Assembly (NCBI RefSeq): GCF_021730615.1
Contig: NZ_JAJLMN010000001.1
Span: forward strand, 4,599,501-4,663,500
DNA length: 64,000 nucleotides
From: Lichenibacterium dinghuense
Lineage (GTDB): Bacteria; Pseudomonadota; Alphaproteobacteria; Rhizobiales; Beijerinckiaceae
Direction of reading: 5' to 3'
Below, one piece after another: positions 1-64,000 of the stretch. Numbering within the stretch: position 1 is the stretch's first letter; every line of letters begins with the position of its first letter. The notes beneath the pieces are model-generated. The model saw nothing but the letters and a program-made list of their open reading frames with translations, did not search any database and was not told the DNA's origin. A program made the position numbers and the translations under genes.

Positions 1-1538
1 AGGTCCCCCGCGGGCTCGTCTTCGGTCGCGGGCATCGGCACCGTGTCGGGCACGAAGGGGTCGAAGAACCAGCGGGCGGCCGGGTCCTCGCGGCCCTCGA
101 ACTCGCGGCGGATGGTCCGGATCTTCTTGCGCAGCTCGATGCCGAGCCGCACCGTGTCGTCCCACAGCACCTGACCCGAGCGGCCCTTCATCATCTGCGC
201 GCCGACGTCGAGCGAGGCGAAGATGGGGTAGAAGGGCGAGGTCGAGGCGTGGAGCAGGAAGCTCTCGTTCATGCGCCGGTGCTCGACGCGCCGGTCCTGC
301 CCGCGGATGTGGGCGTCCTTGGTGTGGATCTGCGAGGCCTGCGAGAAGCTCGCGAGCTGCTTGTGGGCCGACTGCGTGGCGATGACGCCGGGCGAGTCGG
401 GGCCGAGGTCCTTCAGCCCCATGGCGAAGCGCCCCGCGTAGAGCGGGTGGAACTTCATGAACCCCGCCCAGGCCTCGTCGAACAGGATGTAGTCGCACAG
501 GTGCCCGATGCGGCGCACGATCTCCTCGGCCGAGTAGATCGTGCCGTCGTAGGTACACTGCTCGATCACCGCGGCGCGGAACGGCCGCGGCCGGCGCCAC
601 GCGTGGGGGTCGGTGACGAGCGGGTTCGAGCGGATCTGCTCGCGGATGCGCTCCTCGTCGAGCGCGTCGGCGTAGATCGGGCCGATCAGCCCGTGCGCGT
701 TGCGGTCGGTCGGCAGGAAGACCGGGACGCCCTCGCCGAGCAGCAGCGCGCCGTGCAGCGCGGCCTTGTGGTTGTTGCGGTCGAACAGCACGAGGTCGCC
801 CTCGGCCACCAGCGCGTTCAGCACCACCTTGTTGGACGCCGAGGTGCCGTTCAGCACGAAGTAGGTCCGCTCGGCGCCGAAGATCGCGGCGGCCTCGCGC
901 TGGGCCCGCAGCGCCGGGCCCTCGTGGACCAGCAGGTCGCCGAGGTCGAGCACCGAATTGTCGATGTCGTCGCGGAAGATCGCTTCCCCGAGGTGCTCGA
1001 CGAAGATGCGGCCGATCGGCGAGCGGTTGTAGAAGACGCCGCCGTTGTGGCCCGGGCAGGTCCAGAGCTGGTTGCCCGCCTCGGCATAGTCGACCAGCGC
1101 GCCGAAGAAGGGCGTCTTCAGCGTGTCGGCATATTGCTTCACGCGGCTGACGAGGCCGCGGGCGATGAAGTCCGGCGTTTCCTCGGCGAGGAAGATGTAG
1201 CCGTCGATGAAGTCGACGACCTCGACCGGGATGTCCTCCAGGCGCTTGCGGCGCACCATCACCACGATGGGCATCTCGAGGCCGCGGCGGCGCATGAGGT
1301 TGACGAGGGCCGCCGTCTTGCCCTCGAAGCCGCGCTTGCCCCAGTCCACCACCATGCAGCCGATGGCGGCGTCGGTCTGCACCGCGATGGCGGCGTCCTC
1401 GACCTTGCGGGCCCGCACGACCTCGAAGCCCGAGCGCTCGACCGCCTCGATGATCTGCTCGATACGCCGCCCTTCGAGGTCGTCGGGGTCGAAGGAGGGC
1501 GTGCACATTAGCACGGTGAAGCGACGGGTGAAATCCAA
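1..1538 (-). CDS. Orn/Lys/Arg decarboxylase, PLP-dependent (C-terminal part cut off)
   Basis: The reverse strand encodes a fold-type I PLP decarboxylase of the bacterial ornithine/lysine/arginine family, which removes CO2 from a basic amino acid to make a polyamine. It has an N-terminal wing (response-regulator-like) domain, then the aminotransferase-like domain. That domain includes TCPGHNGG, the LNGTSASNK stretch, a DEAW cofactor-contact motif and the Schiff-base lysine in SAHKQ. The reading frame is open to the left edge, so the C terminus is missing. I chose the TTG at 1538 because GGAGG lies 8 bases upstream and it gives a family-like N terminus; an ATG at 1508 is the alternative. The substrate cannot be decided from this fragment. 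Confidence 0.87.
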   Translation of the reverse strand, partial: MDFTRRFTVLMCTPSFDPDDLEGRRIEQIIEAVERSGFEVVRARKVEDAAIAVQTDAAIGCMVVDWGKRGFEGKTAALVNLMRRRGLEMPIVVMVRRKRLEDIPVEVVDFIDGYIFLAEETPDFIARGLVSRVKQYADTLKTPFFGALVDYAEAGNQLWTCPGHNGGVFYNRSPIGRIFVEHLGEAIFRDDIDNSVLDLGDLLVHEGPALRAQREAAAIFGAERTYFVLNGTSASNKVVLNALVAEGDLVLFDRNNHKAALHGALLLGEGVPVFLPTDRNAHGLIGPIYADALDEERIREQIRSNPLVTDPHAWRRPRPFRAAVIEQCTYDGTIYSAEEIVRRIGHLCDYILFDEAWAGFMKFHPLYAGRFAMGLKDLGPDSPGVIATQSAHKQLASFSQASQIHTKDAHIRGQDRRVEHRRMNESFLLHASTSPFYPIFASLDVGAQMMKGRSGQVLWDDTVRLGIELRKKIRTIRREFEGREDPAARWFFDPFVPDTVPMPATEDEPAGD

Positions 1539-1612
1539 GGGGCGGCCTCCGGCTGGGCCGTCTCCATCGGGCGCGAGTGCGACATTGGCGTGACGGCGGC
1601 AGACGGGATCTT

Positions 1613-1954
1613 TCAAACGGGCTTGCGTCGAGCCGGCCGGGCCGTGACGAAGTTGGCCCGGGTGCTGCCGTCGTCGACCTGCCAGACGGTGAGGACATCC
1701 GGCGTGCTGCCGTCCGGGCAGACGATCGCCCCCGTGATCCTGTGCTTCACCGCTCCGGGCACGGGCAGGGCGTCGCCCGGCCAACCTTTCAGAGCCTGTG
1801 ACGCCAGGGCGTCGGCGAGCGCCTCGGGACGTCCTCGATCGAAGCCGCGTCCCAGGAAGAATTTAGCCTTCGACCAGCCGGAAGGATGGTTGGGGTCGAG
1901 CAGGTAATCCCGGATCTTGGCCGAGGGGATCGTCAGCCGCTCGACCCGCGGCAT
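1613..1954 (-). CDS. DUF6883 domain protein
   Basis: A 113-residue protein whose core (KIRDYLLDPNHPSG, then KAKFFLGRGF) matches what I recall of DUF6883, a small domain found alone or at the end of larger bacterial proteins. Its function is unknown to me. There is no signal peptide or membrane segment. I start it at the ATG just inside the frame rather than at 2029, because the longer start would overlap the upstream gene and adds only Arg/Ser-rich sequence. It lies 4 bases after the DUF4926 gene and is surely cotranscribed with it. Confidence 0.7.
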   Translation of the reverse strand: MPRVERLTIPSAKIRDYLLDPNHPSGWSKAKFFLGRGFDRGRPEALADALASQALKGWPGDALPVPGAVKHRITGAIVCPDGSTPDVLTVWQVDDGSTRANFVTARPARRKPV

Positions 1955-1958
1955 CGAT

Positions 1959-2186
1959 TCAGCGCGCTTCGAGCGCGCCGGCCTCGACGGTCGCGAGACC
2001 GGCCTCGAACTCGACCTCGTAAGCGGCACCGTCGGCGTAAACGGCCACGACCGTCCCGCACGTTCCCGCCGGAATCCCGACGCCTTCGTCTGTCGTCACA
2101 GCCCGCAGCAGGCGCACGGTGGCCAGGTCCGCGAACCCACGCGAAATCCCGGCATCGAAGGAATAGGTGAGGACGGGCGCATTCAT
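1959..2186 (-). CDS. DUF4926 domain protein
   Basis: A 75-residue acidic protein with the compact beta-rich pattern of DUF4926 (VRLLRAVTTDEGVGIPAGTCGTVV, a Gly turn, then YEVEFE). The family is small and uncharacterised and, as I recall, usually sits next to DUF6883, as it does here. The two genes are 4 bases apart and probably form one transcript. A stoichiometric partnership is inference from the spacing. The fold resembles small SH3-like barrels, but that is pattern reading only. Confidence 0.68.
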   Translation of the reverse strand: MNAPVLTYSFDAGISRGFADLATVRLLRAVTTDEGVGIPAGTCGTVVAVYADGAAYEVEFEAGLATVEAGALEAR

Positions 2187-2275
2187 GGTGGCTGGCTCCC
2201 GCGACGAACCAAAAGGTTCGAGCCAAAGTGGGCGCAGCGCAACGAGCCGTCAATCACCCTGCGCCCGCCGACGTT

Positions 2276-3397
2276 TCACACCAGTTCGGCCATCGACGCC
2301 GCGGAGAAGTCCCTGAGGCCCGCCCCGTCGCCCGCCCGCACCTTGGCGACCCAGGAGGGATCGTTGAGGATGGCGCGGCCGACCGCGATGAGGTCGAACT
2401 CGTCGCGCTCCATGCGCGCGACCAGCGGCTCCAGCCCGGCCCGCTCCGACCCTTCGCCGCCGAAGGCCCCCATGAAGTCGCCCGACAGGCCCACCGAGCC
2501 GACGCTGATCGTGGCCCGGCCGGTGAGCTTCTTGGTCCAGCCGGCGAAGTTCAGCCCCCCGGCGCCGTCGACCTCGGGGAACTCCGGCTCCCAGAAGCGG
2601 CGCTGCGAGCAGTGGAACACGTCGACGCCCGCCTCGGCCAGCGGCCCGAGCCAGTCCGCCAGGGCGTCGGGCGTCTCGGCCAGGCGTGAGGAGAAGTCCT
2701 GCTGCTTCCACTGGCTCACGCGCAGGATCAGCGGGTAGTCGGGCCCCACGGCCGCGCGCATGGCCGCCACGACCTCGGCCGCGAAGCGCGAGCGCTCAGC
2801 GATGGTCGGGCCGTTGTAGCGGTCGGCGCGCCGGTTGGTGCCCGGCCAGAAGAACTGGTCGACGAGGTAGCCGTGCGCGCCGTGGATCTCGGCGGTGTCG
2901 AAGCCGAGGCGCTTGGCGTCCGCCGCGGCGCGCGCGAAGGCCGCCACCGTGTCGGCGATGTCCTCCTCGCTCATGGCGCGCCCGCGCGGCTGGCCGGGGG
3001 CGACGAGGCCCGACGGGCTCTCGACCTCGGCGTCCGGCACCCAGTCGGTGAGGAAGCTCACCACCGAGCCGGTATGCCAGAGCTGCGGACCCATGCGGCC
3101 GCCGGCCGCGTGCACGCCCTCGATCACGCGGGCCCAGCCGGCGAGCGCGGCTTCGCCGTGGAAGAAGGGGATCTTGGGGTCGTTGCGCGAGGCGGGGCGG
3201 TCCACCACGGTGCCCTCGGACAGGATCAGCCCCACCTCGCCCTCGGCCCTGCGGCGGTAATAGGCGGCGACGTCCTCGCCCGGCACGCCGTTCGGCGAGA
3301 AGGAGCGCGTCATCGGCGCCATGACGACGCGGTTCTTCAGCGCCAGCGACTTAACGCTGAAGGGGCGGAAGAGCGCCTCGACGGACGGGTGTGTCAT
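2276..3397 (-). CDS. Old yellow enzyme family NADH:flavin oxidoreductase
   Basis: A 373-residue FMN-binding TIM-barrel ene-reductase that reduces activated C=C bonds with NAD(P)H. Seen motifs: LKNRVVMAPMTR at the N terminus, QLWHTG, HGAHGYLVDQF followed by NRRADRYNG (the family signature around the active-site histidine), and a C-terminal AVGRAILNDPSWV phosphate-binding segment. Length and motif order are normal for the family. It is divergently transcribed from an HxlR regulator 101 bases away, a common arrangement in which the regulator senses electrophiles and controls the reductase. The physiological substrate is unknown. Confidence 0.92.
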   Translation of the reverse strand: MTHPSVEALFRPFSVKSLALKNRVVMAPMTRSFSPNGVPGEDVAAYYRRRAEGEVGLILSEGTVVDRPASRNDPKIPFFHGEAALAGWARVIEGVHAAGGRMGPQLWHTGSVVSFLTDWVPDAEVESPSGLVAPGQPRGRAMSEEDIADTVAAFARAAADAKRLGFDTAEIHGAHGYLVDQFFWPGTNRRADRYNGPTIAERSRFAAEVVAAMRAAVGPDYPLILRVSQWKQQDFSSRLAETPDALADWLGPLAEAGVDVFHCSQRRFWEPEFPEVDGAGGLNFAGWTKKLTGRATISVGSVGLSGDFMGAFGGEGSERAGLEPLVARMERDEFDLIAVGRAILNDPSWVAKVRAGDGAGLRDFSAASMAELV

Positions 3398-3498
3398 GCG
3401 GACCGTGCTCCGGTTGGGGATGGCGACAGCAGTATCCCGCGTATATCAGGGGTCAATCAGGCACCCCCGATCCACCAGGTAGCTTCGAGGAAACCGGC
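3398..3498. promoter_or_regulatory. Divergent promoter region, ene-reductase/HxlR regulator
   Basis: This 101-base gap between two divergent start codons must hold both promoters. It contains the most AT-rich patch locally, around 3435-3460 (GCGTATATCAGGGG), a plausible operator or -10 area. I see no perfect palindrome. The role as the HxlR binding region is inferred from gene arrangement. Confidence 0.4.
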
Positions 3499-3873
3499 GT
3501 GACGCACCCTTCGGCCGAGGTCGTCTCCGAGGCGCACTGCCCGAGCCGCATGCTGCTCGACCAGATCGCCGACAAGTGGTCCGTGCTGATCCTGGCGGCG
3601 CTCTGCGACGGGCCGCTGCGCTTCAACGCGGTGCGGCGGCGGCTCGACGGCATCACCCAGAAGGCGCTCACCCAGGCGCTGCGGCGGCTGGAGCGGAACG
3701 GCATCGTCGAGCGCCGCGTCGTGACGGACGCGCCGATCGCCGTGGAATACAGCATCTCGCCCCTCGGCCGCTCGCTGGAGGAGCCGTTCCGCGTCATCAA
3801 CGCCTGGACGCACCGGCACCTGCCGGAGGTCGAGCAGGCGCGGGCGGCCTTCGACGAACGCCGCGGGGCCTGA
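3499..3873 (+). CDS. HxlR-family winged-helix transcriptional regulator
   Basis: A 124-residue DNA-binding protein with the HxlR/MarR-like winged helix: a conserved Cys near residue 14 followed by DQIADKWSVLILAALCDGPLRFN, then GITQKALTQALRRLERNGIVERR (recognition helix and wing) and the SISPLGRSLEEP tail. The start is taken as the GTG of VTHPSAE. Upstream in-frame residues come from the promoter region and do not look like protein. In this family the lone N-terminal Cys often senses thiol-reactive compounds, which fits control of the divergent ene-reductase. Confidence 0.85.
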   Translation: MTHPSAEVVSEAHCPSRMLLDQIADKWSVLILAALCDGPLRFNAVRRRLDGITQKALTQALRRLERNGIVERRVVTDAPIAVEYSISPLGRSLEEPFRVINAWTHRHLPEVEQARAAFDERRGA

Positions 3874-3875
3874 AA

Positions 3876-4724
3876 TCACTCCCCCGCGAGCCACCTCACG
3901 GTCCATTCGGTCGGCTGGCCGGGACGCCCCATCACCGCAGCGAGCCAGGGCAGCAGCGCCTCGGCCTCGGCCTTCAGCGTGTAGGGCGGGTTGACGAAGG
4001 CGAGGCCGGAGCCCGCCAACGGCCCGGCGTCCGGGTCGCCGACCAGCAGGTGGACCTGCAACACGCGCTTCATCCCCGACCCCGCGAGGCCGGCGGCGAA
4101 GCGGCCCACCGCCGCGCGGTTCTTCAGCGGATACCAGACCATGTAGGAGCCGGTGGGCCACTTGGCATGGGCGCGCAGCAGGGCCGCGAGCAGCCGGTCG
4201 AACTCGTCCGTCTTCTCGAAGGGCGGGTCGATCAGCACGAGGCCGCGGCGCTCGGGGGGCGGCAGCACCGCGTTGAGCGCCGCGTATCCGTCGGACGCCA
4301 TCACGCGCACGCGCTTGTCGCCGCCGATCTCGCGCTTGAGCGCTGCGGCGTCGTCCGGGTGCAGCTCGCAGAGCGTCAACCGGTCCTCCGGGCGCAGCAC
4401 CCACTGCGCCACCGCGGGCGAGCCGGGATAGCAGCGCCACAGGCCGTCCGCCCCGGCGGGGCCGACGGCCGCCAGATAGGGCGCCAGCACCTCGGCGAGC
4501 TCAGGCGGTCTGGGGGCCGCGGCGACGCGCGCGATGCCGTCGCGCCACTCGCCCGTGCGGGTCGCCTCGTCGCTGGCGAGATCGTAGACGCCGAGGCCCG
4601 CGTGGGTGTCGACGAAGCGGAGCGGGGCCGGCTTCGCGATCATGTAGGTGAGCACGCGGGCCAGCAGGGCGTGTTTGAGGACGTCGGCGAAGTTGCCGGC
4701 GTGGAAGGCGTGGCGATAGTTCAT
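3876..4724 (-). CDS. rlmJ: 23S rRNA (adenine(2030)-N6)-methyltransferase RlmJ
   Basis: A 282-residue SAM-dependent rRNA methyltransferase. The N terminus MNYRHAFHAGNFADVLKH is the family hallmark, DTHAGLG is the SAM-binding loop, and IDPPFE supplies the (D/N)PP(Y/F/W) motif of N6-adenine methyltransferases. I start at the ATG that gives this N terminus; an upstream start 14 codons earlier adds unrelated residues. The gene converges on the HxlR gene with 2 bases between the stops. Confidence 0.92.
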   Translation of the reverse strand: MNYRHAFHAGNFADVLKHALLARVLTYMIAKPAPLRFVDTHAGLGVYDLASDEATRTGEWRDGIARVAAAPRPPELAEVLAPYLAAVGPAGADGLWRCYPGSPAVAQWVLRPEDRLTLCELHPDDAAALKREIGGDKRVRVMASDGYAALNAVLPPPERRGLVLIDPPFEKTDEFDRLLAALLRAHAKWPTGSYMVWYPLKNRAAVGRFAAGLAGSGMKRVLQVHLLVGDPDAGPLAGSGLAFVNPPYTLKAEAEALLPWLAAVMGRPGQPTEWTVRWLAGE

Positions 4725-4792
4725 GCCTGCCCCTAACGCAGATCCGCCGACGCGCCCAACTCCCATCCCACCGCACGCCAGGGAGACCGCGC

Positions 4793-5476
4793 ATGACCAA
4801 GCCCACCGTCCTCGTCTTCGACGTCAACGAGACCCTGCTCGACATCGAGACCCTGGAGCCGCTGTTCCTGCGCGTCTTCGGCGACGGCGCGGCGATGCGG
4901 GACTGGTTCGCGCAGCTCGTGCTCCATTCCCAGTCCGCGACGCTCGCGGGGTTCTACGCCCCTTTCGGCGCGCTCGGGGCGGGCGTGCTCCGCATGCTGG
5001 GCGAGATCCGCGGGCGGCCCGTGTCGGACGCGGACGTGGCGGAGCTCACGGCCCGCACGCTCGGCCTGCCGGCGCACGCCGACGTGCTGCCGGCGCTGGA
5101 GCGCCTGCGCGGCGCCGGCTTCCGCCTCGTCACCCTGACCAACTCGGCGCCCGACCCGGACGTCAGCCCGGTCGAGCGCAGCGGCATCGGGCGCCTCGTC
5201 GAGCGGCAGTTCAGCGTCGATGCCGTGCGCCGCTTCAAGCCGGCGCCGGAGGTGTACCGGCAGGTGTCGGACGCGCTGGCGCTGCCGCCCGGCAGCTTCT
5301 GCCTCGTGGCGGCCCACGGCTGGGACACGATGGGCGCGCAGGGCCTGGGCTGGGCCGGCGCCCTGGTGACGCGCCCCGGCAACGCGCCGCTCGCGGTGCC
5401 AGGCCTGCCGGCGCCGGACCTCGTCGCGCCCGACATGGCGGCGTTGGCGGAGATGGCGATCGCGGCCTGGCGGTGA
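4793..5476 (+). CDS. Haloacid dehalogenase type II (HAD superfamily)
   Basis: A 227-residue cytosolic HAD hydrolase of the (S)-2-haloacid dehalogenase type. Motif I is FDVNETLLD, with the Asp nucleophile at position 10 and Asn in place of the second Asp usual in phosphatases. Motif II is TLTNS, motif III is KPAPEVY, and the acidic motif is reduced to VAAHGWDTMGAQ. These are the substitutions seen in dehalogenases rather than phosphatases. The real substrate may not be halogenated. It stands alone between rlmJ and a RidA gene. Confidence 0.85.
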   Translation: MTKPTVLVFDVNETLLDIETLEPLFLRVFGDGAAMRDWFAQLVLHSQSATLAGFYAPFGALGAGVLRMLGEIRGRPVSDADVAELTARTLGLPAHADVLPALERLRGAGFRLVTLTNSAPDPDVSPVERSGIGRLVERQFSVDAVRRFKPAPEVYRQVSDALALPPGSFCLVAAHGWDTMGAQGLGWAGALVTRPGNAPLAVPGLPAPDLVAPDMAALAEMAIAAWR

Positions 5477-5613
5477 AGCGCCCCCTCGGCACAGCAGAGC
5501 GGTCGGGAACGTCCCGCGCGACGTGAGGAGGTCGTGCCGGCCCATATCTGCGACCGAGACGATGGTCGTCCGCGCACTCGCGACGGCGCGGACCTTATCC
5601 GTCCCGGGCCGGA

Positions 5614-6000
5614 TCACCGCCGCCGCCGTCCGGTCAGCTCGATCTCGATCCGCATGCGCGGGTCGAGCAGCCCGGCGACCATCATGGTCGCGGCGGGCCG
5701 GGCCGCGCCGAGCCGCGCGCGCAGGGCAGGCCAGCAGCTCTCGAAGTCGGCCGGATCGGGCAGGATGTAGCGGACCCGGACCGCGTCGTTGAAGGTGAAG
5801 CCGGCCTCCGCCAGCGCCGCACCGATGTTGTCGAGCGCCCGCTCGCACTGCGCCGCCGCGCCCTCGGGGATCGTGCCGGCCGCGTAGTCGAAGCCCGTAG
5901 TGCCGGACACGAACACCCAGTCCCCGTCCACCACGGCGCGGCTGTAGCCGATCTCCGCCTCGAACCGCGATCCCGAGCCGATCAGCCTCCGCTCCCCCAT
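5614..6000 (-). CDS. RidA/YjgF family protein
   Basis: A 128-residue member of the Rid family, which hydrolyses reactive enamine/imine intermediates produced by PLP enzymes. Visible features are GYSRAVVDGDWVFVSGTTG at the N terminus and the NIGAALAEAGFTFNDAVRVRYILPD helix-strand. The canonical RidA active-site Arg region is replaced by GARPAATMMVAGLLDPRMRIEIE, which fits a Rid subgroup rather than archetypal RidA. Length is normal. No partner enzyme is adjacent. Confidence 0.85.
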   Translation of the reverse strand: MGERRLIGSGSRFEAEIGYSRAVVDGDWVFVSGTTGFDYAAGTIPEGAAAQCERALDNIGAALAEAGFTFNDAVRVRYILPDPADFESCWPALRARLGAARPAATMMVAGLLDPRMRIEIELTGRRRR

Positions 6001-6183
6001 GAGCTACCCCTTCCGGCGCCGGCCCTCGCCGGCCGCTCCACATCGTCAACGAGGTCTGAAAGCAACGCTTTGGTCATTCTGCCCCTTGCGGGCCGTTTAA
6101 CCTTGCCGATTTACAGTCATCCGGTGTTCATTTTCCAGAAATCGCCGGCGTCCACTGTCAGCTCAACAGAAGGACGGGCCACC

Positions 6184-6651
6184 ATGCAGATCGAAATCGC
6201 CACTTCGACGAACGTCACCCCGATCTCCGCGCCGGCGATCGCCGGCCGGTCCGACATCGTGCCCGGCGACGTGGCGTCGCTGCACCGCCACCTCTTCGCC
6301 GATGGTTCGCTCGACCGCGCCGAGGCCGAGGCACTGTTCGACCTGGAGCGGGCGGCGCTGAGCCGCTGCGACAGCTGGACGAGCTTCTTCATCCAGGCCG
6401 TGACCGACCACGTCGTCTGGGGCGCCCGTCCCACGGGCCGTCTCGACGAGACCCAGGCGGAGTGGCTCCTCGCCCAGGCCGACGCGGCCCGCACCCCGGC
6501 CTCCTTCGCCCTCCTGGTCAACGTGCTGGACGAGGCCCAGACCGTGCCGTCCTGGTTCGCGGGCGCCGTGCGGGCGCGGGCGGTGGCGGGCTGGCCGGGC
6601 CTGTCGCGGGGCGAGGACGCCTTCTCGCGCCCGCTGCGGATGGCGGCGTGA
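6184..6651 (+). CDS. Conserved hypothetical protein, 155 aa
   Basis: Not a family I can name. The protein is soluble and mostly helical, with an acidic N-terminal half (RHLFADGSLDRAEAEALFDLERA), then a Trp-rich central part (DSWTSFFIQAVTDHVVWGARP, EAEWLL-like) and an Arg-rich end. I start at the ATG preceded by GAAGGA. The upstream in-frame extension from 6070 covers an AT-richer leader that looks like promoter DNA. The 5' leader suggests a monocistronic gene. Confidence 0.7.
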   Translation: MQIEIATSTNVTPISAPAIAGRSDIVPGDVASLHRHLFADGSLDRAEAEALFDLERAALSRCDSWTSFFIQAVTDHVVWGARPTGRLDETQAEWLLAQADAARTPASFALLVNVLDEAQTVPSWFAGAVRARAVAGWPGLSRGEDAFSRPLRMAA

Positions 6652-6722
6652 TCCGACCGCGGTCGCTCCGGTCGGCGGATCGCGCCGCGGGATCCGGTGG
6701 TCGCACCCGAGCGCGATCCGCC

Positions 6723-6863
6723 CTACCGGCCGGCGAAGAGCGACACCAGGATGAAGGCGACGATCACCAGCACGAGGCCGCCGATCAGCACGTAGCGCAC
6801 GCCGACGCCGGACTTGCCCGCGCGGGCGTCCGTCTTGTCGAGGCGGGTCGGTCTCTCGCTCAT
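6723..6863 (-). CDS. Small single-span membrane protein, 46 aa
   Basis: A 46-residue ORF with a charged N terminus ([16 protein letters not shown]) and one hydrophobic helix of about 20 residues ([20 protein letters not shown]). Its ATG overlaps the lipB stop in an ATGA junction, so translation is probably coupled to lipB. It is too short for default gene callers. Single-pass proteins of this shape are common in Rhizobiales. Function unknown. Confidence 0.7.
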
Positions 6864-7672
6864 CGGTCTCGCTCCCTGATTGCTGCGGCAACGGCAGGAG
6901 CCTCCGCAAGTTCCGCGCGTCCCGCCGCCGGATCCGCCGTCGGGCCGAAGACGCGCTCGAACTCCGCCCGCAGCACGCCGTCGAACTCCGCCATCGCGAT
7001 CGGCAAGCCGAGGTCGACGAGGCTCGTCACCCCGTAGTGCGACTGCGCGATGCCGCAGGGCACGATGCCGCCGAAATGGGAAAGGTCCGGCTCCACGTTG
7101 ACCGAGACGCCGTGGAAGCTGACCCACCGCTTGAGCCGGATGCCGATGGCCGCCACCTTGTCCTCCGCGGGCGTGCCGTCGAGCCCGGCGGGCTTGTCGG
7201 GCCGCGCCACCCACACGCCGACGCGGTCCTGCCGCCGCTCGCCCCGCACGTTCAGCCGCGCCAGCGCGCCGATCACCCAGTCTTCCAGCGCCGCCACGAA
7301 GGCCCGCACGTCCGGCCGCCGACGGTTCAGGTCGAGCATGACGTAGGCGACCCGCTGGCCGGGGCCGTGGTAGGTGTACTGCCCGCCCCGCCCCGTCCGG
7401 TGCACCGGGAACCGCCCGTCCCTGAGGTCGCCGTCCCGCGCCGAGGTGCCGGCCGTGTAGAGCGGCGGGTGCTCGACCAGCCAGACGCGTTCCGGCGCTT
7501 CCCCGGCGATGACGAGCGCGACATGCGCCTCCATGGCCGCCACCGCTTCGGCGTAGGGCACGGGAGCCTCCTCGACGCGCCATTCGACCGGCCCCGCCCC
7601 GCCGGCGGGCTTCAGGCCGGCCGCGGCGCTGCCGCGCGGGGCGGGGATGGTCGAGGCTTGATCGTCGGGCAT
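6860..7672 (-). CDS. lipB: Octanoyltransferase LipB
   Basis: A 270-residue lipoyl(octanoyl) transferase that moves octanoyl from acyl carrier protein to lipoyl domains, the first step of lipoate assembly. Motifs: [11 protein letters not shown], then [15 protein letters not shown] (the family signature), a Lys-containing [12 protein letters not shown] and the catalytic Cys in GIVPCGI. It is a little longer than E. coli LipB because of a Gly/Ala-rich N terminus. The stop overlaps the start of a 46-residue membrane protein. Confidence 0.94.
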
Positions 7673-7825
7673 CGGCTCGGCTGACGGTGTGCGGGGGACG
7701 GGCCGCGATCCTAGCCGGGCGATGCCGCGGGGAAAACGACGCAGAAGGCCCTTGCCAGCCCCGGTCCCGTTTGTTAGTTCACAGGCCTCGCCGACGCCGG
7801 GTCTGACCCGGCAGCGACACAGGTC

Positions 7826-7910
7826 GCGGCCATGGCGGAATTGGTAGACGCGCTAGCTTGAGGTGCTAGTGGGGAGACCCGTGGAGGTTCGAGTCCTCTT
7901 GGCCGCACCA
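7826..7910 (+). tRNA. tRNA-Leu (anticodon GAG)
   Basis: An 85-base class II tRNA with encoded CCA. The 7-base acceptor stem GCGGCCA pairs with TGGCCGC, the anticodon stem is CTAGC/GCTAG with loop TTGAGGT (anticodon GAG), there is a long variable arm, and the T-arm contains GGTTCGAGTCC. The discriminator is A, as expected for leucine. It reads CTC and CTT codons. Confidence 0.96.
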
Positions 7911-8037
7911 ATCCCTCTCCGAGGGTTTGGATCACCTGAGGTCGAGGCTGCTCCGTCATCGCCGAGGGCGGTCCGACCGGGCGACCAGTATCCGCCTGGG
8001 ATGCTGTTCCAAAGCTCAACCTGATCGCTTTCGGAAG

Positions 8038-8066
8038 CCGCGCTGATGTCGATCGCGCGGTTTTTT
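8038..8066 (+). terminator. Rho-independent terminator downstream of tRNA-Leu
   Basis: A 6-base-pair GC stem (CCGCGC/GCGCGG) with an 11-base loop is followed directly by six T residues. It lies about 130 bases after the tRNA and probably ends its transcript. It also separates the tRNA from the HAD gene that follows. Confidence 0.7.
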
Positions 8067-8168
8067 CTGTCCGAGGTCCGAGCGAATCACGCGCTCGACG
8101 CTGGACGTCCCGCGCGGTAGCTCCGTCTCGGCCGGCATCGGAGCCCGGTTCAGGACGGAGGCGGTCGG

Positions 8169-8678
8169 TTGGACCAGGCGGCGCGGCGCGAACCTTTGAC
8201 GCTCTACCTCGACGTGGACGGCGTCCTGACGACGGCCGGCTACCAGCGGCGCGCCGGGGCGGACAGGCTCGACCCGGCCGAGGTCGCCATCGTGGCCTCG
8301 CTCGTGCGCGACCTCGGCGGGGTCGTGGTGGTGTCGTCGACCTGGCGCGTCGCCGACTGCAGGCCGACGCTGGTCGCGGCGGGCCTGCCTGCGGGCTGCT
8401 TCCACGCCGACTGGCGCACGGCCATCCCCGACACCAGCCGCGACCCGGAGACCGGCGGCATGCTCCCCGCCGACAGGGCGCGGCGCGGCGACGAGATCGC
8501 CGAGCATGCCGCCCGCAACGGGATCACCCGCTACCTCGTGCTCGACGACGTCGACGTCGGCCTTGCGCATCGCGGACGCCACGTCAGGCCCGATCCGGAG
8601 TGCGGAATCACCGAAGCGGAGGGCGCCCTCGCGCGCGAGCTGGTGGCTCGCATGGACGCCGCGTCGGACGGGAAGTGA
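8169..8678 (+). CDS. HAD-like phosphatase domain protein (Swiss Army Knife RNA repair type)
   Basis: A 169-residue HAD-fold protein beginning LTLYLDVDGVLT (motif I with both Asp residues, DVDGV), then VVVSSTWR (motif II region, Ser/Thr) and YLVLDDVDVG (acidic motif). This DVDGVL...SSTWR...LDDVD pattern is the one of small HAD domains described in RNA-repair-type proteins and phages. The start is a TTG with GGAGG upstream; no ATG is available before motif I. There is no evident partner for RNA repair nearby, so the biochemical role is open. Confidence 0.75.
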   Translation: MDQAARREPLTLYLDVDGVLTTAGYQRRAGADRLDPAEVAIVASLVRDLGGVVVVSSTWRVADCRPTLVAAGLPAGCFHADWRTAIPDTSRDPETGGMLPADRARRGDEIAEHAARNGITRYLVLDDVDVGLAHRGRHVRPDPECGITEAEGALARELVARMDAASDGK

Positions 8679-8808
8679 AAAATTCCTGAACGCGCGCGCG
8701 GAGATCCTTCGAAGCCGTTGATCTTCGCCCCGATTTGCCCCAAATCATGACGGTGGCATGACGCTCGCGTCGCGCCGCTCCCGACATCGCCTGGTCATCG
8801 AGACCTCG

Positions 8809-8828
8809 GCCGGACGTGCCCGTCCGGC
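8809..8828. other. Perfect hairpin (8-bp stem, 4-base loop)
   Basis: GCCGGACG and CGTCCGGC flank TGCC, forming an uninterrupted 8-base-pair stem 130 bases after the HAD stop and 77 bases before the next start. No T tract follows. It may limit readthrough from the HAD gene or lie in the 5' leader of the next gene. Confidence 0.45.
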
Positions 8829-8905
8829 TGCCCCACCTCGCCGCTCCCGTGCGGCCGGGGGGAGCTTGGCGTCGGGACGTTCGCCGGCAGGAAGGAGGGG
8901 CTGCG

Positions 8906-9643
8906 ATGTTCATGACGAGGAAGACCACGAAGACGTCGCGGCGCTCGCTGGCGTCGCTCGGCATCGCCGAGCGGTCGGCCGCGAAGGGCCACGGGGCGCT
9001 GGTCGCCGCCGGCTGGCCCGAGATCGGCTACGGGTACCACGGCAGCGTCCACGCGCATCCCGACCACCCGGACGTGGTCGTGCGCTTCGCCCGCAAGGCC
9101 GACGGATTCGGCGACTACGCGGCCCTGCTGCGGCGCGGCTTCGCGGGCTCGAACGGGCCGCACGCGCCGCGGGTCCACGACATGCACGTCAGCCGCTGCG
9201 GCGCGCTGATGACCGTCTCGTCGCGCTTGGCCGAGCCGCCGCGCGATGCTTGGTGGCTGCCCTTCGCCCACGCGGTGATCGCCGACCACCCCGGCATGCC
9301 GATGGACGAGGGCGTGCGGGCCCGGTTCAGGGCGGAATGGCCGGCCCACGAGCCCGCGGTCGACCACCCAAGCTTCGATGGGATCCGGGAAGCCTTCCGG
9401 GCCGCCTGGCCGGGCTACGAGCCCTACGTCGCGGCTCTGCGGGCGGCCGCCCCGCGGGCGCTGGACCCGAACGTCGGGAACGTCCTCGTGGGCCTCGACG
9501 ACAGCCCCGTCGTCAACGACCCGCTGTGCGACGATGGCGCCGGCCTGTGGCGCTCGACTCTGTCGCGGTCGCTGGCCCAGGTCGGCGAGGCGCTGCGCGA
9601 CGCGCTGTTCGGGGCGTGGCGGAAGGCTCCGGCCGCGGCCTGA
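8906..9643 (+). CDS. Hypothetical protein with degenerate kinase-like motifs
   Basis: A 245-residue soluble protein I cannot assign by name. Motif order resembles a divergent protein-kinase/phosphotransferase fold. There is a Gly-rich loop GYGYHGSV (residues 41-48), then VVVRFARK (57-64, the Lys strand), DPNVGNVLV (187-195, like the catalytic-loop D...N) and VVNDPL (202-207, in place of DFG). Similar short kinase-like proteins occur in phages. The catalytic HRD histidine is absent. I start at ATG 8906 because GAAGGAGGGG lies just upstream; the frame is open to 8816. Enzymatic activity is not established. Confidence 0.6.
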   Translation: MFMTRKTTKTSRRSLASLGIAERSAAKGHGALVAAGWPEIGYGYHGSVHAHPDHPDVVVRFARKADGFGDYAALLRRGFAGSNGPHAPRVHDMHVSRCGALMTVSSRLAEPPRDAWWLPFAHAVIADHPGMPMDEGVRARFRAEWPAHEPAVDHPSFDGIREAFRAAWPGYEPYVAALRAAAPRALDPNVGNVLVGLDDSPVVNDPLCDDGAGLWRSTLSRSLAQVGEALRDALFGAWRKAPAAA

Positions 9644-9725
9644 GGAGATATCCCCCGCCGCGGCGACGCGGCGGGATCGACGGCACGGGCGTGTCTGCGC
9701 GCGCCGCTCCGCATCCGATCGCCCG

Positions 9726-9890
9726 CTATGCGGCCCCTTCGCGGCGGGTGACGACGAGGGCCCAGATCGTCGCCGGGATCCAGCCGATCACGGTCAGGTG
9801 CAGGATGATGCACAGCACGCCCTGGATGACGTGGCCGCGCAGAAACATCGCGAGCCAGGGCGCGATGAAGCAGATCAGAATCATGAGCAT
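9726..9890 (-). CDS. YqaE/Pmp3 family membrane protein
   Basis: A 54-residue two-helix membrane protein: LMILICFIAPWLAMFL forms helix one, then a short loop with the family's Gly and Gln, then VLCIILHLTVIGWIPATIWAL forms helix two, ending VVTRREGAA. This is the compact Pmp3/YqaE (UPF0057) layout of stress-associated proteins that affect membrane potential. It is short enough to be missed by standard callers. Likely monocistronic. Confidence 0.88.
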   Translation of the reverse strand: MLMILICFIAPWLAMFLRGHVIQGVLCIILHLTVIGWIPATIWALVVTRREGAA

Positions 9891-9971
9891 GGTTGGGTCG
9901 GCTCCCGGGCCGTGTGTCTCGTCGCGGCCAACGCGGCTCCGACCGCGCCGTTCCCCGTGCGGGGCGGCGCG

Positions 9972-10229
9972 TCACGCGCTCCGCGCACGCTCCAGCAGCA
10001 CGAGGACGCGGGCCACCATGTACCGGGCGACCGCCTGATGGCGGTGGTCGCCGCCGGGCGCCGCCGCGACGGCCCGCTTCGCGTGGTCGACCGCCTCCAC
10101 GACCGAGGGCCCGAGCGTTTCCGGCAGCGTGTTCAGCAGCGCCAGGGCTGCGGCCACATCGAGGCTGTCGGCAGAGATGAGGTCCTGCGCGATCCGCAAC
10201 CGCTCCGTCTCGTCGTCCCTCCCCGCCAT
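9972..10229 (-). CDS. Hypothetical helical protein, 85 aa
   Basis: Not recognised. An 85-residue, mostly alpha-helical soluble protein with an acidic N terminus (AGRDDETERLRIAQDLI), a Leu/Ala-rich middle and a C-terminal helix rich in Val, Leu and Arg. A good -10 box lies about 100 bases upstream (10333-10338), which supports expression from its own promoter. Confidence 0.55.
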   Translation of the reverse strand: MAGRDDETERLRIAQDLISADSLDVAAALALLNTLPETLGPSVVEAVDHAKRAVAAAPGGDHRHQAVARYMVARVLVLLERARSA

Positions 10230-10332
10230 CCCGCTCTCACGCCGACGTGCCTCGCGCGATCCGGCGCCGAACGCGGATCGGACGGCCGCCCAGGGTCGGC
10301 GTCCGAATCACCGGGTGGCGCCATCGGGTTAC

Positions 10333-10360
10333 ATTATACCGCAACGCACAATCGCGTCGA
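10333..10360 (-). promoter_or_regulatory. Sigma-70-like promoter for the 85-aa gene
   Basis: On the reverse strand a perfect TATAAT (10338-10333) follows TCGACG (10360-10355) with a 16-base spacer. The -10 is a perfect consensus in otherwise very GC-rich DNA; the -35 matches only four of six positions. Transcription would run leftward into the gene starting at 10229. Confidence 0.45.
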
Positions 10361-10436
10361 CCGATGTGCCGGCCGCTTCGCCCTGGACCGTGGTCCTGTC
10401 ACGGCCCGACGTGAGACACCTGCCCGCCTCGCCGGC

Positions 10437-10712
10437 TCAGTCGCCGAAGGGGTCGGCGGGCACGCCCGGGTAGCGCAGGCGCCGCTCGGGCTGATCCTCG
10501 TAGGGCCCGACGTCGAACGGGTAGCGCCGGTCGTTCTCGAAGGCCGCGGAAGCGCAGCCGCCCGTGGGGAAGTAGGGCGTCGGCGCGCAGTTGTGCGTGG
10601 TCGGCCCCCAGGAGCCGGCCTGGGAATTGTGCGCCGTCGCGGCATCGGCCGTGGTGACGAGGCCGGCCAGGGACGCGGCGGCCAGCAGGCCGCGGGCGAA
10701 GTGACGCATCAT
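10437..10712 (-). CDS. Secreted hypothetical protein, 91 aa
   Basis: Unrecognised. It has a clear Sec signal (MRHFARGLLAAASLAGLV, cleavage near TADA-A), leaving about 66 mature residues rich in Pro, Tyr and Gly with two Cys (NCAPTPYFPTGGCAS) that could form a disulfide. An alternative ATG begins one codon later. Small exported proteins of this kind in Rhizobiales are mostly uncharacterised. Confidence 0.65.
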   Translation of the reverse strand: MMRHFARGLLAAASLAGLVTTADAATAHNSQAGSWGPTTHNCAPTPYFPTGGCASAAFENDRRYPFDVGPYEDQPERRLRYPGVPADPFGD

Positions 10713-10898
10713 GAGATCCCTTCTCTCCGTCGAAAGCGCGGGTTGAACGCGCGGGGCCGTCGTTGGGTGCCGAACCCCCGCGAGATCGTCCCTGGCTCGG
10801 GCCGGGACCGCCGTCGCGCTCCGCCGCGCCGCCAGCGGCCCGGCCCGCGGCCGGGCGGCGGCGCTCCCGGAATTCGTCTATAGAGCACCCTGGAGCCC

Positions 10899-10919
10899 GG
10901 CCCCGCGTGCCGCGGGGCC
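10899..10919. other. Strong hairpin in the leader of the polyol dehydrogenase gene
   Basis: GGCCCCGCG and CGCGGGGCC form a perfect 9-base-pair stem around a TGC loop, ending about 23 bases before the AGGAGG of the next gene. TCTATAG lies just upstream at 10878-10884. It could be a 5' untranslated-region structure or stop incoming transcription. Confidence 0.45.
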
Positions 10920-10953
10920 GTCGCCTTCCGCGGCCACCAGGAGGACAGGGTCA

Positions 10954-11724
10954 ATGCAACTCGACGGCAAGGTCGCCATCGTCACGGGCGCGGCGCGCGG
11001 CATCGGCCGCGCCATCGCGGAGCGCTACCACGCGGAAGGCGCCAGGGTCGTGGTCGCCGACCTCAACCACGCCGGCGCGATCGAGGTCGCGCAGGGCATC
11101 GGCCATCGGGCGCTGGGCCTGCAGCTCGACGTCACGCACCAGGAGTCGATCGACGCCCTGGTGGCGCGCGTGGTCGCCGAATACGGCGGCATCGACATCC
11201 TCGTGAACAACGCCGGCCTCTTCGACCTCGCCCCCATCGTCGAGATCACGCGGGAAAGCTACCGCAAGGTCTATGCCGTCAACGTCGAGGGCCTGCTCTT
11301 CACGATGCAGGCCGTCGCCCGCCAGATGATCACGCAGGGGCGGGGCGGCAAGATCATCAACTTCGCGTCCCAGGCCGGCCGCCGCGGCGAGGCGCTGGTG
11401 GGCGTCTACTGCTCGTCCAAGGCCGCGGTGATCTCGCTGACCCAGAGCGCCGGCCTCGACCTCATCAAGCACGGCATCAACGTCAACGCCATCGCGCCCG
11501 GCGTGGTCGACAACGAGCACTGGGACCACGTGGATTCCATGTTCGCCCGCTACGAGAACCTCCAGCCGGGCGAGAAGAAGCGCGCCGTCGGAGCCTCGGT
11601 GCCGTTCGGCCGCATGGCCCGGCCCGAGGAGATCGGCGGCCTCGCGACCTTCCTGGCGAGCCGGGACGCCGACTACATCGTGGCCCAGTGCTACAACATC
11701 GATGGCGGCAACTGGATGAACTGA
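10954..11724 (+). CDS. smoS: Sorbitol/galactitol dehydrogenase, short-chain dehydrogenase family (SmoS/PolS type)
   Basis: A 256-residue NAD-dependent SDR that oxidises sugar alcohols such as sorbitol. Seen: Rossmann motif TGAARGIG near residue 11, NNAG, catalytic Ser in NFASQAG, and YCSSK (Tyr and Lys of the active site). Long stretches (LFDLAPIVEITRESY, QAGRRGEALVGVY, HGINVNAIAPGVVD and YNIDGGNWM) match what I recall of the Rhodobacter sorbitol dehydrogenase. A good AGGAGG precedes the ATG. The usual polyol ABC transporter is not adjacent, so the gene stands alone here. Confidence 0.85.
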   Translation: MQLDGKVAIVTGAARGIGRAIAERYHAEGARVVVADLNHAGAIEVAQGIGHRALGLQLDVTHQESIDALVARVVAEYGGIDILVNNAGLFDLAPIVEITRESYRKVYAVNVEGLLFTMQAVARQMITQGRGGKIINFASQAGRRGEALVGVYCSSKAAVISLTQSAGLDLIKHGINVNAIAPGVVDNEHWDHVDSMFARYENLQPGEKKRAVGASVPFGRMARPEEIGGLATFLASRDADYIVAQCYNIDGGNWMN

Positions 11725-11743
11725 GTCGGGAGGGCGGGGGCCG

Positions 11744-12433
11744 TCACACCCGGTCGACCCGGTAGCGCAGCCACATCACCCCGCCCTCGCGCGGCTGCGA
11801 CGACAGCAGCGTGAGGCGCAGGCCCTTGGCGGTCGCGTCGTCGGGCGCGCCGTCGTAGTCGAACAGCGCGCCCCCGCCCGCGAGCCCGTCCACCGCGGGG
11901 GCGAGCAGCAGCGACAGTTCGTCGACGGCGCCGGCCTTGAGCAGCGAGCCGTTGATGCGGCCCCCGCCCTCGACGATCAGGCGCCCGATGCCGAACTCGC
12001 GGTTCAGGCTTTCCAGCACGCGGCCGAAGTCGATCTCGTGGCGTCCGCCGAACACGTAGGACACGCCGTCGTGCCTGAGGCCGGCGAGGTGCGCGTCGGG
12101 CACGGCCTCGCTCAGCACGACGACGAGGTGGTCGGCGTCGATGGCGTCCCGCCCCCAGACGAGCTTGCCGGAGGCGTCGAGCGCCACCGCGTAGGACGGG
12201 GCGTCGCGCTTCGCGACGTGGTCGGTGCGGGGTAGGCGCTCGTCCGTCGCGGGGTAGGGCGCCGTGCCGCGCGCGTAGCCGCTCATCGTCACGCGCCCGC
12301 ACATCCAGGCATCGCCTTCGAGCAGGTCGTGGACTTTCTCGTATTCGCCGCGGCCCTCGAACGGGCTCCAGCGGCTCGTCCTGATGCGGCCGTCGACGGA
12401 GGTGATCATGTGGACGGTGACGTGGGGCTTCAT
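11744..12433 (-). CDS. RibD C-terminal/dihydrofolate reductase-like protein
   Basis: A 229-residue stand-alone NADPH-dependent reductase domain of the RibD_C/DHFR fold. Features: HVTVHMITSVDGRI at the N terminus, a WMCGRVTM strand-loop for the cofactor, and LIVEGGGRINGSLL, the signature of the RibD reductase. There is no deaminase domain, so it is not full RibD. Stand-alone members reduce varied substrates. The true substrate is unknown. Confidence 0.82.
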   Translation of the reverse strand: MKPHVTVHMITSVDGRIRTSRWSPFEGRGEYEKVHDLLEGDAWMCGRVTMSGYARGTAPYPATDERLPRTDHVAKRDAPSYAVALDASGKLVWGRDAIDADHLVVVLSEAVPDAHLAGLRHDGVSYVFGGRHEIDFGRVLESLNREFGIGRLIVEGGGRINGSLLKAGAVDELSLLLAPAVDGLAGGGALFDYDGAPDDATAKGLRLTLLSSQPREGGVMWLRYRVDRV

Positions 12434-12508
12434 GCGGTCCTGCCGGGGTCTTGACCCGATCAGAACGGACGACGCCGCCGGTTGGATCGTCCGGCCGTCC
12501 CGCTGGCG

Positions 12509-13648
12509 TCACCTGTGGCGAGCGAACAGGGCGCCTCCGCCGCGCGCCGCCTCGCGGTCGAGGTGTTTCCGGGCGGCCGCGTAGCCGGCCTCGCGCCGCC
12601 GCTCGATGCCGGGCGCGGAGAAATCCAGGGTTCCGGTCGACTCGAACACGGTGTCGGCCGGGATGACGTGCAGGTTCTTCATGGCCCGGTACAGCATCAG
12701 GCGCTGGAACTGCGGGTCCTGCCTGATCGCCTCGAAGACGGCCGGGTTGTCGGTCGCGAGCTTCAGGAGGTCGGTCAGCATGCGGCCGTAGCGCAGAGTG
12801 TTGTGGAAGCCGCCGAACTCGTCGCTGAACCGGCTCTCGTATTGGATCTCCATCATGCGCGTCTGCACGCCCGCGAAGTCGCGCGGGGCCGGGGCGGCGT
12901 CGGGGAACAGGTTGATGACCACGATCGGCAGGCTGTCCGCCTCCGCGGGCGTGAGCATCTCGACCAGCGGCCGCAGCGGCGTGTTGTCGAAGAGGCCGCC
13001 GTCCCAGAAGGTCTGCCCGTCGACCGCGACGCTCGGGAAGCTCGGCGGCAGGGCGCCGCTCGCCATGACGTGCCTGGCCTCGATCGTGGTGCGGTCCTTG
13101 ATCGTCGTGTTGTCGGCGAGGTCGGCCGCCTCGGCACCGTCGAGGAGGTCCGCCATGGCGGTCGCCTTCTGCCCGGGGTCGTAGTTCGAGAAGCGCCTGT
13201 TGCGCCCCGTCTCGACGCAGGTCGCCGTCACGGCCATGCGCACGGAGGGGGACGGCGCGTTGATGCGGTCCCAGTCGACGATGGCGTCGAGCGTCCGGTA
13301 CATGGGGCTCGTGTCGTACAGGCTGGTCCAGGTCGGGGCCGCGTACCAGTCGGCGCGCAGCCGCCAGAACGCGGGATCGCCGAAGACGGACATCAGGGCC
13401 TGCGTGCCCTGCGGCAGGAAGGGATTGTCGGGCAGCGTGATGGCCGCCCACAGCCGGTCGATGCTGCGCCTCATGTCGCCGTCGCGGGCACCGGCGAGGA
13501 CGGCCGTGTTGATGGCGCCGATCGACACGCCGCTGATCGCCACGGGGCGGCAGCCCATCTCCAGCAGGGCCTGCACGGCACCGTGCTCGTAGGCGCCGAG
13601 CGCACCCCCGCCCTGCATCACGAGGCCGATGTCGACCGTTTCCGCCAT
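12509..13648 (-). CDS. Patatin-like phospholipase
   Basis: A 379-residue patatin-fold lipid acyl hydrolase. The oxyanion loop is QGGGALGAYEHG, the nucleophile elbow is SGVSIGA (GxSxG), and the catalytic Asp is in WDGGLFDNTPL. The C-terminal third, with DFSAPGIERRREAGY and AARKHL, resembles the DUF3734-type extension found in alphaproteobacterial patatins. No signal peptide is visible, so it is cytosolic or membrane-peripheral. It may act in polyester or phospholipid turnover; that is not shown by context. Confidence 0.88.
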   Translation of the reverse strand: MAETVDIGLVMQGGGALGAYEHGAVQALLEMGCRPVAISGVSIGAINTAVLAGARDGDMRRSIDRLWAAITLPDNPFLPQGTQALMSVFGDPAFWRLRADWYAAPTWTSLYDTSPMYRTLDAIVDWDRINAPSPSVRMAVTATCVETGRNRRFSNYDPGQKATAMADLLDGAEAADLADNTTIKDRTTIEARHVMASGALPPSFPSVAVDGQTFWDGGLFDNTPLRPLVEMLTPAEADSLPIVVINLFPDAAPAPRDFAGVQTRMMEIQYESRFSDEFGGFHNTLRYGRMLTDLLKLATDNPAVFEAIRQDPQFQRLMLYRAMKNLHVIPADTVFESTGTLDFSAPGIERRREAGYAAARKHLDREAARGGGALFARHR

Positions 13649-13764
13649 CGCGCCGACCTCCGGGCCCGCCCGTGACGACCGGGAGGCCCGTCACGCGGCA
13701 CGGCATGGTCCGACGACCCGCGCCGGCGTGTCAACGCCGATGCAATCCTGCGTCGGCGCCGTCG

Positions 13765-14598
13765 CTAGAGCGGCTTGCGGAACTTCAGCACGAAGTTGTC
13801 GGGCCCGCCCACGGCCTCGTATTTGGCGCGGTCCTGGTTGCCGAGCGCGAAGGTCGGGCCGAGCGTGGTCACGCCGTGCGGCCAGTCGGCCGTGTCCTTC
13901 GGGTTGGCCTCCATCTCGGAGGAGGCCACGAAGGTGAAGCCGGCGAGCTCCGCCAGCCCCTTGGCGTAGTCCTCGCGCACGTAGCCATCGGCGGCGTGGA
14001 TGTCCTGCTCGCCGGCGCGGTTGCCGCGGTGGTCGACCAGCGCCAGGATGCCGCCGGGCTTGAGTGCCTTGAAGCAGGCCACCAGCGCTTCCTCGGCGAA
14101 GCCCTGGCGCATCCACAGGTGCAGGTCGCGGATGCCCAGGATCAGGTCGACGGAATTGGCCGGCGCGATGGCCTCGGTGCCGGGGCCGAAGGCCGACACC
14201 TTGAGGCCGGCGAACAGGTCTGGGTCCTCGGCGACGCGGCGCTTGAAATAGGCGAAGCGCTTCGCCGCCGCCTCGCGGTACGGGCTGTTCGGCGGCTCCA
14301 CCTCCATGGCGGCGATCAGCGTGCCGCCGCCGTCGCGCAGGTAAGGGGCCAGGATCTCGGTCCAGTAGCCGCCGGCCGGCCACAGCTCGACGACCGTCAT
14401 GTCGGGTTTCAGGCCGAAGAAGGTCAGCTCGTCGACGGGGTGGCGGGCGGCGTCGAAGGCCGGCATGCGTGGGTTACGCCGCTCGCTGTCGACGGCGGCC
14501 TGCAGGGCGGGGTCGGGCGGGGCGGGGGCGTCCTGCGCCCGCGCGAGGGGGACGGAGGCGAGGAGAGCGAGCGCGGCGGCGCGGAGCGGGAAGCGCAT
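13765..14598 (-). CDS. Exported class I SAM-dependent methyltransferase-like protein
   Basis: A 277-residue protein with a Sec signal (RFPLRAAALALLASVPLARAQ) followed by a Rossmann methyltransferase-like domain. The SAM loop is degenerate (VVELWPAGGYWTEILAPYLRD), followed by IAAMEVE, DLILGIRDLHLW and a conserved LVDHRG segment. This periplasmic methyltransferase-like family is widespread in proteobacteria, and its substrate is unknown. I cut the frame at this ATG; the open frame continues upstream but encodes tspO in another frame. The gene follows tspO by 8 bases. Confidence 0.82.
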   Translation of the reverse strand: MRFPLRAAALALLASVPLARAQDAPAPPDPALQAAVDSERRNPRMPAFDAARHPVDELTFFGLKPDMTVVELWPAGGYWTEILAPYLRDGGGTLIAAMEVEPPNSPYREAAAKRFAYFKRRVAEDPDLFAGLKVSAFGPGTEAIAPANSVDLILGIRDLHLWMRQGFAEEALVACFKALKPGGILALVDHRGNRAGEQDIHAADGYVREDYAKGLAELAGFTFVASSEMEANPKDTADWPHGVTTLGPTFALGNQDRAKYEAVGGPDNFVLKFRKPL

Positions 14599-14606
14599 CG
14601 CGCGTC

Positions 14607-15086
14607 TCAGGCCCGCGCGAAGCGGTCGGCGTTCATGCGCCACACGGACAGGTTCAGCGCGCCCGCGATCGTGACCCAGAGCAGGTAGGGGGCCAGCAGC
14701 CAGGCCGCGGCCGGGCTCGCCGGGGCGAAGCCGATCAGCGTGAGCAGGATCGACAGCCACAGGACCAGCAGCTCGGCGAAGGCGAGGTCCGGCCGCCGCA
14801 GCCCGAAGAACACGGCCGACCAGCCGGCGTTGAGCACCATCTGGGCGGCGTAGAAGGCGAAGGGCAGGGTGAACAGCCCCGTCTCGCGCCAGGCGAGCCA
14901 GCCCGACACCGCGATCATCAGGTAGAGCGGCGTCCACACCACGGGGAACACCCAGGGGCGCGGCGTCCAGCCCGGCTTGCGCAGGGTGCGGTACCACTCG
15001 TCCGGCTTGAAGACGGCGCCGCTCGACGCGGCCGCGAAGGCGGCCACGAGGAACCCTGCGAGGGCCAGTCCCGAATTCACATCCAT
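14607..15086 (-). CDS. tspO: TspO/MBR family tryptophan-rich sensory protein
   Basis: A 159-residue five-helix membrane protein of the TspO (CrtK) family, which binds porphyrins and cholesterol-like ligands. Diagnostic parts: WYRTLRKPGWTPRPWVFPVVWTPLY between helices one and two, WSAVFFGLRRPDLAF, and the C-terminal PYLLWVTIAGALNLSVWRMN. In Rhodobacter, TspO is encoded next to crtC and dampens photosynthesis gene expression. Here it lies 4.9 kb from crtC on the same strand. It probably shares a transcript with the flanking DUF3429 and methyltransferase-like genes. Confidence 0.93.
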   Translation of the reverse strand: MDVNSGLALAGFLVAAFAAASSGAVFKPDEWYRTLRKPGWTPRPWVFPVVWTPLYLMIAVSGWLAWRETGLFTLPFAFYAAQMVLNAGWSAVFFGLRRPDLAFAELLVLWLSILLTLIGFAPASPAAAWLLAPYLLWVTIAGALNLSVWRMNADRFARA

Positions 15087-15107
15087 CGCGCGCCGCCCCG
15101 GTCGACC

Positions 15108-15605
15108 TCAGCGGGTCGACAATAGCACGAGCGTGCCGAGGAGACAGAGCAGGGGGATGGCCATCTGGGCCGGGCGCAGCCGCGCGAAATACAGCGGCGC
15201 TTCGAGCTTGCGGGCCGCGATGGGGTCGAAGACCTGCAGGCTGAGGTAGCCGACGAGCAGCAGCGCGGTCGCCCAGACCGGCATGGCGATCGCGGTCAGC
15301 ACGATGGCGGCGAAGCCCAGGCAGAACAGCCACAGCATGGTGACGATCTGCCCCGCCGTGACGCCGCCGGGCGTGCGGAACGACACCCCGCGCCGCACCC
15401 CCGCCAGGAAGGTCAGGATGGCGCAGCCCCAGAACAGCGTGATGGCCAGCGCCGCGCCCCGCCACGGCTCGCCCGCGAGCCAGAACGCCAGCACGCCGAC
15501 CACGAAGGGCACCATGGCGACGTAGCCGAAGAACACGCCGAGCCAGGGCGTCTCGGCCGGCTCGGTCAGGGTGAAAGTGGCGGAGGACGGCGTCGTGTCG
15601 GTCAT
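15108..15605 (-). CDS. DUF3429 family inner-membrane protein
   Basis: A 165-residue protein with about five hydrophobic segments starting after a polar N terminus (TDTTPSSATFTLTEPAETP). The pattern of short loops and the central AGVRRGVSF motif fit DUF3429. Function is unknown. It is 21 bases upstream of tspO and is the likely first gene of the tspO operon. Confidence 0.72.
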   Translation of the reverse strand: MTDTTPSSATFTLTEPAETPWLGVFFGYVAMVPFVVGVLAFWLAGEPWRGAALAITLFWGCAILTFLAGVRRGVSFRTPGGVTAGQIVTMLWLFCLGFAAIVLTAIAMPVWATALLLVGYLSLQVFDPIAARKLEAPLYFARLRPAQMAIPLLCLLGTLVLLSTR

Positions 15606-15755
15606 GCGCGCCCAACGCCCGGCTCGCGCGCGATGTTGCGCCGCATCGAGGTCCCTGCCCCGACGAGACCGTCGCTCGCGCGTGCGAGGGGGTTTGGCCG
15701 CGGCCCGTCCTGCTTTAAGAGCGGGAGCGCCCCATCCTTCAGGAACCACGACCGC

Positions 15756-16334
15756 ATGCGCCACGTCGCCGGAGCTTCGGCCCTCACCGCCCTCCTGGCC
15801 TGCGCGTCCTTGGCCTGCGCGGTCCCCTCGGCCGCCGCCGAGCCCGCGAAGCCCGCCCCCGCCGCTCCGGCGCCGGTCGGCCCCGACCCGTCCGTGACCA
15901 CCGCCTCCTACGGCGACTGGACGGCGCGGTGCGAGAAGGGCGCGGGCGACAAGGCCCAGCGCATCTGCGAGGCCGTGCAGACCGTACAGCTCCCGAACCA
16001 GCAGGTCGCGGTGGCGCAGATCGCCTTCGGCCACGCCGGCCCCTCCGACCCGCTGAAGCTCGTCGTGGTTCTGCCGGTCGACGTGTGGTTCCCGAGCACC
16101 GTCAGGATCTCGGCCGGCGACAAGGACGCCGCGGGTGTCGAGCTCGCCTGGCGGCGCTGCCTGCCGGTCGGCTGTTTCGCCGAAAGCGCCGGGTCCGACG
16201 AGGCGGCCCGCCGCTGGCGGAGCGAGACCGGGCAGGGGCGCATCGTCTACAAGGACGGGCTCAACCGCGACGTGACGCTGCCCGTGTCGTTCCGCGGCCT
16301 CGCCCAGGCGCTCGACGCCCTCGCCAAGATGTGA
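15756..16334 (+). CDS. Invasion-associated locus B (IalB) family exported protein
   Basis: A 192-residue periplasmic protein. The Sec signal (HVAGASALTALLACASLACAVPSAAAE) is followed by a Pro/Ala linker, then the IalB domain: YGDWTARCEK, QRICEAVQTVQ, VWFPSTVRI and RRCLPVGCFAE. The four Cys probably pair as disulfides. The family is named for Bartonella invasion but is common in free-living Rhizobiales, where its role is unclear. I start at ATG 15756; the frame upstream lacks any export signal. Confidence 0.85.
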   Translation: MRHVAGASALTALLACASLACAVPSAAAEPAKPAPAAPAPVGPDPSVTTASYGDWTARCEKGAGDKAQRICEAVQTVQLPNQQVAVAQIAFGHAGPSDPLKLVVVLPVDVWFPSTVRISAGDKDAAGVELAWRRCLPVGCFAESAGSDEAARRWRSETGQGRIVYKDGLNRDVTLPVSFRGLAQALDALAKM

Positions 16335-16349
16335 GGCTGTGGCAGCCGC

Positions 16350-17108
16350 TCAGCTCGCCCCCTCCCCGGACGCGGCGATCGCCGCCAGATAGGCCCGGCG
16401 CGAGGAGGGCGGGGCGACGTGGCGCGGCGCGTAGACGTCGCGCGCGAGGAAGTGGTCGGTGAGCCGGAAGGCCGCAGCGAGGTCGTCCACCGTCACGGCC
16501 GAGCGCGCCTCGCCCGGCCGCAGGAAGGCGGGCAGAGGCAGCAGCCGGTCGGCGTAGATCCCCGCCGCCCCGACCGACACGGCGCGGCCGGTCTTCGGCG
16601 ACACGTAGTGGAGGTCCGCCGTGCCGCCCGTGGTCGCGCAGGCGGCGAGGTCGAGGCCGAAGCCGAGCGCCGCCAGGAAGGCCAGCTCGAACTGCACCAT
16701 CTGCAGCGGCAGCCGGTGCCGGTCCTCGATGCCCTCCATCATGGCTTCCAGCATGAGGTGGAGCGCCGGCTGCGGCTCGCGCTCGGGCAGGAGGCGCGCG
16801 AGGCCGGTCAGGTGGTTGACGGCGTGGAGCGAGGCGGCGCTGCCCATGACGCCGGCGGCGCGCAGCTTCAGTCCCTCGACCGCGAAGGCGCCGAGGTGAT
16901 GGTCGATGCGGGCGCGCCACACCGCCTCCACGGCGTTGCCGGGCTGCAGCACCGGGCGCAGCCGCCGCGAGCGGCCGCCCTGCACGAGGCCGAGGTGGCG
17001 CCCGTGCTCGGCCGTCAGCAACTCCAGCACCACGCTGGTCTCGCCGTAGGCCCGCCCGCCCAGCACCGTCCCGCGGTCGCGCCACTCCACGCCGTGTCCC
17101 CCCTGCAA
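16350..17108 (-). CDS. recO: DNA repair protein RecO
   Basis: A 252-residue RecFOR-pathway mediator that loads RecA on SSB-coated DNA and anneals strands. The N-terminal OB fold starts VEWRDRGTVLGGRAYGETSVVLELLT, followed by the helical C-terminal domain with FELAFLAALGFGLDL. The C-terminal zinc-binding Cys cluster of other RecO proteins is not present; only one Cys follows at CATTGG. A GTG at codon 7 is an alternative start. In many Rhizobiales recO follows era; here era is 32 kb away. Confidence 0.9.
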   Translation of the reverse strand: MQGGHGVEWRDRGTVLGGRAYGETSVVLELLTAEHGRHLGLVQGGRSRRLRPVLQPGNAVEAVWRARIDHHLGAFAVEGLKLRAAGVMGSAASLHAVNHLTGLARLLPEREPQPALHLMLEAMMEGIEDRHRLPLQMVQFELAFLAALGFGLDLAACATTGGTADLHYVSPKTGRAVSVGAAGIYADRLLPLPAFLRPGEARSAVTVDDLAAAFRLTDHFLARDVYAPRHVAPPSSRRAYLAAIAASGEGAS

Positions 17109-17206
17109 CAGCCCGGATGTAACGGAATCCTAGCCACCCTGGCGACACTTTCGCGATGCGACATGCCCGCGATGAGGCGTGGCCGCGACGGCCGGCCCGG
17201 GAGACG

Positions 17207-17836
17207 ATGACTTTGGCGATCACGCGCCGCACGATGCTGGGCGGCTCCGCCGCGCTGAGCCTGATGGGACCCGGGCCGGCGCGGGCCGCCTTCGACCCGT
17301 CGCCCTTCTTCTCGGGCAAGGCGCAGGACCACGGCTTCACCTACAACCGGTCCAACGTCGCGGCGATCGACCCCGTGTGGCAGCGCCAGCTCGTCGAGCA
17401 CGAGCACCGCGAGGCGCCGGGCACGATCATCGTCGATACCCAGAACCACTTCCTCTACGTCACTTTCGAGAACAACACGGCGCTGCGCTACGGCGTCGGC
17501 GTCGGGCTGGAAGGCTTCAAGTGGTTCGGGCGCGCCACCGTGGCCCGCAAGGCGATCTGGCCCGGCTGGACGCCGCCGCCCGAGATGCTGAAGCGCCGCC
17601 CGGACCTGCCGCGCCACATGGCGGGCGGGCCCGACAACCCGCTCGGCCCCCGCGCCCTCTACCTGTACCGGGACGGCACCGACCTCGGCTACCGCCTGCA
17701 CGGCACGCTGGAGCCCTGGACCATCGGCACCGACGCCTCGTCGGGCTGCGTGCGCCTGCTGCCCGAGGACGTGATGGACCTCTACCAGCGCACGCCCGTC
17801 GGCACGGCCGTCCTCGTGCTGAAGCACATCCGGTGA
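17207..17836 (+). CDS. L,D-transpeptidase (YkuD domain)
   Basis: A 209-residue periplasmic peptidoglycan L,D-transpeptidase. It has an RR-type signal (TRRTMLGGSAALSLMGPGPARA) and the YkuD domain ending in HGTLEPWTIGTDASSGCVRL, which contains the catalytic His and Cys. Such enzymes make 3-3 crosslinks or attach proteins to peptidoglycan. I start at the ATG that places the RR signal at the N terminus. Its stop overlaps the GTG start of a Pal-like lipoprotein, so the two envelope genes form an operon. Confidence 0.9.
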   Translation: MTLAITRRTMLGGSAALSLMGPGPARAAFDPSPFFSGKAQDHGFTYNRSNVAAIDPVWQRQLVEHEHREAPGTIIVDTQNHFLYVTFENNTALRYGVGVGLEGFKWFGRATVARKAIWPGWTPPPEMLKRRPDLPRHMAGGPDNPLGPRALYLYRDGTDLGYRLHGTLEPWTIGTDASSGCVRLLPEDVMDLYQRTPVGTAVLVLKHIR

Positions 17837-18336
17837 GGGCGCGCGCGATCCGCCTCGGCGCGATCCTGTCGCTCGCCGCCGCGCTCGGCGGCTGCGGCCA
17901 TTTCGGAGGCTCCTCGGCGCCGAGCGTCAACGGCGACACCCCCATCGCCACGACGCTGGACGCCCCCAAGGGCAGCCCGTCCGACTTCGACGTCAACGTC
18001 GGCCGCCGCGTGTTCTTCGCCGCGAACTCGGCGGATCTCAACGACACGGACCGCGCCACGCTCGACAAGCAGGCGGCCTGGCTCAAGCGCTACACCCCCT
18101 ACCGCATGGTGGTGGAGGGCTACGCCGACGAGCCGGGCTCGGCCGAGAGCAACATGGCGCTCGGCCGCCGCCGCGCCGCCGCCGTGGTGGCCTACCTGGA
18201 GCACCGCGGCGTCGCGGCGTCGCGCCTGCGGGCCGTCAGCTACGGCAACACCCGCCCGGTGCGGCGCTGCGCCGAGCCGGCCTGCTGGTCGCAGAACCGC
18301 CGGGCCGTCACGGTGCTCGACTCGGTCGCGTCCTGA
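17833..18336 (+). CDS. OmpA/Pal-family peptidoglycan-associated lipoprotein
   Basis: A 167-residue lipoprotein with signal RARAIRLGAILSLAAALGGC (lipobox LGGC), a short linker, and an OmpA-like domain: RRVFFAANSADLNDTDRATLD, MVVEGYADEPGSAESNMALGRRRA and SYGNTRPV. The GTG start overlaps the L,D-transpeptidase stop in a GTGA junction. It binds peptidoglycan in family members. No tol genes are nearby, and C-terminal Cys residues (RRCAEPACW) set it apart, so this may be a Pal paralogue rather than the Tol-Pal protein. Confidence 0.85.
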   Translation: MRARAIRLGAILSLAAALGGCGHFGGSSAPSVNGDTPIATTLDAPKGSPSDFDVNVGRRVFFAANSADLNDTDRATLDKQAAWLKRYTPYRMVVEGYADEPGSAESNMALGRRRAAAVVAYLEHRGVAASRLRAVSYGNTRPVRRCAEPACWSQNRRAVTVLDSVAS

Positions 18337-18348
18337 CGGCGCGGCCGC

Positions 18349-18618
18349 TCAGGCCCGGTGCCGGCGCCTGGCCTTCGCCTTCGGCGGGTCGATCACGGCC
18401 CGGCAGGCGGGGCTGAGCTGCGGGATGTGGGCGTTGAGGCAGGCCACGATCGCGGTCTCGCTCGGGATGGCCGAGGAGCAGATCTTGAACACGTCCGGCG
18501 TGCAGGCCTCCTGATCGGCGGCGGCGGGCTCGGCCCGGCCGGCGGAGGGGATCGACAGGAGGGCGAGCGCGGCCAGGACGGAGCGCGCGCGGAAGCGTGA
18601 CGGCATCGTGTTCTCCAT
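18349..18618 (-). CDS. Small exported cysteine-rich-repeat protein
   Basis: An 89-residue protein with a Sec signal (RARSVLAALALLSIPSAGRA) and a mature domain with four Cys: CTPDVFKICSSAIP then IVACLNAHIPQLSPACRAVI. This C-x7-C...C-x11-C pattern belongs to small periplasmic proteins common in Bradyrhizobium and relatives and sometimes mislabelled phosphodiesterase. It ends in a basic Lys/Arg-rich tail. Function unknown. Confidence 0.75.
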   Translation of the reverse strand: MENTMPSRFRARSVLAALALLSIPSAGRAEPAAADQEACTPDVFKICSSAIPSETAIVACLNAHIPQLSPACRAVIDPPKAKARRRHRA

Positions 18619-18765
18619 GGCGGCCCCGACCCCGTCGGACGGCCGCCCCCTCGCCTTATGGCACGGGCGGCCCCCGCGCCGCGACCCCGCCGCCTGGACA
18701 GGGGTCCGGCCGCCCTCTATCTGTCGCCCTCCGCCGCATTCCCAGCCGAGGATCGAACCCCACCC

Positions 18766-19894
18766 ATGCGAGCCGAACCCCTGGCGCTCGTCGAGCAGAT
18801 CAAGCAGTCCGTGGGACTGCTGAGGAGGCATCTTTGACGTCGACACAGCGACGCGGCGCCTAGCCGAACTCAACGCCCGATCCGAGGACCCCGCCCTTTG
18901 GAGCGACGCCGCCGCGGCCCAGAAGGTCATGCGCGAGCGCACCGAGCTCGAGGAGCGTCTCGGCGCCCTGTCGCGGCTGGAGCGCGACCTCGAGGACTCC
19001 GTCACGCTCGTCGAGCTCGCCGAGGCCGAGGACGACGCCGCGGTCGAGCGCGAAGCCATCGATGCCCTGCGGGCCCTCAAGCTCGAGGCGGACAAGCGCC
19101 AGGTCGAATCGCTGCTGTCCGGCGAGGCCGACGCCAACGACGCCTACATCGAGGTCCATTCGGGCGCGGGCGGCACCGAGTCCCAGGACTGGGCCCGCAT
19201 GCTGTTCCGCATGTACACGCGCTGGGCCGAGCGCCGGAAGTTCAAGGTCGAGCTGATCGAGGAGAGCGCCGGGGAAGAGGCGGGCATCAAGTCCGCGACG
19301 ATCCTAGTGAAGGGCCACAACGCCTATGGCTGGGCCAAGACCGAGTCGGGCGTCCATCGCCTCGTCCGCATCTCGCCCTTCGACAGCGCGGCGCGGCGCC
19401 ACACGAGCTTCGCTTCGGCCTGGGTCTATCCGGTGGTCGACGACAAGATCGAGGTGGACATCAAGGAATCCGACTGCCGCATCGACACCTACCGGTCGTC
19501 GGGCGCCGGAGGCCAGCACGTGAACACCACGGATTCCGCGGTCCGCATCACGCACGTGCCCTCGGGCGTCGTGGTGGCGTGCCAGGGCGAGCGCTCGCAG
19601 CACAAGAACCGCGCGACCGCGTGGAACATGCTGCGCGCCCGCCTCTACGAGATCGAGCTGGAGAAGGCCGAAGCCAAGGCCAACGCCGACGCGGCCTCGA
19701 AGACCGACGTCGGCTGGGGCCATCAGATCCGCTCCTACGTGCTCCAGCCCTACCAGCTCGTGAAGGACCTGCGCACCGGCATGACTTCGGGCACGCCCGA
19801 CGAGGTGCTGGACGGCGAACTCGACGCCTTCATGGAGGCCTCGCTGGCGCAGCGCCTGTCCGGCCGCACCGTGGTGGTCGAGGACGTGGACTGA
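18766..19894 (+). CDS. prfB: Peptide chain release factor 2 (programmed +1 frameshift)
   Basis: Release factor 2 recognises UAA and UGA stop codons. A 23-codon first frame ([19 protein letters not shown]...) ends in an in-frame TGA at 18835-18837. Shifting +1 at CTT gives [15 protein letters not shown] and continues to 19894, for a 375-residue protein, the normal RF2 length. The GGQ peptidyl-release motif is in [11 protein letters not shown] and the SPF anticodon-like motif is in VRISPFDS. The frameshift lets RF2 autoregulate: when RF2 is low, the ribosome shifts rather than terminates at its own UGA. Confidence 0.95.
18824..18838 (+). promoter_or_regulatory. prfB +1 programmed frameshift site
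   Basis: The sequence GAGGAGGCATCTTTGAC contains a Shine-Dalgarno-like AGGAGG three bases before the slippery CTT, directly followed by the TGA stop and C. This matches the known RF2 recoding signal (E. coli: AGGGGG TAT CTT TGA C). It converts RF2 level into choice between termination and +1 shift. Confidence 0.93.
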
Positions 19895-19920
19895 GGCCGG
19901 CTCCGGCCGTCGACGGACAC

Positions 19921-19948
19921 GGGCGGGGCGCCGTGCGGCGTCCCGCCC
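19921..19948. terminator. Bidirectional hairpin between prfB and crtC
   Basis: GGGCGGGGCGCC and GGCGTCCCGCCC form a 12-base-pair stem (one G-U wobble) with a 4-base loop, placed between the convergent prfB and crtC stop codons. It lacks a T tract, so it may act as a transcript 3'-end stabiliser or a Rho-assisted terminator for both genes. Confidence 0.65.
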
Positions 19949-19964
19949 GGACCGGTGACGCGGC

Positions 19965-20876
19965 CTACCACCCCTTCCGCGGCATGCGCCACGGCAGGAA
20001 CGTCTTGATGATCGGGTTGCGGAAGCGGTCGAGCGACAGGCTCTCGTGGATCGCCTCCGAGCGATGGCCGAGCAGCGTGGTCTCCAGAATCGAGCGCGCG
20101 TAGAAGGGCCCGTCCTCCAGCGTCCTCGTCACGCGCGCGCCGCCCGCCTCGGCCCGCGTGCCGCGCCCGACGCCCCACAGCGTGCGCGGCAGCCGCGCCT
20201 CGGGTGGCGGCGCGAAGTCCACCACGCCGCGCTCCGGGTCGAACAGGATGGCGAGCGAGCAGGTGTCGCCGCCGCGCGTCTCCAGGTCGTAGAGCACCGC
20301 CGTGCCGTCCGGGGTCGACGCGCGCGACCAGTCCCAGCGCCGGAAGGTCGATTCCAGCGACGCGTCGCCCCGGTTGTGGTCGAAATAGCCGGTGCCGGAC
20401 CAGGAGGCGTCCGGCTTCTCCATCTCGACCTCGACCCGCGCGCAGGGCGCGATCGGCCACCAGCAGTGGTTGCCGACCTCGTCGAGCACGATGGGGTGGT
20501 TCACCACGGCCTGCGGGTAGAGGCGCACCTGCCCGCGCACGCGCCGCGGGATCGGCGCCGTCACCTCGTCGATCGTCACCGTGAGGCAGGTGCCGTCCCA
20601 GCGCAGCGCGCTCGGGCCGATGTTCAGGCTCGCCTCGTCGCGCCGCAGCGCGGAGGCCCGGCGCTCCGTCATGGCCCAGCGGCGGTGCGTGCCGTAGAGC
20701 GCGACGTTGAGCGCGCAATGGTCGGCCGGGTCGCGCCGCCCCGTCCAGGCGTAATAGGGCGAGAACACGCTGCCGATGAAGGCGATGAGGGTCAGCCCCT
20801 CGCGCCCGTCCTCGCTCAGCGCATCGACGTACCACCACGCGTAGCCGTTCGGGTCGACCTTGATGTCGAAGCGCAG
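19965..20876 (-). CDS. crtC: Carotenoid 1,2-hydratase (hydroxyneurosporene synthase) CrtC, start uncertain
   Basis: CrtC adds water to the psi end of acyclic carotenoids in the spheroidene/spirilloxanthin pathway. The conserved core is complete: GYAWWYVDALS, LIAFIGSVFSPYYAW, HCALNVALYG, WAMTERR, GNHCWWPIAP, GTGYFDHNRGDASLE, TLEDGPFYARS and the C-terminal LPWRMPRKGW. The core overlaps the 3' end of crtD. No ATG, GTG or TTG lies at the expected N terminus. The nearest upstream GTG (21017) would add 47 residues out of crtD sequence, and the next GTG (20768) would delete conserved residues. I place the left boundary at the CTG of LRFDIK. Confidence 0.88.
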   Translation of the reverse strand: MRFDIKVDPNGYAWWYVDALSEDGREGLTLIAFIGSVFSPYYAWTGRRDPADHCALNVALYGTHRRWAMTERRASALRRDEASLNIGPSALRWDGTCLTVTIDEVTAPIPRRVRGQVRLYPQAVVNHPIVLDEVGNHCWWPIAPCARVEVEMEKPDASWSGTGYFDHNRGDASLESTFRRWDWSRASTPDGTAVLYDLETRGGDTCSLAILFDPERGVVDFAPPPEARLPRTLWGVGRGTRAEAGGARVTRTLEDGPFYARSILETTLLGHRSEAIHESLSLDRFRNPIIKTFLPWRMPRKGW

Positions 20877-22372
20877 TCCTGCATGAGGCTCGACGCCGCC
20901 AGCCGGCCCGACAGCGCGGCCATCGGCACGCCCGAGCCCGGATGCACGCTCCCGCCCGCGAGGTAGAGGCCGGGCAGGCGCGAACGCGACCCGGGGCGAC
21001 GGAACGAAGCCATCCACCCATGCGAGGCCGGCCCGTAGAGCGCTCCGCCCGTGCCCGGGAACAGGTCCGAGAAGTCGCTCGGCGCCGTCGGCAGCGTCGA
21101 ACCGGGAGGCCGCTCCACCGTGAGCCCGCAGCGCTCCAGCTGGCGGAAAGTCCGCTCCTCGCATGATCGGATCTCCTCGGGGGTGTAGCGGTGGCGGTCG
21201 CCGTCGGCGGGCGCGTTGACGATGGCGAGGGCCCGCTCGACGGGCGCGCCCTCGGGGCCTGCGGGCAGGGCGGGCGAGCCGTCGCCGCGGTCCTGCGCGC
21301 AAAGGTAGACGGTGGGCCGTTCAGGCACGCGGCCCGCCCGGATGGCCTCGAACTCGGCCGGGTAGTCCTCGGAGAAGAAGACGTTGTGGCGCAGCAGCTC
21401 CGGCCCGCGCATCCGCGCCGCCATGGCGACCGTGAAGGCGGAAAGCGAGCGCGCGTCGGGCGCCGTGGCGGGCACCGCCGCCATGGCGCCGCGCCCGGCC
21501 CGGCCCGCGGCCAGCGCCGCGGCGTCGCCGTTCCACACCACCGCGTCGCAGGCGAGGCGCTCGCCGCCGCGCAGGCTCAGGCCCGCGGCGCGGCCGCCCG
21601 ACATCAGCACCTCGGCCACGTCCGCGTGGAAGCGGAACCGCACGCCGCGCGCCTCGCAGAGCGCCTGGAGCGCGCGGGCCAGCGCGCCGAGCCCGCCCTC
21701 GACCGACCACACGCCCTGCGCTTCCACGTGGGCGACGAGCATCAGCGTGGCCGGCGCCTCGAAGGGCGAGGAGCCGCAATAGGTGGCATAGCGCCCGAAG
21801 AGCTGGCGCAGCCGCGGGTCGGTGAATAGCTCGCCGAGCGCCCGCCACAGCAGCGTGTAGGGCTGGATGCGCAGCATGCCGCCGAAGCCCGCCAGCCCGG
21901 CCCGGCTCATCAGCGCCATGGGGTTGGCGGGCCGCTCGGCGCGGATGAAGGGCTTCTCCAGCGCCGCGTAGACGTCGGCGGCTTGGCGGGCGAAGTCGCG
22001 GTAGGCGCGGGCCGCGCCGGCGCCGGCGAAGGCGCCGATGGCCTCGGCCGAGCGGGCGGGGTCGTCGTGGAGGTCGAGGCTGCTGCCGTCCGGCCAGTGG
22101 TGGCGCGCGAGCCGGCTCTGCCGCGTGAGCCGCAGGTGGTCGTCGAGCCGCTCGCCCGCCTCGGTGAAGACGCGGTCGAACACGTCGCGCAGGGTGAACA
22201 CGGTCGGGCCCGCGTCGACCAGGCGCTCCCCGACCTTGACCTGCCGCAGCTTGCCGCCGGGGCCCGCGGCGCGCTCGACCACGGTGACGCGGGTGCCGCG
22301 GCGCGCGAGATCGAGCGCCGCCACGAGGCCCCCGATGCCCGCGCCCACCACGGCGACGTGAAGTTCCGACAT
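20816..22372 (-). CDS. crtD: 1-hydroxycarotenoid 3,4-desaturase CrtD
   Basis: A 518-residue FAD-dependent desaturase of the phytoene-desaturase superfamily that inserts the 3,4 double bond after CrtC hydration. The dinucleotide-binding N terminus is VAVVGAGIGGLVAALDLARRG, with GGKLRQV nearby and the family C-terminal LPGLYLAGGSVHPGSGVPMAALSGR. The last about 20 residues (CASTSRSTRTATRGG) are an off-frame reading of crtC and have low complexity. Its start faces crtF across an operator with PpsR-type sites, so both are probably repressed together under oxygen. Confidence 0.93.
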   Translation of the reverse strand: MSELHVAVVGAGIGGLVAALDLARRGTRVTVVERAAGPGGKLRQVKVGERLVDAGPTVFTLRDVFDRVFTEAGERLDDHLRLTRQSRLARHHWPDGSSLDLHDDPARSAEAIGAFAGAGAARAYRDFARQAADVYAALEKPFIRAERPANPMALMSRAGLAGFGGMLRIQPYTLLWRALGELFTDPRLRQLFGRYATYCGSSPFEAPATLMLVAHVEAQGVWSVEGGLGALARALQALCEARGVRFRFHADVAEVLMSGGRAAGLSLRGGERLACDAVVWNGDAAALAAGRAGRGAMAAVPATAPDARSLSAFTVAMAARMRGPELLRHNVFFSEDYPAEFEAIRAGRVPERPTVYLCAQDRGDGSPALPAGPEGAPVERALAIVNAPADGDRHRYTPEEIRSCEERTFRQLERCGLTVERPPGSTLPTAPSDFSDLFPGTGGALYGPASHGWMASFRRPGSRSRLPGLYLAGGSVHPGSGVPMAALSGRLAASSLMQDCASTSRSTRTATRGGTSMR

Positions 22373-22411
22373 GACGCGTCCGCCCGGCGAGCGACGCTGA
22401 GGCCCCGCTCA

Positions 22412-22455
22412 TGTGTCCAGTTTACATGACACATTTCGGGTGTCAAAAACTGACA
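22412..22455. promoter_or_regulatory. PpsR/CrtJ-type operator cluster between crtD and crtF
   Basis: A canonical TGT-N12-ACA site lies at 22414-22431, embedded in a perfect inverted repeat TGTGTC-N10-GACACA (22412-22433). A second repeat TGACAC-N7-GTGTCA spans 22427-22445, and TGTCA-N5-TGACA spans 22441-22455, up to the crtF ATG. PpsR/CrtJ represses crt and bch genes at such sites under oxygen. Stacked half-sites suggest cooperative binding covering both start regions. Confidence 0.75.
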
Positions 22456-23651
22456 TGCCCGCTTCGACCCCGTCCGCCGTCAGCCCGCTCGCCGGCCCCC
22501 AGCGCGGCGTGGGGCACCTGTGGCAGGGCCTGAAGGACCGGATCGGCGCGGCCTGCGACCGGGCCGGTCTGCATCCCGGCCTCGTCGCCTTCGCGACCCG
22601 CTTCCCCCTGAGCCGGCCGATCGCGCGGGCGCGCGCCGGCGCGGTCTTCGACCTCTGCGCCGGCTTCGTCTACTCGCAGGTGCTGGTCGCCGCCGTGCGC
22701 CTCGGACTCTTCGAAGCCCTGCGCGCCGGCCCCCGGACGACGGCCGACCTCGCCGGCGCGCTCCGCCTGCCGGAGGCCGGGGCCCGCCGGCTGCTCGAAG
22801 CCGCGGCCTCGCTGCGCCTCGCCGCCCGCGCCGGGCGCGACCGCTATCGCCTCGGCCCGCTCGGCCGCGCCGTGCTGCTCGACCCCGGCATCACCGCCAT
22901 GGTGGAGCACCACGCCATGCTGTACCGCGACCTCGCCGACCCCGTGGCGCTGCTGCGCGGCGAGCGGGGCGAGCGGGCGCTCGGCGCCTTCTGGTCCTAT
23001 AGCGAGGCGGAGGACGCGTCCGGCCACGGCCGCGAGCGCACCCTCGCCTACACGCGGCTCATGTCGGCCTCGCAGGCCATGGTGTCGCGCGAGGTCGTGC
23101 GCGCCTATCCCTTCGCTTGCCACCGCCGCATGGTCGACGTGGCGGGCGGCGACGGCACCTTCCTCCAGGCCGTCGCCGCCGCGGCGCCGGCGCTCGACCT
23201 CACCCTCTTCGACCTGCCCTCGGTGGCGGCCGAGGCCGAATCGCGCTTCGCCCGCGGCGGCCTCGCGGGCCGGGCGCGCGCGGTCGGCGGCGACTTCCGC
23301 CGCGACCCAGTCCCCGCCGGCGCCGACCTCGTGTCGCTCGTGCGCGTCCTCCACGACCACGAGGACGAGACCGTGCGGGCCCTGCTCGCCTCCGTCCGCC
23401 GCGCCCTGCCGCCCGGCGGCACGCTGCTGGTCGCCGAGCCCCTGGCCGACACGGCGGGGGCCGAGCGCGTCGGCGGCGCCTACTTCGGCTTCTATCTCAT
23501 GGCCATGGGTCAGGGCCGCGCCCGAAGCTACGACGAACTCGCGCTGATGCTCCGCGAGGCCGGCTTCGTCGACGTCGAGCGGCGGCCGACGTCGCTGCCC
23601 ATCGTCACCGGCGTCATCGTCGCCCACACCCCGGCGGGCGGCGGAGTGTAA
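22455..23651 (+). CDS. crtF: Hydroxyneurosporene O-methyltransferase CrtF
   Basis: A 398-residue SAM-dependent O-methyltransferase that methylates the 1-hydroxyl group in spheroidene/spirilloxanthin synthesis. A winged-helix dimerisation domain comes first (residues ~60-150, GLFEALRAGPRTTADLAGAL). The catalytic domain has VDVAGGDGTFLQAVA (SAM loop), LVRVLHDHEDE and GGTLLVAEPLAD. I take the ATG at 22455; an upstream in-frame ATG at 22413 lies in the operator. There is little ribosome-binding sequence before the ATG, so translation may be weak or leaderless. bchC follows. Confidence 0.92.
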   Translation: MPASTPSAVSPLAGPQRGVGHLWQGLKDRIGAACDRAGLHPGLVAFATRFPLSRPIARARAGAVFDLCAGFVYSQVLVAAVRLGLFEALRAGPRTTADLAGALRLPEAGARRLLEAAASLRLAARAGRDRYRLGPLGRAVLLDPGITAMVEHHAMLYRDLADPVALLRGERGERALGAFWSYSEAEDASGHGRERTLAYTRLMSASQAMVSREVVRAYPFACHRRMVDVAGGDGTFLQAVAAAAPALDLTLFDLPSVAAEAESRFARGGLAGRARAVGGDFRRDPVPAGADLVSLVRVLHDHEDETVRALLASVRRALPPGGTLLVAEPLADTAGAERVGGAYFGFYLMAMGQGRARSYDELALMLREAGFVDVERRPTSLPIVTGVIVAHTPAGGGV

Positions 23652-23690
23652 ATCCAGCTTGACACTCTGAGGCGTCCAATCTCCTATACA
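23647..23690 (+). promoter_or_regulatory. bchC promoter with PpsR/CrtJ site
   Basis: A TGT-N12-ACA operator at 23647-23664 overlaps the crtF stop codon and the -35 hexamer TTGACA (23659-23664). A candidate -10 lies at TATACA (23685-23690) or shifted two bases left; the exact spacing (18-20) is longer than ideal. Operator overlap with a -35 box is the classical layout for aerobic repression of bchC by PpsR/CrtJ. Confidence 0.75.
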
Positions 23691-23732
23691 GCTCCGGCTT
23701 AGTCGACGGCACGAGGCGGAAGGGAGGGGCGG

Positions 23733-24665
23733 ATGCGGACCGATGCTGTGCTCCTCGAACGCCCCGGCTCGCTGTCCATCGCCCCCGTCGACCTGATCCC
23801 GCCGGCCGCCGGCGACGTCGTGGTCGACGTCGAGGTGTCCGGCGTCTCCACCGGCACCGAACGCCTGCTGTGGTCGGGCGAGATGCCGCCCTTCCCGGGG
23901 CTCGGCTACCCTCTCGTGCCGGGCTACGAGGCCGTCGGCCGCGTTGTCGTGTCCGACGATGAAGACACGCTGGTCGGGGGCCGCGTCTTCGTGCCGGGCG
24001 CCTCCTGCTACCGGGACGTGCGCGGGCTGTTCGGCGCTTCCGCGGCCCGCCTCGTCGTGCCCGCGCGGCGCGCCGTGCCGGTCGGCAACCTCGGCGCCGA
24101 GGAGGCCACGCTGCTGGCCCTCGCCGCCACGGCGCAGCACGCCCTGGCGGGCGGGGCGCCGCCCGACCTCGTCGTCGGCCACGGCGCCCTCGGCCGCCTG
24201 CTGGCGCGCTTGACGATCGCCGCCGGCGCGCCGGCCCCCACCGTCTGGGAGCGCGAGCCGTCCCGCCGCGGCGGGTCGCTCGGCTATCCCGTGATCGACG
24301 CCGCCGACGACGGCCGCCGCGACTACCGCAGCGTTTACGACGTGTCCGGCGACGCGTCCCTGGTGGACGCGCTGGTCCAACGCCTGGCGCCGGGCGGCGA
24401 GGTCGTGCTGGCCGGCTTCTACAAGGACCGCGTGTCCTTCGCCTTCCCGCCGGCCTTCATGCGCGAGGCGCGGTTCCGCACCGCCGCGGAGTGGAAGCCG
24501 GCCGACATGGCGGCCGTGCAGGGCCACCTCGCCGCGGGACGCCTGTCGCTGGACGGGCTCGTCACCCATCGCTCGCCCGCGTCCGCGGCCGAAGCGGCCT
24601 ATCGCGCGGCCTTCGGCGACGCCGGCTGCCTGAAGATGATCCTCGACTGGAGCGCCACGCGATGA
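23733..24665 (+). CDS. bchC: Bacteriochlorophyllide a dehydrogenase BchC
   Basis: A 310-residue MDR-type dehydrogenase that oxidises the 3-hydroxyethyl group to acetyl late in bacteriochlorophyll a synthesis. Features: GVSTGTERLLWSGEMPPFPGLG (N-terminal domain), PGYEAVGRVV, VGHGALGRLLARL (NAD-binding), and VVLAGFYKDRVSFAFPPAFMREARF near the C terminus. GGAGGGG precedes the ATG. The stop overlaps the bchX ATG (ATGA), so expression is coupled. Confidence 0.93.
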   Translation: MRTDAVLLERPGSLSIAPVDLIPPAAGDVVVDVEVSGVSTGTERLLWSGEMPPFPGLGYPLVPGYEAVGRVVVSDDEDTLVGGRVFVPGASCYRDVRGLFGASAARLVVPARRAVPVGNLGAEEATLLALAATAQHALAGGAPPDLVVGHGALGRLLARLTIAAGAPAPTVWEREPSRRGGSLGYPVIDAADDGRRDYRSVYDVSGDASLVDALVQRLAPGGEVVLAGFYKDRVSFAFPPAFMREARFRTAAEWKPADMAAVQGHLAAGRLSLDGLVTHRSPASAAEAAYRAAFGDAGCLKMILDWSATR

Positions 24666-25663
24666 ACGACCTCTCGATCGCCCGGCCCGACCAGTTCGAC
24701 GCGCTGCGCGCCGAGGCCGCGGTGGAGCCCGACGCGCCCTCGACCGAGCCGGCGCGCAAGGACACGCAGATCATCGCCATCTACGGCAAGGGCGGCATCG
24801 GCAAGAGCTTCACGCTCGCCAACCTCAGCTACTCCATGGCGCAGAGCGGCAAGCGCGTGCTGCTCATCGGCTGCGACCCGAAGAGCGACACGACCTCGCT
24901 GCTGTTCGGCGGCCGCGCCTGCCCGACCATCATCGAAACCTCGTCCAAGAAGAAGCTCGCGGGCGAGGAGGTCGCCATCGGCGACGTGTGCTTCAAGCGC
25001 GACGGCGTCTTCGCCATGGAACTCGGCGGCCCCGAGGTCGGGCGCGGCTGCGGCGGGCGCGGCATCATCCACGGCTTCGAGCTCCTGGAGAAGCTCGGCT
25101 TCCACGACTGGGGCTTCGACTACGTGCTGCTCGACTTCCTGGGCGACGTGGTGTGCGGCGGCTTCGGCCTGCCGATCGCCCGCGACATGTGCCAGAAGGT
25201 CATCGTCGTCGGCTCGAACGACCTGCAGTCGCTCTACGTCGCCAACAACGTCTGCTCGGCGGTCGAGTATTTCCGCAAGCTCGGCGGCAACGTCGGCGTC
25301 GCGGGGCTGGTCATCAACAAGGACGACGGCACCGGCGAGGCGCAGGCCTTCGCGGCCGCGGCCGGCATCCCGGTGCTGGCCGCCATCCCGGCCGACGAGG
25401 ACATCCGCCGCAAGAGCGCCAACTACGAGATCGTCGGCCGCCCCGGCGGGCGCTGGGCGCCGCTGTTCGAGCAGCTCGCCGAGGCCGTCGGCCTCGCGCC
25501 GCCGGTCCGGCCGACGCCGCTTTCCCAGGACGGCCTGCTTGGCCTCTTCGACGGCGACACGGTGGGCCGCGACGTCGAGCTCGTGCCCGCCACCATGGCG
25601 GACATGCGCGGCGTCGCGCACGCGGAGCGCCCGTCGCTCGAAGTCGTCTACGACGCCGCCTGA
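24662..25663 (+). CDS. bchX: Chlorophyllide reductase iron protein BchX
   Basis: A 333-residue NifH-like ATPase that delivers electrons from its [4Fe-4S] cluster to BchYZ for chlorin B-ring reduction. Walker A is YGKGGIGKS; the cluster ligands lie in GRGCGGRGI and VVCGGFGLP; DPKSD supplies a switch region. An N-terminal tail of about 35 residues precedes the core, as usual for BchX. Starts in the bchC stop. Confidence 0.95.
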   Translation: MNDLSIARPDQFDALRAEAAVEPDAPSTEPARKDTQIIAIYGKGGIGKSFTLANLSYSMAQSGKRVLLIGCDPKSDTTSLLFGGRACPTIIETSSKKKLAGEEVAIGDVCFKRDGVFAMELGGPEVGRGCGGRGIIHGFELLEKLGFHDWGFDYVLLDFLGDVVCGGFGLPIARDMCQKVIVVGSNDLQSLYVANNVCSAVEYFRKLGGNVGVAGLVINKDDGTGEAQAFAAAAGIPVLAAIPADEDIRRKSANYEIVGRPGGRWAPLFEQLAEAVGLAPPVRPTPLSQDGLLGLFDGDTVGRDVELVPATMADMRGVAHAERPSLEVVYDAA

Positions 25664-25673
25664 GGCCGCCGCC

Positions 25674-27251
25674 ATGACGGACCGCATCGGCGACATCGAC
25701 GACCGCGACGCCACGTTGCGGGACAGCGAGCTGCGCAGCAGCCACGACGGCTTCGTGCAGGACATCGGCACCGCCCCGGAGCGCGAAACCTCGTCCTGCC
25801 ACGCGGGCCGCGACGAGATGCGCCGCGCCGCGGCCTCGGCCGGCGCCTCCGACGTCATGGACCGGCTCGCGGCCGACTACCCGATGGGCCCGCACGACCA
25901 GCCGCAGAGCATGTGCCCGGCCTTCGGCTCGCTGCGCGTCGGCCTGCGCATGCGCCGCACCGCCACCGTGCTGTCGGGCTCGGCCTGCTGCGTCTACGGT
26001 CTGACCTTCACGTCGCACTTCTACGGCGCGCGGCGCTCGGTCGGCTACGTGCCGTTCAACTCGGAGTCCCTCGTCACCGGCAAGCTCTTCGAGGACATCC
26101 GCGAGGCGGTGTTCCAGCTCGCCGACCCGGCCCTTTACGACACGGTCGTGGTGACGAACCTGTGCGTCCCCACCGCTTCCGGCGTGCCGCTGCGGCTGCT
26201 GCCGCCCGAGATCAACGGCGTGCGGATCATCGGCATCGACGTGCCGGGCTTCGGCGTGCCGACCCACGCCGAGGCCAAGGACGTGCTGGCCGGCGCCATG
26301 CTGGCCTACGCGCGCCGCGAGGCCGAGGCCGGCCCCGTGCAGGCGCCGCGCGCCGGCCGCGCCGGGCGCCCCACCGTGGCGCTGCTCGGCGAGGTGTTTC
26401 CGGCCGACCCCGTCGTCATCGGCCGCATGCTGGAGCCGATGGGGCTCGCCGCCGGCCCCACCGTGCCGACGCGCGAGTGGCGTGAGCTTTATGCCGCGCT
26501 CGACTGCGCGGTCGCGGCCGCGATCCACCCCTTCTACACCGCCTCGATGCGCGAGTTCGCCGCCGCCGGCCGGCCCGTCGTCGGCTCCGCGCCCGTCGGC
26601 GTCGACGGCACCGCCGCCTGGCTCGCGGCGGTCGGCGAGGCCGCCGGCGTGCCGGCCGCGGACGTGGCCCGCGCGCGGGACGCCGTGCTGCCGGCGGTGC
26701 GCGGCGCCGTGGCGGCTTCGCGCATCTCCGGGCGCATCACCCTCAGCGGCTACGAGGGCTCGGAGCTGATCGTGGCGCGCCTGCTCGTCGAGTGCGGCGC
26801 GGACCTGCGCTACGTCGGCACGGCCTGCCCCCGCACCGCGCAGTCCGAGGCCGACCGCGACTGGCTGGAGGCGCGCGGCGTGCTGGTGAAGTACCGCGCC
26901 TCGCTGGAACACGACCTCGCGGCCTTCCGGGAGTTTCGGCCGGACCTCGCCATCGGCACCACCCCGGTGGTGCAGCACGCCAAGGCGCAGGGCACGCCGG
27001 CGCTCTACTTCACCAACCTGATCTCGGCGCGGCCGCTGATGGGCCCCGCGGGCCCCGGCTCGCTCGCCGGCGTGGTCAACGCCGCGCTGGCCTCGAAGCC
27101 CCGCTTCGACCGCATGCGCGAGTTTTTTGAAGGCGTCGGCGAGGGCGCCTCGTCGGGCATCTGGCCCGAAGCGCCGAGGGCTCGCCGCGCCGCGCCGCCG
27201 CGCGTCGCCGTCAAGGCCGTCCCGGGCCGCATCGAGCGGGGAGCCGCCTGA
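25674..27251 (+). CDS. bchY: Chlorophyllide reductase subunit BchY
   Basis: A 525-residue NifD/BchN-like subunit forming the catalytic complex with BchZ. Cluster cysteines are visible in [21 protein letters not shown] and [22 protein letters not shown] and [13 protein letters not shown] are in the C-terminal Rossmann domain. A Pro/Ala/Arg-rich C-terminal tail follows residue ~495. The TGA overlaps bchZ's ATG by one base (TGATG). Confidence 0.94.
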
Positions 27252-28738
27252 TGCTCGTCCTCGACCACGACCGCGCGGGCGGGTACTGGGGCGCCGTCTA
27301 TTGCTTCTGCGCCGTGAAGGGGCTGCAGGTCGTCATCGACGGCCCGGTCGGCTGCGAGAACCTGCCCGTCACCTCCGTGCTGCACTACACGGACGGGCTG
27401 CCGCCGCACGAGCTGCCCATCGTCGTCACCGGCCTCGCCGAGGAGAACCTCGGCCAGACCGGCACCGAGGGCGCCATGAAGCGCGCCGCGGCCGCGCTCG
27501 ACCCGAAGCGCCCCGCCGTGGTGGTGACGGGCTCCATCGCCGAGATGATCGGCGGCGGCGTGACGCCCGAGGGCACCAAGCTCAAGCGCTTCCTGCCCCG
27601 CACCATCGACGAGGACCAGTGGCAGGCGGCGGACCGCTCGCTCGTCTGGCTGTGGCGCGAGTTCGGCCCGAAGAAGGGCGCGGCCGAGCGCCCGCCGCGG
27701 CCCGAGGGCGCGAAGCCCCGCGTCAACATCGTCGGCCCGTCCTACGGCATGTTCAACATGCCCTCGGACCTCCACGAGGTTCGCCGCCTGATCGAGGGCA
27801 TCGGCGCCGAGGTGAACCTGTCGTTCCCGCTGGGCTCGGCGCTGGAGGACGTGCCCCGCCTCGGCGACGCCGACGCCAACGTGTGCCTGTACCGCGAGTT
27901 CGGCCGCGGCCTCTGCGAGCTGCTCGACCGGCCCTACCTGCAGGCGCCGATCGGGCTCCACTCGACCACGGCCTTCCTGCGCTCGCTGGGGCAGGTGCTC
28001 GGCCTCGACCCCGAGCCCTTCATCGCGCGCGAGAAGCTGACCACGATCAAGCCGCTGTGGGACCTGTGGCGCTCGGTGACGCAGGACTTCTTCGCAACGG
28101 CCTCCTTCGCGGTGGTGGCGAACGAGACCTACACGCGCGGCATCCGCGCCTTTCTCGAGGACGACATGGGGCTGCCCTGCGGCCTCGCGGTGCCGCGCCG
28201 CGCCGGCGACAAGACCGACAACGCCGCCATCAAGGCGGCGCTGACGTCGGCGCCGCCGCTCGTGGTCTTCGGCTCCGTCAACGAGCGCATGTACCTCGCC
28301 GAGGGCGGGGGCAGGGCGGCCTTCATCCCGGCCTCGTTCCCCGGCACCGCCATCCGGCGCCACACGGGCACGCCCTACATGGGCTACGCGGGCGCGACCT
28401 ACCTCGTGCAGGAGGTCTGCAACGCCCTCTTCGACGCGCTGTTCCATATCATCCCGCTGGCCGGGCAGATGGACGCCGTCGAGGCGACGCCGGCGGCCCG
28501 CGCCGCTGGCGAGCGCCACGCCGAGCTCCCCTGGGACGACGACGCCCGCGCCGGGCTCGACCACACGGTCGAGCGGGAGCCCGTCGTGGTCCGGATCTCC
28601 GCCGCCAAGCGCCTGCGCGACGCGGCCGAGCGCGAGGCCAGGCGCGGGGGCTCCCCGCGCGTCGGCCTCGACCACCTGCTGCGGGCCGGCGGCCGCGCGG
28701 CTCCAGCCCCCCACCGCGAACCGGAGACAGTGTCATGA
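27251..28738 (+). CDS. bchZ: Chlorophyllide reductase subunit BchZ
   Basis: A 495-residue NifK/BchB-like partner of BchY. The N terminus has [19 protein letters not shown] and [11 protein letters not shown] with the cluster Cys, then [13 protein letters not shown]. The C-terminal PCP_red-like domain contains [23 protein letters not shown]. Its stop overlaps the pufQ start in ATGA, linking bacteriochlorophyll synthesis to the puf operon on one transcript. Confidence 0.94.
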
Positions 28739-28947
28739 GCGCCATCACGTCCAGCAGCCACGGCTCCCGTTCGGCGGTCCGCCGCGACTACCGCGTCCTG
28801 CTCGGCCTGACCTATCCGGCCTTCGTGGCCGGCGTGGCGATGCGCCGCCTCGGCCTCCTGCCGGCCGACCCCGTCCGCCCCTCGTCCTTCGTCGCCGCCG
28901 TGCGCAGCCGCGCCGCCGCGGTGATCCCGTTTGCCTTCATGGGCTGA
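28735..28947 (+). CDS. pufQ: PufQ-like small protein
   Basis: A 70-residue protein overlapping the bchZ stop. It has the position and general shape of PufQ, a small single-span protein at the head of the puf operon that affects bacteriochlorophyll-complex formation. It shows [20 protein letters not shown] as an amphipathic start leading into one membrane helix, then a Pro/Ser loop and a short hydrophobic end ([11 protein letters not shown]). PufQ is poorly conserved, so the name rests mostly on position. Confidence 0.68.
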
Positions 28948-29016
28948 CCCCGCCGCGATCCGCTGCGCGCTGACCTCCGGGGCGCGGCACCTCTCCAAGA
29001 CGAGGACTCTCAGACG

Positions 29017-29253
29017 ATGCCCGAACAACCCGTCGAATATCTCGACCGCGACAGGATCTCCCTGTCCGGCCTGACCCGGCCCGAGGCCGCCGAGTTCAAC
29101 AAGTTCTTCATCACCAGCTTCCTGGTGTTCACGGTGATCGCCATCATCGCCCACATCCTCGTGTGGCTGTGGCGCCCCTGGGCGCAGGGCGGCGCGCCGG
29201 TGAACACGTCGATGATCGACGCCGTTCGCCCCCTCCTGTCGATGCTGGGCTGA
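29017..29253 (+). CDS. pufB: Light-harvesting 1 beta chain PufB (extended)
   Basis: A 78-residue LH1 beta polypeptide: [20 protein letters not shown] leads into the single helix [18 protein letters not shown], then LWRPW. His46 is the bacteriochlorophyll ligand. The usual conserved His 18 residues earlier is Asn28 here. A 23-residue tail ([17 protein letters not shown]...) extends past WRPW, longer than in typical LH1 beta. It pairs with PufA in the ring around the reaction centre. Confidence 0.93.
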
Positions 29254-29263
29254 GGAGAGTTTC

Positions 29264-29485
29264 ATGTATCAGGTCTGGCTCCTCTTCGATCCCCGCCGCG
29301 CGCTGATCGGCCTCTTCACCTTCCTGCTGGTGCTGGCGCTGCTGATCCACTTCATCCTGCTCTCGACGAGCCGGTACAACTGGATCGAGGGTCCGTCGCC
29401 GTCGATCATCGGCACCAAGATGACGAACCCGCCCGCCGTGCCGACCGCCACCACCAACACCGCGCCGGCCGGCACCACCAAGTGA
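29264..29485 (+). CDS. pufA: Light-harvesting 1 alpha chain PufA
   Basis: A 73-residue LH1 alpha polypeptide. [13 protein letters not shown] is the conserved N terminus, the helix [19 protein letters not shown] carries the bacteriochlorophyll-ligating His29, and YNWIEG ends the membrane part. A periplasmic tail rich in Thr, Pro and Ala ([17 protein letters not shown]) follows. AGGAG precedes the ATG, 10 bases after pufB. Confidence 0.94.
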
Positions 29486-29493
29486 CGCTGCCC

Positions 29494-29515
29494 GGGCCGC
29501 GCCCCGGCGCGGCCC
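29494..29515 (+). other. pufA-pufL intercistronic hairpin
   Basis: GGGCCGCG and CGCGGCCC form a perfect 8-base-pair stem with loop CCCCGG, starting 8 bases after the pufA stop. In Rhodobacter, hairpins here block 3'-5' decay so the pufBA message outlives pufLM, setting the excess of LH1 over reaction centre. Position and structure match that role. Confidence 0.8.
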
Positions 29516-29636
29516 ACACGCCGGACAAGGTCCGCCGCGCCCCCGCGCGGCCGCACGCTCCTCCCTCCGAGCCCGCGCGCCGCGCGGCATCCAGAACCTT
29601 CGCGGCCGATCATCGCGAACTGAAGGCTTGATCCCC

Positions 29637-30476
29637 ATGGCCCTGTTGTCATTCGAGCGGAAATACCGCATCGCCGGCGGGACGCTGATCGGCGGCGACC
29701 TGTTCGACTTCTGGGTCGGACCCTTCTACGTGGGCTTCTTCGGGGTCACGACGATCTTCTTCGCGCTGCTCGGCACGCTGCTAATCTTCTGGACGGCCGC
29801 GATCGGCCCCTCGTGGGAGCCCTTCCAGATCACGGTGGACCCGCCACCGCTCCGCTACGGCCTCGGCTTCGCGCCGCTGCGCGAGGGCGGCCTGTGGCAG
29901 CTCGTCACCATCTGCGCGCTCGGCGCCTTCTCGTCCTGGGTGCTGCGCGAGATCGAGATCTGCCGCAAGCTCGGCATCGGCTGGCACACGCCCATCGCCT
30001 TCTCGACCGCGGTCTTCGCCTACGTGTCGCTCGTGGTGATCCGCCCGGTGCTGCTCGGCGCCTGGGGCTACGGCTTCCCCTACGGCATCACCAGCCACCT
30101 CGATTGGGTGTCCAACGTCGGCTACCAGTTCCTGCACTTCCACTACAACCCGGCGCACATGCTGGCGGTGACGTTCTTCTTCACCACCACGATGTTCCTG
30201 GGCCTCCACGCCGGCCTGATCCTGTCGACCGTCAACCCGGCCGACAAGAGCGAGCCCGTGAAGGCGACCGAGCACGAGAACGCGTACTTCCGCGACTACA
30301 TCTACTATTCGGTCGGCGCCTACGGCCTGCACCGCCTGGGCGCGTTCTTCGCGCTCAGCGCCGGGTTCTGGAGCGCCATCTGCATCATCCTGAGCGGGCC
30401 GTTTTGGACCGAGGGTTGGCCTTATTGGTACAACTGGTTCCTGAGCCTCAACATCCGCAACGCCGCCGGCTTCTGA
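29637..30476 (+). CDS. pufL: Photosynthetic reaction centre L subunit
   Basis: A 279-residue five-helix reaction-centre protein. [12 protein letters not shown] and [18 protein letters not shown] are the classical N terminus. [26 protein letters not shown] carries the special-pair His and an iron-ligand His. The C-terminal half has [12 protein letters not shown] with the second iron ligand. I start at the ATG of MALLS; a TTG three codons upstream is less likely. It binds bacteriochlorophylls, bacteriopheophytin and QA/QB with PufM. Confidence 0.96.
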
Positions 30477-30486
30477 GGGTCGCGCC

Positions 30487-31470
30487 ATGGCCAATTTCGA
30501 CACGATCTACACCAAGGTCCAGGTGCGCGGACCCTTCGACCCCGGCGTCTCGCCCATCCGGCTGACCGAGAGCCGCTTCGGACGCAAGTTCTTCTCCTAC
30601 TGGCTCGGCGCCATCGGCGACCCCCAGGTCGGGCCCTTCTACCTCGGCTGGGAGGGGTTGATCTCCGTCGTGCTCGGCATCACCGCCATCGAGGTGATCG
30701 GGCTCAACATGTTCGCCCAGGTGAACTGGGACCCGATCCAGTTCGTGCGGCTGCTGCCCTTCCTCACGCTCGACCCGCCGGCGGCCAAATACGGGCGCAA
30801 CCCGATCGTGCCGCTGCAGGACGGCGGCTGGTGGTTCATCGCCGGCTTCTGCCTCACGGCCTCGATCCTGCTGTGGTGGTACCGCGGCTTCCGCCGCGCG
30901 CGGGCCCTCGGCATGGGCATGCACGTCTCCTATGCCTTCGCGTCGGCAATCTTCCTGTATCTCAGCCTCGGCTACATCCGGCCGATGATCCTCGGCAACT
31001 TCTCGGAGGCGCCGCCCTTCGGCATCATCACACACCTGAACTGGACCGCGACGATCTCGGTGCTCTACGGGAACTGGTACTACAACCCGTTCCACATGCT
31101 CTCGATCACCTTCCTCTACGGCTCGACCATGCTGTTCGCCATGCACGGCTCGACCATCCTCGCGGTGGCCCGCTTCGGCGGCGAGCGCGAAGCGGAGGAG
31201 ATCGTCGACCGCGGCACCGCGGCGGAGCGCGCCGGCCTGTTCTGGCGCTGGACCATGGGCTTCAACGCCACCTACGAGTCGGTGCACCGCTGGGCCTGGT
31301 GGTTCGCCATCCTGACGACCTTCTGCGGCGGCATCGGCGTGCTGCTCACCGGCACCGTGGTCGACAACTGGTACCTGTGGGGCGTGAAGCACGGCATCGC
31401 CCGTGAATACCCCGCCTACTACCCCGCCTTCCAGCTTCCGCCGAGCGCCTTCAAGGACGGTGTCCAATGA
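30487..31470 (+). CDS. pufM: Photosynthetic reaction centre M subunit
   Basis: A 327-residue five-helix reaction-centre protein paired with PufL. Motifs: [48 protein letters not shown] (special-pair and iron His), [11 protein letters not shown] (the Glu iron ligand loop) and [13 protein letters not shown] (second iron His and quinone site). The stop overlaps the pufC ATG (ATGA). Confidence 0.96.
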
Positions 31471-32846
31471 GATATCTGCCCTACGTGGCGACCGTCGGCG
31501 CCGTGGCGGTCGGCGCCTTCCTGGTGCTCTTCCCCGAATGGGACCGGCCGCCCTACGTGGCCCACAACATCGGCCCGGCCGGCCAGCAGCTCGTCGTGCT
31601 GAAGGATCCGCGGCGCAAGCTGGAGCTCAACACGATCCCGGCCGTGCTGCCCGACGCGCCGGCCGGCGGCCCGCTCGCCAAGGACGTCTACAAGAACGTG
31701 CAGGTGCTCGGCGACGTGCCCGCCGCCGAATTCGACCGCCTGATGGTCGCCATCACGCAGTGGGTGGCGCCGAAGCAGGGCTGCGGCTTCTGCCACAACC
31801 TGAAGCCGGGCGAGGACGGCAAGGTCAACTACGCCGACGACGCGCTCTATACCGATCAGGTGGCGCGGCGCATGATCAAGATGACGATGAAGATCAACAC
31901 GGACTGGGGCAATCACGTCGCCCCGTCCGGCGTCGTCTGCTACACCTGCCACCGCGGCGAGAACGTGCCGCCGCGCGTGTGGTACGAGCAGCCGACGCCC
32001 GCCCATTCCGGCATCCTCGGCAAGCCGCGCAACTGGCAGACCAACGCCCGCTTCATCCGGGACTTCTTCCCGACGGTCAGCAACCAGCAGTGGCTCGTCA
32101 ACGACGAGGACGCCAACATCGCCTCCAACGCCGCCATGGTGGGCGAGCGCGGCGGCGGCGTCGGCTCGCTGGAGAACGCCGAGAACATCTACATCATGAT
32201 GATGCAGTGGTCGCAGGCGCTCGACGCCAACTGCGACCTGTGCCACGCGTCCCGCGCCCTGCAGAGCTGGCAGCAGTCCTCGCCCTACCGGATCGACGGC
32301 CTCTGGGGTCAGTACATGACCCAGGACATCAACAAGAACTTCTTAATCCCGGCGACGAGCCTGTTCCCGCGCGACCAGCTCGGGCAGGTCGGCGACGTCG
32401 CCAAGGTCGATTGCTACACCTGCCACATCAACCAGCAGCGGCCGCTCGGCGGCTTCAACGTGATCGAGCACTACGGGGTCCTGGCGCCGAAGGGCGTGTC
32501 GGCGGGCCCGGATCAGGCCCTGCGCGACATCATGCGGCCGACCGAGGTCGTCGGCCCGGCCTGGGACCCCGCCGCCAAGGTGGTGAACGTGTCGATCCCC
32601 GCATGGCCCGCGCCCGAGCAGGTGGCGTCCGGCGCCGCGCCGGCCGTGAAGGGCGCGACCATCGGCCCGGCCGTGGTGACGCCCGCCGAACCGCAGACCG
32701 GCGTGACGCCGATGCCGGCCAGCGGCGGGACCTCGACCACCTCGGAGGGGCCGGTCGCCCAGCCGGTGATGAAGGGCCCCGCCGAGGACGCGGGCCGGCC
32801 GACCACCGCCCCTCCGGCGGTTCCGATGACGGGAGAGGGCAAGTGA
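31467..32846 (+). CDS. pufC: Reaction centre tetraheme cytochrome subunit PufC
   Basis: A 459-residue periplasmic electron donor that re-reduces the special pair. Four CxxCH haem sites are present: CGFCH (106-110), CYTCH (158-162), CDLCH (256-260) and CYTCH (316-320). The N terminus ([21 protein letters not shown]) is an uncleaved-looking anchor with no lipobox Cys, unlike the lipidated cytochrome of Blastochloris viridis. About 75 residues after the last haem domain are Pro/Thr/Ala-rich. The stop overlaps the GTG of the next small gene. Confidence 0.95.
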
Positions 32847-33229
32847 TCCGCCTCGCCGCGGCCTCGGCCGCCCTCCTGATCCTCGCCGCCGGCCCGGCCC
32901 TGGCGGCGCAGCCGATCCCGCTCCGCGCCGGCACCTATTGCGGGCCGGGCGACGCGCGCGTCGTCGTCGACGTCGCCCACGACCTCGTGGAGGTGGACGG
33001 CTACGTGTGCTCCTTCCCGATCATCGCGGCGGACAAGCTGCAGTCGCAGTACTGCACCAAGCCCGGCACCACGACGGGCAAGCAGATCTTCGACTTCCGC
33101 GTGGTCGGGCGCTTCTTCAGCCACGACGGCGGCTGGTATCGGAGCTGCGGCCCCGTGCCGGCGGACTTCCAGCGCCCGCCTCCGACCGACCCGGCGGCCA
33201 CGCCGGCGCCGGTCAAGGCGAGCGGCTGA
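32843..33229 (+). CDS. Unrecognised secreted protein coupled to pufC, 128 aa
   Basis: The GTG start overlaps the pufC TGA (GTGA), making this the last gene of the puf transcript. A Sec signal ([21 protein letters not shown]) precedes a mature domain of about 106 residues with four Cys (positions 33, 56, 71 and 102) that could form two disulfides. No haem or cofactor motif is seen. A Pro/Ala tail (RPPPTDPAATPAPVKAS) closes it. I recognise no family. By position it may act at the reaction centre or in cytochrome biogenesis, but nothing in the sequence proves that. Confidence 0.75.
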   Translation: MIRLAAASAALLILAAGPALAAQPIPLRAGTYCGPGDARVVVDVAHDLVEVDGYVCSFPIIAADKLQSQYCTKPGTTTGKQIFDFRVVGRFFSHDGGWYRSCGPVPADFQRPPPTDPAATPAPVKASG

Positions 33230-33237
33230 CCGGGCGC

Positions 33238-33271
33238 CCGGGGACGCCGCGAGGCGAACCTCCGTCCCTGG
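33238..33271. terminator. Hairpin between puf operon and cyclase gene
   Basis: CCGGGGACG pairs with CGTCCCTGG (9 base pairs, one G-U wobble) across a 16-base loop, in the 48-base gap between convergent genes. No T run is present. It may mark the 3' end of the puf message. Confidence 0.45.
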
Positions 33272-33277
33272 TGCCCC

Positions 33278-34486
33278 TCAGGCGGTCTCGTCGAGCGTGA
33301 ACAGCTCCTGCGCGCGGCCCACGCCGCGCAGGGCGTAGCGGCCCACCGACACGATGTGGGCGCGCTCGTCCTCGGGAACGGCGGCCTGGAAGGCCGAGGA
33401 CAGCAGCACGCCCCGGTCCGCCGAGCGGCACAGGGCGGCGATGCGGCTCACCTCGTTGACCGCGGGCCCCACCACCGTGAAGTCGAGCCGGCTGTCCGCG
33501 CCGATGTTGCCGTAGAACACCGCGCCGACGTGCAGCCCGAGGTAGAGCGTGGTGGCGGGGCGCCCTTCCGCGGCGCGTCGGGCGTTCAGCTCCGTCAGCC
33601 GCGCCCTGAGGTCCGCCTCGGCGGCGAGCGCGCAGCGGCACGCCTCGGCCCGGTCGTCGGCCTTGAAGATCGCCAGGATGCCGTCGCCGATCAGCTTCAG
33701 CACGTCGCCGCCCGCCGCGTCGATGGCCGAGATGGCGGCCTCGGCGTAGTCGTTGAGCAGCGGGATGATCTCGCCCGGCGGCGCCGTGTCGGAGATGGCC
33801 GTGTAGCCGCGCAGGTCGGAGAACCACAGCACGGCGTCGATCTCGTCGGCGACGCCGCGCGAGATGCGCCCGCTGAGCACCCGCGCGCCGGCGTCCCGCC
33901 CGAGGTAGACTTCGACCAGCGTGCGGGCGATGCGGGCCAGCGACGGGCCCTTCACGGCCAGCGCCAGGATCGGCACGAGGCGGCGCAGCGCCGCGATGTC
34001 GGCGTCGCTGAAGCCCTCCGGCTCCCGCGTCATCCAGTGCGAGTAGACGCAGTCCATCAGCCCGAAGGCGTCCTCCTGCGAATAAGGCGTCACGATCGCG
34101 AAATAGTCGCGGTGGCCCTCGTCGCAGTAGCCCTGCAGGCGGTTGAAGTCGCAGGGGTCGCCCCGGAAGAACCGGCGGCGCACGTCGCCGCAGCCGGTCT
34201 CGACGATGTGGTACCATGCGCTCCGGAGCCAATCCTGCGCGGCCTCGCCGATGTCCGAGCGCCCGTAGAAATGCTCGGTGAACTCGCCGCCCGCGTCGTG
34301 CCAGTTGAAGGCGCGGCCCTCGTAGACGGGGTGCAGCGTGTCGATCAGCACCAGCCCGCGCGACACGGCGAGGCCCCCCTCGACGCAGCGCGCGCAGAAG
34401 CCGGTGACGAGGTCCGTCTCCGTGGCGCCCGCGAGGCCCTGGCCGACGAGCCACTTCGCGATCGCCGTGATGTCGCCGTCCCGCAT
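33278..34486 (-). CDS. Class III adenylate/guanylate cyclase domain protein
   Basis: A 402-residue cytosolic protein. Residues 1-~190 form a sensory-like region (GLVLIDTLHPVYEGRAFNWHD, CDFNRLQGYCDEGHRDYFAIV) with no membrane helix. The catalytic domain follows: DAVLWFSDLRGYTAISD (first metal Asp), GGDVLKLIGDGILAIF (second metal Asp), GLHVGAVFYGNIGA and DFTVVGPAVNEVSRIA. Both metal-binding Asp residues are present, so it is likely active and makes cAMP. This N-terminal region occurs in many rhizobial cyclases. The trigger is unknown. Confidence 0.88.
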   Translation of the reverse strand: MRDGDITAIAKWLVGQGLAGATETDLVTGFCARCVEGGLAVSRGLVLIDTLHPVYEGRAFNWHDAGGEFTEHFYGRSDIGEAAQDWLRSAWYHIVETGCGDVRRRFFRGDPCDFNRLQGYCDEGHRDYFAIVTPYSQEDAFGLMDCVYSHWMTREPEGFSDADIAALRRLVPILALAVKGPSLARIARTLVEVYLGRDAGARVLSGRISRGVADEIDAVLWFSDLRGYTAISDTAPPGEIIPLLNDYAEAAISAIDAAGGDVLKLIGDGILAIFKADDRAEACRCALAAEADLRARLTELNARRAAEGRPATTLYLGLHVGAVFYGNIGADSRLDFTVVGPAVNEVSRIAALCRSADRGVLLSSAFQAAVPEDERAHIVSVGRYALRGVGRAQELFTLDETA

Positions 34487-34567
34487 GCCGCCTCGCCTTC
34501 CGACCGCGCCCCGTCGTAGGAGAGCGGCGCACGACCCGCAACCCGGACCCTTCGTCCCGGATCAGCC

Positions 34568-34912
34568 ATGACCGACCTCGTCTACAAGATCGCACCGGCC
34601 GTTCTGTGGCGCGAGGCCGAAGCCGCCGGCGTGTTCCGCGGCGCCCCGGTCGACCTCGCCGACAGCTTCATCCACTTCTCGACGGCCGGGCAGGCCCGCG
34701 AGACCGCGGCACGCCACTTCGCCGGACAGGAGGACCTGCTGCTGATCGCCGTTGAGGCCGCGGCGCTCGGCGAGGCCCTGCGCTGGGAGCCGTCGCGGGG
34801 CGGCGCGCTGTTCCCACACCTCTACGGCCCGCTGCCGATGAGCGCGGTGCGGCGCGTCGACCCCCTGCCGCTCGGGGCGGACGGGCTGCACGCCTTTCCG
34901 GACGCGGCGTGA
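34568..34912 (+). CDS. DUF952 family protein
   Basis: A 114-residue protein with the DUF952 signature: VYKIAPAVLWREAEAAGVFRG, DSFIHFSTAGQARETAARHFAG and LFPHLYGPLPMSAV. The family is thought to be structurally related to ADP-ribosyl-binding or transferase-like folds, but its role is not established. Soluble, monocistronic. Confidence 0.85.
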   Translation: MTDLVYKIAPAVLWREAEAAGVFRGAPVDLADSFIHFSTAGQARETAARHFAGQEDLLLIAVEAAALGEALRWEPSRGGALFPHLYGPLPMSAVRRVDPLPLGADGLHAFPDAA

Positions 34913-34928
34913 CGCCGGACGGCCCCGC

Positions 34929-35279
34929 TCAGTCCCGCGCGCGTTCGGGGTTCGTCCAGCGCGACGGAGCCCCGTCGCGGCGCGCGTCGTCGGGCGCGAG
35001 GCGCGCCTGCGGCCCGCGCCAGCTCAGCACGCGCAGGACGAGCCACACCGGCACCACGACGGCGGCGCCGGCCAGCACCGTGCCGCCAAGCCCGCGCAGC
35101 GCCGCGAAGCCCGTGCCGTAGAGGTGGCTGAACCCGCGCTGGATCTCGTCCACGATGTCGAAGGCGTCGATGCCGAGCCAGGACATCAGCGCGCCGACGA
35201 TCAGCGACACGACGACGAGGCGGACCAGCACCGCCGATGGCGAGCCGCCGAGGAAACGGGTGGCGGTGCTGTCTGACAT
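34929..35279 (-). CDS. DUF6460 domain protein, two-helix membrane protein
   Basis: A 116-residue protein: [30 protein letters not shown] forms helix one, then an amphipathic stretch ([17 protein letters not shown]), then [20 protein letters not shown] as helix two and a basic tail. This layout matches DUF6460, an uncharacterised rhizobial inner-membrane family. I end the gene at the ATG 35279 rather than the longer frame. Confidence 0.72.
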
Positions 35280-35473
35280 CGCGGGGCCTCCGGGCTGGCC
35301 GGGACGTGACCCGGCGACGGCCCGCATGTGAGCGGCCGAGCGTGGCGGCACAAGGGCGCGGGCGGCGCCCGCGCGGGGCTTCATGGGATGTGAACGCTTG
35401 CTGGCGAGGATGGCCGCCTTTATGGCTCCGCGGGCCGAGGGGGATGGCGCGGCAGTCACCGCTGGGGAGCGTC

Positions 35474-36832
<1,359 letters not shown>

Positions 36833-36847
36833 GCACCTCGCCGGCCG

Positions 36848-38518
36848 TCAGTTGACGATCGCGCCCTGGCCGCACCGCACCGCGCGGACCCAGGTGTCGG
36901 CGTCGCCCACCGTGACGCCGAGCGCGCCCAGCGTGTTGGACAGCGCGACGTCGACCGGCGCGAGGTCGGCCTGCAGCAGCGCGCCGATGCCGCTCGTCAC
37001 CGTGCCGGGAACGGCGACGGGGAGGCCGGCCACGCTGCCGCCGAGCTGCAGGCCGCTGAACAGGTTCGACAGCAGCGACGACGTATAGTCGGTCGTCGCG
37101 GTGGTCTTCATGGTTCCGGCGGCGATCTCGGCCTGTTTGAAAGGGACGGCGGTCGACGCGGTGTTGGACACGGTGGCGTGCGCGCGCCCGGTCACGACCA
37201 GGAGATCGCCGACCAACGGCAGGCTCACGCTGGTCAGCACGGCGGGGCTCGCCGACACGGGGCTCGTCGTGTTGGTCAGCATCGCGTCCGACACGGCGCC
37301 GATCCAGGCGTCCACCGCGCCCGGCGACACGAGCAGCGTCGCCGCGGGATCGACGGGTGCCCCGGCCGAGCAGCCCACGGCCGACAGCGTGGCGGTGGCG
37401 GGCGCCACCTCGACGTAGAGCGGCAGGGTCAGCACGTTCGCGATGGCGCCGAGCGGCGCGAGCTTGAGGGTCAGCAGCACCCGCGTCTGCGCCGTGTGCA
37501 GGGTGGTGCCGACGGGGCCGACCGCGGCGTAGCTCGATCCCGCCGTCGGGCTGCCGAACACCACCTTCACCGTGGCGCCCGTGACGGCGCCCCCGGTGGC
37601 GGGCAGGAGATTCGCCGACACCTCGGCCGAGCCGCCGCCGAGCCGGGCCGCCGCGGCCACGAGCGGCAGCACCGGCAGCTGGGCCGCGACGGGCGGCGGC
37701 GACCCCACCGTGAGCGTGCCGTAGGCGCCGAACGCCACGAGGCTGCCGAAGCTGAGGCTCGGGCCGGACGGGCCGATGGCGGTCGCGATCGCGCGCAGCG
37801 CCGCCGCGGTCGCGGCCGGCATGCCGCTCGCCGCGCCGGCGTCCGCCGCGGCCCGGAGCACGTCGGCGACGCGCACCGTCGTCGCGGCCAGCGACGCGTA
37901 GGACCCGGTCGCGCCGATCCGCGCCGCCAGCGCGTTGCTGAGCCCGAACAGGTCGACGTTGGCGCCGGCGAGGCCGGCGTAGTCGAGGGCCGACAGGCTC
38001 AGCGTCGTCCCGGTCAGCCCCCCGAGCAGGCCGTTGAGGAGGCCGCCGTCGAGGCTGGCCAGGGTCGAGCCGAGGGCGAAGGCGGCGACGTTGGCGTTGA
38101 CCGCCACCGACCGCGTGCCGACCGTGGCCTTGGCGACCCCGAGCAGGCGGCCGAACACCGAGGCGGGCGTGCTCGTCAGCGTCACCCGCACGGCGTTGGC
38201 GCCGGCTCCGCCCGCGGTGAACCGCTGCGCCGCCGGCACGGTCGGGTCGGCCGCGTAGCGGCCGAGCTCGACCGCGGCGAGGTCCGCCGCCGGCACCCCG
38301 TTGGCGGCGAGGCTGGCCCCGGCGGCCGCGCGGGCGTTGGCGAGGCTGGCCGCCGCCGCCACGGCGGCGAGGTCGGTCATGCCCTGCTGGCGGCGCTTGG
38401 CGAGGTAGAAGCGGCTCGCGTCGACCGTGATGGCGGCCATGCCGAACAGGACGCCCAGCAGCATCACCGTGACGACCGCGACGGAGCCGGACCGGTCGCG
38501 CCAGAACCCGCGCGCCAT
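36848..38518 (-). CDS. TadG-like pilus assembly protein
   Basis: A 556-residue protein with the TadE/TadG N terminus: FWRDRSGSVAVVTVMLLGVLFGMAAITVDASRF (one helix, then an outside domain). The next residues (YLAKRRQQGMTDLAAVAAAASLANARAAA) are the usual TadG continuation. The large extracytoplasmic part is Ala/Gly/Thr/Val-rich and low in complexity. TadG proteins act with tad (Flp) pili. The gene starts 3 bases after the TadE-like stop. No other tad genes are in the window. Confidence 0.85.
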   Translation of the reverse strand: MARGFWRDRSGSVAVVTVMLLGVLFGMAAITVDASRFYLAKRRQQGMTDLAAVAAAASLANARAAAGASLAANGVPAADLAAVELGRYAADPTVPAAQRFTAGGAGANAVRVTLTSTPASVFGRLLGVAKATVGTRSVAVNANVAAFALGSTLASLDGGLLNGLLGGLTGTTLSLSALDYAGLAGANVDLFGLSNALAARIGATGSYASLAATTVRVADVLRAAADAGAASGMPAATAAALRAIATAIGPSGPSLSFGSLVAFGAYGTLTVGSPPPVAAQLPVLPLVAAAARLGGGSAEVSANLLPATGGAVTGATVKVVFGSPTAGSSYAAVGPVGTTLHTAQTRVLLTLKLAPLGAIANVLTLPLYVEVAPATATLSAVGCSAGAPVDPAATLLVSPGAVDAWIGAVSDAMLTNTTSPVSASPAVLTSVSLPLVGDLLVVTGRAHATVSNTASTAVPFKQAEIAAGTMKTTATTDYTSSLLSNLFSGLQLGGSVAGLPVAVPGTVTSGIGALLQADLAPVDVALSNTLGALGVTVGDADTWVRAVRCGQGAIVN

Positions 38519-38521
38519 CGC

Positions 38522-38944
38522 TCAAAACCCCCCGCGCTGCACGACGGCCGAGCGCACCACGGCGGGGCTGGGCAGGGGAAGCCCGGACAGCATGCGATAG
38601 GCGAAGAGGCCCGACATGTCGTAGCGCACCGTCACCTGGAACGAGCTCGCGGTCGGGTCGCTCGTCAGCATGTTGATCTTGCTCGCGTCGATGAACGGGT
38701 AGCTTTTCGCGTTGGCCGCGACCGAGGCCTGCGCGAGCTGGGTCCGCTCCGCGTCGCTGAGGCCCGCCACCGAGGCCCGCGCCGCCTCGGCGACGAGCTG
38801 CTGCAGGCCGTTGTCGACGCTGACGATCGCGCCGAAGGCCACGAGGCCGAACGAGAGCACCACCAGGATCGGCGTCACCAGCGCGAACTCGACCGCCGTC
38901 GCGCCGCGTTTGTCCGACATGATGGTGAGCAGACGCGACGACAT
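38522..38944 (-). CDS. TadE-like pseudopilin
   Basis: A 140-residue protein with TadE-family N terminus DKRGATAVEFALVTPILVVLSFGLVAFG (the Glu after the cleavage site in AVEFAL is diagnostic), then a periplasmic domain. TadE pseudopilins help assemble tad pili. It probably forms a two-gene operon with the TadG-like gene downstream. Confidence 0.87.
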   Translation of the reverse strand: MSSRLLTIMSDKRGATAVEFALVTPILVVLSFGLVAFGAIVSVDNGLQQLVAEAARASVAGLSDAERTQLAQASVAANAKSYPFIDASKINMLTSDPTASSFQVTVRYDMSGLFAYRMLSGLPLPSPAVVRSAVVQRGGF

Positions 38945-39010
38945 CGTGAATTCCTGCGAGGAATCAGAGTATCGGCGATCCGCCTTAACGGAGATGTACT
39001 TCCTTCATGT

Positions 39011-39029
39011 CTCATTCGACTTGAATGAG
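39011..39029. other. Inverted repeat upstream of tadE-like gene
   Basis: CTCATTC-N5-GAATGAG is a perfect 7-base inverted repeat about 67 bases before the tadE-like start, inside the AT-rich part of a 235-base gap that must hold the tadE promoter. It could be an operator. No further feature is seen in that gap. Confidence 0.4.
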
Positions 39030-39179
39030 CTTGCTGGTTTGGAGCCGGTTCCTCGCCGTGCGATGGCGCCGGCCGCGCTGGGCGCAGGCGAAAACCTCGG
39101 AGTTTCAGGGTGGCCGGCGCGCTCTGCGGGCCTCATCTCGGCCCAGCCGCTTGCGCGGCCTTCAAGAGCGCGGGCGTGT

Positions 39180-40154
39180 TCAGTCGAGGGCGGGCCTCAG
39201 GGTCGCGTGGTCCTGGGTCCCGCCCGGCGCAGCGCCGGCCCGGGCGGGCGCCGGACGGGGCTCGGGCCGCGCCGCCTCGGGCGCCTTCGGCCACATGTGG
39301 GCGATGGTGCGCTCCGTCTCGGAGGTCCAGCCCGCCGGAGCCTCGCGGAGCGGCGGGGTCGCGCCGCCCGGCACCACGTGGACGACGTGGAACCCCTCCG
39401 CCTTCAGGGCGGCGAGGAAGCGCGGCAGCATGTCGGCGGTCTGCCGCTTGATGTCGTGGAGCAGGATGACGCCGCGCCCGGCCGCCCGCAGGCGCCCCAT
39501 CAGCAGCTCGAACTCCGCGTCCGGCGTCATCGGGATCCAGTCCGAAGCCCAGAGGTCGGCGCCGAACACCGCCACCTTGCGGTCCCTCAGCCACTTCAGC
39601 GTGTCCGGCGAGTCGCCGAAGCCGGGGTAGCGGAAGAAGGGCACGCGCGGCGCCCCCGTCCACTCGCCGTAGCCGGCCGCCCTGTCGTCGGCCTTCATGC
39701 CGTGCTCGATGTCGTCGATGCCCTTCTCGCCGCTCGTGTAGTGCAGCGTCAGCGCCGGATGGTCCCAGGTGTGGTGGCCCACGGTGTGGCCGGCCGCGAC
39801 CTCGCGCTGCACGAGATCCGGGTGGGCCTGGGCGTTGCGCCCGATCAGGAAGAAGGTCGCCTTCACGCATTGCGCGTCGAGCGCGCGCAGCACGTCGGGC
39901 GTGGTGGGGCCCCACGGGCCGTCGTCGAAGGTGAGCACGACCTCGTGGTCGCGGAGATCCAGCGTCCGCGGATAGGTCTTCAGCCCGAGTTCCACGGGCC
40001 CGCCGACCTCCACCGTGCGGCCGACCCCGAGTGCGTCCGGATTGCGGCAGCTTTGGGCCGCGGCCCGGGCGGGGGCCGGCTCCGCGGACGGGGCCGCGCC
40101 GGCCGTGCCGAGGAGGGCCAGGGCGGCCAGGAGCGTTCGGAAGCGGGTAACCAT
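39180..40154 (-). CDS. Exported polysaccharide deacetylase
   Basis: A 324-residue NodB-fold carbohydrate esterase after a Sec signal (TRFRTLLAALALLGTAGAAPSA). Motif 1 is TFDDGPWGP (metal Asp), motif 2 is TVGHHTWDHPAL (metal His residues), motif 3 is RYPGFGDS (Arg and Pro) and motif 5 is LLHDI. It probably deacetylates peptidoglycan or an exopolysaccharide. A Pro/Ala/Arg-rich C-terminal tail (~45 residues) may be a flexible anchor. Confidence 0.9.
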   Translation of the reverse strand: MVTRFRTLLAALALLGTAGAAPSAEPAPARAAAQSCRNPDALGVGRTVEVGGPVELGLKTYPRTLDLRDHEVVLTFDDGPWGPTTPDVLRALDAQCVKATFFLIGRNAQAHPDLVQREVAAGHTVGHHTWDHPALTLHYTSGEKGIDDIEHGMKADDRAAGYGEWTGAPRVPFFRYPGFGDSPDTLKWLRDRKVAVFGADLWASDWIPMTPDAEFELLMGRLRAAGRGVILLHDIKRQTADMLPRFLAALKAEGFHVVHVVPGGATPPLREAPAGWTSETERTIAHMWPKAPEAARPEPRPAPARAGAAPGGTQDHATLRPALD

Positions 40155-40260
40155 GGCAGCGGTTTGCGGGGAGGGCGTGGCGATCCTATGACACGCGCCC
40201 GCCCGCTTGCCGCCCCGTTAAGAGGCCATTACGGGGACGGCTCTAACCCTAGCCGTCTCG

Positions 40261-41034
40261 ATGAAGCGAGTTGCGGTCCCGTCCATGAACCTGAAGCGTG
40301 CTTTCGGCATCCTCCTTGCGGCCCTGTCCCTGGCGGGCTGTTCGGCGGCGCCGTTGCCGCCCACCACGAGCTTCGGCGGCCCGCTGCCCGACGCCTTCGC
40401 GGTCCACGGCATCGACGTGTCGAAATACCAGGGCAACATCGACTGGAACGCGGTGCGGGACTCCGGCGTGCAGTTCGCCTGGATCAAGTCGACGGAGGGC
40501 GGTGCCGACCTCGACTCCAAGTTCCGTCAGAACTGGGAAGGCGCGCGGGAGGCCGGCGTGGCGCGCGGCGCCTACCACTTCGTCTACTGGTGCCGCTCCC
40601 CCATGGAGCAGATGCGCTGGTTCGAGCAGAACGTGCCCAACGAGCCCGGCATGCTGCCCCCCGTGCTCGACGTCGAACTCACCCCCACCTCGCCGACCTG
40701 CAAGCGCACGCTCTACCGCGAGCAGACCGTGCGCGAGATCCGCACGATGCTGGAGGAGATGGAGCGCTTCTACGGGCGCAAGCCGGTCATCTACGCCACC
40801 GTGGACTTCTACGCCGGCATCCTGTCGGGCGGCGCGCTGAACGACTTCCCGATCTGGGTGCGCTCCACCAAGTACCACCCCAACGTCCGCTATCCGGGCC
40901 GCAAGTGGCACTTCTGGCAGTACCAGTCGGACGCCCACGTGGCGGGCATCCGCGGCAAAGTCGACCGCAACGCCTTCTTCGGCTCGCCCGACCAGTTCGC
41001 CGAGTTCCTGCAGGGCGTCGACCTGCCGCTGTGA
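40261..41034 (+). CDS. GH25 lysozyme-like lipoprotein
   Basis: A 257-residue glycoside hydrolase family 25 muramidase. Catalytic residues are in HGIDVSKYQGNIDW (first Asp) and PPVLDVELT (Asp/Glu); KWHFWQYQSDA is the conserved C-terminal strand. The N terminus has a lipobox (LLAALSLAGC), so it is an outer- or inner-membrane lipoprotein facing the periplasm. ATG 40285 is an alternative start giving a shorter signal. It would cleave peptidoglycan. Confidence 0.9.
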   Translation: MKRVAVPSMNLKRAFGILLAALSLAGCSAAPLPPTTSFGGPLPDAFAVHGIDVSKYQGNIDWNAVRDSGVQFAWIKSTEGGADLDSKFRQNWEGAREAGVARGAYHFVYWCRSPMEQMRWFEQNVPNEPGMLPPVLDVELTPTSPTCKRTLYREQTVREIRTMLEEMERFYGRKPVIYATVDFYAGILSGGALNDFPIWVRSTKYHPNVRYPGRKWHFWQYQSDAHVAGIRGKVDRNAFFGSPDQFAEFLQGVDLPL

Positions 41035-41044
41035 GGGTGGGGGC

Positions 41045-41416
41045 TCACAGCTTCTTCGGGTTGCCGGGCAGGATCGTGAAGGCGTAGCGGCTGCCGCTCT
41101 CGTCGACGAAGGCGCCGGAGGTGCCCTGGACCTCCACGGCGCGGCACTCCTCGTCCTCGTCGTCGACGCGGGTGCAGAGCCGGTCGCCCTTGAGCTCCCA
41201 TCGGCCGCCGGCCTTGCCGTCGCCGTCAACGATGGTGAGAGCGCCGTCGGGGGCGAAGAGCTCGGAATAGGGGCCGTCCGGCGTCGTGCCGGTCACGGTG
41301 TTGCCGACCACGCGCGCCCAGGCCGCGGGCCCGGTGAGGGCGTCGTCGGCGCGGGCGGGAGCCCGGGTTCCGGCGAAGGCGAGGATCGCCGCAAACAGGG
41401 CCCACCGTCCGTCCAT
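41045..41416 (-). CDS. Exported hypothetical protein, 123 aa
   Basis: Unrecognised family. A Sec signal (GRWALFAAILAFAGTRAPARAD) is followed by a beta-rich domain with a repeated pattern of Gly turns: GNTVTGTTPDGPYSELF, GKAGGRWELKGDRLCTRVDDEDEECRAV, RYAFTIL. The pair of Cys may form a disulfide. The C-terminal strand resembles small periplasmic beta-proteins often seen as hypothetical in Rhizobiales. It converges on the GH25 gene. Confidence 0.65.
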   Translation of the reverse strand: MDGRWALFAAILAFAGTRAPARADDALTGPAAWARVVGNTVTGTTPDGPYSELFAPDGALTIVDGDGKAGGRWELKGDRLCTRVDDEDEECRAVEVQGTSGAFVDESGSRYAFTILPGNPKKL

Positions 41417-41495
41417 CGCACCGTCCCCGCTCCGCTTCGAAGGCTTCAACGCCCGTCGTCCCGATCCGTCCCACAGCCCGCGGTGAGCGCCGCCC

Positions 41496-42287
41496 ATGTT
41501 CTTCGTCCTGTCCAAGGTCCTGTGGGTCGTGACGGCCCCCACCAACCTCCTCGTCGGGCTCGCGCTCGCCGGCGCGCTCGCGTCCCTCGCCGGGAGGCGC
41601 TGGGGCGCCCGGCTGGCCTTCGGCGCCGTCCTGGCGCTGCTCCTCTGCGGCGCCCTGCCGGTCGGCCGGCTGATGCTGCGCCCGCTGGAGGACCGCTTCC
41701 CGCAGCCCCCGCTCGACGGGCCGCCCCCGGCCGGCATCATCGTGCTCGGCGGCGCGATCGACCAGGTGATCGGCGCCGCGCGCGGCCAGGTCACCGTGCC
41801 CGACGCCGCCACGCGCCTCACCGCGGGCGCCGCTCTGTCGCGGCGCTTCCCCGGCGCGCTCCTGGTCTACACCGGCGGCTCGAACGCGCTCCTGTCGGAG
41901 GTCGGTGACGAGGCGGCCGACGCGAAGCGGCTGTGGGTCGACCTCGGCGTCGACCCGGACCGCGTCCTGCTGGAGCGCGCGTCCCGCAACACGGAGGAGA
42001 ACGCCCACCTCACCCGCGACCTCGTCCATCCGAAGCCGGGGCAGCGCTGGATCCTGGTCACCTCGGCCTACCACATGCCGCGCTCGGTCGGCCTGTTCCG
42101 CGCCGCCGGCTTCGACGTGGTGCCGGACCCGGTCGACTACCGCAGCACCGGCACGGCGCGCGACCTCGCGCCGACCTCGGACCTCGGCGCCGGCCTCCGG
42201 CGGCTCGACGTCGCGGCGCGGGAATGGATCGGCCTCCTGGCTTACCGCGCCTCGGGCAGGATCGCGGAGGTGTTCCCGGCGCCCTGA
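41496..42287 (+). CDS. YdcF/ElyC family protein (DUF218)
   Basis: A 263-residue membrane protein with two N-terminal helices and a Rossmann-like DUF218 domain. Conserved motifs: IIVLGGAID, LLVYTGGS, LERASRNTEENAHLT and LVTSAYHMPRSVGLFRAAGF. ElyC/SanA members act in envelope integrity and vancomycin tolerance. Its 3' end overlaps the convergent DUF599 gene by 46 bases. Confidence 0.88.
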   Translation: MFFVLSKVLWVVTAPTNLLVGLALAGALASLAGRRWGARLAFGAVLALLLCGALPVGRLMLRPLEDRFPQPPLDGPPPAGIIVLGGAIDQVIGAARGQVTVPDAATRLTAGAALSRRFPGALLVYTGGSNALLSEVGDEAADAKRLWVDLGVDPDRVLLERASRNTEENAHLTRDLVHPKPGQRWILVTSAYHMPRSVGLFRAAGFDVVPDPVDYRSTGTARDLAPTSDLGAGLRRLDVAAREWIGLLAYRASGRIAEVFPAP

Positions 42288-42985
42288 TCGGCGTCGTCGG
42301 GCGGCAGCTCCAGCGAGGCGGCCCGGAGCGCGTCGGAGGCGAACTGGCGCACGATGATGGCGAAGACCACCACCGCCGTCGTGACGATCAGCGCGGCCGG
42401 ACCGACGAACCAGCCGAGGTAGGCGAGCGCGAAGAAGAAGGCGCGCTGCCCGCGGTTGAAGTGCTTGCCCGCCACGATGTTCATCTCGGCCGCCCGGAGC
42501 GCGGTCAGCCGTCGCTGGTCCGGACGCCCGCTCTTGTGGGACGGCGTCGCCCCGATCAGGATCGAGGCGTAGTTGAACAGCCGGTAGCACCAGGCGAACT
42601 TGAAGAACGCGTAGCCGAAGATCACCACCAGCCCGACGACCTTGAGGTCCCACAGCGAGCGGGCCGTGGCGGTGCCGAGCGGGAAGTCGTTGAGGATCCT
42701 CAGCGCGTCGTCGGCGCCGCGCAGCAGCGTGAGCGAGCCGCCGAGCGCCAGGAGCGACGTCGAGGCGAAGAAGGAGGTGCCGCTCTGCAGCGTCGACATC
42801 AGCGAGGAGTCGACGATGCGGTTCTCGCGCGCCTGCATCTCCAGCATCCAGCGCAGGCGGTACTCATTCATGCGGTTGTTGAGCGCCTGGCGCCCGAAGG
42901 GCGACCGCTCCACGAGCACGTGATAGGCGAACCAGCCGAACAGGAAGAAGCCCACGGCCGCGTAGTCGAGGGGAGACAGCAGCAT
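42242..42985 (-). CDS. DUF599 family membrane protein
   Basis: A 247-residue protein with about four membrane helices: LDYAAVGFFLFGWFAYHVLV, FFASTSLLALGGSLTLL, KVVGLVVIFGYAFFKFAWCYRLFNYASILIG and FFALAYLGWFVGPAALIVTTAVVVFAIIV. Conserved MNEYRLRWMLEMQ and RAFFFALAYLGWFVGP match DUF599. Function unknown. I take the ATG of MLLSPLDY; the longer frame runs into a neighbouring leader. Stop overlaps the convergent YdcF gene. Confidence 0.85.
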   Translation of the reverse strand: MLLSPLDYAAVGFFLFGWFAYHVLVERSPFGRQALNNRMNEYRLRWMLEMQARENRIVDSSLMSTLQSGTSFFASTSLLALGGSLTLLRGADDALRILNDFPLGTATARSLWDLKVVGLVVIFGYAFFKFAWCYRLFNYASILIGATPSHKSGRPDQRRLTALRAAEMNIVAGKHFNRGQRAFFFALAYLGWFVGPAALIVTTAVVVFAIIVRQFASDALRAASLELPPDDADQGAGNTSAILPEAR

Positions 42986-43140
42986 GGCGCCTTCCGTTCC
43001 GGGAGATGCGGCACTTATAGGGGTGCGGCGGCGGCCCGCGCCACCCATCATCGAAGCGCATCGGTCGCATCAGGGATCTTCGCTTGTCCCGACCGGCGGG
43101 GCGTCGTCCGATGGCCGCCGATCGAAAGGAGATTCGCCCC

Positions 43141-43794
43141 GTGTCGCTGCACCTCTACATCGCCAACAAGGCCTACTCGTCGTGGTCGCTGCGGCCCTGG
43201 ATCCTGCTGACGCAGTTCGGGATCCCCTTCGACGAGACCGTGATCCCCATGTACCGGCCGGAAACCCGGGACGCGATGCTGGCCGTGAGCCCCAACGGCA
43301 AGATGCCGGCGCTGCACGACGGGGGCATCGTGGTCTCCGAGTCGCTGGCCATCGTGGAGTTCGTCGCCGAGACCTTCCCGGAGCTGGCGATCTGGCCGCG
43401 GGATCGCGCCGCGCGGGCGCTGGCGCGCGCGGTCTCGTCCGAGATGCACGCCGGCTTCACGGCCCTGCGCCGCACCTGCCCGACCAACTTCCGCAGGAGC
43501 CCGAAGGCGTTGGTGGTCGGCGACGACGTGCGGGCGGACGTGGAGCGGATCGAGGCGGTCTGGGCCGACGCGCGGGCGCGCTTCGGGCAGGGCGGCCCGT
43601 TCCTGTTCGGCGCCTTCTCGGCCGCCGACGCCATGTACGCCCCGGTGGTCAACCGGCTCCACGCCTACGCGATCCCCGTCGCGCCGGCGTCGCGCGCCTA
43701 CATGGACGCCGTGATGGCGTTGCCGTCCTGGCGGGCCTGGATCGCCGGCGCCGAGGCCGAGCCGTGGCACCACGCGGGCTACGACGACATCTGA
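43141..43794 (+). CDS. Glutathione S-transferase family protein
   Basis: A 217-residue GST. The thioredoxin-like N domain begins LHLYIANKAYSSWSLRPW (Ser likely the catalytic hydroxyl) and includes SPNGKMPALHDGG and SESLAIVEFV. The helical C domain has FGAFSAADAMYAPVVNRL. The pattern is that of the YfcF-like/zeta-related class. GTG start preceded by AAGGAG. A hairpin sits just after the stop. Confidence 0.86.
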   Translation: MSLHLYIANKAYSSWSLRPWILLTQFGIPFDETVIPMYRPETRDAMLAVSPNGKMPALHDGGIVVSESLAIVEFVAETFPELAIWPRDRAARALARAVSSEMHAGFTALRRTCPTNFRRSPKALVVGDDVRADVERIEAVWADARARFGQGGPFLFGAFSAADAMYAPVVNRLHAYAIPVAPASRAYMDAVMALPSWRAWIAGAEAEPWHHAGYDDI

Positions 43795-43800
43795 ACGGGG

Positions 43801-43834
43801 GATCGCGCGTCACGGCAGCGGACGGCGCGTGATC
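43801..43834 (+). terminator. Hairpin after GST gene
   Basis: GATCGCGCG pairs with CGCGTGATC (9 base pairs, one G-U wobble) over a 16-base loop, starting 6 bases after the GST stop. There is no T tract; it could assist termination. Confidence 0.4.
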
Positions 43835-43976
43835 CGCCTCATGCCGCGCCGTCTGCTCCGGCGTGAGCATGATGTCGCTCCATCCACCACGGGATCCGGC
43901 ACGGCAAAGCGACAGGGCTGCGAAGGTCCGGAGCCCGCTCGCCGCCTTGCTCCCGACGCGATCGGCCCCTAGATGG

Positions 43977-43992
43977 GAATGAACGTTCATTC
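43977..43992. promoter_or_regulatory. Palindromic TetR operator upstream of the efflux operon
   Basis: GAATGAACGTTCATTC is a perfect 16-base palindrome centred 23 bases before the TetR ATG. Its size and symmetry match TetR-family operators. Binding would block transcription start or initiation of the tetR-RND operon, making it autoregulated. It is striking in otherwise GC-rich DNA. Confidence 0.82.
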
Positions 43993-44006
43993 TCAGGGCT
44001 GGACCC

Positions 44007-44633
44007 ATGTCGATCACGGCCCTCGCGCTCGAAGCCGAGGACGCGCCCCGCCGCCGCATCCTGGAGGCGGCCGAGCGGGCCTTCGCGCGGCACGGCTTCC
44101 GCGGCGCCACGATGCAGATCGTCGCCGCCGAGGCGCGCATGAGCGCCGGCAACCTGTATCGCTACTTCTCGTCCAAGGAGGCCCTGGTGTCGGGCCTGGC
44201 CGAGCGGGACCAGGCGGCGCTGGCGGAAGACTTTGCGACCTTGGCGGCCTCGGCCGACCCGCTCGCCGCCATGGTGCCGCTCCTGCGCAAGCACCTCGTC
44301 GAGGCACCGCGCGAGTGCAGCCAGCTCGCGCTGGAGATCTGGGCCGAGGCGGGCCGCAACCCCGACGTGGCCCGCATCTGCCGCGCCATCGAGGACGACG
44401 TGCAGGGCCGCCTTGCCGCCCTCGTCGCGGCGCCGTGCCGCGCGGCCGGCATCGCGCCGGGCTTCGCGGTGCGCGTCATGCTCACGGTCACGGCCGGCCT
44501 CTTCAAGCGCCGGGCCACCGATCTCCGCTTCGACGGCGAGGCCGAGGTCGCGCTGGCGCTCGGCATCTATCACGCCCTCTTCGCCGGGGCCGTCCGCCCC
44601 CGTTCGGCCTTCGGCCCGGAGCACGCCGCTTGA
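44007..44633 (+). CDS. TetR family transcriptional regulator
   Basis: A 208-residue repressor: helix-turn-helix RRRILEAAERAFARHGFRGATMQIVAAEARMSAGNLYRYFSSKEAL, then a ligand-binding helical domain. The first gene of a three-gene operon with an RND efflux pump, 14 bases downstream of a perfect palindrome. Its stop overlaps the TTG start of the adaptor gene. It likely derepresses the pump in response to a toxic ligand. Confidence 0.93.
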   Translation: MSITALALEAEDAPRRRILEAAERAFARHGFRGATMQIVAAEARMSAGNLYRYFSSKEALVSGLAERDQAALAEDFATLAASADPLAAMVPLLRKHLVEAPRECSQLALEIWAEAGRNPDVARICRAIEDDVQGRLAALVAAPCRAAGIAPGFAVRVMLTVTAGLFKRRATDLRFDGEAEVALALGIYHALFAGAVRPRSAFGPEHAA

Positions 44634-45898
44634 GAACCCTGTTCCGCTTCCTCGTCGTCCTCGCGCTGATCGTCGGCGCGGCCGTGGGCGTGGGCGCCTT
44701 CGTGCCGGCGTCGCGCCCCGCGCTCCGGGCGGGGCTCGACCGGGCCGGCCTCGGCGCCGAGGCCGCGCGCTGGCTGCCCGCGGACCGGGCCGCGCCGACG
44801 GTCGCCGCCGCGCCGCTGCCGCCCGCCGTCAGCGTCGTGCGCGCGGCGAACCGCGAGTTCCGCGACCGCCTGTCCGTGTCCGGCACGCTGGTGGCCCGCG
44901 AGGAGGCCATGGTGGGCCCGCAGATCGACGGGCTGCGCATCACCGAACTGCTCGCCGACGACGGCGACCGCGTCGCCAAGGGGCAGGTGCTGGCCCGGCT
45001 CGACCGATCCCAGCTCGACGCCCTGGCGGCGCAGAGCGACGCCGCCCTGGCGCGGGCCGACGCCGCCGTGGCGCAGGCGCAGAACGCCATCCAGCAGTTC
45101 ACCGCCACGGACGCCCAGGCGCAGGCCGACTATTCGCGCGCCACGCGGCTCGAATCCGGCGTCATCTCGCAGTCGGCGCTCGACAGCCGCGCGTCCGCGG
45201 CCCGCGCCTCGACGGCGCAGCTCGCCGGCGCCCGCTCGGCCCTGGCGGTGGCCGAGGCCGACCGGCGGGCCCAGCAGGCGAACCGCCGCGAGCTCGACGT
45301 CCGCATCGGACGCACCGAGGTGCGCGCGCCCGTGGCCGGCGTGGTGAGCCGCCGTTCGGCCCGCCTCGGCGCCCTGTCGTCGAGCGGCGGCGACGCCCTG
45401 TTCCGCATCACCGAGGACGGCGCCGTCGACCTCGACGCCGAGGTGCCCGAGGACGCGCTGGCGCGCGTGAGGCTCGGGATGGGCGCCAGCGTCAAGGCGT
45501 CCGGCGCCTCCGCGGCCGTGCCCGGCACCGTGCGGCTCATCTCCAGCGAGATCGACCGCGCGAGCCGCCTCGGCCACGTCCGCATCGCGCTCGGCGCCGA
45601 TCCCGCGGCGCGCATCGGCGCCTTCGCGACCGGCGTCATCGCCATATCCAAGCGCGACGGCGTGGCCGTGCCCGCCTCCGCCCTGGCGGGGCAGGACGGC
45701 GACTGGTCGGTCGACCTCGTGGGCGCCGACAACCGCATCGTCCAGCGCGCCGTCGAGCGCGGCCTGTCCGACGGCGCTGAGGTCGAGATCACCGGCGGGC
45801 TCGCGGCCGGCGACCGCGTGGTGGCGCGCGCCGCCGCCTTCCTCCGGGCGGGCGACCTCGTCCGGCCCCTGCCGCTCGACGTCGAGGCCAGCCGATGA
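44630..45898 (+). CDS. RND efflux periplasmic adaptor (membrane fusion protein)
   Basis: A 422-residue MFP. After a signal anchor (FRFLVVLALIVGAAVGVGAFV) it shows the lipoyl halves (GPQIDGLRITELLADDGDRVAKGQVLARLD and RTEVRAPVAGVVSRR), an alpha-helical hairpin between them (Ala/Gln-rich, residues ~130-210) and a beta-barrel with EVEITGGLAAGDRVV at the end. TTG start overlaps the tetR stop. It bridges the RND pump to an outer-membrane channel, which is not encoded here. Confidence 0.9.
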   Translation: MRTLFRFLVVLALIVGAAVGVGAFVPASRPALRAGLDRAGLGAEAARWLPADRAAPTVAAAPLPPAVSVVRAANREFRDRLSVSGTLVAREEAMVGPQIDGLRITELLADDGDRVAKGQVLARLDRSQLDALAAQSDAALARADAAVAQAQNAIQQFTATDAQAQADYSRATRLESGVISQSALDSRASAARASTAQLAGARSALAVAEADRRAQQANRRELDVRIGRTEVRAPVAGVVSRRSARLGALSSSGGDALFRITEDGAVDLDAEVPEDALARVRLGMGASVKASGASAAVPGTVRLISSEIDRASRLGHVRIALGADPAARIGAFATGVIAISKRDGVAVPASALAGQDGDWSVDLVGADNRIVQRAVERGLSDGAEVEITGGLAAGDRVVARAAAFLRAGDLVRPLPLDVEASR

Positions 45899-48800
45899 GC
45901 CTGCCCATCTCGGCCTGGTCGATCCGCCGGCCGATGCCGGCCCTGGTCGGCTTCGCGGTGCTCGTGATCCTCGGGTTCGTGGCCTTCCGCGCGCTGCCCG
46001 TGACGCGCCTGCCCAACATCGACATCCCGATCGTGCAGATCGCGATCACCCAGTCGGGCGCGGCGCCGGCGGAGCTCGAAACGCAGGTCACCAAGAAGGT
46101 CGAGGACGCCGTCGCCGGCGTGCCGGGGATCTGGCACATCCTGTCCAAGGTGTCGGACGGCGCGTCCACGACGACGATCCAGTTCGACATCGGCACGCCG
46201 GTCGACCGCGCCCTCAACGACGTGAAGGATCAGATCTCCAAGATCCGCGCCCAGCTGCCCCGCACCATCGACGAGCCCATCGTCCAGCGCTTCGACGTCG
46301 AGGGCCTGCCCATCGTCACCTACGCGGTGTCGTCCAACGACCGGACCACCGAGCAGGTGTCGTGGTTCGTGGACGACACGGTCGCGCGCGAGCTGCAGAC
46401 CATCCGCGGCGTCGGCCAGGTGACGCGCTCGGGCGGCGTCGACCGCGAGATCCGCGTGTCGCTGAACCCCAACAAGCTGCTGGCGCTCGGCGTCACGGCC
46501 GCCTCCGTGTCGGCGCAGCTCCGCGCCACCAACGTCGACCTCGCGGGCGGACGCGGCGAGATCGCCGGCCAGGAGCAGGCGATCCGCACGCTGGCCGGCA
46601 CTCGCACGGTGCAGGACCTCGCGGCCCTGCCGATCGTGATCGGCGGCGGTCGCCACGCCCGGCTCGACGAACTCGGCACGGTGACGGACGACGCGGCCGA
46701 GCCCCGCAGCTTCGCCTCGCTCGACGGGCGGCCCGTGGTGTCCTTCGGGGTCACGCGCGCCAAGGGCGCCAGCGACGCCGAGGTGGCCCAGAAGGTCGCG
46801 GCGCGGATCGCCGCGCTCGTGGCCGCCCACCCCGCCTACGCCATCACCCGCGTCGACAACCAGGTCGACTACACGGTCGGCAACTACCATTCCGCGATGG
46901 AAAGCCTCGTCGAGGGTGCCGTGCTGGCGATCGTCGTGGTGCTGGTCTTCCTTCGCGACATCCGCGCCACGATCGTGGCCGGCATCGCTCTGCCGCTCTC
47001 CGCCATCCCGACCTTCTGGCTGATGGGCATGCTGGGCTTCTCGCTCAACGCCGTCAGCCTGCTCGCCATCACGCTCGTCACCGGCATCCTGGTCGACGAC
47101 GCTATCGTGGAGATCGAGAACATCGTCCGCCACATGCGGATGGGGAAGTCGGCCTACCGGGCCTCGCTGGAGGCCGCCGACGAGATCGGCCTCGCCGTGA
47201 TCGCCATCTCCATGACGATCGTGGCGGTCTTCGCGCCCGTGAGCTTCATGGGCGGCATCCCGGGCCAGTACTTCAAGCAGTTCGGCCTGACGGTGGCGAT
47301 CGCGGTCTTCTTCTCGCTGATCGTGGCGCGCCTCGTCACGCCGGTGGTGGCCGCCTACTTCCTGCGCCCGCACGGCTCCGGCATGGTGGCCGAGGGCCGC
47401 ATCCTGCGCTCCTATTCGGCGCTGGTGCGCTGGTCGGTGGACCACCGCTGGGTCACGCTGGGGGCGGGCCTCGCGCTCTTCGCGCTGTCGCTGTGGTCGA
47501 CCACGCTGCTGCCCTCGGGCCTGATCCCGGCCGAGGACACCGGGCGGTCCCTCCTCGCGATCGAACTGCCGCCGGGCTCGCGCCTGGCCGACACCGAGGC
47601 CGTGACGCGCTCCATCACCGAGAAGATCCGCACAATCCCCGAGGTCGAATCCGTGCTGGTCTACGGCGGCCAGGTGCTCGGCGACTCGGCCGAGGTGCGC
47701 AAGGCGACGCTGGTGATCCGCCTCAGCCACAAGAGCAAGCGCACGATCGGCCAGAAGGCGATCCAGGACGAGATCACCCGCGACGTCGAGACCGTGCCCG
47801 ACATTCGCTTCTGGTTCCTGAAGGACAACGGCCAGCGCGACCTCCAGCTCACCCTCGCGGGCGCCGACATCGCCCAGATCGACGACACGGCCAACCAGCT
47901 CGCCAGCGAGATGCGCACCGTGCCGATCCTGGTGAACCCGCGCTCCACCGCCGACCTCGACCGGCCGGAGCTGGAGATCGTGCCGAAATCCGGCCTGGCG
48001 GCCGACCTCGGCCTGTCGACCGAGGCCCTGAGCGAGACGATCCGGGTCGCGACGCTGGGCGACATCGACGCCAACCTCGCCAAGTTCAACGCCGGCGACC
48101 GCCTGATCCCGATCCGCGTCGAGCTCGACCGCGAGGCGCGCTCGCGGCTCGACGTGCTGAAGGGCCTGCGGGTGCCCACCGCCAAGGGCAGCGTGCCGCT
48201 GTCGGCGGTCGCGGATTTCGTGGTCGGGCAGGGGCCGACCGCGATCAGCCGCTACGACCGCGCCCGCCGCGTGACCGTGGAGGCCGACCTCGCCGGCAAC
48301 CACCCGCTCGGTGAGGGCATCGCCGCCGTGATGGCGCTGCCCACGGCCAAGAACCTGCCCAAAGGGGTGAGCTTCCGCCAGTCGGGCGACGCCGAGATCA
48401 TGGCGGAGGTCTTCTCCGGCTTCGCGCTCGCCATCGGGGCGGGGCTGATGATGGTCTACGGCGTGCTGATCCTGCTGTTCGGCTCCTTCACGCAGCCGAT
48501 CACCATCCTGTTCTCGCTGCCGCTGTCGGTCGGCGGCGCCATCCTGGCGCTGCTCGTCACCGGCAATCCCATCTCGATGCCGGTGGTGATCGGCATCCTG
48601 ATGCTGATGGGCATCGTGACCAAGAACGCCATCATGCTGGTCGACTTCGCGGTGGAGGAGATCCGGCGGGGCACGCCGCGGCGCGAAGCGCTGGTGGAGG
48701 CGGGCCGCAAGCGCGCGCGGCCCATCGTGATGACCACCATCGCCATGGTGGCCGGCATGGTGCCCTCGGCCTTCGCGTTCGGCGACGGCGGCGAGTTCCG

Positions 48801-49014
48801 GGCCCCCATGGCCATCGCGGTGATCGGCGGACTGATCGTGTCGACCGTGCTGTCGCTGGTCTTCGTGCCGGCGGTCTTCACCGTGCTCGACGACGCCGGG
48901 CGGCTCCTGGGCCGGCTGTTCGGCCGCTTCGTCGGCGCGGCGGACGAGCCCGAGGCGGCCGTCGCCGGGCCGCAGGCGCTGCGCCGGCCGGACTATCCGC
49001 AGGCGGCGGAGTAG
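45895..49014 (+). CDS. RND multidrug efflux transporter permease (HAE1/AcrB type)
   Basis: A 1039-residue proton-driven exporter with 12 membrane helices and two large periplasmic loops. Seen: WSIRRPMPALVGFAVLVILG (helix 1), GILVDDAIVEIENIVRHM (helix 4 with the paired Asp of the proton relay), and the mirrored GIVTKNAIMLVDFAVEE in the second half. It starts inside the adaptor stop (ATGA). Substrates cannot be inferred, and TolC is likely supplied from elsewhere. Confidence 0.95.
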   Translation: MSLPISAWSIRRPMPALVGFAVLVILGFVAFRALPVTRLPNIDIPIVQIAITQSGAAPAELETQVTKKVEDAVAGVPGIWHILSKVSDGASTTTIQFDIGTPVDRALNDVKDQISKIRAQLPRTIDEPIVQRFDVEGLPIVTYAVSSNDRTTEQVSWFVDDTVARELQTIRGVGQVTRSGGVDREIRVSLNPNKLLALGVTAASVSAQLRATNVDLAGGRGEIAGQEQAIRTLAGTRTVQDLAALPIVIGGGRHARLDELGTVTDDAAEPRSFASLDGRPVVSFGVTRAKGASDAEVAQKVAARIAALVAAHPAYAITRVDNQVDYTVGNYHSAMESLVEGAVLAIVVVLVFLRDIRATIVAGIALPLSAIPTFWLMGMLGFSLNAVSLLAITLVTGILVDDAIVEIENIVRHMRMGKSAYRASLEAADEIGLAVIAISMTIVAVFAPVSFMGGIPGQYFKQFGLTVAIAVFFSLIVARLVTPVVAAYFLRPHGSGMVAEGRILRSYSALVRWSVDHRWVTLGAGLALFALSLWSTTLLPSGLIPAEDTGRSLLAIELPPGSRLADTEAVTRSITEKIRTIPEVESVLVYGGQVLGDSAEVRKATLVIRLSHKSKRTIGQKAIQDEITRDVETVPDIRFWFLKDNGQRDLQLTLAGADIAQIDDTANQLASEMRTVPILVNPRSTADLDRPELEIVPKSGLAADLGLSTEALSETIRVATLGDIDANLAKFNAGDRLIPIRVELDREARSRLDVLKGLRVPTAKGSVPLSAVADFVVGQGPTAISRYDRARRVTVEADLAGNHPLGEGIAAVMALPTAKNLPKGVSFRQSGDAEIMAEVFSGFALAIGAGLMMVYGVLILLFGSFTQPITILFSLPLSVGGAILALLVTGNPISMPVVIGILMLMGIVTKNAIMLVDFAVEEIRRGTPRREALVEAGRKRARPIVMTTIAMVAGMVPSAFAFGDGGEFRAPMAIAVIGGLIVSTVLSLVFVPAVFTVLDDAGRLLGRLFGRFVGAADEPEAAVAGPQALRRPDYPQAAE

Positions 49015-49035
49015 GCGGACGAACCGCGGCTCGGT

Positions 49036-49138
49036 GTCATCCCGGCCTTGAGCCGGGATCCCGTCGGTCCGACCGGGCACGGCCTGTAGAGGTTCAGCCC
49101 AGCCGCACCGCTGGATCCCGGCTCGAGGCCGGGATGAC
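49036..49138. repeat. Inverted-repeat element between efflux operon and era
   Basis: Arms GTCATCCCGGCCTTGAGCCG... (49036-49062) and GGATCCCGGCTCGAGGCC... (49113-49138) are near-perfect reverse complements of about 26 bases, separated by ~50 bases. This belongs to a dispersed palindromic sequence type (ending in CCGGGATGAC) common in intergenic DNA of Rhizobiales. Between convergent genes it may also act as a transcript end. It encodes no protein. Confidence 0.7.
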
Positions 49139-49206
49139 GGGCCGAGAGCATGAGGCAGACCGGCCGGACCCGCGACCGCTCGGGCCACACGGGAAAGCGT
49201 CCGGCC

Positions 49207-50136
49207 TCAGCCCTTCCCCTTCGGGAATTCCAGCCCCATGCCGCGGAAGCGCTCGGGGTCGTCGAGCCAGTTCTCGCGGACCTTGACGTGCAGGAACAGG
49301 TGCACCTCGCACTCGGCCGCCTCGCCGATGTCGCGGCGCGCCGCCTTGCCGATCGCCTTCAGCGTCTGGCCGCCCTCGCCGATGACGATCTTCTTGTGCC
49401 CCTCGCGGGTCACGAAGATGGATTGCTCGATGCGGGCCGAGCCGTCGGGCCGGGTGGTCCAGCTGTCGGTCTCGACCGTGGTCTGGTAGGGCAGCTCCTC
49501 GTGGAGGCGCTCGAACATCTTCTCGCGGGTGATCTCGGCCGCGAAGAGCCTGAGAGGCGCGTCGGTGACCTGGTCGGCGGGGTAGAGCCAGGGGCCCGCC
49601 GGCATGCTCTCGCCGAGCACCTCGAGGAACTTCGGCACGCCGTGGCCGCGCAGGGCCGACACCATGAACGTGTCGGCGAAGGCGAGCCTCGCGTTAACGG
49701 CCTCGGCGAGCTTGAGCAGCTTCTCGACCTCGACCGTGTCGATCTTGTTCAGCACGAGGTAGCGCTTGGCGCGGCTCTCGGCCATGCGGTCGAGGATCGC
49801 CTCGCTGCCCTCGTCGAGCCCCTTGCGGGCGTCGAGCAGCAGCGCCACCGCGTCCGCGTCGCCGCCCGCGCCCCAGGCGGCCTGTACCATGGCCCGGTCG
49901 AGCCGGCGCTTCGGCGCGAAGATGCCGGGCGTGTCGACGAAGATCACCTGCGACGATCCCGCGACCGCGATGCCGCGCACGGGCGCGCGCGTGGTCTGCA
50001 CCTTGCGCGACACGATCGACACCTTGGAGCCCACGAGGGCGTTGATCAGCGTCGACTTGCCGGCGTTGGGCACGCCGATCAGCGCCGCGAAGCCGCAGCG
50101 CGTGGGCGCGCCCGTCGGGGCGGGGGCGTCTGTCAT
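49207..50136 (-). CDS. era: GTPase Era
   Basis: A 309-residue GTPase that assists 30S ribosome assembly by binding the 3' end of 16S rRNA. G1 is GVPNAGKS, G3 is DTPG, G4 is NKID; the C-terminal KH domain carries GEGGQTLKAIGKAARRDI. The ATG overlaps the rnc stop (ATGA), as in most alphaproteobacteria (lepB-rnc-era). Confidence 0.96.
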   Translation of the reverse strand: MTDAPAPTGAPTRCGFAALIGVPNAGKSTLINALVGSKVSIVSRKVQTTRAPVRGIAVAGSSQVIFVDTPGIFAPKRRLDRAMVQAAWGAGGDADAVALLLDARKGLDEGSEAILDRMAESRAKRYLVLNKIDTVEVEKLLKLAEAVNARLAFADTFMVSALRGHGVPKFLEVLGESMPAGPWLYPADQVTDAPLRLFAAEITREKMFERLHEELPYQTTVETDSWTTRPDGSARIEQSIFVTREGHKKIVIGEGGQTLKAIGKAARRDIGEAAECEVHLFLHVKVRENWLDDPERFRGMGLEFPKGKG

Positions 50137-50879
50137 GGCTCGTTCTCTGATGCCGTCGTCGGCGGTGAGGGCGGCAGCGGGCCGAAGCCCTCGCGGCCCA
50201 TGAGGGCTTCGGCGGCAGCCTGCTCCGCCAGCCGCTTCGATGTGCCGATGCCGTCGGCCGGCGCCAGCCCTTCCACGGCCACGGCGACGACGAAGCGCGG
50301 CGCGTGGTCGGGGCCGCTGCGGCCGGTCTCGCTGTAGGTGGGCGTCGGCTTGCCCCGCGCCTGCGCCCATTCCTGCAGCGCGGTCTTGGGGTCCTGCAGC
50401 GCGCGGCGGGGCGCCATCATGCGGGGCGCCCAGGCGCGGCGCACCAGGGCGGCCGCGACCTCGAAGCCGCCGTCGACGAAGACCGCGCCGATGATCGCCT
50501 CGCACACGTCGCCGAGGATCGCCTGGCGGCCGCGGCCGCCCGACTGGACCTCGCCGGGGCCGAGGCGCAGGTAGGGCCCGACGTCCCAGGCGGTCGCCAC
50601 CTCGGCGCAGCTTTCGCGCCGCACGAGGTCGGCCAGCCGGCGCGACATCTCGCCCTCGGTGGCGTGGGGGAACTCGGCGTAGAGCATGGCCGAGACGGCG
50701 AGGCCGAGCACGCGGTCGCCGAGGAACTCCAGCCGCTGGTAGCTCTGCGCGCGGGCGTTGCCGCCCTGCACCCCCGAAATGTGGGTGAGGGCCGTGCCGA
50801 GCAGCTCCGCCTTGGCGAAGCGGTGGCCGAGCGCCTCTTCCAGCCCCGAGCGATCGGCCCGTCCGGCGTGGCGGCTCAT
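50133..50879 (-). CDS. rnc: Ribonuclease III
   Basis: A 248-residue double-strand-specific RNase for rRNA processing and mRNA turnover. The signature YQRLEFLGDRVLGL is the catalytic motif with Glu/Asp; DVCEAIIGAVFVDGG is the second acidic site. The C-terminal double-strand RNA-binding domain runs from ~DPKTALQEWAQ to KRLAEQAAAEALM. Overlaps lepB upstream and era downstream by ATGA junctions. Confidence 0.96.
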   Translation of the reverse strand: MSRHAGRADRSGLEEALGHRFAKAELLGTALTHISGVQGGNARAQSYQRLEFLGDRVLGLAVSAMLYAEFPHATEGEMSRRLADLVRRESCAEVATAWDVGPYLRLGPGEVQSGGRGRQAILGDVCEAIIGAVFVDGGFEVAAALVRRAWAPRMMAPRRALQDPKTALQEWAQARGKPTPTYSETGRSGPDHAPRFVVAVAVEGLAPADGIGTSKRLAEQAAAEALMGREGFGPLPPSPPTTASENEP

Positions 50880-51673
50880 CGGATCAGCGTGAAGATGCGG
50901 TTCCACCGCACGTCGGACGGCCAGCGCCAGAACTGCCAGATCGGCGTGTCGTCCTTGATCGAGAAGAAGATCAGCTCGGCCTTGCCGACAAAATTCTCGA
51001 AGGGCACGTAGCCGACGCCGCCCTGGTCGACGGGCACGCGGCTGTCGAGCGAGTTGTCGCGGTTGTCGCCCATCATGAAGTATTCGTTCGGCGGCACGGT
51101 GTAGACGTCCGTGTTGGACGCGAGGCCCCCGTCGTCGCCCTCGAGCTGGATGATCCGGTGAGTCACGCCGCCCGGCAGGGTTTCCTTGTAGGTCGGCACC
51201 TCGACGTCCTTGCCGAAGCGGTCCTTCGTGGTGATGCTCTGGGTCGGCTCGCGCGGAACCATCTGCCCGTTGATGATGAGCCGCGCGTGGGTGACCTGGA
51301 TCTTGTCGCCGGGCAGGCCAATCACGCGCTTGATGAAGTCCGTGCTGTTGTCGGACGGCGTCTTGAACACCGCGATGTCGCCGCGCTTCGGCGGCGTGCC
51401 GAAGATCCGCCCCTGGAACAGGTCTGGCCCGAACGGGAAGGAGTAGCGCGAATAGCCGTAGGCGTATTTCGACACGAACAGGTAGTCGCCGATCAACAGC
51501 GTCGGGATCAGCGAACCCGAGGGGATGTTGAAGGGTTGGAACAGGAAGGTCCGCACCACGAGAGCGATCAACAGCGCCTGAACGACGACCTTGATGGTTT
51601 CGCCGAGGCCGCCTTCCTCGGAAGCCTTGCGGCGTCGTTCGGCCTCGCCCTCGAGGCGCACGGGCTCCGTCAT
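50876..51673 (-). CDS. lepB: Signal peptidase I
   Basis: A 265-residue inner-membrane protease that removes Sec signal peptides. The single N-terminal anchor is TIKVVVQALLIALVVRTFLF; the catalytic Ser is in NIPSGSLIPTL, the Lys in DFIKRVIGLPGD, and the conserved box is MGDNRDNSLDSR. I start at the ATG of MTEPVRLEG; a longer start adds unrelated residues. First of the lepB-rnc-era set. Confidence 0.95.
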   Translation of the reverse strand: MTEPVRLEGEAERRRKASEEGGLGETIKVVVQALLIALVVRTFLFQPFNIPSGSLIPTLLIGDYLFVSKYAYGYSRYSFPFGPDLFQGRIFGTPPKRGDIAVFKTPSDNSTDFIKRVIGLPGDKIQVTHARLIINGQMVPREPTQSITTKDRFGKDVEVPTYKETLPGGVTHRIIQLEGDDGGLASNTDVYTVPPNEYFMMGDNRDNSLDSRVPVDQGGVGYVPFENFVGKAELIFFSIKDDTPIWQFWRWPSDVRWNRIFTLIR

Positions 51674-51809
51674 GGTCTGGGGTCCGATCGTCCTGTCCGG
51701 CTCGGCCGGCGATGTGCTGCGGCGCGCGGCATCCGTGCCGCGCCCCGGGATCGAGCGCATATAGCTGCACGCTCGTTGCGAGCCAAGCCCGGCCCGACGC
51801 GGCGGGCCC

Positions 51810-52208
51810 TCAGGCCGGCACCGCTTCGATCACCACGAAGGCCTGCGCGTAGGGGTGCTCGTCGGTGAGGCTGAGGTGGATCACCGCCTCGTGGCCGGCG
51901 GGCACGATGGCCTGGAGGCGCCGGAGCGCGCCGCCCGTGAGCCGCATCGTCGGCTGGCCCGAGGGACGATTGACCACGCCCATGTCGCGCCAGAACACGC
52001 CGGCGCGTAGGCCGGTGCCCAGCGCCTTAGCGCAGGCTTCCTTGGCGGCGAAGCGCTTGGCGTAGGTGCCGGCGCGGTCGGCGCGCCGCTCCGCCTTGGC
52101 GCGCTCGACCTCGGTGAAGCAGCGATGGGCAAAACGCTCCCCGTGCCGCTCCAGCACCGCGGCCAGGCGGCGGATGTCGCAGAGGTCCGATCCCACGCCG
52201 ACGATCAA
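51810..52208 (-). CDS. acpS: Holo-[acyl-carrier-protein] synthase AcpS
   Basis: A 132-residue phosphopantetheinyl transferase that activates ACP from CoA. The Mg-binding Asp is in [12 protein letters not shown] and the Glu/Lys in [32 protein letters not shown] is the C-terminal strand. In this order the gene lies between rsh and lepB, as is typical. Confidence 0.95.
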
Positions 52209-52229
52209 GGCCCCGCTCCCGGCGTCCGT

Positions 52230-54509
52230 TCAGCCATTCACCCGCTCCACGCGCGACACCGTCTTCTGGGCCCGGAGCTGCGCCACGATGGCGCCGAGCT
52301 GCTTCAGGTCCCAGACCTCGACGTCGACCAGCACCTCGCGGAAGTCGGCCGAGCGCGACATCACGCGGATGTCGTCGATGTTGCCGCCGTTGTCGCCCAC
52401 CGCGCCCGTGATGGCGGCGAGGGCGCCGGGCTCGTTGATGGCCGTGACGGCGATCTGCGCCGGGAACAGGTCCTTGCGCGCGGGGTCGATGTCCCAGCGC
52501 ACGTCGAGCCAACGCTCGGGCTGGTCGTCGAAGGCCGTGAGGGCCGGCGACTGGATCGGGTAGATCGTGATGCCCTCGCCGGGCGTGAGGATGCCGACGA
52601 TGCGGTCGCCCGGCACGGCGCCGCCGTTGGGCGCGAAGGAGACCGGCAGGTCCCCGGACTGGCCGCGGATGGGGATGGCCCGCTGGGGCCCCTGCGCGCC
52701 TTCGGGCGGGGGGGCGCTGCCCGGGACCTTGAAGCGGAAGTTCTCCGCCTTCTCCAGGCCGAACCAGCCGGGCTCGCTCGTGCCGGGCGCCGCGCCGGCC
52801 TTGCGGGGCTCGCTGATTTCGGGATGCACGGCGCGCACCACGTCGGCGGACACCAGCTCGCCGCGGCCGACGGCGGCCAGCATGTCCTCGAAGGACCCGC
52901 GGGCGAGGCGGGGCAGGGCCGCCTTCACCTTCTCCTCCGAGAAGCCCTTGCCGTTGCGCTCGAAGGCGCGTTGCAGGATCTGCCGCCCGAGGCCGGAATA
53001 TTGCGCCCTCACGGCGTTGCGGGTCGCGCGGCGGATGGCGGCGCGGGCCTTGCCGGTGGCCACGAGGCCCTCCCAGGCGGGCGGCGGCACCTGCCCCTCC
53101 GCGCAGGCGATCTCCACCTCGTCGCCGTTGGACAGCTCGGTGATCAGCGCCGCCATGCGGCCGTTGATCTTGGCGCCGACGGCCGTGTCGCCGATGCCGG
53201 TGTGGACCGCGTAGGCGAAGTCGATCGGCGTCGCGCCCTTCGGCAGGGCGATCAGCTTGCCCTTGGGCGTGAAGCAGAACACCTGGTCGTGGAACAGCTC
53301 GAGCTTGGTGTGCTCCAGGAACTCCTCGGCGCTGTCGGCGTCGGCCAGCAGGGCGATGGTGCGGCGCAGGCCCGAATAGGCGCGGCTCTCGCCCGCCGCG
53401 ATGCCGACGTCGAGCGCGCCGCCGTCCCGGCTGGCGTCCTTGTAGAGCGCGTGGGCCGCGATGCCGTTCTCGGCGAGGTCGTGCATGGCCCGCGTGCGGA
53501 TCTGCAGCTCGACGCGCTGGCGGCCCGGCCCCACGACCGTGGTGTGAATCGAGCGGTAGTCGTTCTGCTTCGGCGTCGATACGTAGTCCTTGAACCGGCC
53601 GGGCACGGCCGGCCAGCGCGTGTGCACCACGCCGAGCACGCGGTAGCAGTCCTCGATCGCGTCCACCATGACGCGGAAGCCGAAGATGTCGCTGAGCTGC
53701 TCCAGCGCGAGGTTCTTCTGCTCCATCTTGTGCCACACGGAATAGGGCTGCTTCTGCCGCCCCTTGACGCTGGCCCCGATGCCGCGCTGCGCGAGCTCGT
53801 CGGCGAGCTCGGTCTCGATCTTGGCGATGAGGGAGCCGTAGGTTTCCGTCATGTCGTCGAGCCGGGACACGATGGACTCGTGCGCTTCCGGCATCAGCGC
53901 CGCGAAGGACAGCTCCTCCAGCTCGTCGCGCATGCCCTGCATGCCCATGCGGCCCGACAGGGGCGCGTAGATGTCGAGCGTTTCCTGCGCGATGCGGGCG
54001 CGCTTGGCGACCGGCACGTGGTGCAGCGTTCGCATGTTGTGCAGGCGGTCGGCGAGCTTGACCAGCAGCACGCGGATGTCCTCCGCGATGGCGAGCAGCA
54101 GCTTGCGCAGGTTCTCGCCCTGGGCGGCCTGCTTGGACACGAGGTCGAGCCGCTTGATCTTGGTGAGGCCCTCGACGAGCGAGCCGATCTCGTCGCCGAA
54201 CAGCCGGTCGATCTCCTCGCGGGTGGCCTCGGTGTCCTCGATCGTGTCGTGCAGGATCGCTGCCACGATCGTGGCGTCGTCGAGCTTGAGGTCGATCAGG
54301 ATGGCCGCCACCTCGAGCGGGTGGGTGAAGTAGGGGTCGCCCGAGGCGCGCTTCTGCGAGCCGTGCGCCCGCATGGCGTAGACGTAGGCCCGGTTCAGCA
54401 GGTCCTCGTCGGCCTCCGGGTTGTAGCTCCGGACGCGGTCGACCAGCTCGTATTGTCGCAGGATCTTCGCGGGCCCCGGGCGGCGCGGGGCGATGGTGGC
54501 GAGCGTCAT
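52230..54509 (-). CDS. rsh: Bifunctional (p)ppGpp synthetase/hydrolase Rsh (RelA/SpoT)
   Basis: A 759-residue stringent-response enzyme. The hydrolase domain has THPLEVAAILIDLKLDD and ILHDTIEDTEAT (HD metal site). The synthetase domain has DYRSIHTTVVGPGRQRVELQIRT, then a TGS domain (FCFTPKGKLIALPKGATPIDFAYAVHT), and a C-terminal ACT domain (RVMSRSADFREVLVDVEVWD). Both catalytic sites look intact, so it should make and destroy (p)ppGpp. rpoZ is directly upstream. Confidence 0.95.
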   Translation of the reverse strand: MTLATIAPRRPGPAKILRQYELVDRVRSYNPEADEDLLNRAYVYAMRAHGSQKRASGDPYFTHPLEVAAILIDLKLDDATIVAAILHDTIEDTEATREEIDRLFGDEIGSLVEGLTKIKRLDLVSKQAAQGENLRKLLLAIAEDIRVLLVKLADRLHNMRTLHHVPVAKRARIAQETLDIYAPLSGRMGMQGMRDELEELSFAALMPEAHESIVSRLDDMTETYGSLIAKIETELADELAQRGIGASVKGRQKQPYSVWHKMEQKNLALEQLSDIFGFRVMVDAIEDCYRVLGVVHTRWPAVPGRFKDYVSTPKQNDYRSIHTTVVGPGRQRVELQIRTRAMHDLAENGIAAHALYKDASRDGGALDVGIAAGESRAYSGLRRTIALLADADSAEEFLEHTKLELFHDQVFCFTPKGKLIALPKGATPIDFAYAVHTGIGDTAVGAKINGRMAALITELSNGDEVEIACAEGQVPPPAWEGLVATGKARAAIRRATRNAVRAQYSGLGRQILQRAFERNGKGFSEEKVKAALPRLARGSFEDMLAAVGRGELVSADVVRAVHPEISEPRKAGAAPGTSEPGWFGLEKAENFRFKVPGSAPPPEGAQGPQRAIPIRGQSGDLPVSFAPNGGAVPGDRIVGILTPGEGITIYPIQSPALTAFDDQPERWLDVRWDIDPARKDLFPAQIAVTAINEPGALAAITGAVGDNGGNIDDIRVMSRSADFREVLVDVEVWDLKQLGAIVAQLRAQKTVSRVERVNG

Positions 54510-54588
54510 GCCCCCACTATCGGGCGCGCCCGCCTTCGCGGCAAGGCGGGTCGGCGACGCGCCGCGACGGCGCGTTGCCGTGCGGAGG

Positions 54589-54990
54589 CTACTCGCCTTC
54601 CTCTTCGGTCTCGACCGGGGGCACGAGGCCTTCGAGGCCGCGCAGGAGGTCCTCCTCGGTCATGCGGTCGAACTGGATGTCGGGGCTGGCCTCCGGGTCG
54701 GCGAGGTTCTTCGCGGCCGACGGCGTCATGGCCGGCACGGCCTCGGGCTCGGGCTCGTCCACCTCGACGTGCTTCTGCAGCGAGTGGATCAGGTCCTCGC
54801 GCATGTCCTCGGGGGCGAAGCGCTCGTCGGCGATCTCGCGCAGGGCAATGACGGGGTTCTTGTCGTTGTCGCGGTCCACGGTGATCGGGGCGCCCGACGA
54901 GATGAGCCGGGCCCGGTGGCTCGCCAGCAGCACGAGGTCGAAGCGATTGTCGACCTTGTCGATGCAGTCTTCCACGGTGACGCGCGCCAT
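54589..54990 (-). CDS. rpoZ: RNA polymerase omega subunit
   Basis: A 133-residue omega subunit: [30 protein letters not shown], then [15 protein letters not shown], the classical N-terminal half. The acidic C-terminal tail (VETEEEGE) is alphaproteobacterial. Omega binds ppGpp in E. coli; its place directly before rsh fits cotranscription. Confidence 0.95.
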
Positions 54991-55371
54991 GGGGAGTTCC
55001 TTCGGCTGAGGATGGGAGGGTCTCGCGCTGCGGTAGCCCGCGGGGGCGCGCCGCGCAAGCCCGGCCCGTCGTTTTCCGCTTGACGTCCGCGATCCTTCGG
55101 CGCAGCCCGGCCGCGCGACGAGGAACAAGGCGCATGCGACACGGCGCCGCCGGAAAAAAGGCCGAGTCCGGGCGTGTCTGGTGCGGTGGACGCGCGGGCG
55201 CGCCGCGCTATAGATTTCCCAGCGATCGACGCAGCGGTTCGGCGGAGGGGGTGCTCCGCCGAAGGCGCCTCGACATCTCGCGGCCGCGCCCGACGGAGCC
55301 GGTGTCGGAGGCTTCGTCGCTTTCGGCCCCGGCGATCGATCACTACGACTGACCCGAAGAGCAACATCCGT
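54991..55371. other. Divergent intergenic region rpoZ/NYN gene with a strong hairpin
   Basis: This 381-base gap separates the divergent rpoZ and NYN starts and must hold both promoters. A perfect 10-base-pair hairpin TTCGGCGGAG-GGGGTG-CTCCGCCGAA is at 55238-55263, about 110 bases before the NYN ATG. CTATAG at 55208-55213 is a candidate -10 just upstream of it, placing the hairpin in the 5' leader. I see no convincing ORF or tRNA here. Confidence 0.55.
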
Positions 55372-55983
55372 ATGGCAGACCAAGAACGCACCGCCCTCTT
55401 CATCGACGGCGCCAACCTCTACGCGACCGCGAAGACGCTGGGTTTCGATATCGATTATAAGAAACTCCTGCGCGAATTCCAGAGCAAGGGGCGCCTCATC
55501 CGTGCGTTCTACTATACGGCGCTGGTCGAGGATCAGGAATATTCCTCGATCCGCCCGCTGATCGATTGGCTCGACTACAACGGCTACGCGGTGGTGACGA
55601 AGCCGACCAAGGAGTTCGTCGACTCCATGGGCCGCCGCAAGGTCAAGGGCAACATGGACATCGAGCTGGCGGTGGACGCCATGGAGATGGCCGAGAACCT
55701 CGACCACATGGTGCTGTTCTCGGGCGACGGCGACTTCCGCTCGCTCGTCGAGGCGGTGCAGCGCAAGGGCGTGCGCGTGTCCGTCGTGTCCACCGTCACG
55801 ACCCAGCCTCCGATGGTGGCGGACGAGCTCCGGCGGCAGGCCGACGAGTTCGTGGACCTCGTCCACCTGATCGCCCGGATCGGCCGCGACGGCGAGCGTC
55901 CCGAGCGCGCGCCGCGCGTCGAGCGCCGGCCCATCGCGCGCGAATACGTGCCCGCCCCGGAGGACGGCGGCGCGGCGCAGTGA
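55372..55983 (+). CDS. NYN domain protein (LabA/DUF88 family)
   Basis: A 203-residue PIN-like nuclease-fold protein: [27 protein letters not shown] (first Asp of the acidic site), [21 protein letters not shown] and [21 protein letters not shown] (further Asp residues), the standard NYN set. Family members are thought to cleave RNA. An Arg/Pro-rich tail follows. The stop overlaps the GTG of the downstream glycosylase. Confidence 0.9.
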
Positions 55984-56666
55984 CGTTCGGCGTCACACCG
56001 GCGCGGGTGGCCGCCATCGGCCCGGCCGAGCCGGCGCCCGACTGCCCGCTCTGCCCCCGCCTCGTCGCGTTCCGCGCGGCCTGCCGGGAGCGCGACCCCG
56101 CGGGCTACAACGCGCCGGTCCGGTCCTTCGGGCCGACCGGCGCGCGCCTGCTCGTCGTCGGGCTCGCGCCCGGGCGCGACGGCGCCAACCATTCCGGGCG
56201 CCCCTTCACGGGCGATTGGGCGGGCGACCTGCTCTACGAGACGCTGGACCTCACCGGCTTCGCGACGGGCCGCTATGAGGAGAGGCCCGACGACGGGCTG
56301 ACGCTGGTCGACTGCATGGTGACCAACGCGGTGCGCTGCGTGCCGCCCGCCAACAAGCCCGTGCCGGCCGAGATCGCCACATGCCGCGCCTTCCTGGTCG
56401 AGCGGATGGCGGGGCTGCCGGAGTTGCGCGCCGTGCTGGCGCTGGGGCGCATCGCGCACGAGAGCGTCGTGCGGGCCCTCAGGGCCAAGTTGTCCGCGGC
56501 GCCGTTCGGCCACGGCCGGAGCCACGACCTCGCGCTGGGCGGCCGCCCCCTGCGCGTCTTCGACAGCTACCACTGCTCGCGCTACAACACCAACACGGGC
56601 GTGCTGACGCCGGAGATGTTCCGCGCCGTCTTCGCGGAAGTTCGGGCCTTCGTCGACCGGGGCTGA
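55980..56666 (+). CDS. Uracil-DNA glycosylase, family 5 (UDGb) type
   Basis: A 228-residue [4Fe-4S] uracil-DNA glycosylase. Motif A is [20 protein letters not shown], fitting family 5; motif B is [11 protein letters not shown], where HPS is altered to HCS. Cluster Cys come from DCPLCPRL and [12 protein letters not shown]...CRAFL. GTG start overlaps the NYN stop (GTGA). It excises uracil and deaminated purines in family members. Confidence 0.88.
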
Positions 56667-56670
56667 ACCG

Positions 56671-57147
56671 TCAGTCGCGGTTCCTGTCGCGCAGGAGCCG
56701 CGACTTCTCGCGGTTCCAGTCCCGCTCCTTCTCGGTCTCGCGCTTGTCGTGGAGCTTCTTGCCGCGCGCGACCGCGAGCGTCAGCTTCGCCAGCCCCTTG
56801 TGGTTGAAATACACGCGCAGCGGCACCAGCGTCATGCCCTCGCGCTCGACGCCCTGCTTCAGCTTGGCGATCTCGCGCGCTTTCATCAGGATCTTGCGCG
56901 GCCGCTTCGGCTCATGGTTGAAGCGGTTGCCGTGCCCGTATTCCGGGATCGTCGCGTTGATCAGGAACAGCTCGCCCTTCTCGGCCGAAGCATAGCTCTC
57001 GGCGATCGTCGCCTTGCCGGTGCGAAGGCTCTTCACCTCCGTGCCGGTGAGCATCAGACCCGCCTCGTAGACGTCGCCGATCTCGTAATTGTAGCGCGCC
57101 CGGCGGTTCTCGGACACGACCTTGTAGTTGCTCTCGTCCTTGGACAA
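56671..57147 (-). CDS. smpB: SsrA-binding protein SmpB
   Basis: A 158-residue tmRNA partner for ribosome rescue. Conserved parts: [40 protein letters not shown], then the basic C terminus [20 protein letters not shown] that mimics a codon-anticodon helix. The only start near the expected N terminus is TTG (57147). dapA is upstream. The ssrA gene is not in the window. Confidence 0.94.
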
Positions 57148-57173
57148 TGTCCGATCCGTTCTCGCTCGACCGC

Positions 57174-58064
57174 TCAGATATGGAGGTCGAGGCCGGCATG
57201 CGCCATGGCGGCGTCCATCAGGCTCCGCGCCGCCTGCGTCGCCGACACCATGGGCAGGCGCAGCTCGTCGCGCATCAGGCCCATGCGGCTCAGCGCGTAT
57301 TTCGGGCAGGCCGGGCTCGGCTCGGCGAACATGGCGGCGTGGAGCGGCACCAGGCGGTCCTGCAGCTCCAGCGCGGTCCGGTAGTCGCCGCCGAGCGCCG
57401 CCTCCTGGAGACGCGCGCAGAGCTTCGGCGCCACGTTGGCCGTGACCGAGATGCAGCCGTGGCCGCCCGCCGCGAGGTAGGCCAGCGCCGTCATGTCCTC
57501 GCCGGACAGCTGGATGAAGTCGGGCCCGAGCGCGTGGCGCTGGGTCGACACGCGGGCGAGGTTGCCGGTCGCGTCCTTCACGCCGGCGATGTTCGGCAGC
57601 TCGTAGAGCCGCTGCATGGTCTCCACCGTCATGTCGACGACCGAGCGCGGCGGGATGTTGTAGATGATGATCGGGATGCCGACCGCGTCGTTCACCGCCT
57701 TGAAGTGGCGGTACAGGCCCTCCTGGCTGGGCTTGTTGTAGTAGGGCGTCACGACCAGCACGGCGTCGGCGCCGGCGCGCTCGGCGTGGCGGGCGAGCGC
57801 GATGGCCTCGTGCGTGTTGTTGGAGCCCGCGCCCGCGATCACCGGCACGCGGCCGCGCGCTTCCCGGATGCAGACGTCGACGACGTGCATGTGCTCGTCG
57901 TGGCTCAGCGTCGGGCTCTCGCCGGTGGTGCCGCAGGGCACGAGGGCGTGCGAGCCCTGGCCGATCTGCCAGTCGACGAGGGCCCGGAACGCCGCCTCGT
58001 CGAAGCTCCCGTCCTTGAACGGGGTCACGAGCGCCGGGGCCGATCCCCTCAATGTCGCAGCCAT
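57174..58064 (-). CDS. dapA: 4-hydroxy-tetrahydrodipicolinate synthase DapA
   Basis: A 296-residue TIM-barrel aldolase of the lysine and diaminopimelate pathway that condenses pyruvate with aspartate semialdehyde. [14 protein letters not shown] holds the substrate-binding Thr pair, YNIPPRS the Tyr, and [11 protein letters not shown] the Schiff-base Lys. Length is normal. smpB follows by 26 bases. Confidence 0.95.
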
Positions 58065-58302
58065 GTCGTGCCTCGCGTGTCCGACGTTGAGTCCGAGCCC
58101 GGATCACCAGCCCCATGCACGCCGCATTTGGATGGCTGTTGAGGGCTCGGCCGGGTCTAGCGCGCCCGGGGGGGCGTGAAAAGACTTTTACCGAACTGTC
58201 GCGCGGAGCCTTCGGGCTCCCTCATGGTTTAGTTTTCGTAAAGCTCGCGCGTGCAGCATCGGCCGCATGACAGCGATCATCTCTCGTCACCCTGGTGAGT
58301 GC

Positions 58303-60636
58303 ATGGCGTATAGGGGTCTGCGTATCGCTCTGATGGCCGGCACCGGGTTGGCCCTCGCCGCCCTGGCCGTGCCGTCGGTGCGGCACGCGGTCGAGTCCGC
58401 GCCCCGGCGCTGGGCCGCCCACGGCACCGGGTCGGCGCGCCTCGCGCCGCCGCCCGGCCTCGACCTCGCCGCCCGCCGCCGCGACATCCGGACCGCGACG
58501 GTCCCGTCGAAGTCCTCGCTGCGGGCCGAACCCCTGGCGCCCGAGGCCGCCCAGGCCCTCGCTGAAGCCATGGCGAGCACGGCAACGGCCTCCCCGGCCG
58601 CCGCCGATCCGTCGGCCAAGACGCTCACGATCGGCGGCCACGGCTCGCCGACCGGCCTCGCCACGCCGGGCCCCGCGGCGGGGCCGTCCCAGCCGGGCAC
58701 GCCGACCGAGAACGGTGCGCCGCCCGGCCCCTCGATCGCCGACCACGATTCCGAGGCGCCGCTGCTCCGCCAGGCCGTCGACGCCTACCGCCGCAACGAC
58801 CTCGCCGGCGGCGACGCGGCGGCCCGCGGCCTGACCAACCCGCTCGCCCGGCTCACGGCGGAATGGGCGGCGGTGCGGCTCGACTCGCACCTCGTCGGCC
58901 TCGCGCGGCTCGACGCCTTCGGGCAGGCGCATCCCGACTGGCCGGCGCTCGCCTGGGTGCAGCGCCGCGCCGAGGAGGCCGTCGCGGCGACGCGCGACCC
59001 CGCCCTCATCGAGGCCCGCCTCGGCGCTTCCCCGCCGAAGACCACCGCGGGCCGCCTGGCGCTGGCCCAGGCCGAGCGGACGCTCGGCCACCCGGACGTC
59101 GCCGCCCGCCTCGCCCACGCGATGTGGCGCGACGACGACCTGTCGCCCTGGCAGGAGGCGACGCTCGCCCGCGACTTCGCCGACGTGATCGACCGCGAGG
59201 ACCACCGCATCCGCGCCGAGCATTTCCTCTATAAGGAGAAGGTCGCGCTCGGGCTGCGCGAGGCCGCGCTGGCGGGGCCGGACGTGGCGGCGCTCGCCAA
59301 GGCCCGCGCCGCGGTGATCGGCAATTCCGCGCTGTCCGAGTCCGCGCTGGCGGCGGTGCCGAAGGCGCTGCAGTCGGACCCACTCGCCATCTTCTCCCGC
59401 GTGCAGCGCCTGCGCCGCCAGAACCGCGCCGAGGAGGCCGCCGACCTCATCCTGACCGCCCCGCGCGACGCGCGCGTGGTCGACGGCGACGAGTGGTGGA
59501 CCGAGCGGCGCATCGTGATCCGCAAGCTCCTCGACCTCGGCGACCCGAAGAAGGCGCTCCAGCTTTGCGCCGACATCGGCGAGGCCGGCACGGCCTCCAG
59601 GATCGAGGCGGCCTTCCACGCGGGCTGGATCGCGCTGCGCTTCCTGCAGGACCCGAGGGCGGCCGCCCCGCAGTTCGACACCATCGCCCGGCTCGCCGAG
59701 ACGCCGATCTCGAAGAGCCGCGCCGCCTACTGGCAGGGCCGCACCGCGGAAGCGCTGGGGCAGGGCGACGAGGCCGAGCGGCGCTACGCCGAGGCGGCGC
59801 GCTATTCCATCACCTTCTACGGGCAGCTCGCCGCGGCGCGTCTCGGGCGGACCGATCTGGAGCTGCACGAGGCGCCCTCCGCCACGGGCGACGTGCGCAG
59901 CGACGCCGTCAAGGTCGCCGACTACCTCTACGCGCTCGGCGCGCGCGACGTCGCGCTGCCGCTGGCCCTCGACATCGGCAAGGCCGAGCCGTCCGACGCG
60001 CAGGTGGGGGCGCTCGGCGATGTGCTGGAGCGCAACCGCGACGCCCGCACCACGCTCACGGTCGGCAAGGCGGCGACGCAGCGCGGGCTCGCGGTGGACG
60101 ACGCGGCCTTCCCGACCTTCGGCATCCCGAACTTCAACCCGCTGCCGGGCTCGGCCGATCTCAGCGTGGTCTACGCCATCGCCCGCCAGGAGAGCGAGTT
60201 CGACCAGCGCTCGTTGTCCTCGGCCGGCGCCAAGGGGCTGATGCAGATGATCTCGTCGACGGCGCGCACCACGGCGAACCGCGCCGGCGTTGCCTACGAC
60301 GACGGGCGCCTGTCGAGCGACCCGGCCTTCAACGCCCAGCTCGGCGCCGCCCACCTCGGCACGCTGCTGGGCGAGCAGAACGGCTCCTTCGTGCTGACCT
60401 TCGCGGCCTACAACGCGGGCGGCAAGGCGGTGCACGACTGGATCGCCGCCTACGGAGACCCCCGCCGGCCCGGCATCGACGTTGTCGACTGGATCGAGCG
60501 CATCCCCTATTCCGAGACGCGCAACTACGTGCAGCGCGTGATGGAGAACCTGCAGGTCTACCGGGCCAAGCTCGGCCGGCCGCCGATGCTGCTGGTCGGC
60601 GCCGAGCCGCCGCCGCCGATCCGCAAGGGCACCTGA
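58303..60636 (+). CDS. Soluble lytic murein transglycosylase (Slt-type)
   Basis: A periplasmic peptidoglycan-cleaving enzyme of 777 residues. Signal-like N terminus (GLRIALMAGTGLALAALAVPSV), long Ala/Pro-rich linker, a superhelical U-shaped domain of about 380 residues (NPLARLTAEWAAVRL, FGQAHPDWPALAW, ARAAYWQGRTAEALGQ) and the SLT domain: ARQESEFDQRSLSSAGAKGLMQMI (catalytic Glu in QESEF) and YNAGGKAVHDW. A start at ATG 58267 would add 12 residues; I prefer 58303 before the signal. Confidence 0.9.
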   Translation: MAYRGLRIALMAGTGLALAALAVPSVRHAVESAPRRWAAHGTGSARLAPPPGLDLAARRRDIRTATVPSKSSLRAEPLAPEAAQALAEAMASTATASPAAADPSAKTLTIGGHGSPTGLATPGPAAGPSQPGTPTENGAPPGPSIADHDSEAPLLRQAVDAYRRNDLAGGDAAARGLTNPLARLTAEWAAVRLDSHLVGLARLDAFGQAHPDWPALAWVQRRAEEAVAATRDPALIEARLGASPPKTTAGRLALAQAERTLGHPDVAARLAHAMWRDDDLSPWQEATLARDFADVIDREDHRIRAEHFLYKEKVALGLREAALAGPDVAALAKARAAVIGNSALSESALAAVPKALQSDPLAIFSRVQRLRRQNRAEEAADLILTAPRDARVVDGDEWWTERRIVIRKLLDLGDPKKALQLCADIGEAGTASRIEAAFHAGWIALRFLQDPRAAAPQFDTIARLAETPISKSRAAYWQGRTAEALGQGDEAERRYAEAARYSITFYGQLAAARLGRTDLELHEAPSATGDVRSDAVKVADYLYALGARDVALPLALDIGKAEPSDAQVGALGDVLERNRDARTTLTVGKAATQRGLAVDDAAFPTFGIPNFNPLPGSADLSVVYAIARQESEFDQRSLSSAGAKGLMQMISSTARTTANRAGVAYDDGRLSSDPAFNAQLGAAHLGTLLGEQNGSFVLTFAAYNAGGKAVHDWIAAYGDPRRPGIDVVDWIERIPYSETRNYVQRVMENLQVYRAKLGRPPMLLVGAEPPPPIRKGT

Positions 60637-60718
60637 TCGGGGGTTCAAGGGCCTTGGCCCTCGGCGGGGCATGGGGCGGACCCCCGGGGGGAGGACGCTT
60701 CGCGGATCGCCCTTTCCG

Positions 60719-60844
60719 CCGTCATGGCGAGCGGAGCGAAGCAACCCAGCCGACGCGTTCAGGACACGTCGCGCCACGGATGACACGCGCATCCGCAATG
60801 GCTCACGACCGTCCTGGGTCGCTTCGCTCCGCTCGCGATGACGG
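60719..60844. repeat. Dispersed-type inverted repeat between slt and hydrolase genes
   Basis: A 31-base arm at 60719-60749 (GTCATGGCGAGCGGAGCGAAGC...) is repeated in reverse complement at 60814-60844 with two mismatches, about 65 bases apart. The core GCGAGCGGAGCGAAGC is of the REP-like type dispersed in many alphaproteobacterial genomes. It has no coding potential. The 251-base gap holds little else apart from this element and the promoter of the next gene. Confidence 0.75.
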
Positions 60845-60887
60845 CTGAAGGCTCACGTCTTCGCATCGGAGCTTTTCGGGGAGAACC

Positions 60888-61793
60888 ATGACCGACGTCG
60901 CCGACCGCTTCGCCACCAGCTCCGACGGCCTCCGCCTCCACTACCGCGACGTCGGCCGGGGCGCCGCCGGCGCGCTGCCGGTCGTGTGCCTGCCGGGGCT
61001 CACCCGCACGGCCGCGGACTTCGAGGTTCTGGCCGCCCACCTCGCCGGCGGCGGCGCGGACGGCCCGCCGCGGCGCGTGCTCTCCCTCGACTACCGCGGG
61101 CGCGGCGGCTCGGACCACGACCCCGACCCCTCGCACTACAGCGTGCCCGTCGAGGCCGGCGACGTGCTGGCGGTTCTGCACGACGCGGGCGTTCCGGAGG
61201 CCGTCTTCGTCGGCACGTCGCGCGGCGGCCTCATCACCATGGTGCTGTCGACCGTGCGGCCCGAGATGATCCGGGGCGCCGTGCTGAACGACATCGGCCC
61301 GGTGCTGGAGCCGGCGGGACTGGAGCGCATCCGCGGCTACGTGGGCCGCCTGCCGCCGCCGCGGGACTGGGACGACGCGGTCCGCACGATCAAGGGCTAC
61401 GCCGGCCCGCAGTTCCCCGGCCTGTCGGAGGCCGACTGGCTCCACTTCGCCCGCACCACCTACGCGGAGCGGGACGGGACCCTGGTGGGCCGCTACGACC
61501 CGGCGCTCGTCGAGGCGCTGCGCGCGCTCGACCCCGCCGCGCCGCTCCCGACGCTGTGGCCGCAGTTCGATGGCCTCGCGGGCGTGCCGGTGCTGGTGGT
61601 GCGCGGCGCCTGCACCGACCTCCTGTCCGAGGCGACCGCGGCCGAGATGGTGCGCCGCCACCCCGACTGCGCGCCGCTGACCGTGCCGGGCCAGGGCCAC
61701 GCGCCGCTGCTGATAGACGCCCCCACGCTGGCGCGCATCGCGGCCTTCGCGTCGCGCTGCGACGGCGCGCCGCCCGCGCCGCCGCTCCGCTGA
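60888..61793 (+). CDS. Alpha/beta hydrolase
   Basis: A 301-residue alpha/beta hydrolase. It has an N-terminal GLRLHYRDVG strand, VVCLPGLTR (oxyanion), LDYRGRGGSD, nucleophile elbow GTSRGG with Ser, a cap region (RGYVGRLPPPRDWDD) and the C-terminal catalytic His in PGQGHAPLL. This is a broad esterase/epoxide-hydrolase-like family; the substrate is unknown. It stands alone next to hemC. Confidence 0.86.
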   Translation: MTDVADRFATSSDGLRLHYRDVGRGAAGALPVVCLPGLTRTAADFEVLAAHLAGGGADGPPRRVLSLDYRGRGGSDHDPDPSHYSVPVEAGDVLAVLHDAGVPEAVFVGTSRGGLITMVLSTVRPEMIRGAVLNDIGPVLEPAGLERIRGYVGRLPPPRDWDDAVRTIKGYAGPQFPGLSEADWLHFARTTYAERDGTLVGRYDPALVEALRALDPAAPLPTLWPQFDGLAGVPVLVVRGACTDLLSEATAAEMVRRHPDCAPLTVPGQGHAPLLIDAPTLARIAAFASRCDGAPPAPPLR

Positions 61794-61877
61794 GGCCGGG
61801 TCGCGGCCGGCCGCAGGCTTCCGCGCCGCCGCGGCCCTCCCTATAAGGGGCGGATCGGCGAAGGGAGCGCAGGCGGG

Positions 61878-62822
61878 ATGGCGGCTGAGGGGATGGTGCT
61901 GAGGCTCGGCACGCGGGGCAGCCCCCTGGCGCTCGCCCAGGCCCACGAGGCGCGCGGGCGGCTCTGCGCGGCGCACGGCTGGCCGGAGCACCGCGTCGAG
62001 ATCGTGGTGATCAAGACCACCGGCGACGCCATCCAGGACCGCGCCCTGTCGGAGGCCGGCGGCAAGGGGCTCTTCACAAAGGAGCTCGACCTCGCGCTGA
62101 TGGCGGGGGACATAGAGATCGCCGTGCATTCCGCCAAGGACCTGCCGACGCACCTGCCCGACGCGGTCGCGCTGTCGGGCTTCCTGCCGCGCGAGGACGT
62201 GCGCGACGCCTTCATCGCGCGCGACGGCGGCACGATCGCCGACCTGCCGCGCGGCGCGGTCGTGGGCTCCGCCTCGCTGCGGCGCCAGGCGCAGATCCGG
62301 CGGTTGCGGCCCGACCTCGACGTGCGGCTGCTGCGCGGCAACGTGCAGACGCGCCTGCGCAAGGTCGACGCCGGCGAATACCACGCCACCATCCTCGCCA
62401 TGGCGGGGCTGAAGCGGCTCGGGCTGACGGAGCGCGTCACCGAGCAACTGGCCCTGCACGACTTTCTCCCCGCCGTGGGGCAGGGCGCCATCGCGATCAC
62501 GGCGCGGACGGGCGACGCCGCCACGGCGGACGCGCTCGCGCCGATCCTCGACCGCGCCACCGGGCTGGCGCTCGCCGCCGAGCGGGCCTTCCTCCTCGTG
62601 CTCGACGGCTCCTGCCGCACGCCGATCGCCGGCCACGCCACCGTGCGGGACGGGCACATCCTGTTCCGCGGGCAGGTGCTGGCCGCCGACGGGTCGGAGT
62701 CGGTCGAGACCGTGACGGACGGCCCGGACGCCGCCGCCGAGACGGTCGGGCGCGCCGCGGGCCGCGATCTCCTCGCCCGCGCGCCGGCGCACCTCCTCGC
62801 GGCCTTCCGCGGCGCGCATTGA
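61878..62822 (+). CDS. hemC: Hydroxymethylbilane synthase (porphobilinogen deaminase)
   Basis: A 314-residue tetrapyrrole enzyme that links four porphobilinogen units. RLGTRGSPLALAQAHE is the N terminus; HSAKDLPTHLP, LRGNVQTRLRKVD and the cofactor Cys in LDGSCRTPIAGHA are visible. It feeds haem and, with the photosynthesis cluster here, bacteriochlorophyll. hemD follows after 4 bases. A single ATG-proximal start near GGCGGG is chosen. Confidence 0.96.
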   Translation: MAAEGMVLRLGTRGSPLALAQAHEARGRLCAAHGWPEHRVEIVVIKTTGDAIQDRALSEAGGKGLFTKELDLALMAGDIEIAVHSAKDLPTHLPDAVALSGFLPREDVRDAFIARDGGTIADLPRGAVVGSASLRRQAQIRRLRPDLDVRLLRGNVQTRLRKVDAGEYHATILAMAGLKRLGLTERVTEQLALHDFLPAVGQGAIAITARTGDAATADALAPILDRATGLALAAERAFLLVLDGSCRTPIAGHATVRDGHILFRGQVLAADGSESVETVTDGPDAAAETVGRAAGRDLLARAPAHLLAAFRGAH

Positions 62823-62826
62823 CCCC

Positions 62827-63522
62827 GTGCGCGTCCTCGTCACCCGCGCCGACCCCGACGCCGAGCGGACCGCCGAGGCCCTGGCGCGGCTCGGCCACGA
62901 GGCTGTGCGGGCGCCCGTGACGGTCGTCGGCCGCACCGGGGCCGCGCTGCCCGGCGGCCGCTGCGACGCGGTGGCGGCGACGAGCCACCACGCCTTCGCG
63001 GCCGACGACGGCGTGGAGCGCGGCCTACCCGTCTTCGCCGTGGGGTCGCGCACCGCAGCGGCGGCGCGGGCGGCCGGCTTCACGGACGTGCGAATCGGCA
63101 CCGGCGACGCGTCGGGCCTCGCGGCTCTGCTGCGCCTGACGCTGCCCCGGCCCGCGCGCCTGCTCTACCTCGCCGGGCGCGACCGCAAACCCGTGCTGGA
63201 GGACGCGCTGGTGGCGGCCGGATACGGGGTCGCCGTCGCCGAGGTTTACGCCGCCGAGCCCGCCGCATCTTGGCCAGAGCCCGCCGTGGCCGCCCTGCGC
63301 TCCGGCGCGGTCGGGGCCGCGCTGCATTATTCGCGGCGCAGCGCCGCGCTGGCGATGGCGCTCGCCGACGCGGCCGGCGCCGGTGACGCCTTCCTCCGCC
63401 TCCGCCACCTGTGCCTGTCGGCCGACGCCGCCGAACCCCTGCGCGACCGCGGCGCGGGGATCGAGGTCGCGAACCGCCCTGACGAGGACGCGTTGCTGGC
63501 CCTCCTGGCGGGCGCGGCGTGA
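62827..63522 (+). CDS. hemD: Uroporphyrinogen-III synthase
   Basis: A 231-residue enzyme that cyclises hydroxymethylbilane with D-ring inversion. The family is weakly conserved; VLVTRADPDAERTAEAL, VFAVGSRTAAAARAAGF, LLYLAGRDRKP and ALHYSRRSA fit HemD. Position right after hemC supports it. GTG start. Its stop overlaps the next gene's GTG (GTGA). Confidence 0.9.
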   Translation: MRVLVTRADPDAERTAEALARLGHEAVRAPVTVVGRTGAALPGGRCDAVAATSHHAFAADDGVERGLPVFAVGSRTAAAARAAGFTDVRIGTGDASGLAALLRLTLPRPARLLYLAGRDRKPVLEDALVAAGYGVAVAEVYAAEPAASWPEPAVAALRSGAVGAALHYSRRSAALAMALADAAGAGDAFLRLRHLCLSADAAEPLRDRGAGIEVANRPDEDALLALLAGAA

Positions 63523-64000
63523 CGGAGGCGCCCGCGCAGCCGACCGTCGTCGACGTGCTGATCCCGGTCGCGGTCGATCAAGCCTATTCCTACCGCGTGC
63601 CGAAGGACATCGTCCTGGCGCCGGGCGACTTCGTGGTGGTGCCGCTCGGCACGCGTCAGACGATCGGCGTCGTGTGGGATGCGCGCTCGGCGGGCGGCGA
63701 CAACCTGAAATCCGTGCTGTCGCGCGAGGACTGGCCGCCGGTGCGCGAGCCGCTGCGGCGCTTTGTCGACTGGTTGGCCAACTGGACGCTGAGCCCACGC
63801 GGCATGGTGCTGCGCATGGCGATCCGCGCGCCGGAGTTCGCGGGCGCCGAGCCGGTCCGGGTCGGCCTGCGCCGGGCCGGCGATGCCCCGAAGCGCATGA
63901 CGCCCGCGCGGCTCCGCGTGATGACGGTGCTCGACAGCGCCGAGGCGCCCGCGCTCACCACCAGGAAGGCGCTCGCCGAGGCCGCCAACTGCTCGGCCGG
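63519..64000 (+). CDS. priA: Primosomal protein N' PriA (N-terminal fragment)
   Basis: The first ~160 residues of PriA, a replication-restart helicase, cut by the right edge. DVLIPVAVDQAYSYRVP and GDFVVVPLGTRQTIGVVW are the conserved DNA-binding N terminus. The next segment (FVDWLANWTLSPRGMVLRMA) belongs to the following domain. GTG start in the hemD stop. Helicase motifs lie outside the window. Confidence 0.93.
   Translation, partial: MTEAPAQPTVVDVLIPVAVDQAYSYRVPKDIVLAPGDFVVVPLGTRQTIGVVWDARSAGGDNLKSVLSREDWPPVREPLRRFVDWLANWTLSPRGMVLRMAIRAPEFAGAEPVRVGLRRAGDAPKRMTPARLRVMTVLDSAEAPALTTRKALAEAANCSA

Follow-up and report, generated by a model that had tools for sequence, protein, structure and literature searches.

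A putative chromosomal kinase-fold relative of the T7 gp0.7 kinase as half of a candidate mobile HAD_SAK_2, four-arm RNA and kinase cassette

A kinase-like gene and its motifs

The window, a stretch of 64,000 nucleotides of Lichenibacterium dinghuense contig NZ_JAJLMN010000001.1 (positions 4,599,501 to 4,663,500), belongs to a bacterial chromosome in a 6.1-Mb genome of 5 contigs. It contains a kinase-like open reading frame preceded by a strong Shine-Dalgarno sequence, and searches of the host genome found this open reading frame in single copy. The features of the locus, in window positions, are:

8100-8168, + strand: left end of the cassette, upstream of the HAD gene, placed by multiple alignment; promoter-like GCTGGACG at 8100 and GGTAGC at 8116
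8169-8678, + strand: predicted HAD_SAK_2 phosphatase-like gene, 169 aa; Pfam PF18143 at 60.7 bits (cut-off 27.5)
within 8169-8678, + strand: HAD motifs I, YLDVDG (D15, D17); II, SSTWR; and IV, LDD (D126, D127), from alignment
8718-8746, + strand: promoter-like TTGATC-N17-CAAATC, from the 25-locus alignment; TTGAAC-N17-CATTCC in many Methylobacterium loci
8747-8761, + strand: possible 4-codon mini-ORF ATGACGGTGGCATGA; by eye, ATG in 24/25 loci and GTG in L023
8753-8778, + strand: leader hairpin 1, of TGAC...GTCA type; one pair changed on both sides in 3/25 loci
8781-8875, + strand: predicted four-arm cloverleaf-like RNA, about 95 nt; closing stem P1 (CCGAC.../...GUCGG) and arms P2, P3 and P4
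8890-8899, + strand: Shine-Dalgarno of the kinase-like gene, GGAAGGAGGG; its GGAAGGAG block is kept in alignments
8906-9643, + strand: gene for the predicted kinase-fold protein, 245 aa, ATG at 8906 and stop ending at 9643; distant T7 gp0.7 relative
9026-9049, + strand: Gly-rich loop GYGYHGSV, residues 41-48
9083-9085, + strand: Arg60, at the beta-3 lysine position
9464-9481, + strand: catalytic-loop equivalent D187-PNVG-N192, with no HRD histidine
9518-9526, + strand: DPL (D205), the DFG equivalent; DPV, DPY or DPL in phage kinases

One genome from each of 84,980 species was scanned with a sequence pattern, and the 25 loci returned comprise 24 relatives and one chance match. The latter, in Pseudarthrobacter (L029; 41% over residues 21-76), arose from the motif HAHPDHPD in a frame that does not give the protein and was left out of everything. 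The closest named match is from Lichenibacterium minor, at 79% identity. Alignment A1 comprises the window and 23 intact relatives from Lichenibacterium, Methylobacterium and one Beijerinckiaceae metagenome-assembled genome, 69-79% identical to the window; locus L027, with its frameshifted kinase gene, was left out. In that locus, from Methylobacterium sp. J-088, the frameshifted gene lies at 6001-6276 and the HAD gene and leader RNA are intact. The mean pN over mean pS of the kinase-like gene is 0.26 (253 pairs from 23 sequences, with L011 and L027 left out), and the open reading frame is a real gene under purifying selection.

The original prediction read four kinase-like motifs in the protein, all of which are present: GYGYHGSV (residues 41-48), VVVRFARK (57-64), DPNVGNVLV (187-195) and VVNDPL (202-207). 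Residues G41, G43, G46, R60, D187, N192, D205 and P206 are invariant in 24/24 rows of A1, and the D-x4-N-x12-D spacing of D187, N192 and D205 equals that of the catalytic Asp, Asn and Asp of PKA (D166, N171 and D184). The predicted absence of an HRD histidine was borne out, the residues around the catalytic Asp reading x-L-D-P-N and not H-R-D in all A1 rows. The assignment of K64 as the Lys-strand lysine did not hold: the beta-3 lysine column of the phage kinases aligns to Arg60, so K64 is not the VAIK lysine. The general motif reading therefore stood, with the beta-3 Lys-to-Arg change overlooked, as were the linked HAD gene and RNA.

Lys-to-Arg substitution at beta-3 often abolishes catalysis in kinases, and mammalian KSR, with Arg at this position, is thought to act as a pseudokinase scaffold. 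The protein could be a catalytically dead scaffold, bound to nucleotide or to a partner (the HAD enzyme and the leader RNA are candidates), which it would regulate without phosphotransfer. The invariance of Arg60, the missing HRD histidine and the short C-lobe are consistent with such a scaffold. The invariance of D187, N192 and D205 argues the other way, a fully kept catalytic D/N/D set being unusual for dead kinases, as does the recurrence of a beta-3 Arg in 6 of 14 complete other cellular relatives (counted by eye). We hold this explanation only tentatively.

Fold and kinship with the T7 gp0.7 kinases

For the kinase-like protein Pfam gave no family up to E 10, and so neither a Pkinase nor a HipA match; no NCBIfam kinase model matched; and the T7 kinase PHROG was reached only at E 0.12, which is not significant. 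The link to the T7 kinase was therefore built through intermediates. One is a Bosea plasmid protein, 31% identical over 44% of the query (E 7e-4), which in turn matches the serine-threonine kinase family phrog_2828 at E 4.8e-6 and the gp0.7 kinases of T7-like phages weakly (E 7e-3 to 5e-2; 26-27% identity over 88% of its length). The other, a protein of genome G238, is matched by profile A1 (E 4.9e-5, 23 bits) and matches the T7 kinase PHROG at E 3.3e-11. Comparing the family with a profile of 13 phage kinases, hhalign gave a probability of 92.4% (E 5.2e-7) over residues 30-94, which cover the N-lobe only, and D187, N192, D205 and P206 are invariant in a joint alignment of 42 sequences (24 family and 18 phage rows). 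These intermediate sequences and profiles point to the kinase-like protein as a distant relative of the T7 gp0.7 kinase.

With the gp0.7 family (phrog_15752, phrog_2828) the protein has in common the N-lobe motifs, the D-x4-N-x12-DP catalytic segment and, by prediction, the kinase fold. It differs at the beta-3 position, with Lys in 13/13 phage kinases of alignment A3 and Arg in 24/24 family sequences, and in length: gp0.7 runs to residue 359, whereas the protein described here ends at 245, 38 residues past DPL, without the basic C-terminal shut-off domain. Its gene is also chromosomal, with a linked HAD gene and RNA. We do not claim membership of the gp0.7 family proper, because the protein has neither the beta-3 lysine nor the shut-off domain and its gene does not lie in a phage; built like the gp0.7 kinase domain, it may work like one. 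None of 50,697 phage records matched it, and none of 38 pattern matches in viral contigs was confirmed as a relative. The earlier expectation that such proteins occur in phages thus held for the nearest characterised relatives, the T7 gp0.7-type kinases, but not for this gene, which lies on a bacterial chromosome.

Structure prediction and fold comparison, proposed with the original prediction, found a kinase fold, so that the refuting outcome named there, a predicted structure lacking this fold, did not arise. An AlphaFold2 model with phage relatives in the alignment reached pLDDT 78.4 and pTM 0.74, and its strands and helices follow the order seen in kinases, whereas the 24 A1 sequences alone gave an unusable model (pLDDT 39.7); the good model therefore leans on the phage sequences in its alignment. 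In a Foldseek search of the PDB, all 50 matches listed were kinase-fold enzymes (best E 1.0e-4; TM-scores only about 0.3), mainly APH(2'') and FN3K, together with methylthioribose kinase, Cph001 and protein kinases. The 50 matches listed by VIA were protein kinases or, like IRE1 and RNase L, proteins that contain a kinase domain, with a top Z of 8.3, where about 8 is middling on the tool's own scale. Among viral predicted structures the best match, at E 5.0e-9, was to the protein kinase of a Pantoea phage, and phage protein kinases made up many of the 50 listed. A PDB carboxypeptidase match over the D/N/D segment (E 0.021) was taken as chance because the fold search disagrees with it.

The aminoglycoside phosphotransferases and FN3K, small-molecule kinases among the best structural matches listed, have the kinase-like fold in common with the model. 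Over the matches listed, identity to them is 8-19% at a TM-score of about 0.3, there is no Pfam family match, and the chain of 245 aa is shorter than the 257-302 residues of most of those listed. A protein-kinase fold for the protein is well supported by the model, leaning on the assumption of homology to the phage kinases.

A broader profile found members in 7/367 genomes of the class, 5 of them outside the window's family, and kinase-like relatives also occur on Bosea and Acidiphilium plasmids. Two genomes hold several T7-type kinase-like genes: G332 has four in a row on one strand (L198, 4409-7478), and G238, of about 2 Mb, has four at three sites (L195-L197), three with Lys and one with Arg at beta-3. 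The Acidiphilium plasmid relative (L202, 4974-5663; AHPDHPDIVVRIAAEADGF) has genes for an IcmT/TraK family protein and a T2SS/T4P/T4SS ATPase nearby, and there seems to be an insertion between the D and the N of its catalytic-loop region. On the Bosea sp. RAC05 plasmid pBSY19_1, about 110 kb separate the gene for a kinase-like protein from that for a HAD_SAK-type protein (L030, L035). No HAD gene was found beside other cellular relatives in 10 stretches from 8 genomes or plasmids, and the translations around the plasmid HAD relatives L035-L037 showed by eye no obvious kinase-like neighbour.

The HAD gene, the leader and the extent of the cassette

The gene ahead of the kinase-like gene encodes a stand-alone short protein that scores well above the curated cut-off of HAD_SAK_2 (PF18143, 'RNA repair' HAD in Pfam). 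It also matches phrog_1818 (E 7.2e-14), and D15, D17, D126 and D127 are invariant in 23/23 rows of its alignment A5 (L011 and L020 left out). The start codon is TTG in 24/24 readable loci, the window included (L011, with its left end cut, was left out), and mean pN over mean pS is 0.32 (253 pairs). From its sequence the protein is predicted to be an RNA-repair phosphatase. Compared with HAD_SAK_2 at large it is tied to the kinase-like gene, and the RNA-repair role comes from the family name only. The accessible part of PMC11090510 does not mention this HAD family.

About 165 nt between the two genes are strongly conserved in the alignment of 25 loci, within a HAD-to-kinase gap of 186-350 nt. 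The conserved 8718-8746 element looks like a promoter placed before the leader RNA; in a promoter scan its TTGATC-N17-CAAATC did not qualify as a sigma-70 consensus. At the head of the leader, the window and 24 loci have the pattern ATGAC(A/G), two codons and TGA, which could encode a leader peptide or simply follow from the fixed TGAC spacing.

Folded separately, the 25 loci gave four stems in 25/25 minimum-energy structures, with a mean z of -2.56 and 16/25 below -2; the end points and arm criteria behind these figures were chosen after a first look at 7 sequences, which had z from -0.96 to -3.04 and of which one (L015, cut shorter) lacked the closing stem. Folds at fixed offsets had a mean z of -1.55, with 7/23 below -2, and 11 control segments of the two genes had mean z from -0.48 to +0.70. 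For the window, positions 8778-8879 folded at z -3.33. Covariation support is modest, because the sequences are related and only 2/33 leader RNA pairs show double (compensatory) changes. Rfam gave no match close to the gathering threshold, and over the leader no match at all. The predicted RNA may be a leader controlling the kinase gene, or a functional RNA itself.

The same data bear on an explanation in which the intergenic block is promoter and operator DNA only and the fold is incidental to GC-rich palindromic sites. The TGAC/GTCA repeats do resemble operator half-sites, compensatory changes are as few as stated, and a longer window segment of 145 nt is barely more stable than its shuffles (z -1.32; 23/200 as good). 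Such DNA would not readily account for four stems in every separate fold, for a leader mean z below all 11 control segments, or for conservation that extends as far as the Shine-Dalgarno sequence, and we regard an operator-only block as unlikely.

The HAD_SAK_2 gene, the four-arm RNA and the kinase-like gene, in that order, make up a cassette of about 1.5 kb. By per-locus medians, DNA conservation begins 700-856 nt before the kinase ATG in 24/25 loci, the exception being L006; median left ends range from -214.5 to -856, with 13/25 at or beyond -800 and 11/25 between -700 and -800. Matches from pairwise blastn with the window as query stop at -752 (about 8154); the left end at 8100 is therefore taken from the multiple alignment. 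The 8100-8168 segment may act as a promoter, judged by its sequence; a scan of it returned no sigma-70 consensus match. Conservation ends near the kinase stop, and 4/25 loci have a pair match past +800, up to +1070 (L011/L027). The HAD gene precedes the kinase-like gene in 24/24 other loci, whereas 12 other nearby window open reading frames were matched in 0/24; of these 12, 9738-9900 was probably translated out of frame, and some of the rest may be non-genic.

Among 248 sampled genomes of the family, 7 carry the kinase-like gene, and the RNA (model R1, E below 1e-20) and the HAD gene (E below 1e-80) occur in the same 7; at these strong scores the three parts are never apart in the sample. Two of the 6 same-genus genomes sampled carry the kinase-like gene. 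HAD and kinase distances are correlated (r 0.62; 0/2000 permutations), as is the divergence of the cassette parts generally (r 0.59-0.71; 0/2000 permutations each). Weaker matches were taken as chance or distant: one to the HAD protein in G539 (E 2.8e-13), and those of R1 in G466, G611 and G616 (E 9.5e-4 to 3e-3) and within the kinase gene of L018 (E 0.0048). Two divergent copies of the cassette, of VVRFARK and VVRLARK types, lie on different contigs of Methylobacterium sp. Leaf117 (L009, L015).

At the nucleotide level, 11/300 locus pairs have a flank of 300 bp or more in common; flanks were of unequal length (short in L011, L012, L013 and L020), and diverged synteny could be missed because only nucleotide matches were compared. 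Among 120 flanking open reading frames taken by a crude rule from 24 loci, the commonest families occurred in 3/60 and 2/60 (families listed: 25 of 71 and 25 of 84, so that single-hit families are incompletely covered), and those listed were mostly ordinary genes, with ArdC N-terminal and MPTase-PolyVal domains once each. A defence-island or transposon setting was rejected, no family listed being in more than 3/60 flanking open reading frames, and a conflict role therefore rests on patchiness and phage relatives. Searches of phage records and viral contigs did not find the cassette, its close form was on no plasmid searched, and PADLOC 2.0.0 had no family for either protein up to E 10.

Some loci lie close to tRNA genes. 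In the window, tRNA-Leu (GAG) at 7826-7910 ends about 190 bp before the cassette, and in L. minor (L005) tRNA-Arg (CCT) at 4878-4954 lies about 0.2 kb before it; in L027 tRNA-Met lies about 0.3 kb after the cassette, in L021 a tRNA is about 1.1 kb away, and in L023 and L024 the tRNA is further off. Integration at tRNA sites is unsupported, 19/24 other loci having no tRNA in the stretch around the locus, and no terminal repeats were seen by eye at the cassette ends.

The cassette could also be a routine stress-response operon, found in Lichenibacterium and Methylobacterium, whose leader is riboswitch-like and which has no part in phage conflict. This reading would agree with the mostly ordinary flanking families listed, with the purifying selection on the genes and with the absence of the close form from the plasmids searched. 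It sits poorly with a presence in only 7/248 family genomes and with loci that lie mostly at different sites, and appears improbable to us. Patchy spread, many sites and phage relatives of both proteins fit a conflict module better than housekeeping.

A mobile kinase and phosphatase unit

Co-occurrence, fixed order and correlated divergence suggest that the HAD gene, the RNA and the kinase-like gene form an undescribed three-part gene unit; no description of such a cassette was found by title or abstract start in the open-licence literature, preprints excluded. By sequence and model the kinase-like protein is predicted to be a pseudokinase or an atypical kinase, encoded in a constant arrangement with a foldable RNA and a phosphatase-like partner. 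The reading that we prefer, with a probability of about one in two, is that of a chromosomal kinase-fold relative of the T7 gp0.7 kinase forming half of a mobile HAD_SAK_2, four-arm RNA and kinase cassette. T7 gp0.7 serves host takeover and rewiring by phosphorylation, and the cassette would probably be a mobile phosphorylation and dephosphorylation unit for phage or element conflict, a function that we infer. The kinase-like protein would bind ATP and Mg and either phosphorylate, with altered kinetics, a target of the host or of an invader, or serve as a nucleotide-sensing scaffold; the HAD enzyme would take phosphate off the same or a linked substrate; and the leader RNA, transcribed with the kinase, would set the timing of kinase production.

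A two-gene, patchy mobile unit also brings to mind toxin-antitoxin logic, in which the kinase-like protein would be a growth-arresting toxin in the manner of HipA, the HAD protein an enzymatic antidote and the leader RNA a limit on the toxin. According to the accessible part of PMC4858673, translation factors, RNA polymerase and RNA enzymes are among the proteins on which the T7 kinase acts, targets in keeping with such a toxin. DS-6, the HipA-related kinase system of DefensePredictor, is likewise a two-gene unit with a kinase, although the accessible part of its description gives it a DUF3037/DUF1829 partner in place of the HAD phosphatase-like protein found here, and the kinase-like protein has no HipA Pfam match (PMC13092281). 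The genes of the cassette are separated by the conserved region and do not overlap, the antidote gene would have a TTG start and the toxicity is putative, all of which makes a toxin-antitoxin system rather unlikely.

A further and more speculative proposal, which we consider quite unlikely, is a three-part mobile immunity or RNA-damage module. The tRNA-like RNA would be a sensor or decoy, the HAD and kinase-like proteins would act on RNA ends or RNA-processing proteins, and RNA damage would switch the kinase on; the kinase would have common ancestry with that of T7 and belong to the same arms race.

In the parts of the sources accessible, gp0.7-like kinase homologues have been called exclusive to Autographiviridae (PMC12345140), and a GenBank search with the T7 kinase is described as finding no putative cellular ortholog, with the question asked whether the phage exploits a host kinase network (PMC4858673). 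With its own phosphatase-like partner and predicted structured RNA, a conserved cellular branch would make the question of a host kinase network testable in environmental bacteria, and would provide a natural example of a kinase fold in which Arg replaces the beta-3 lysine.
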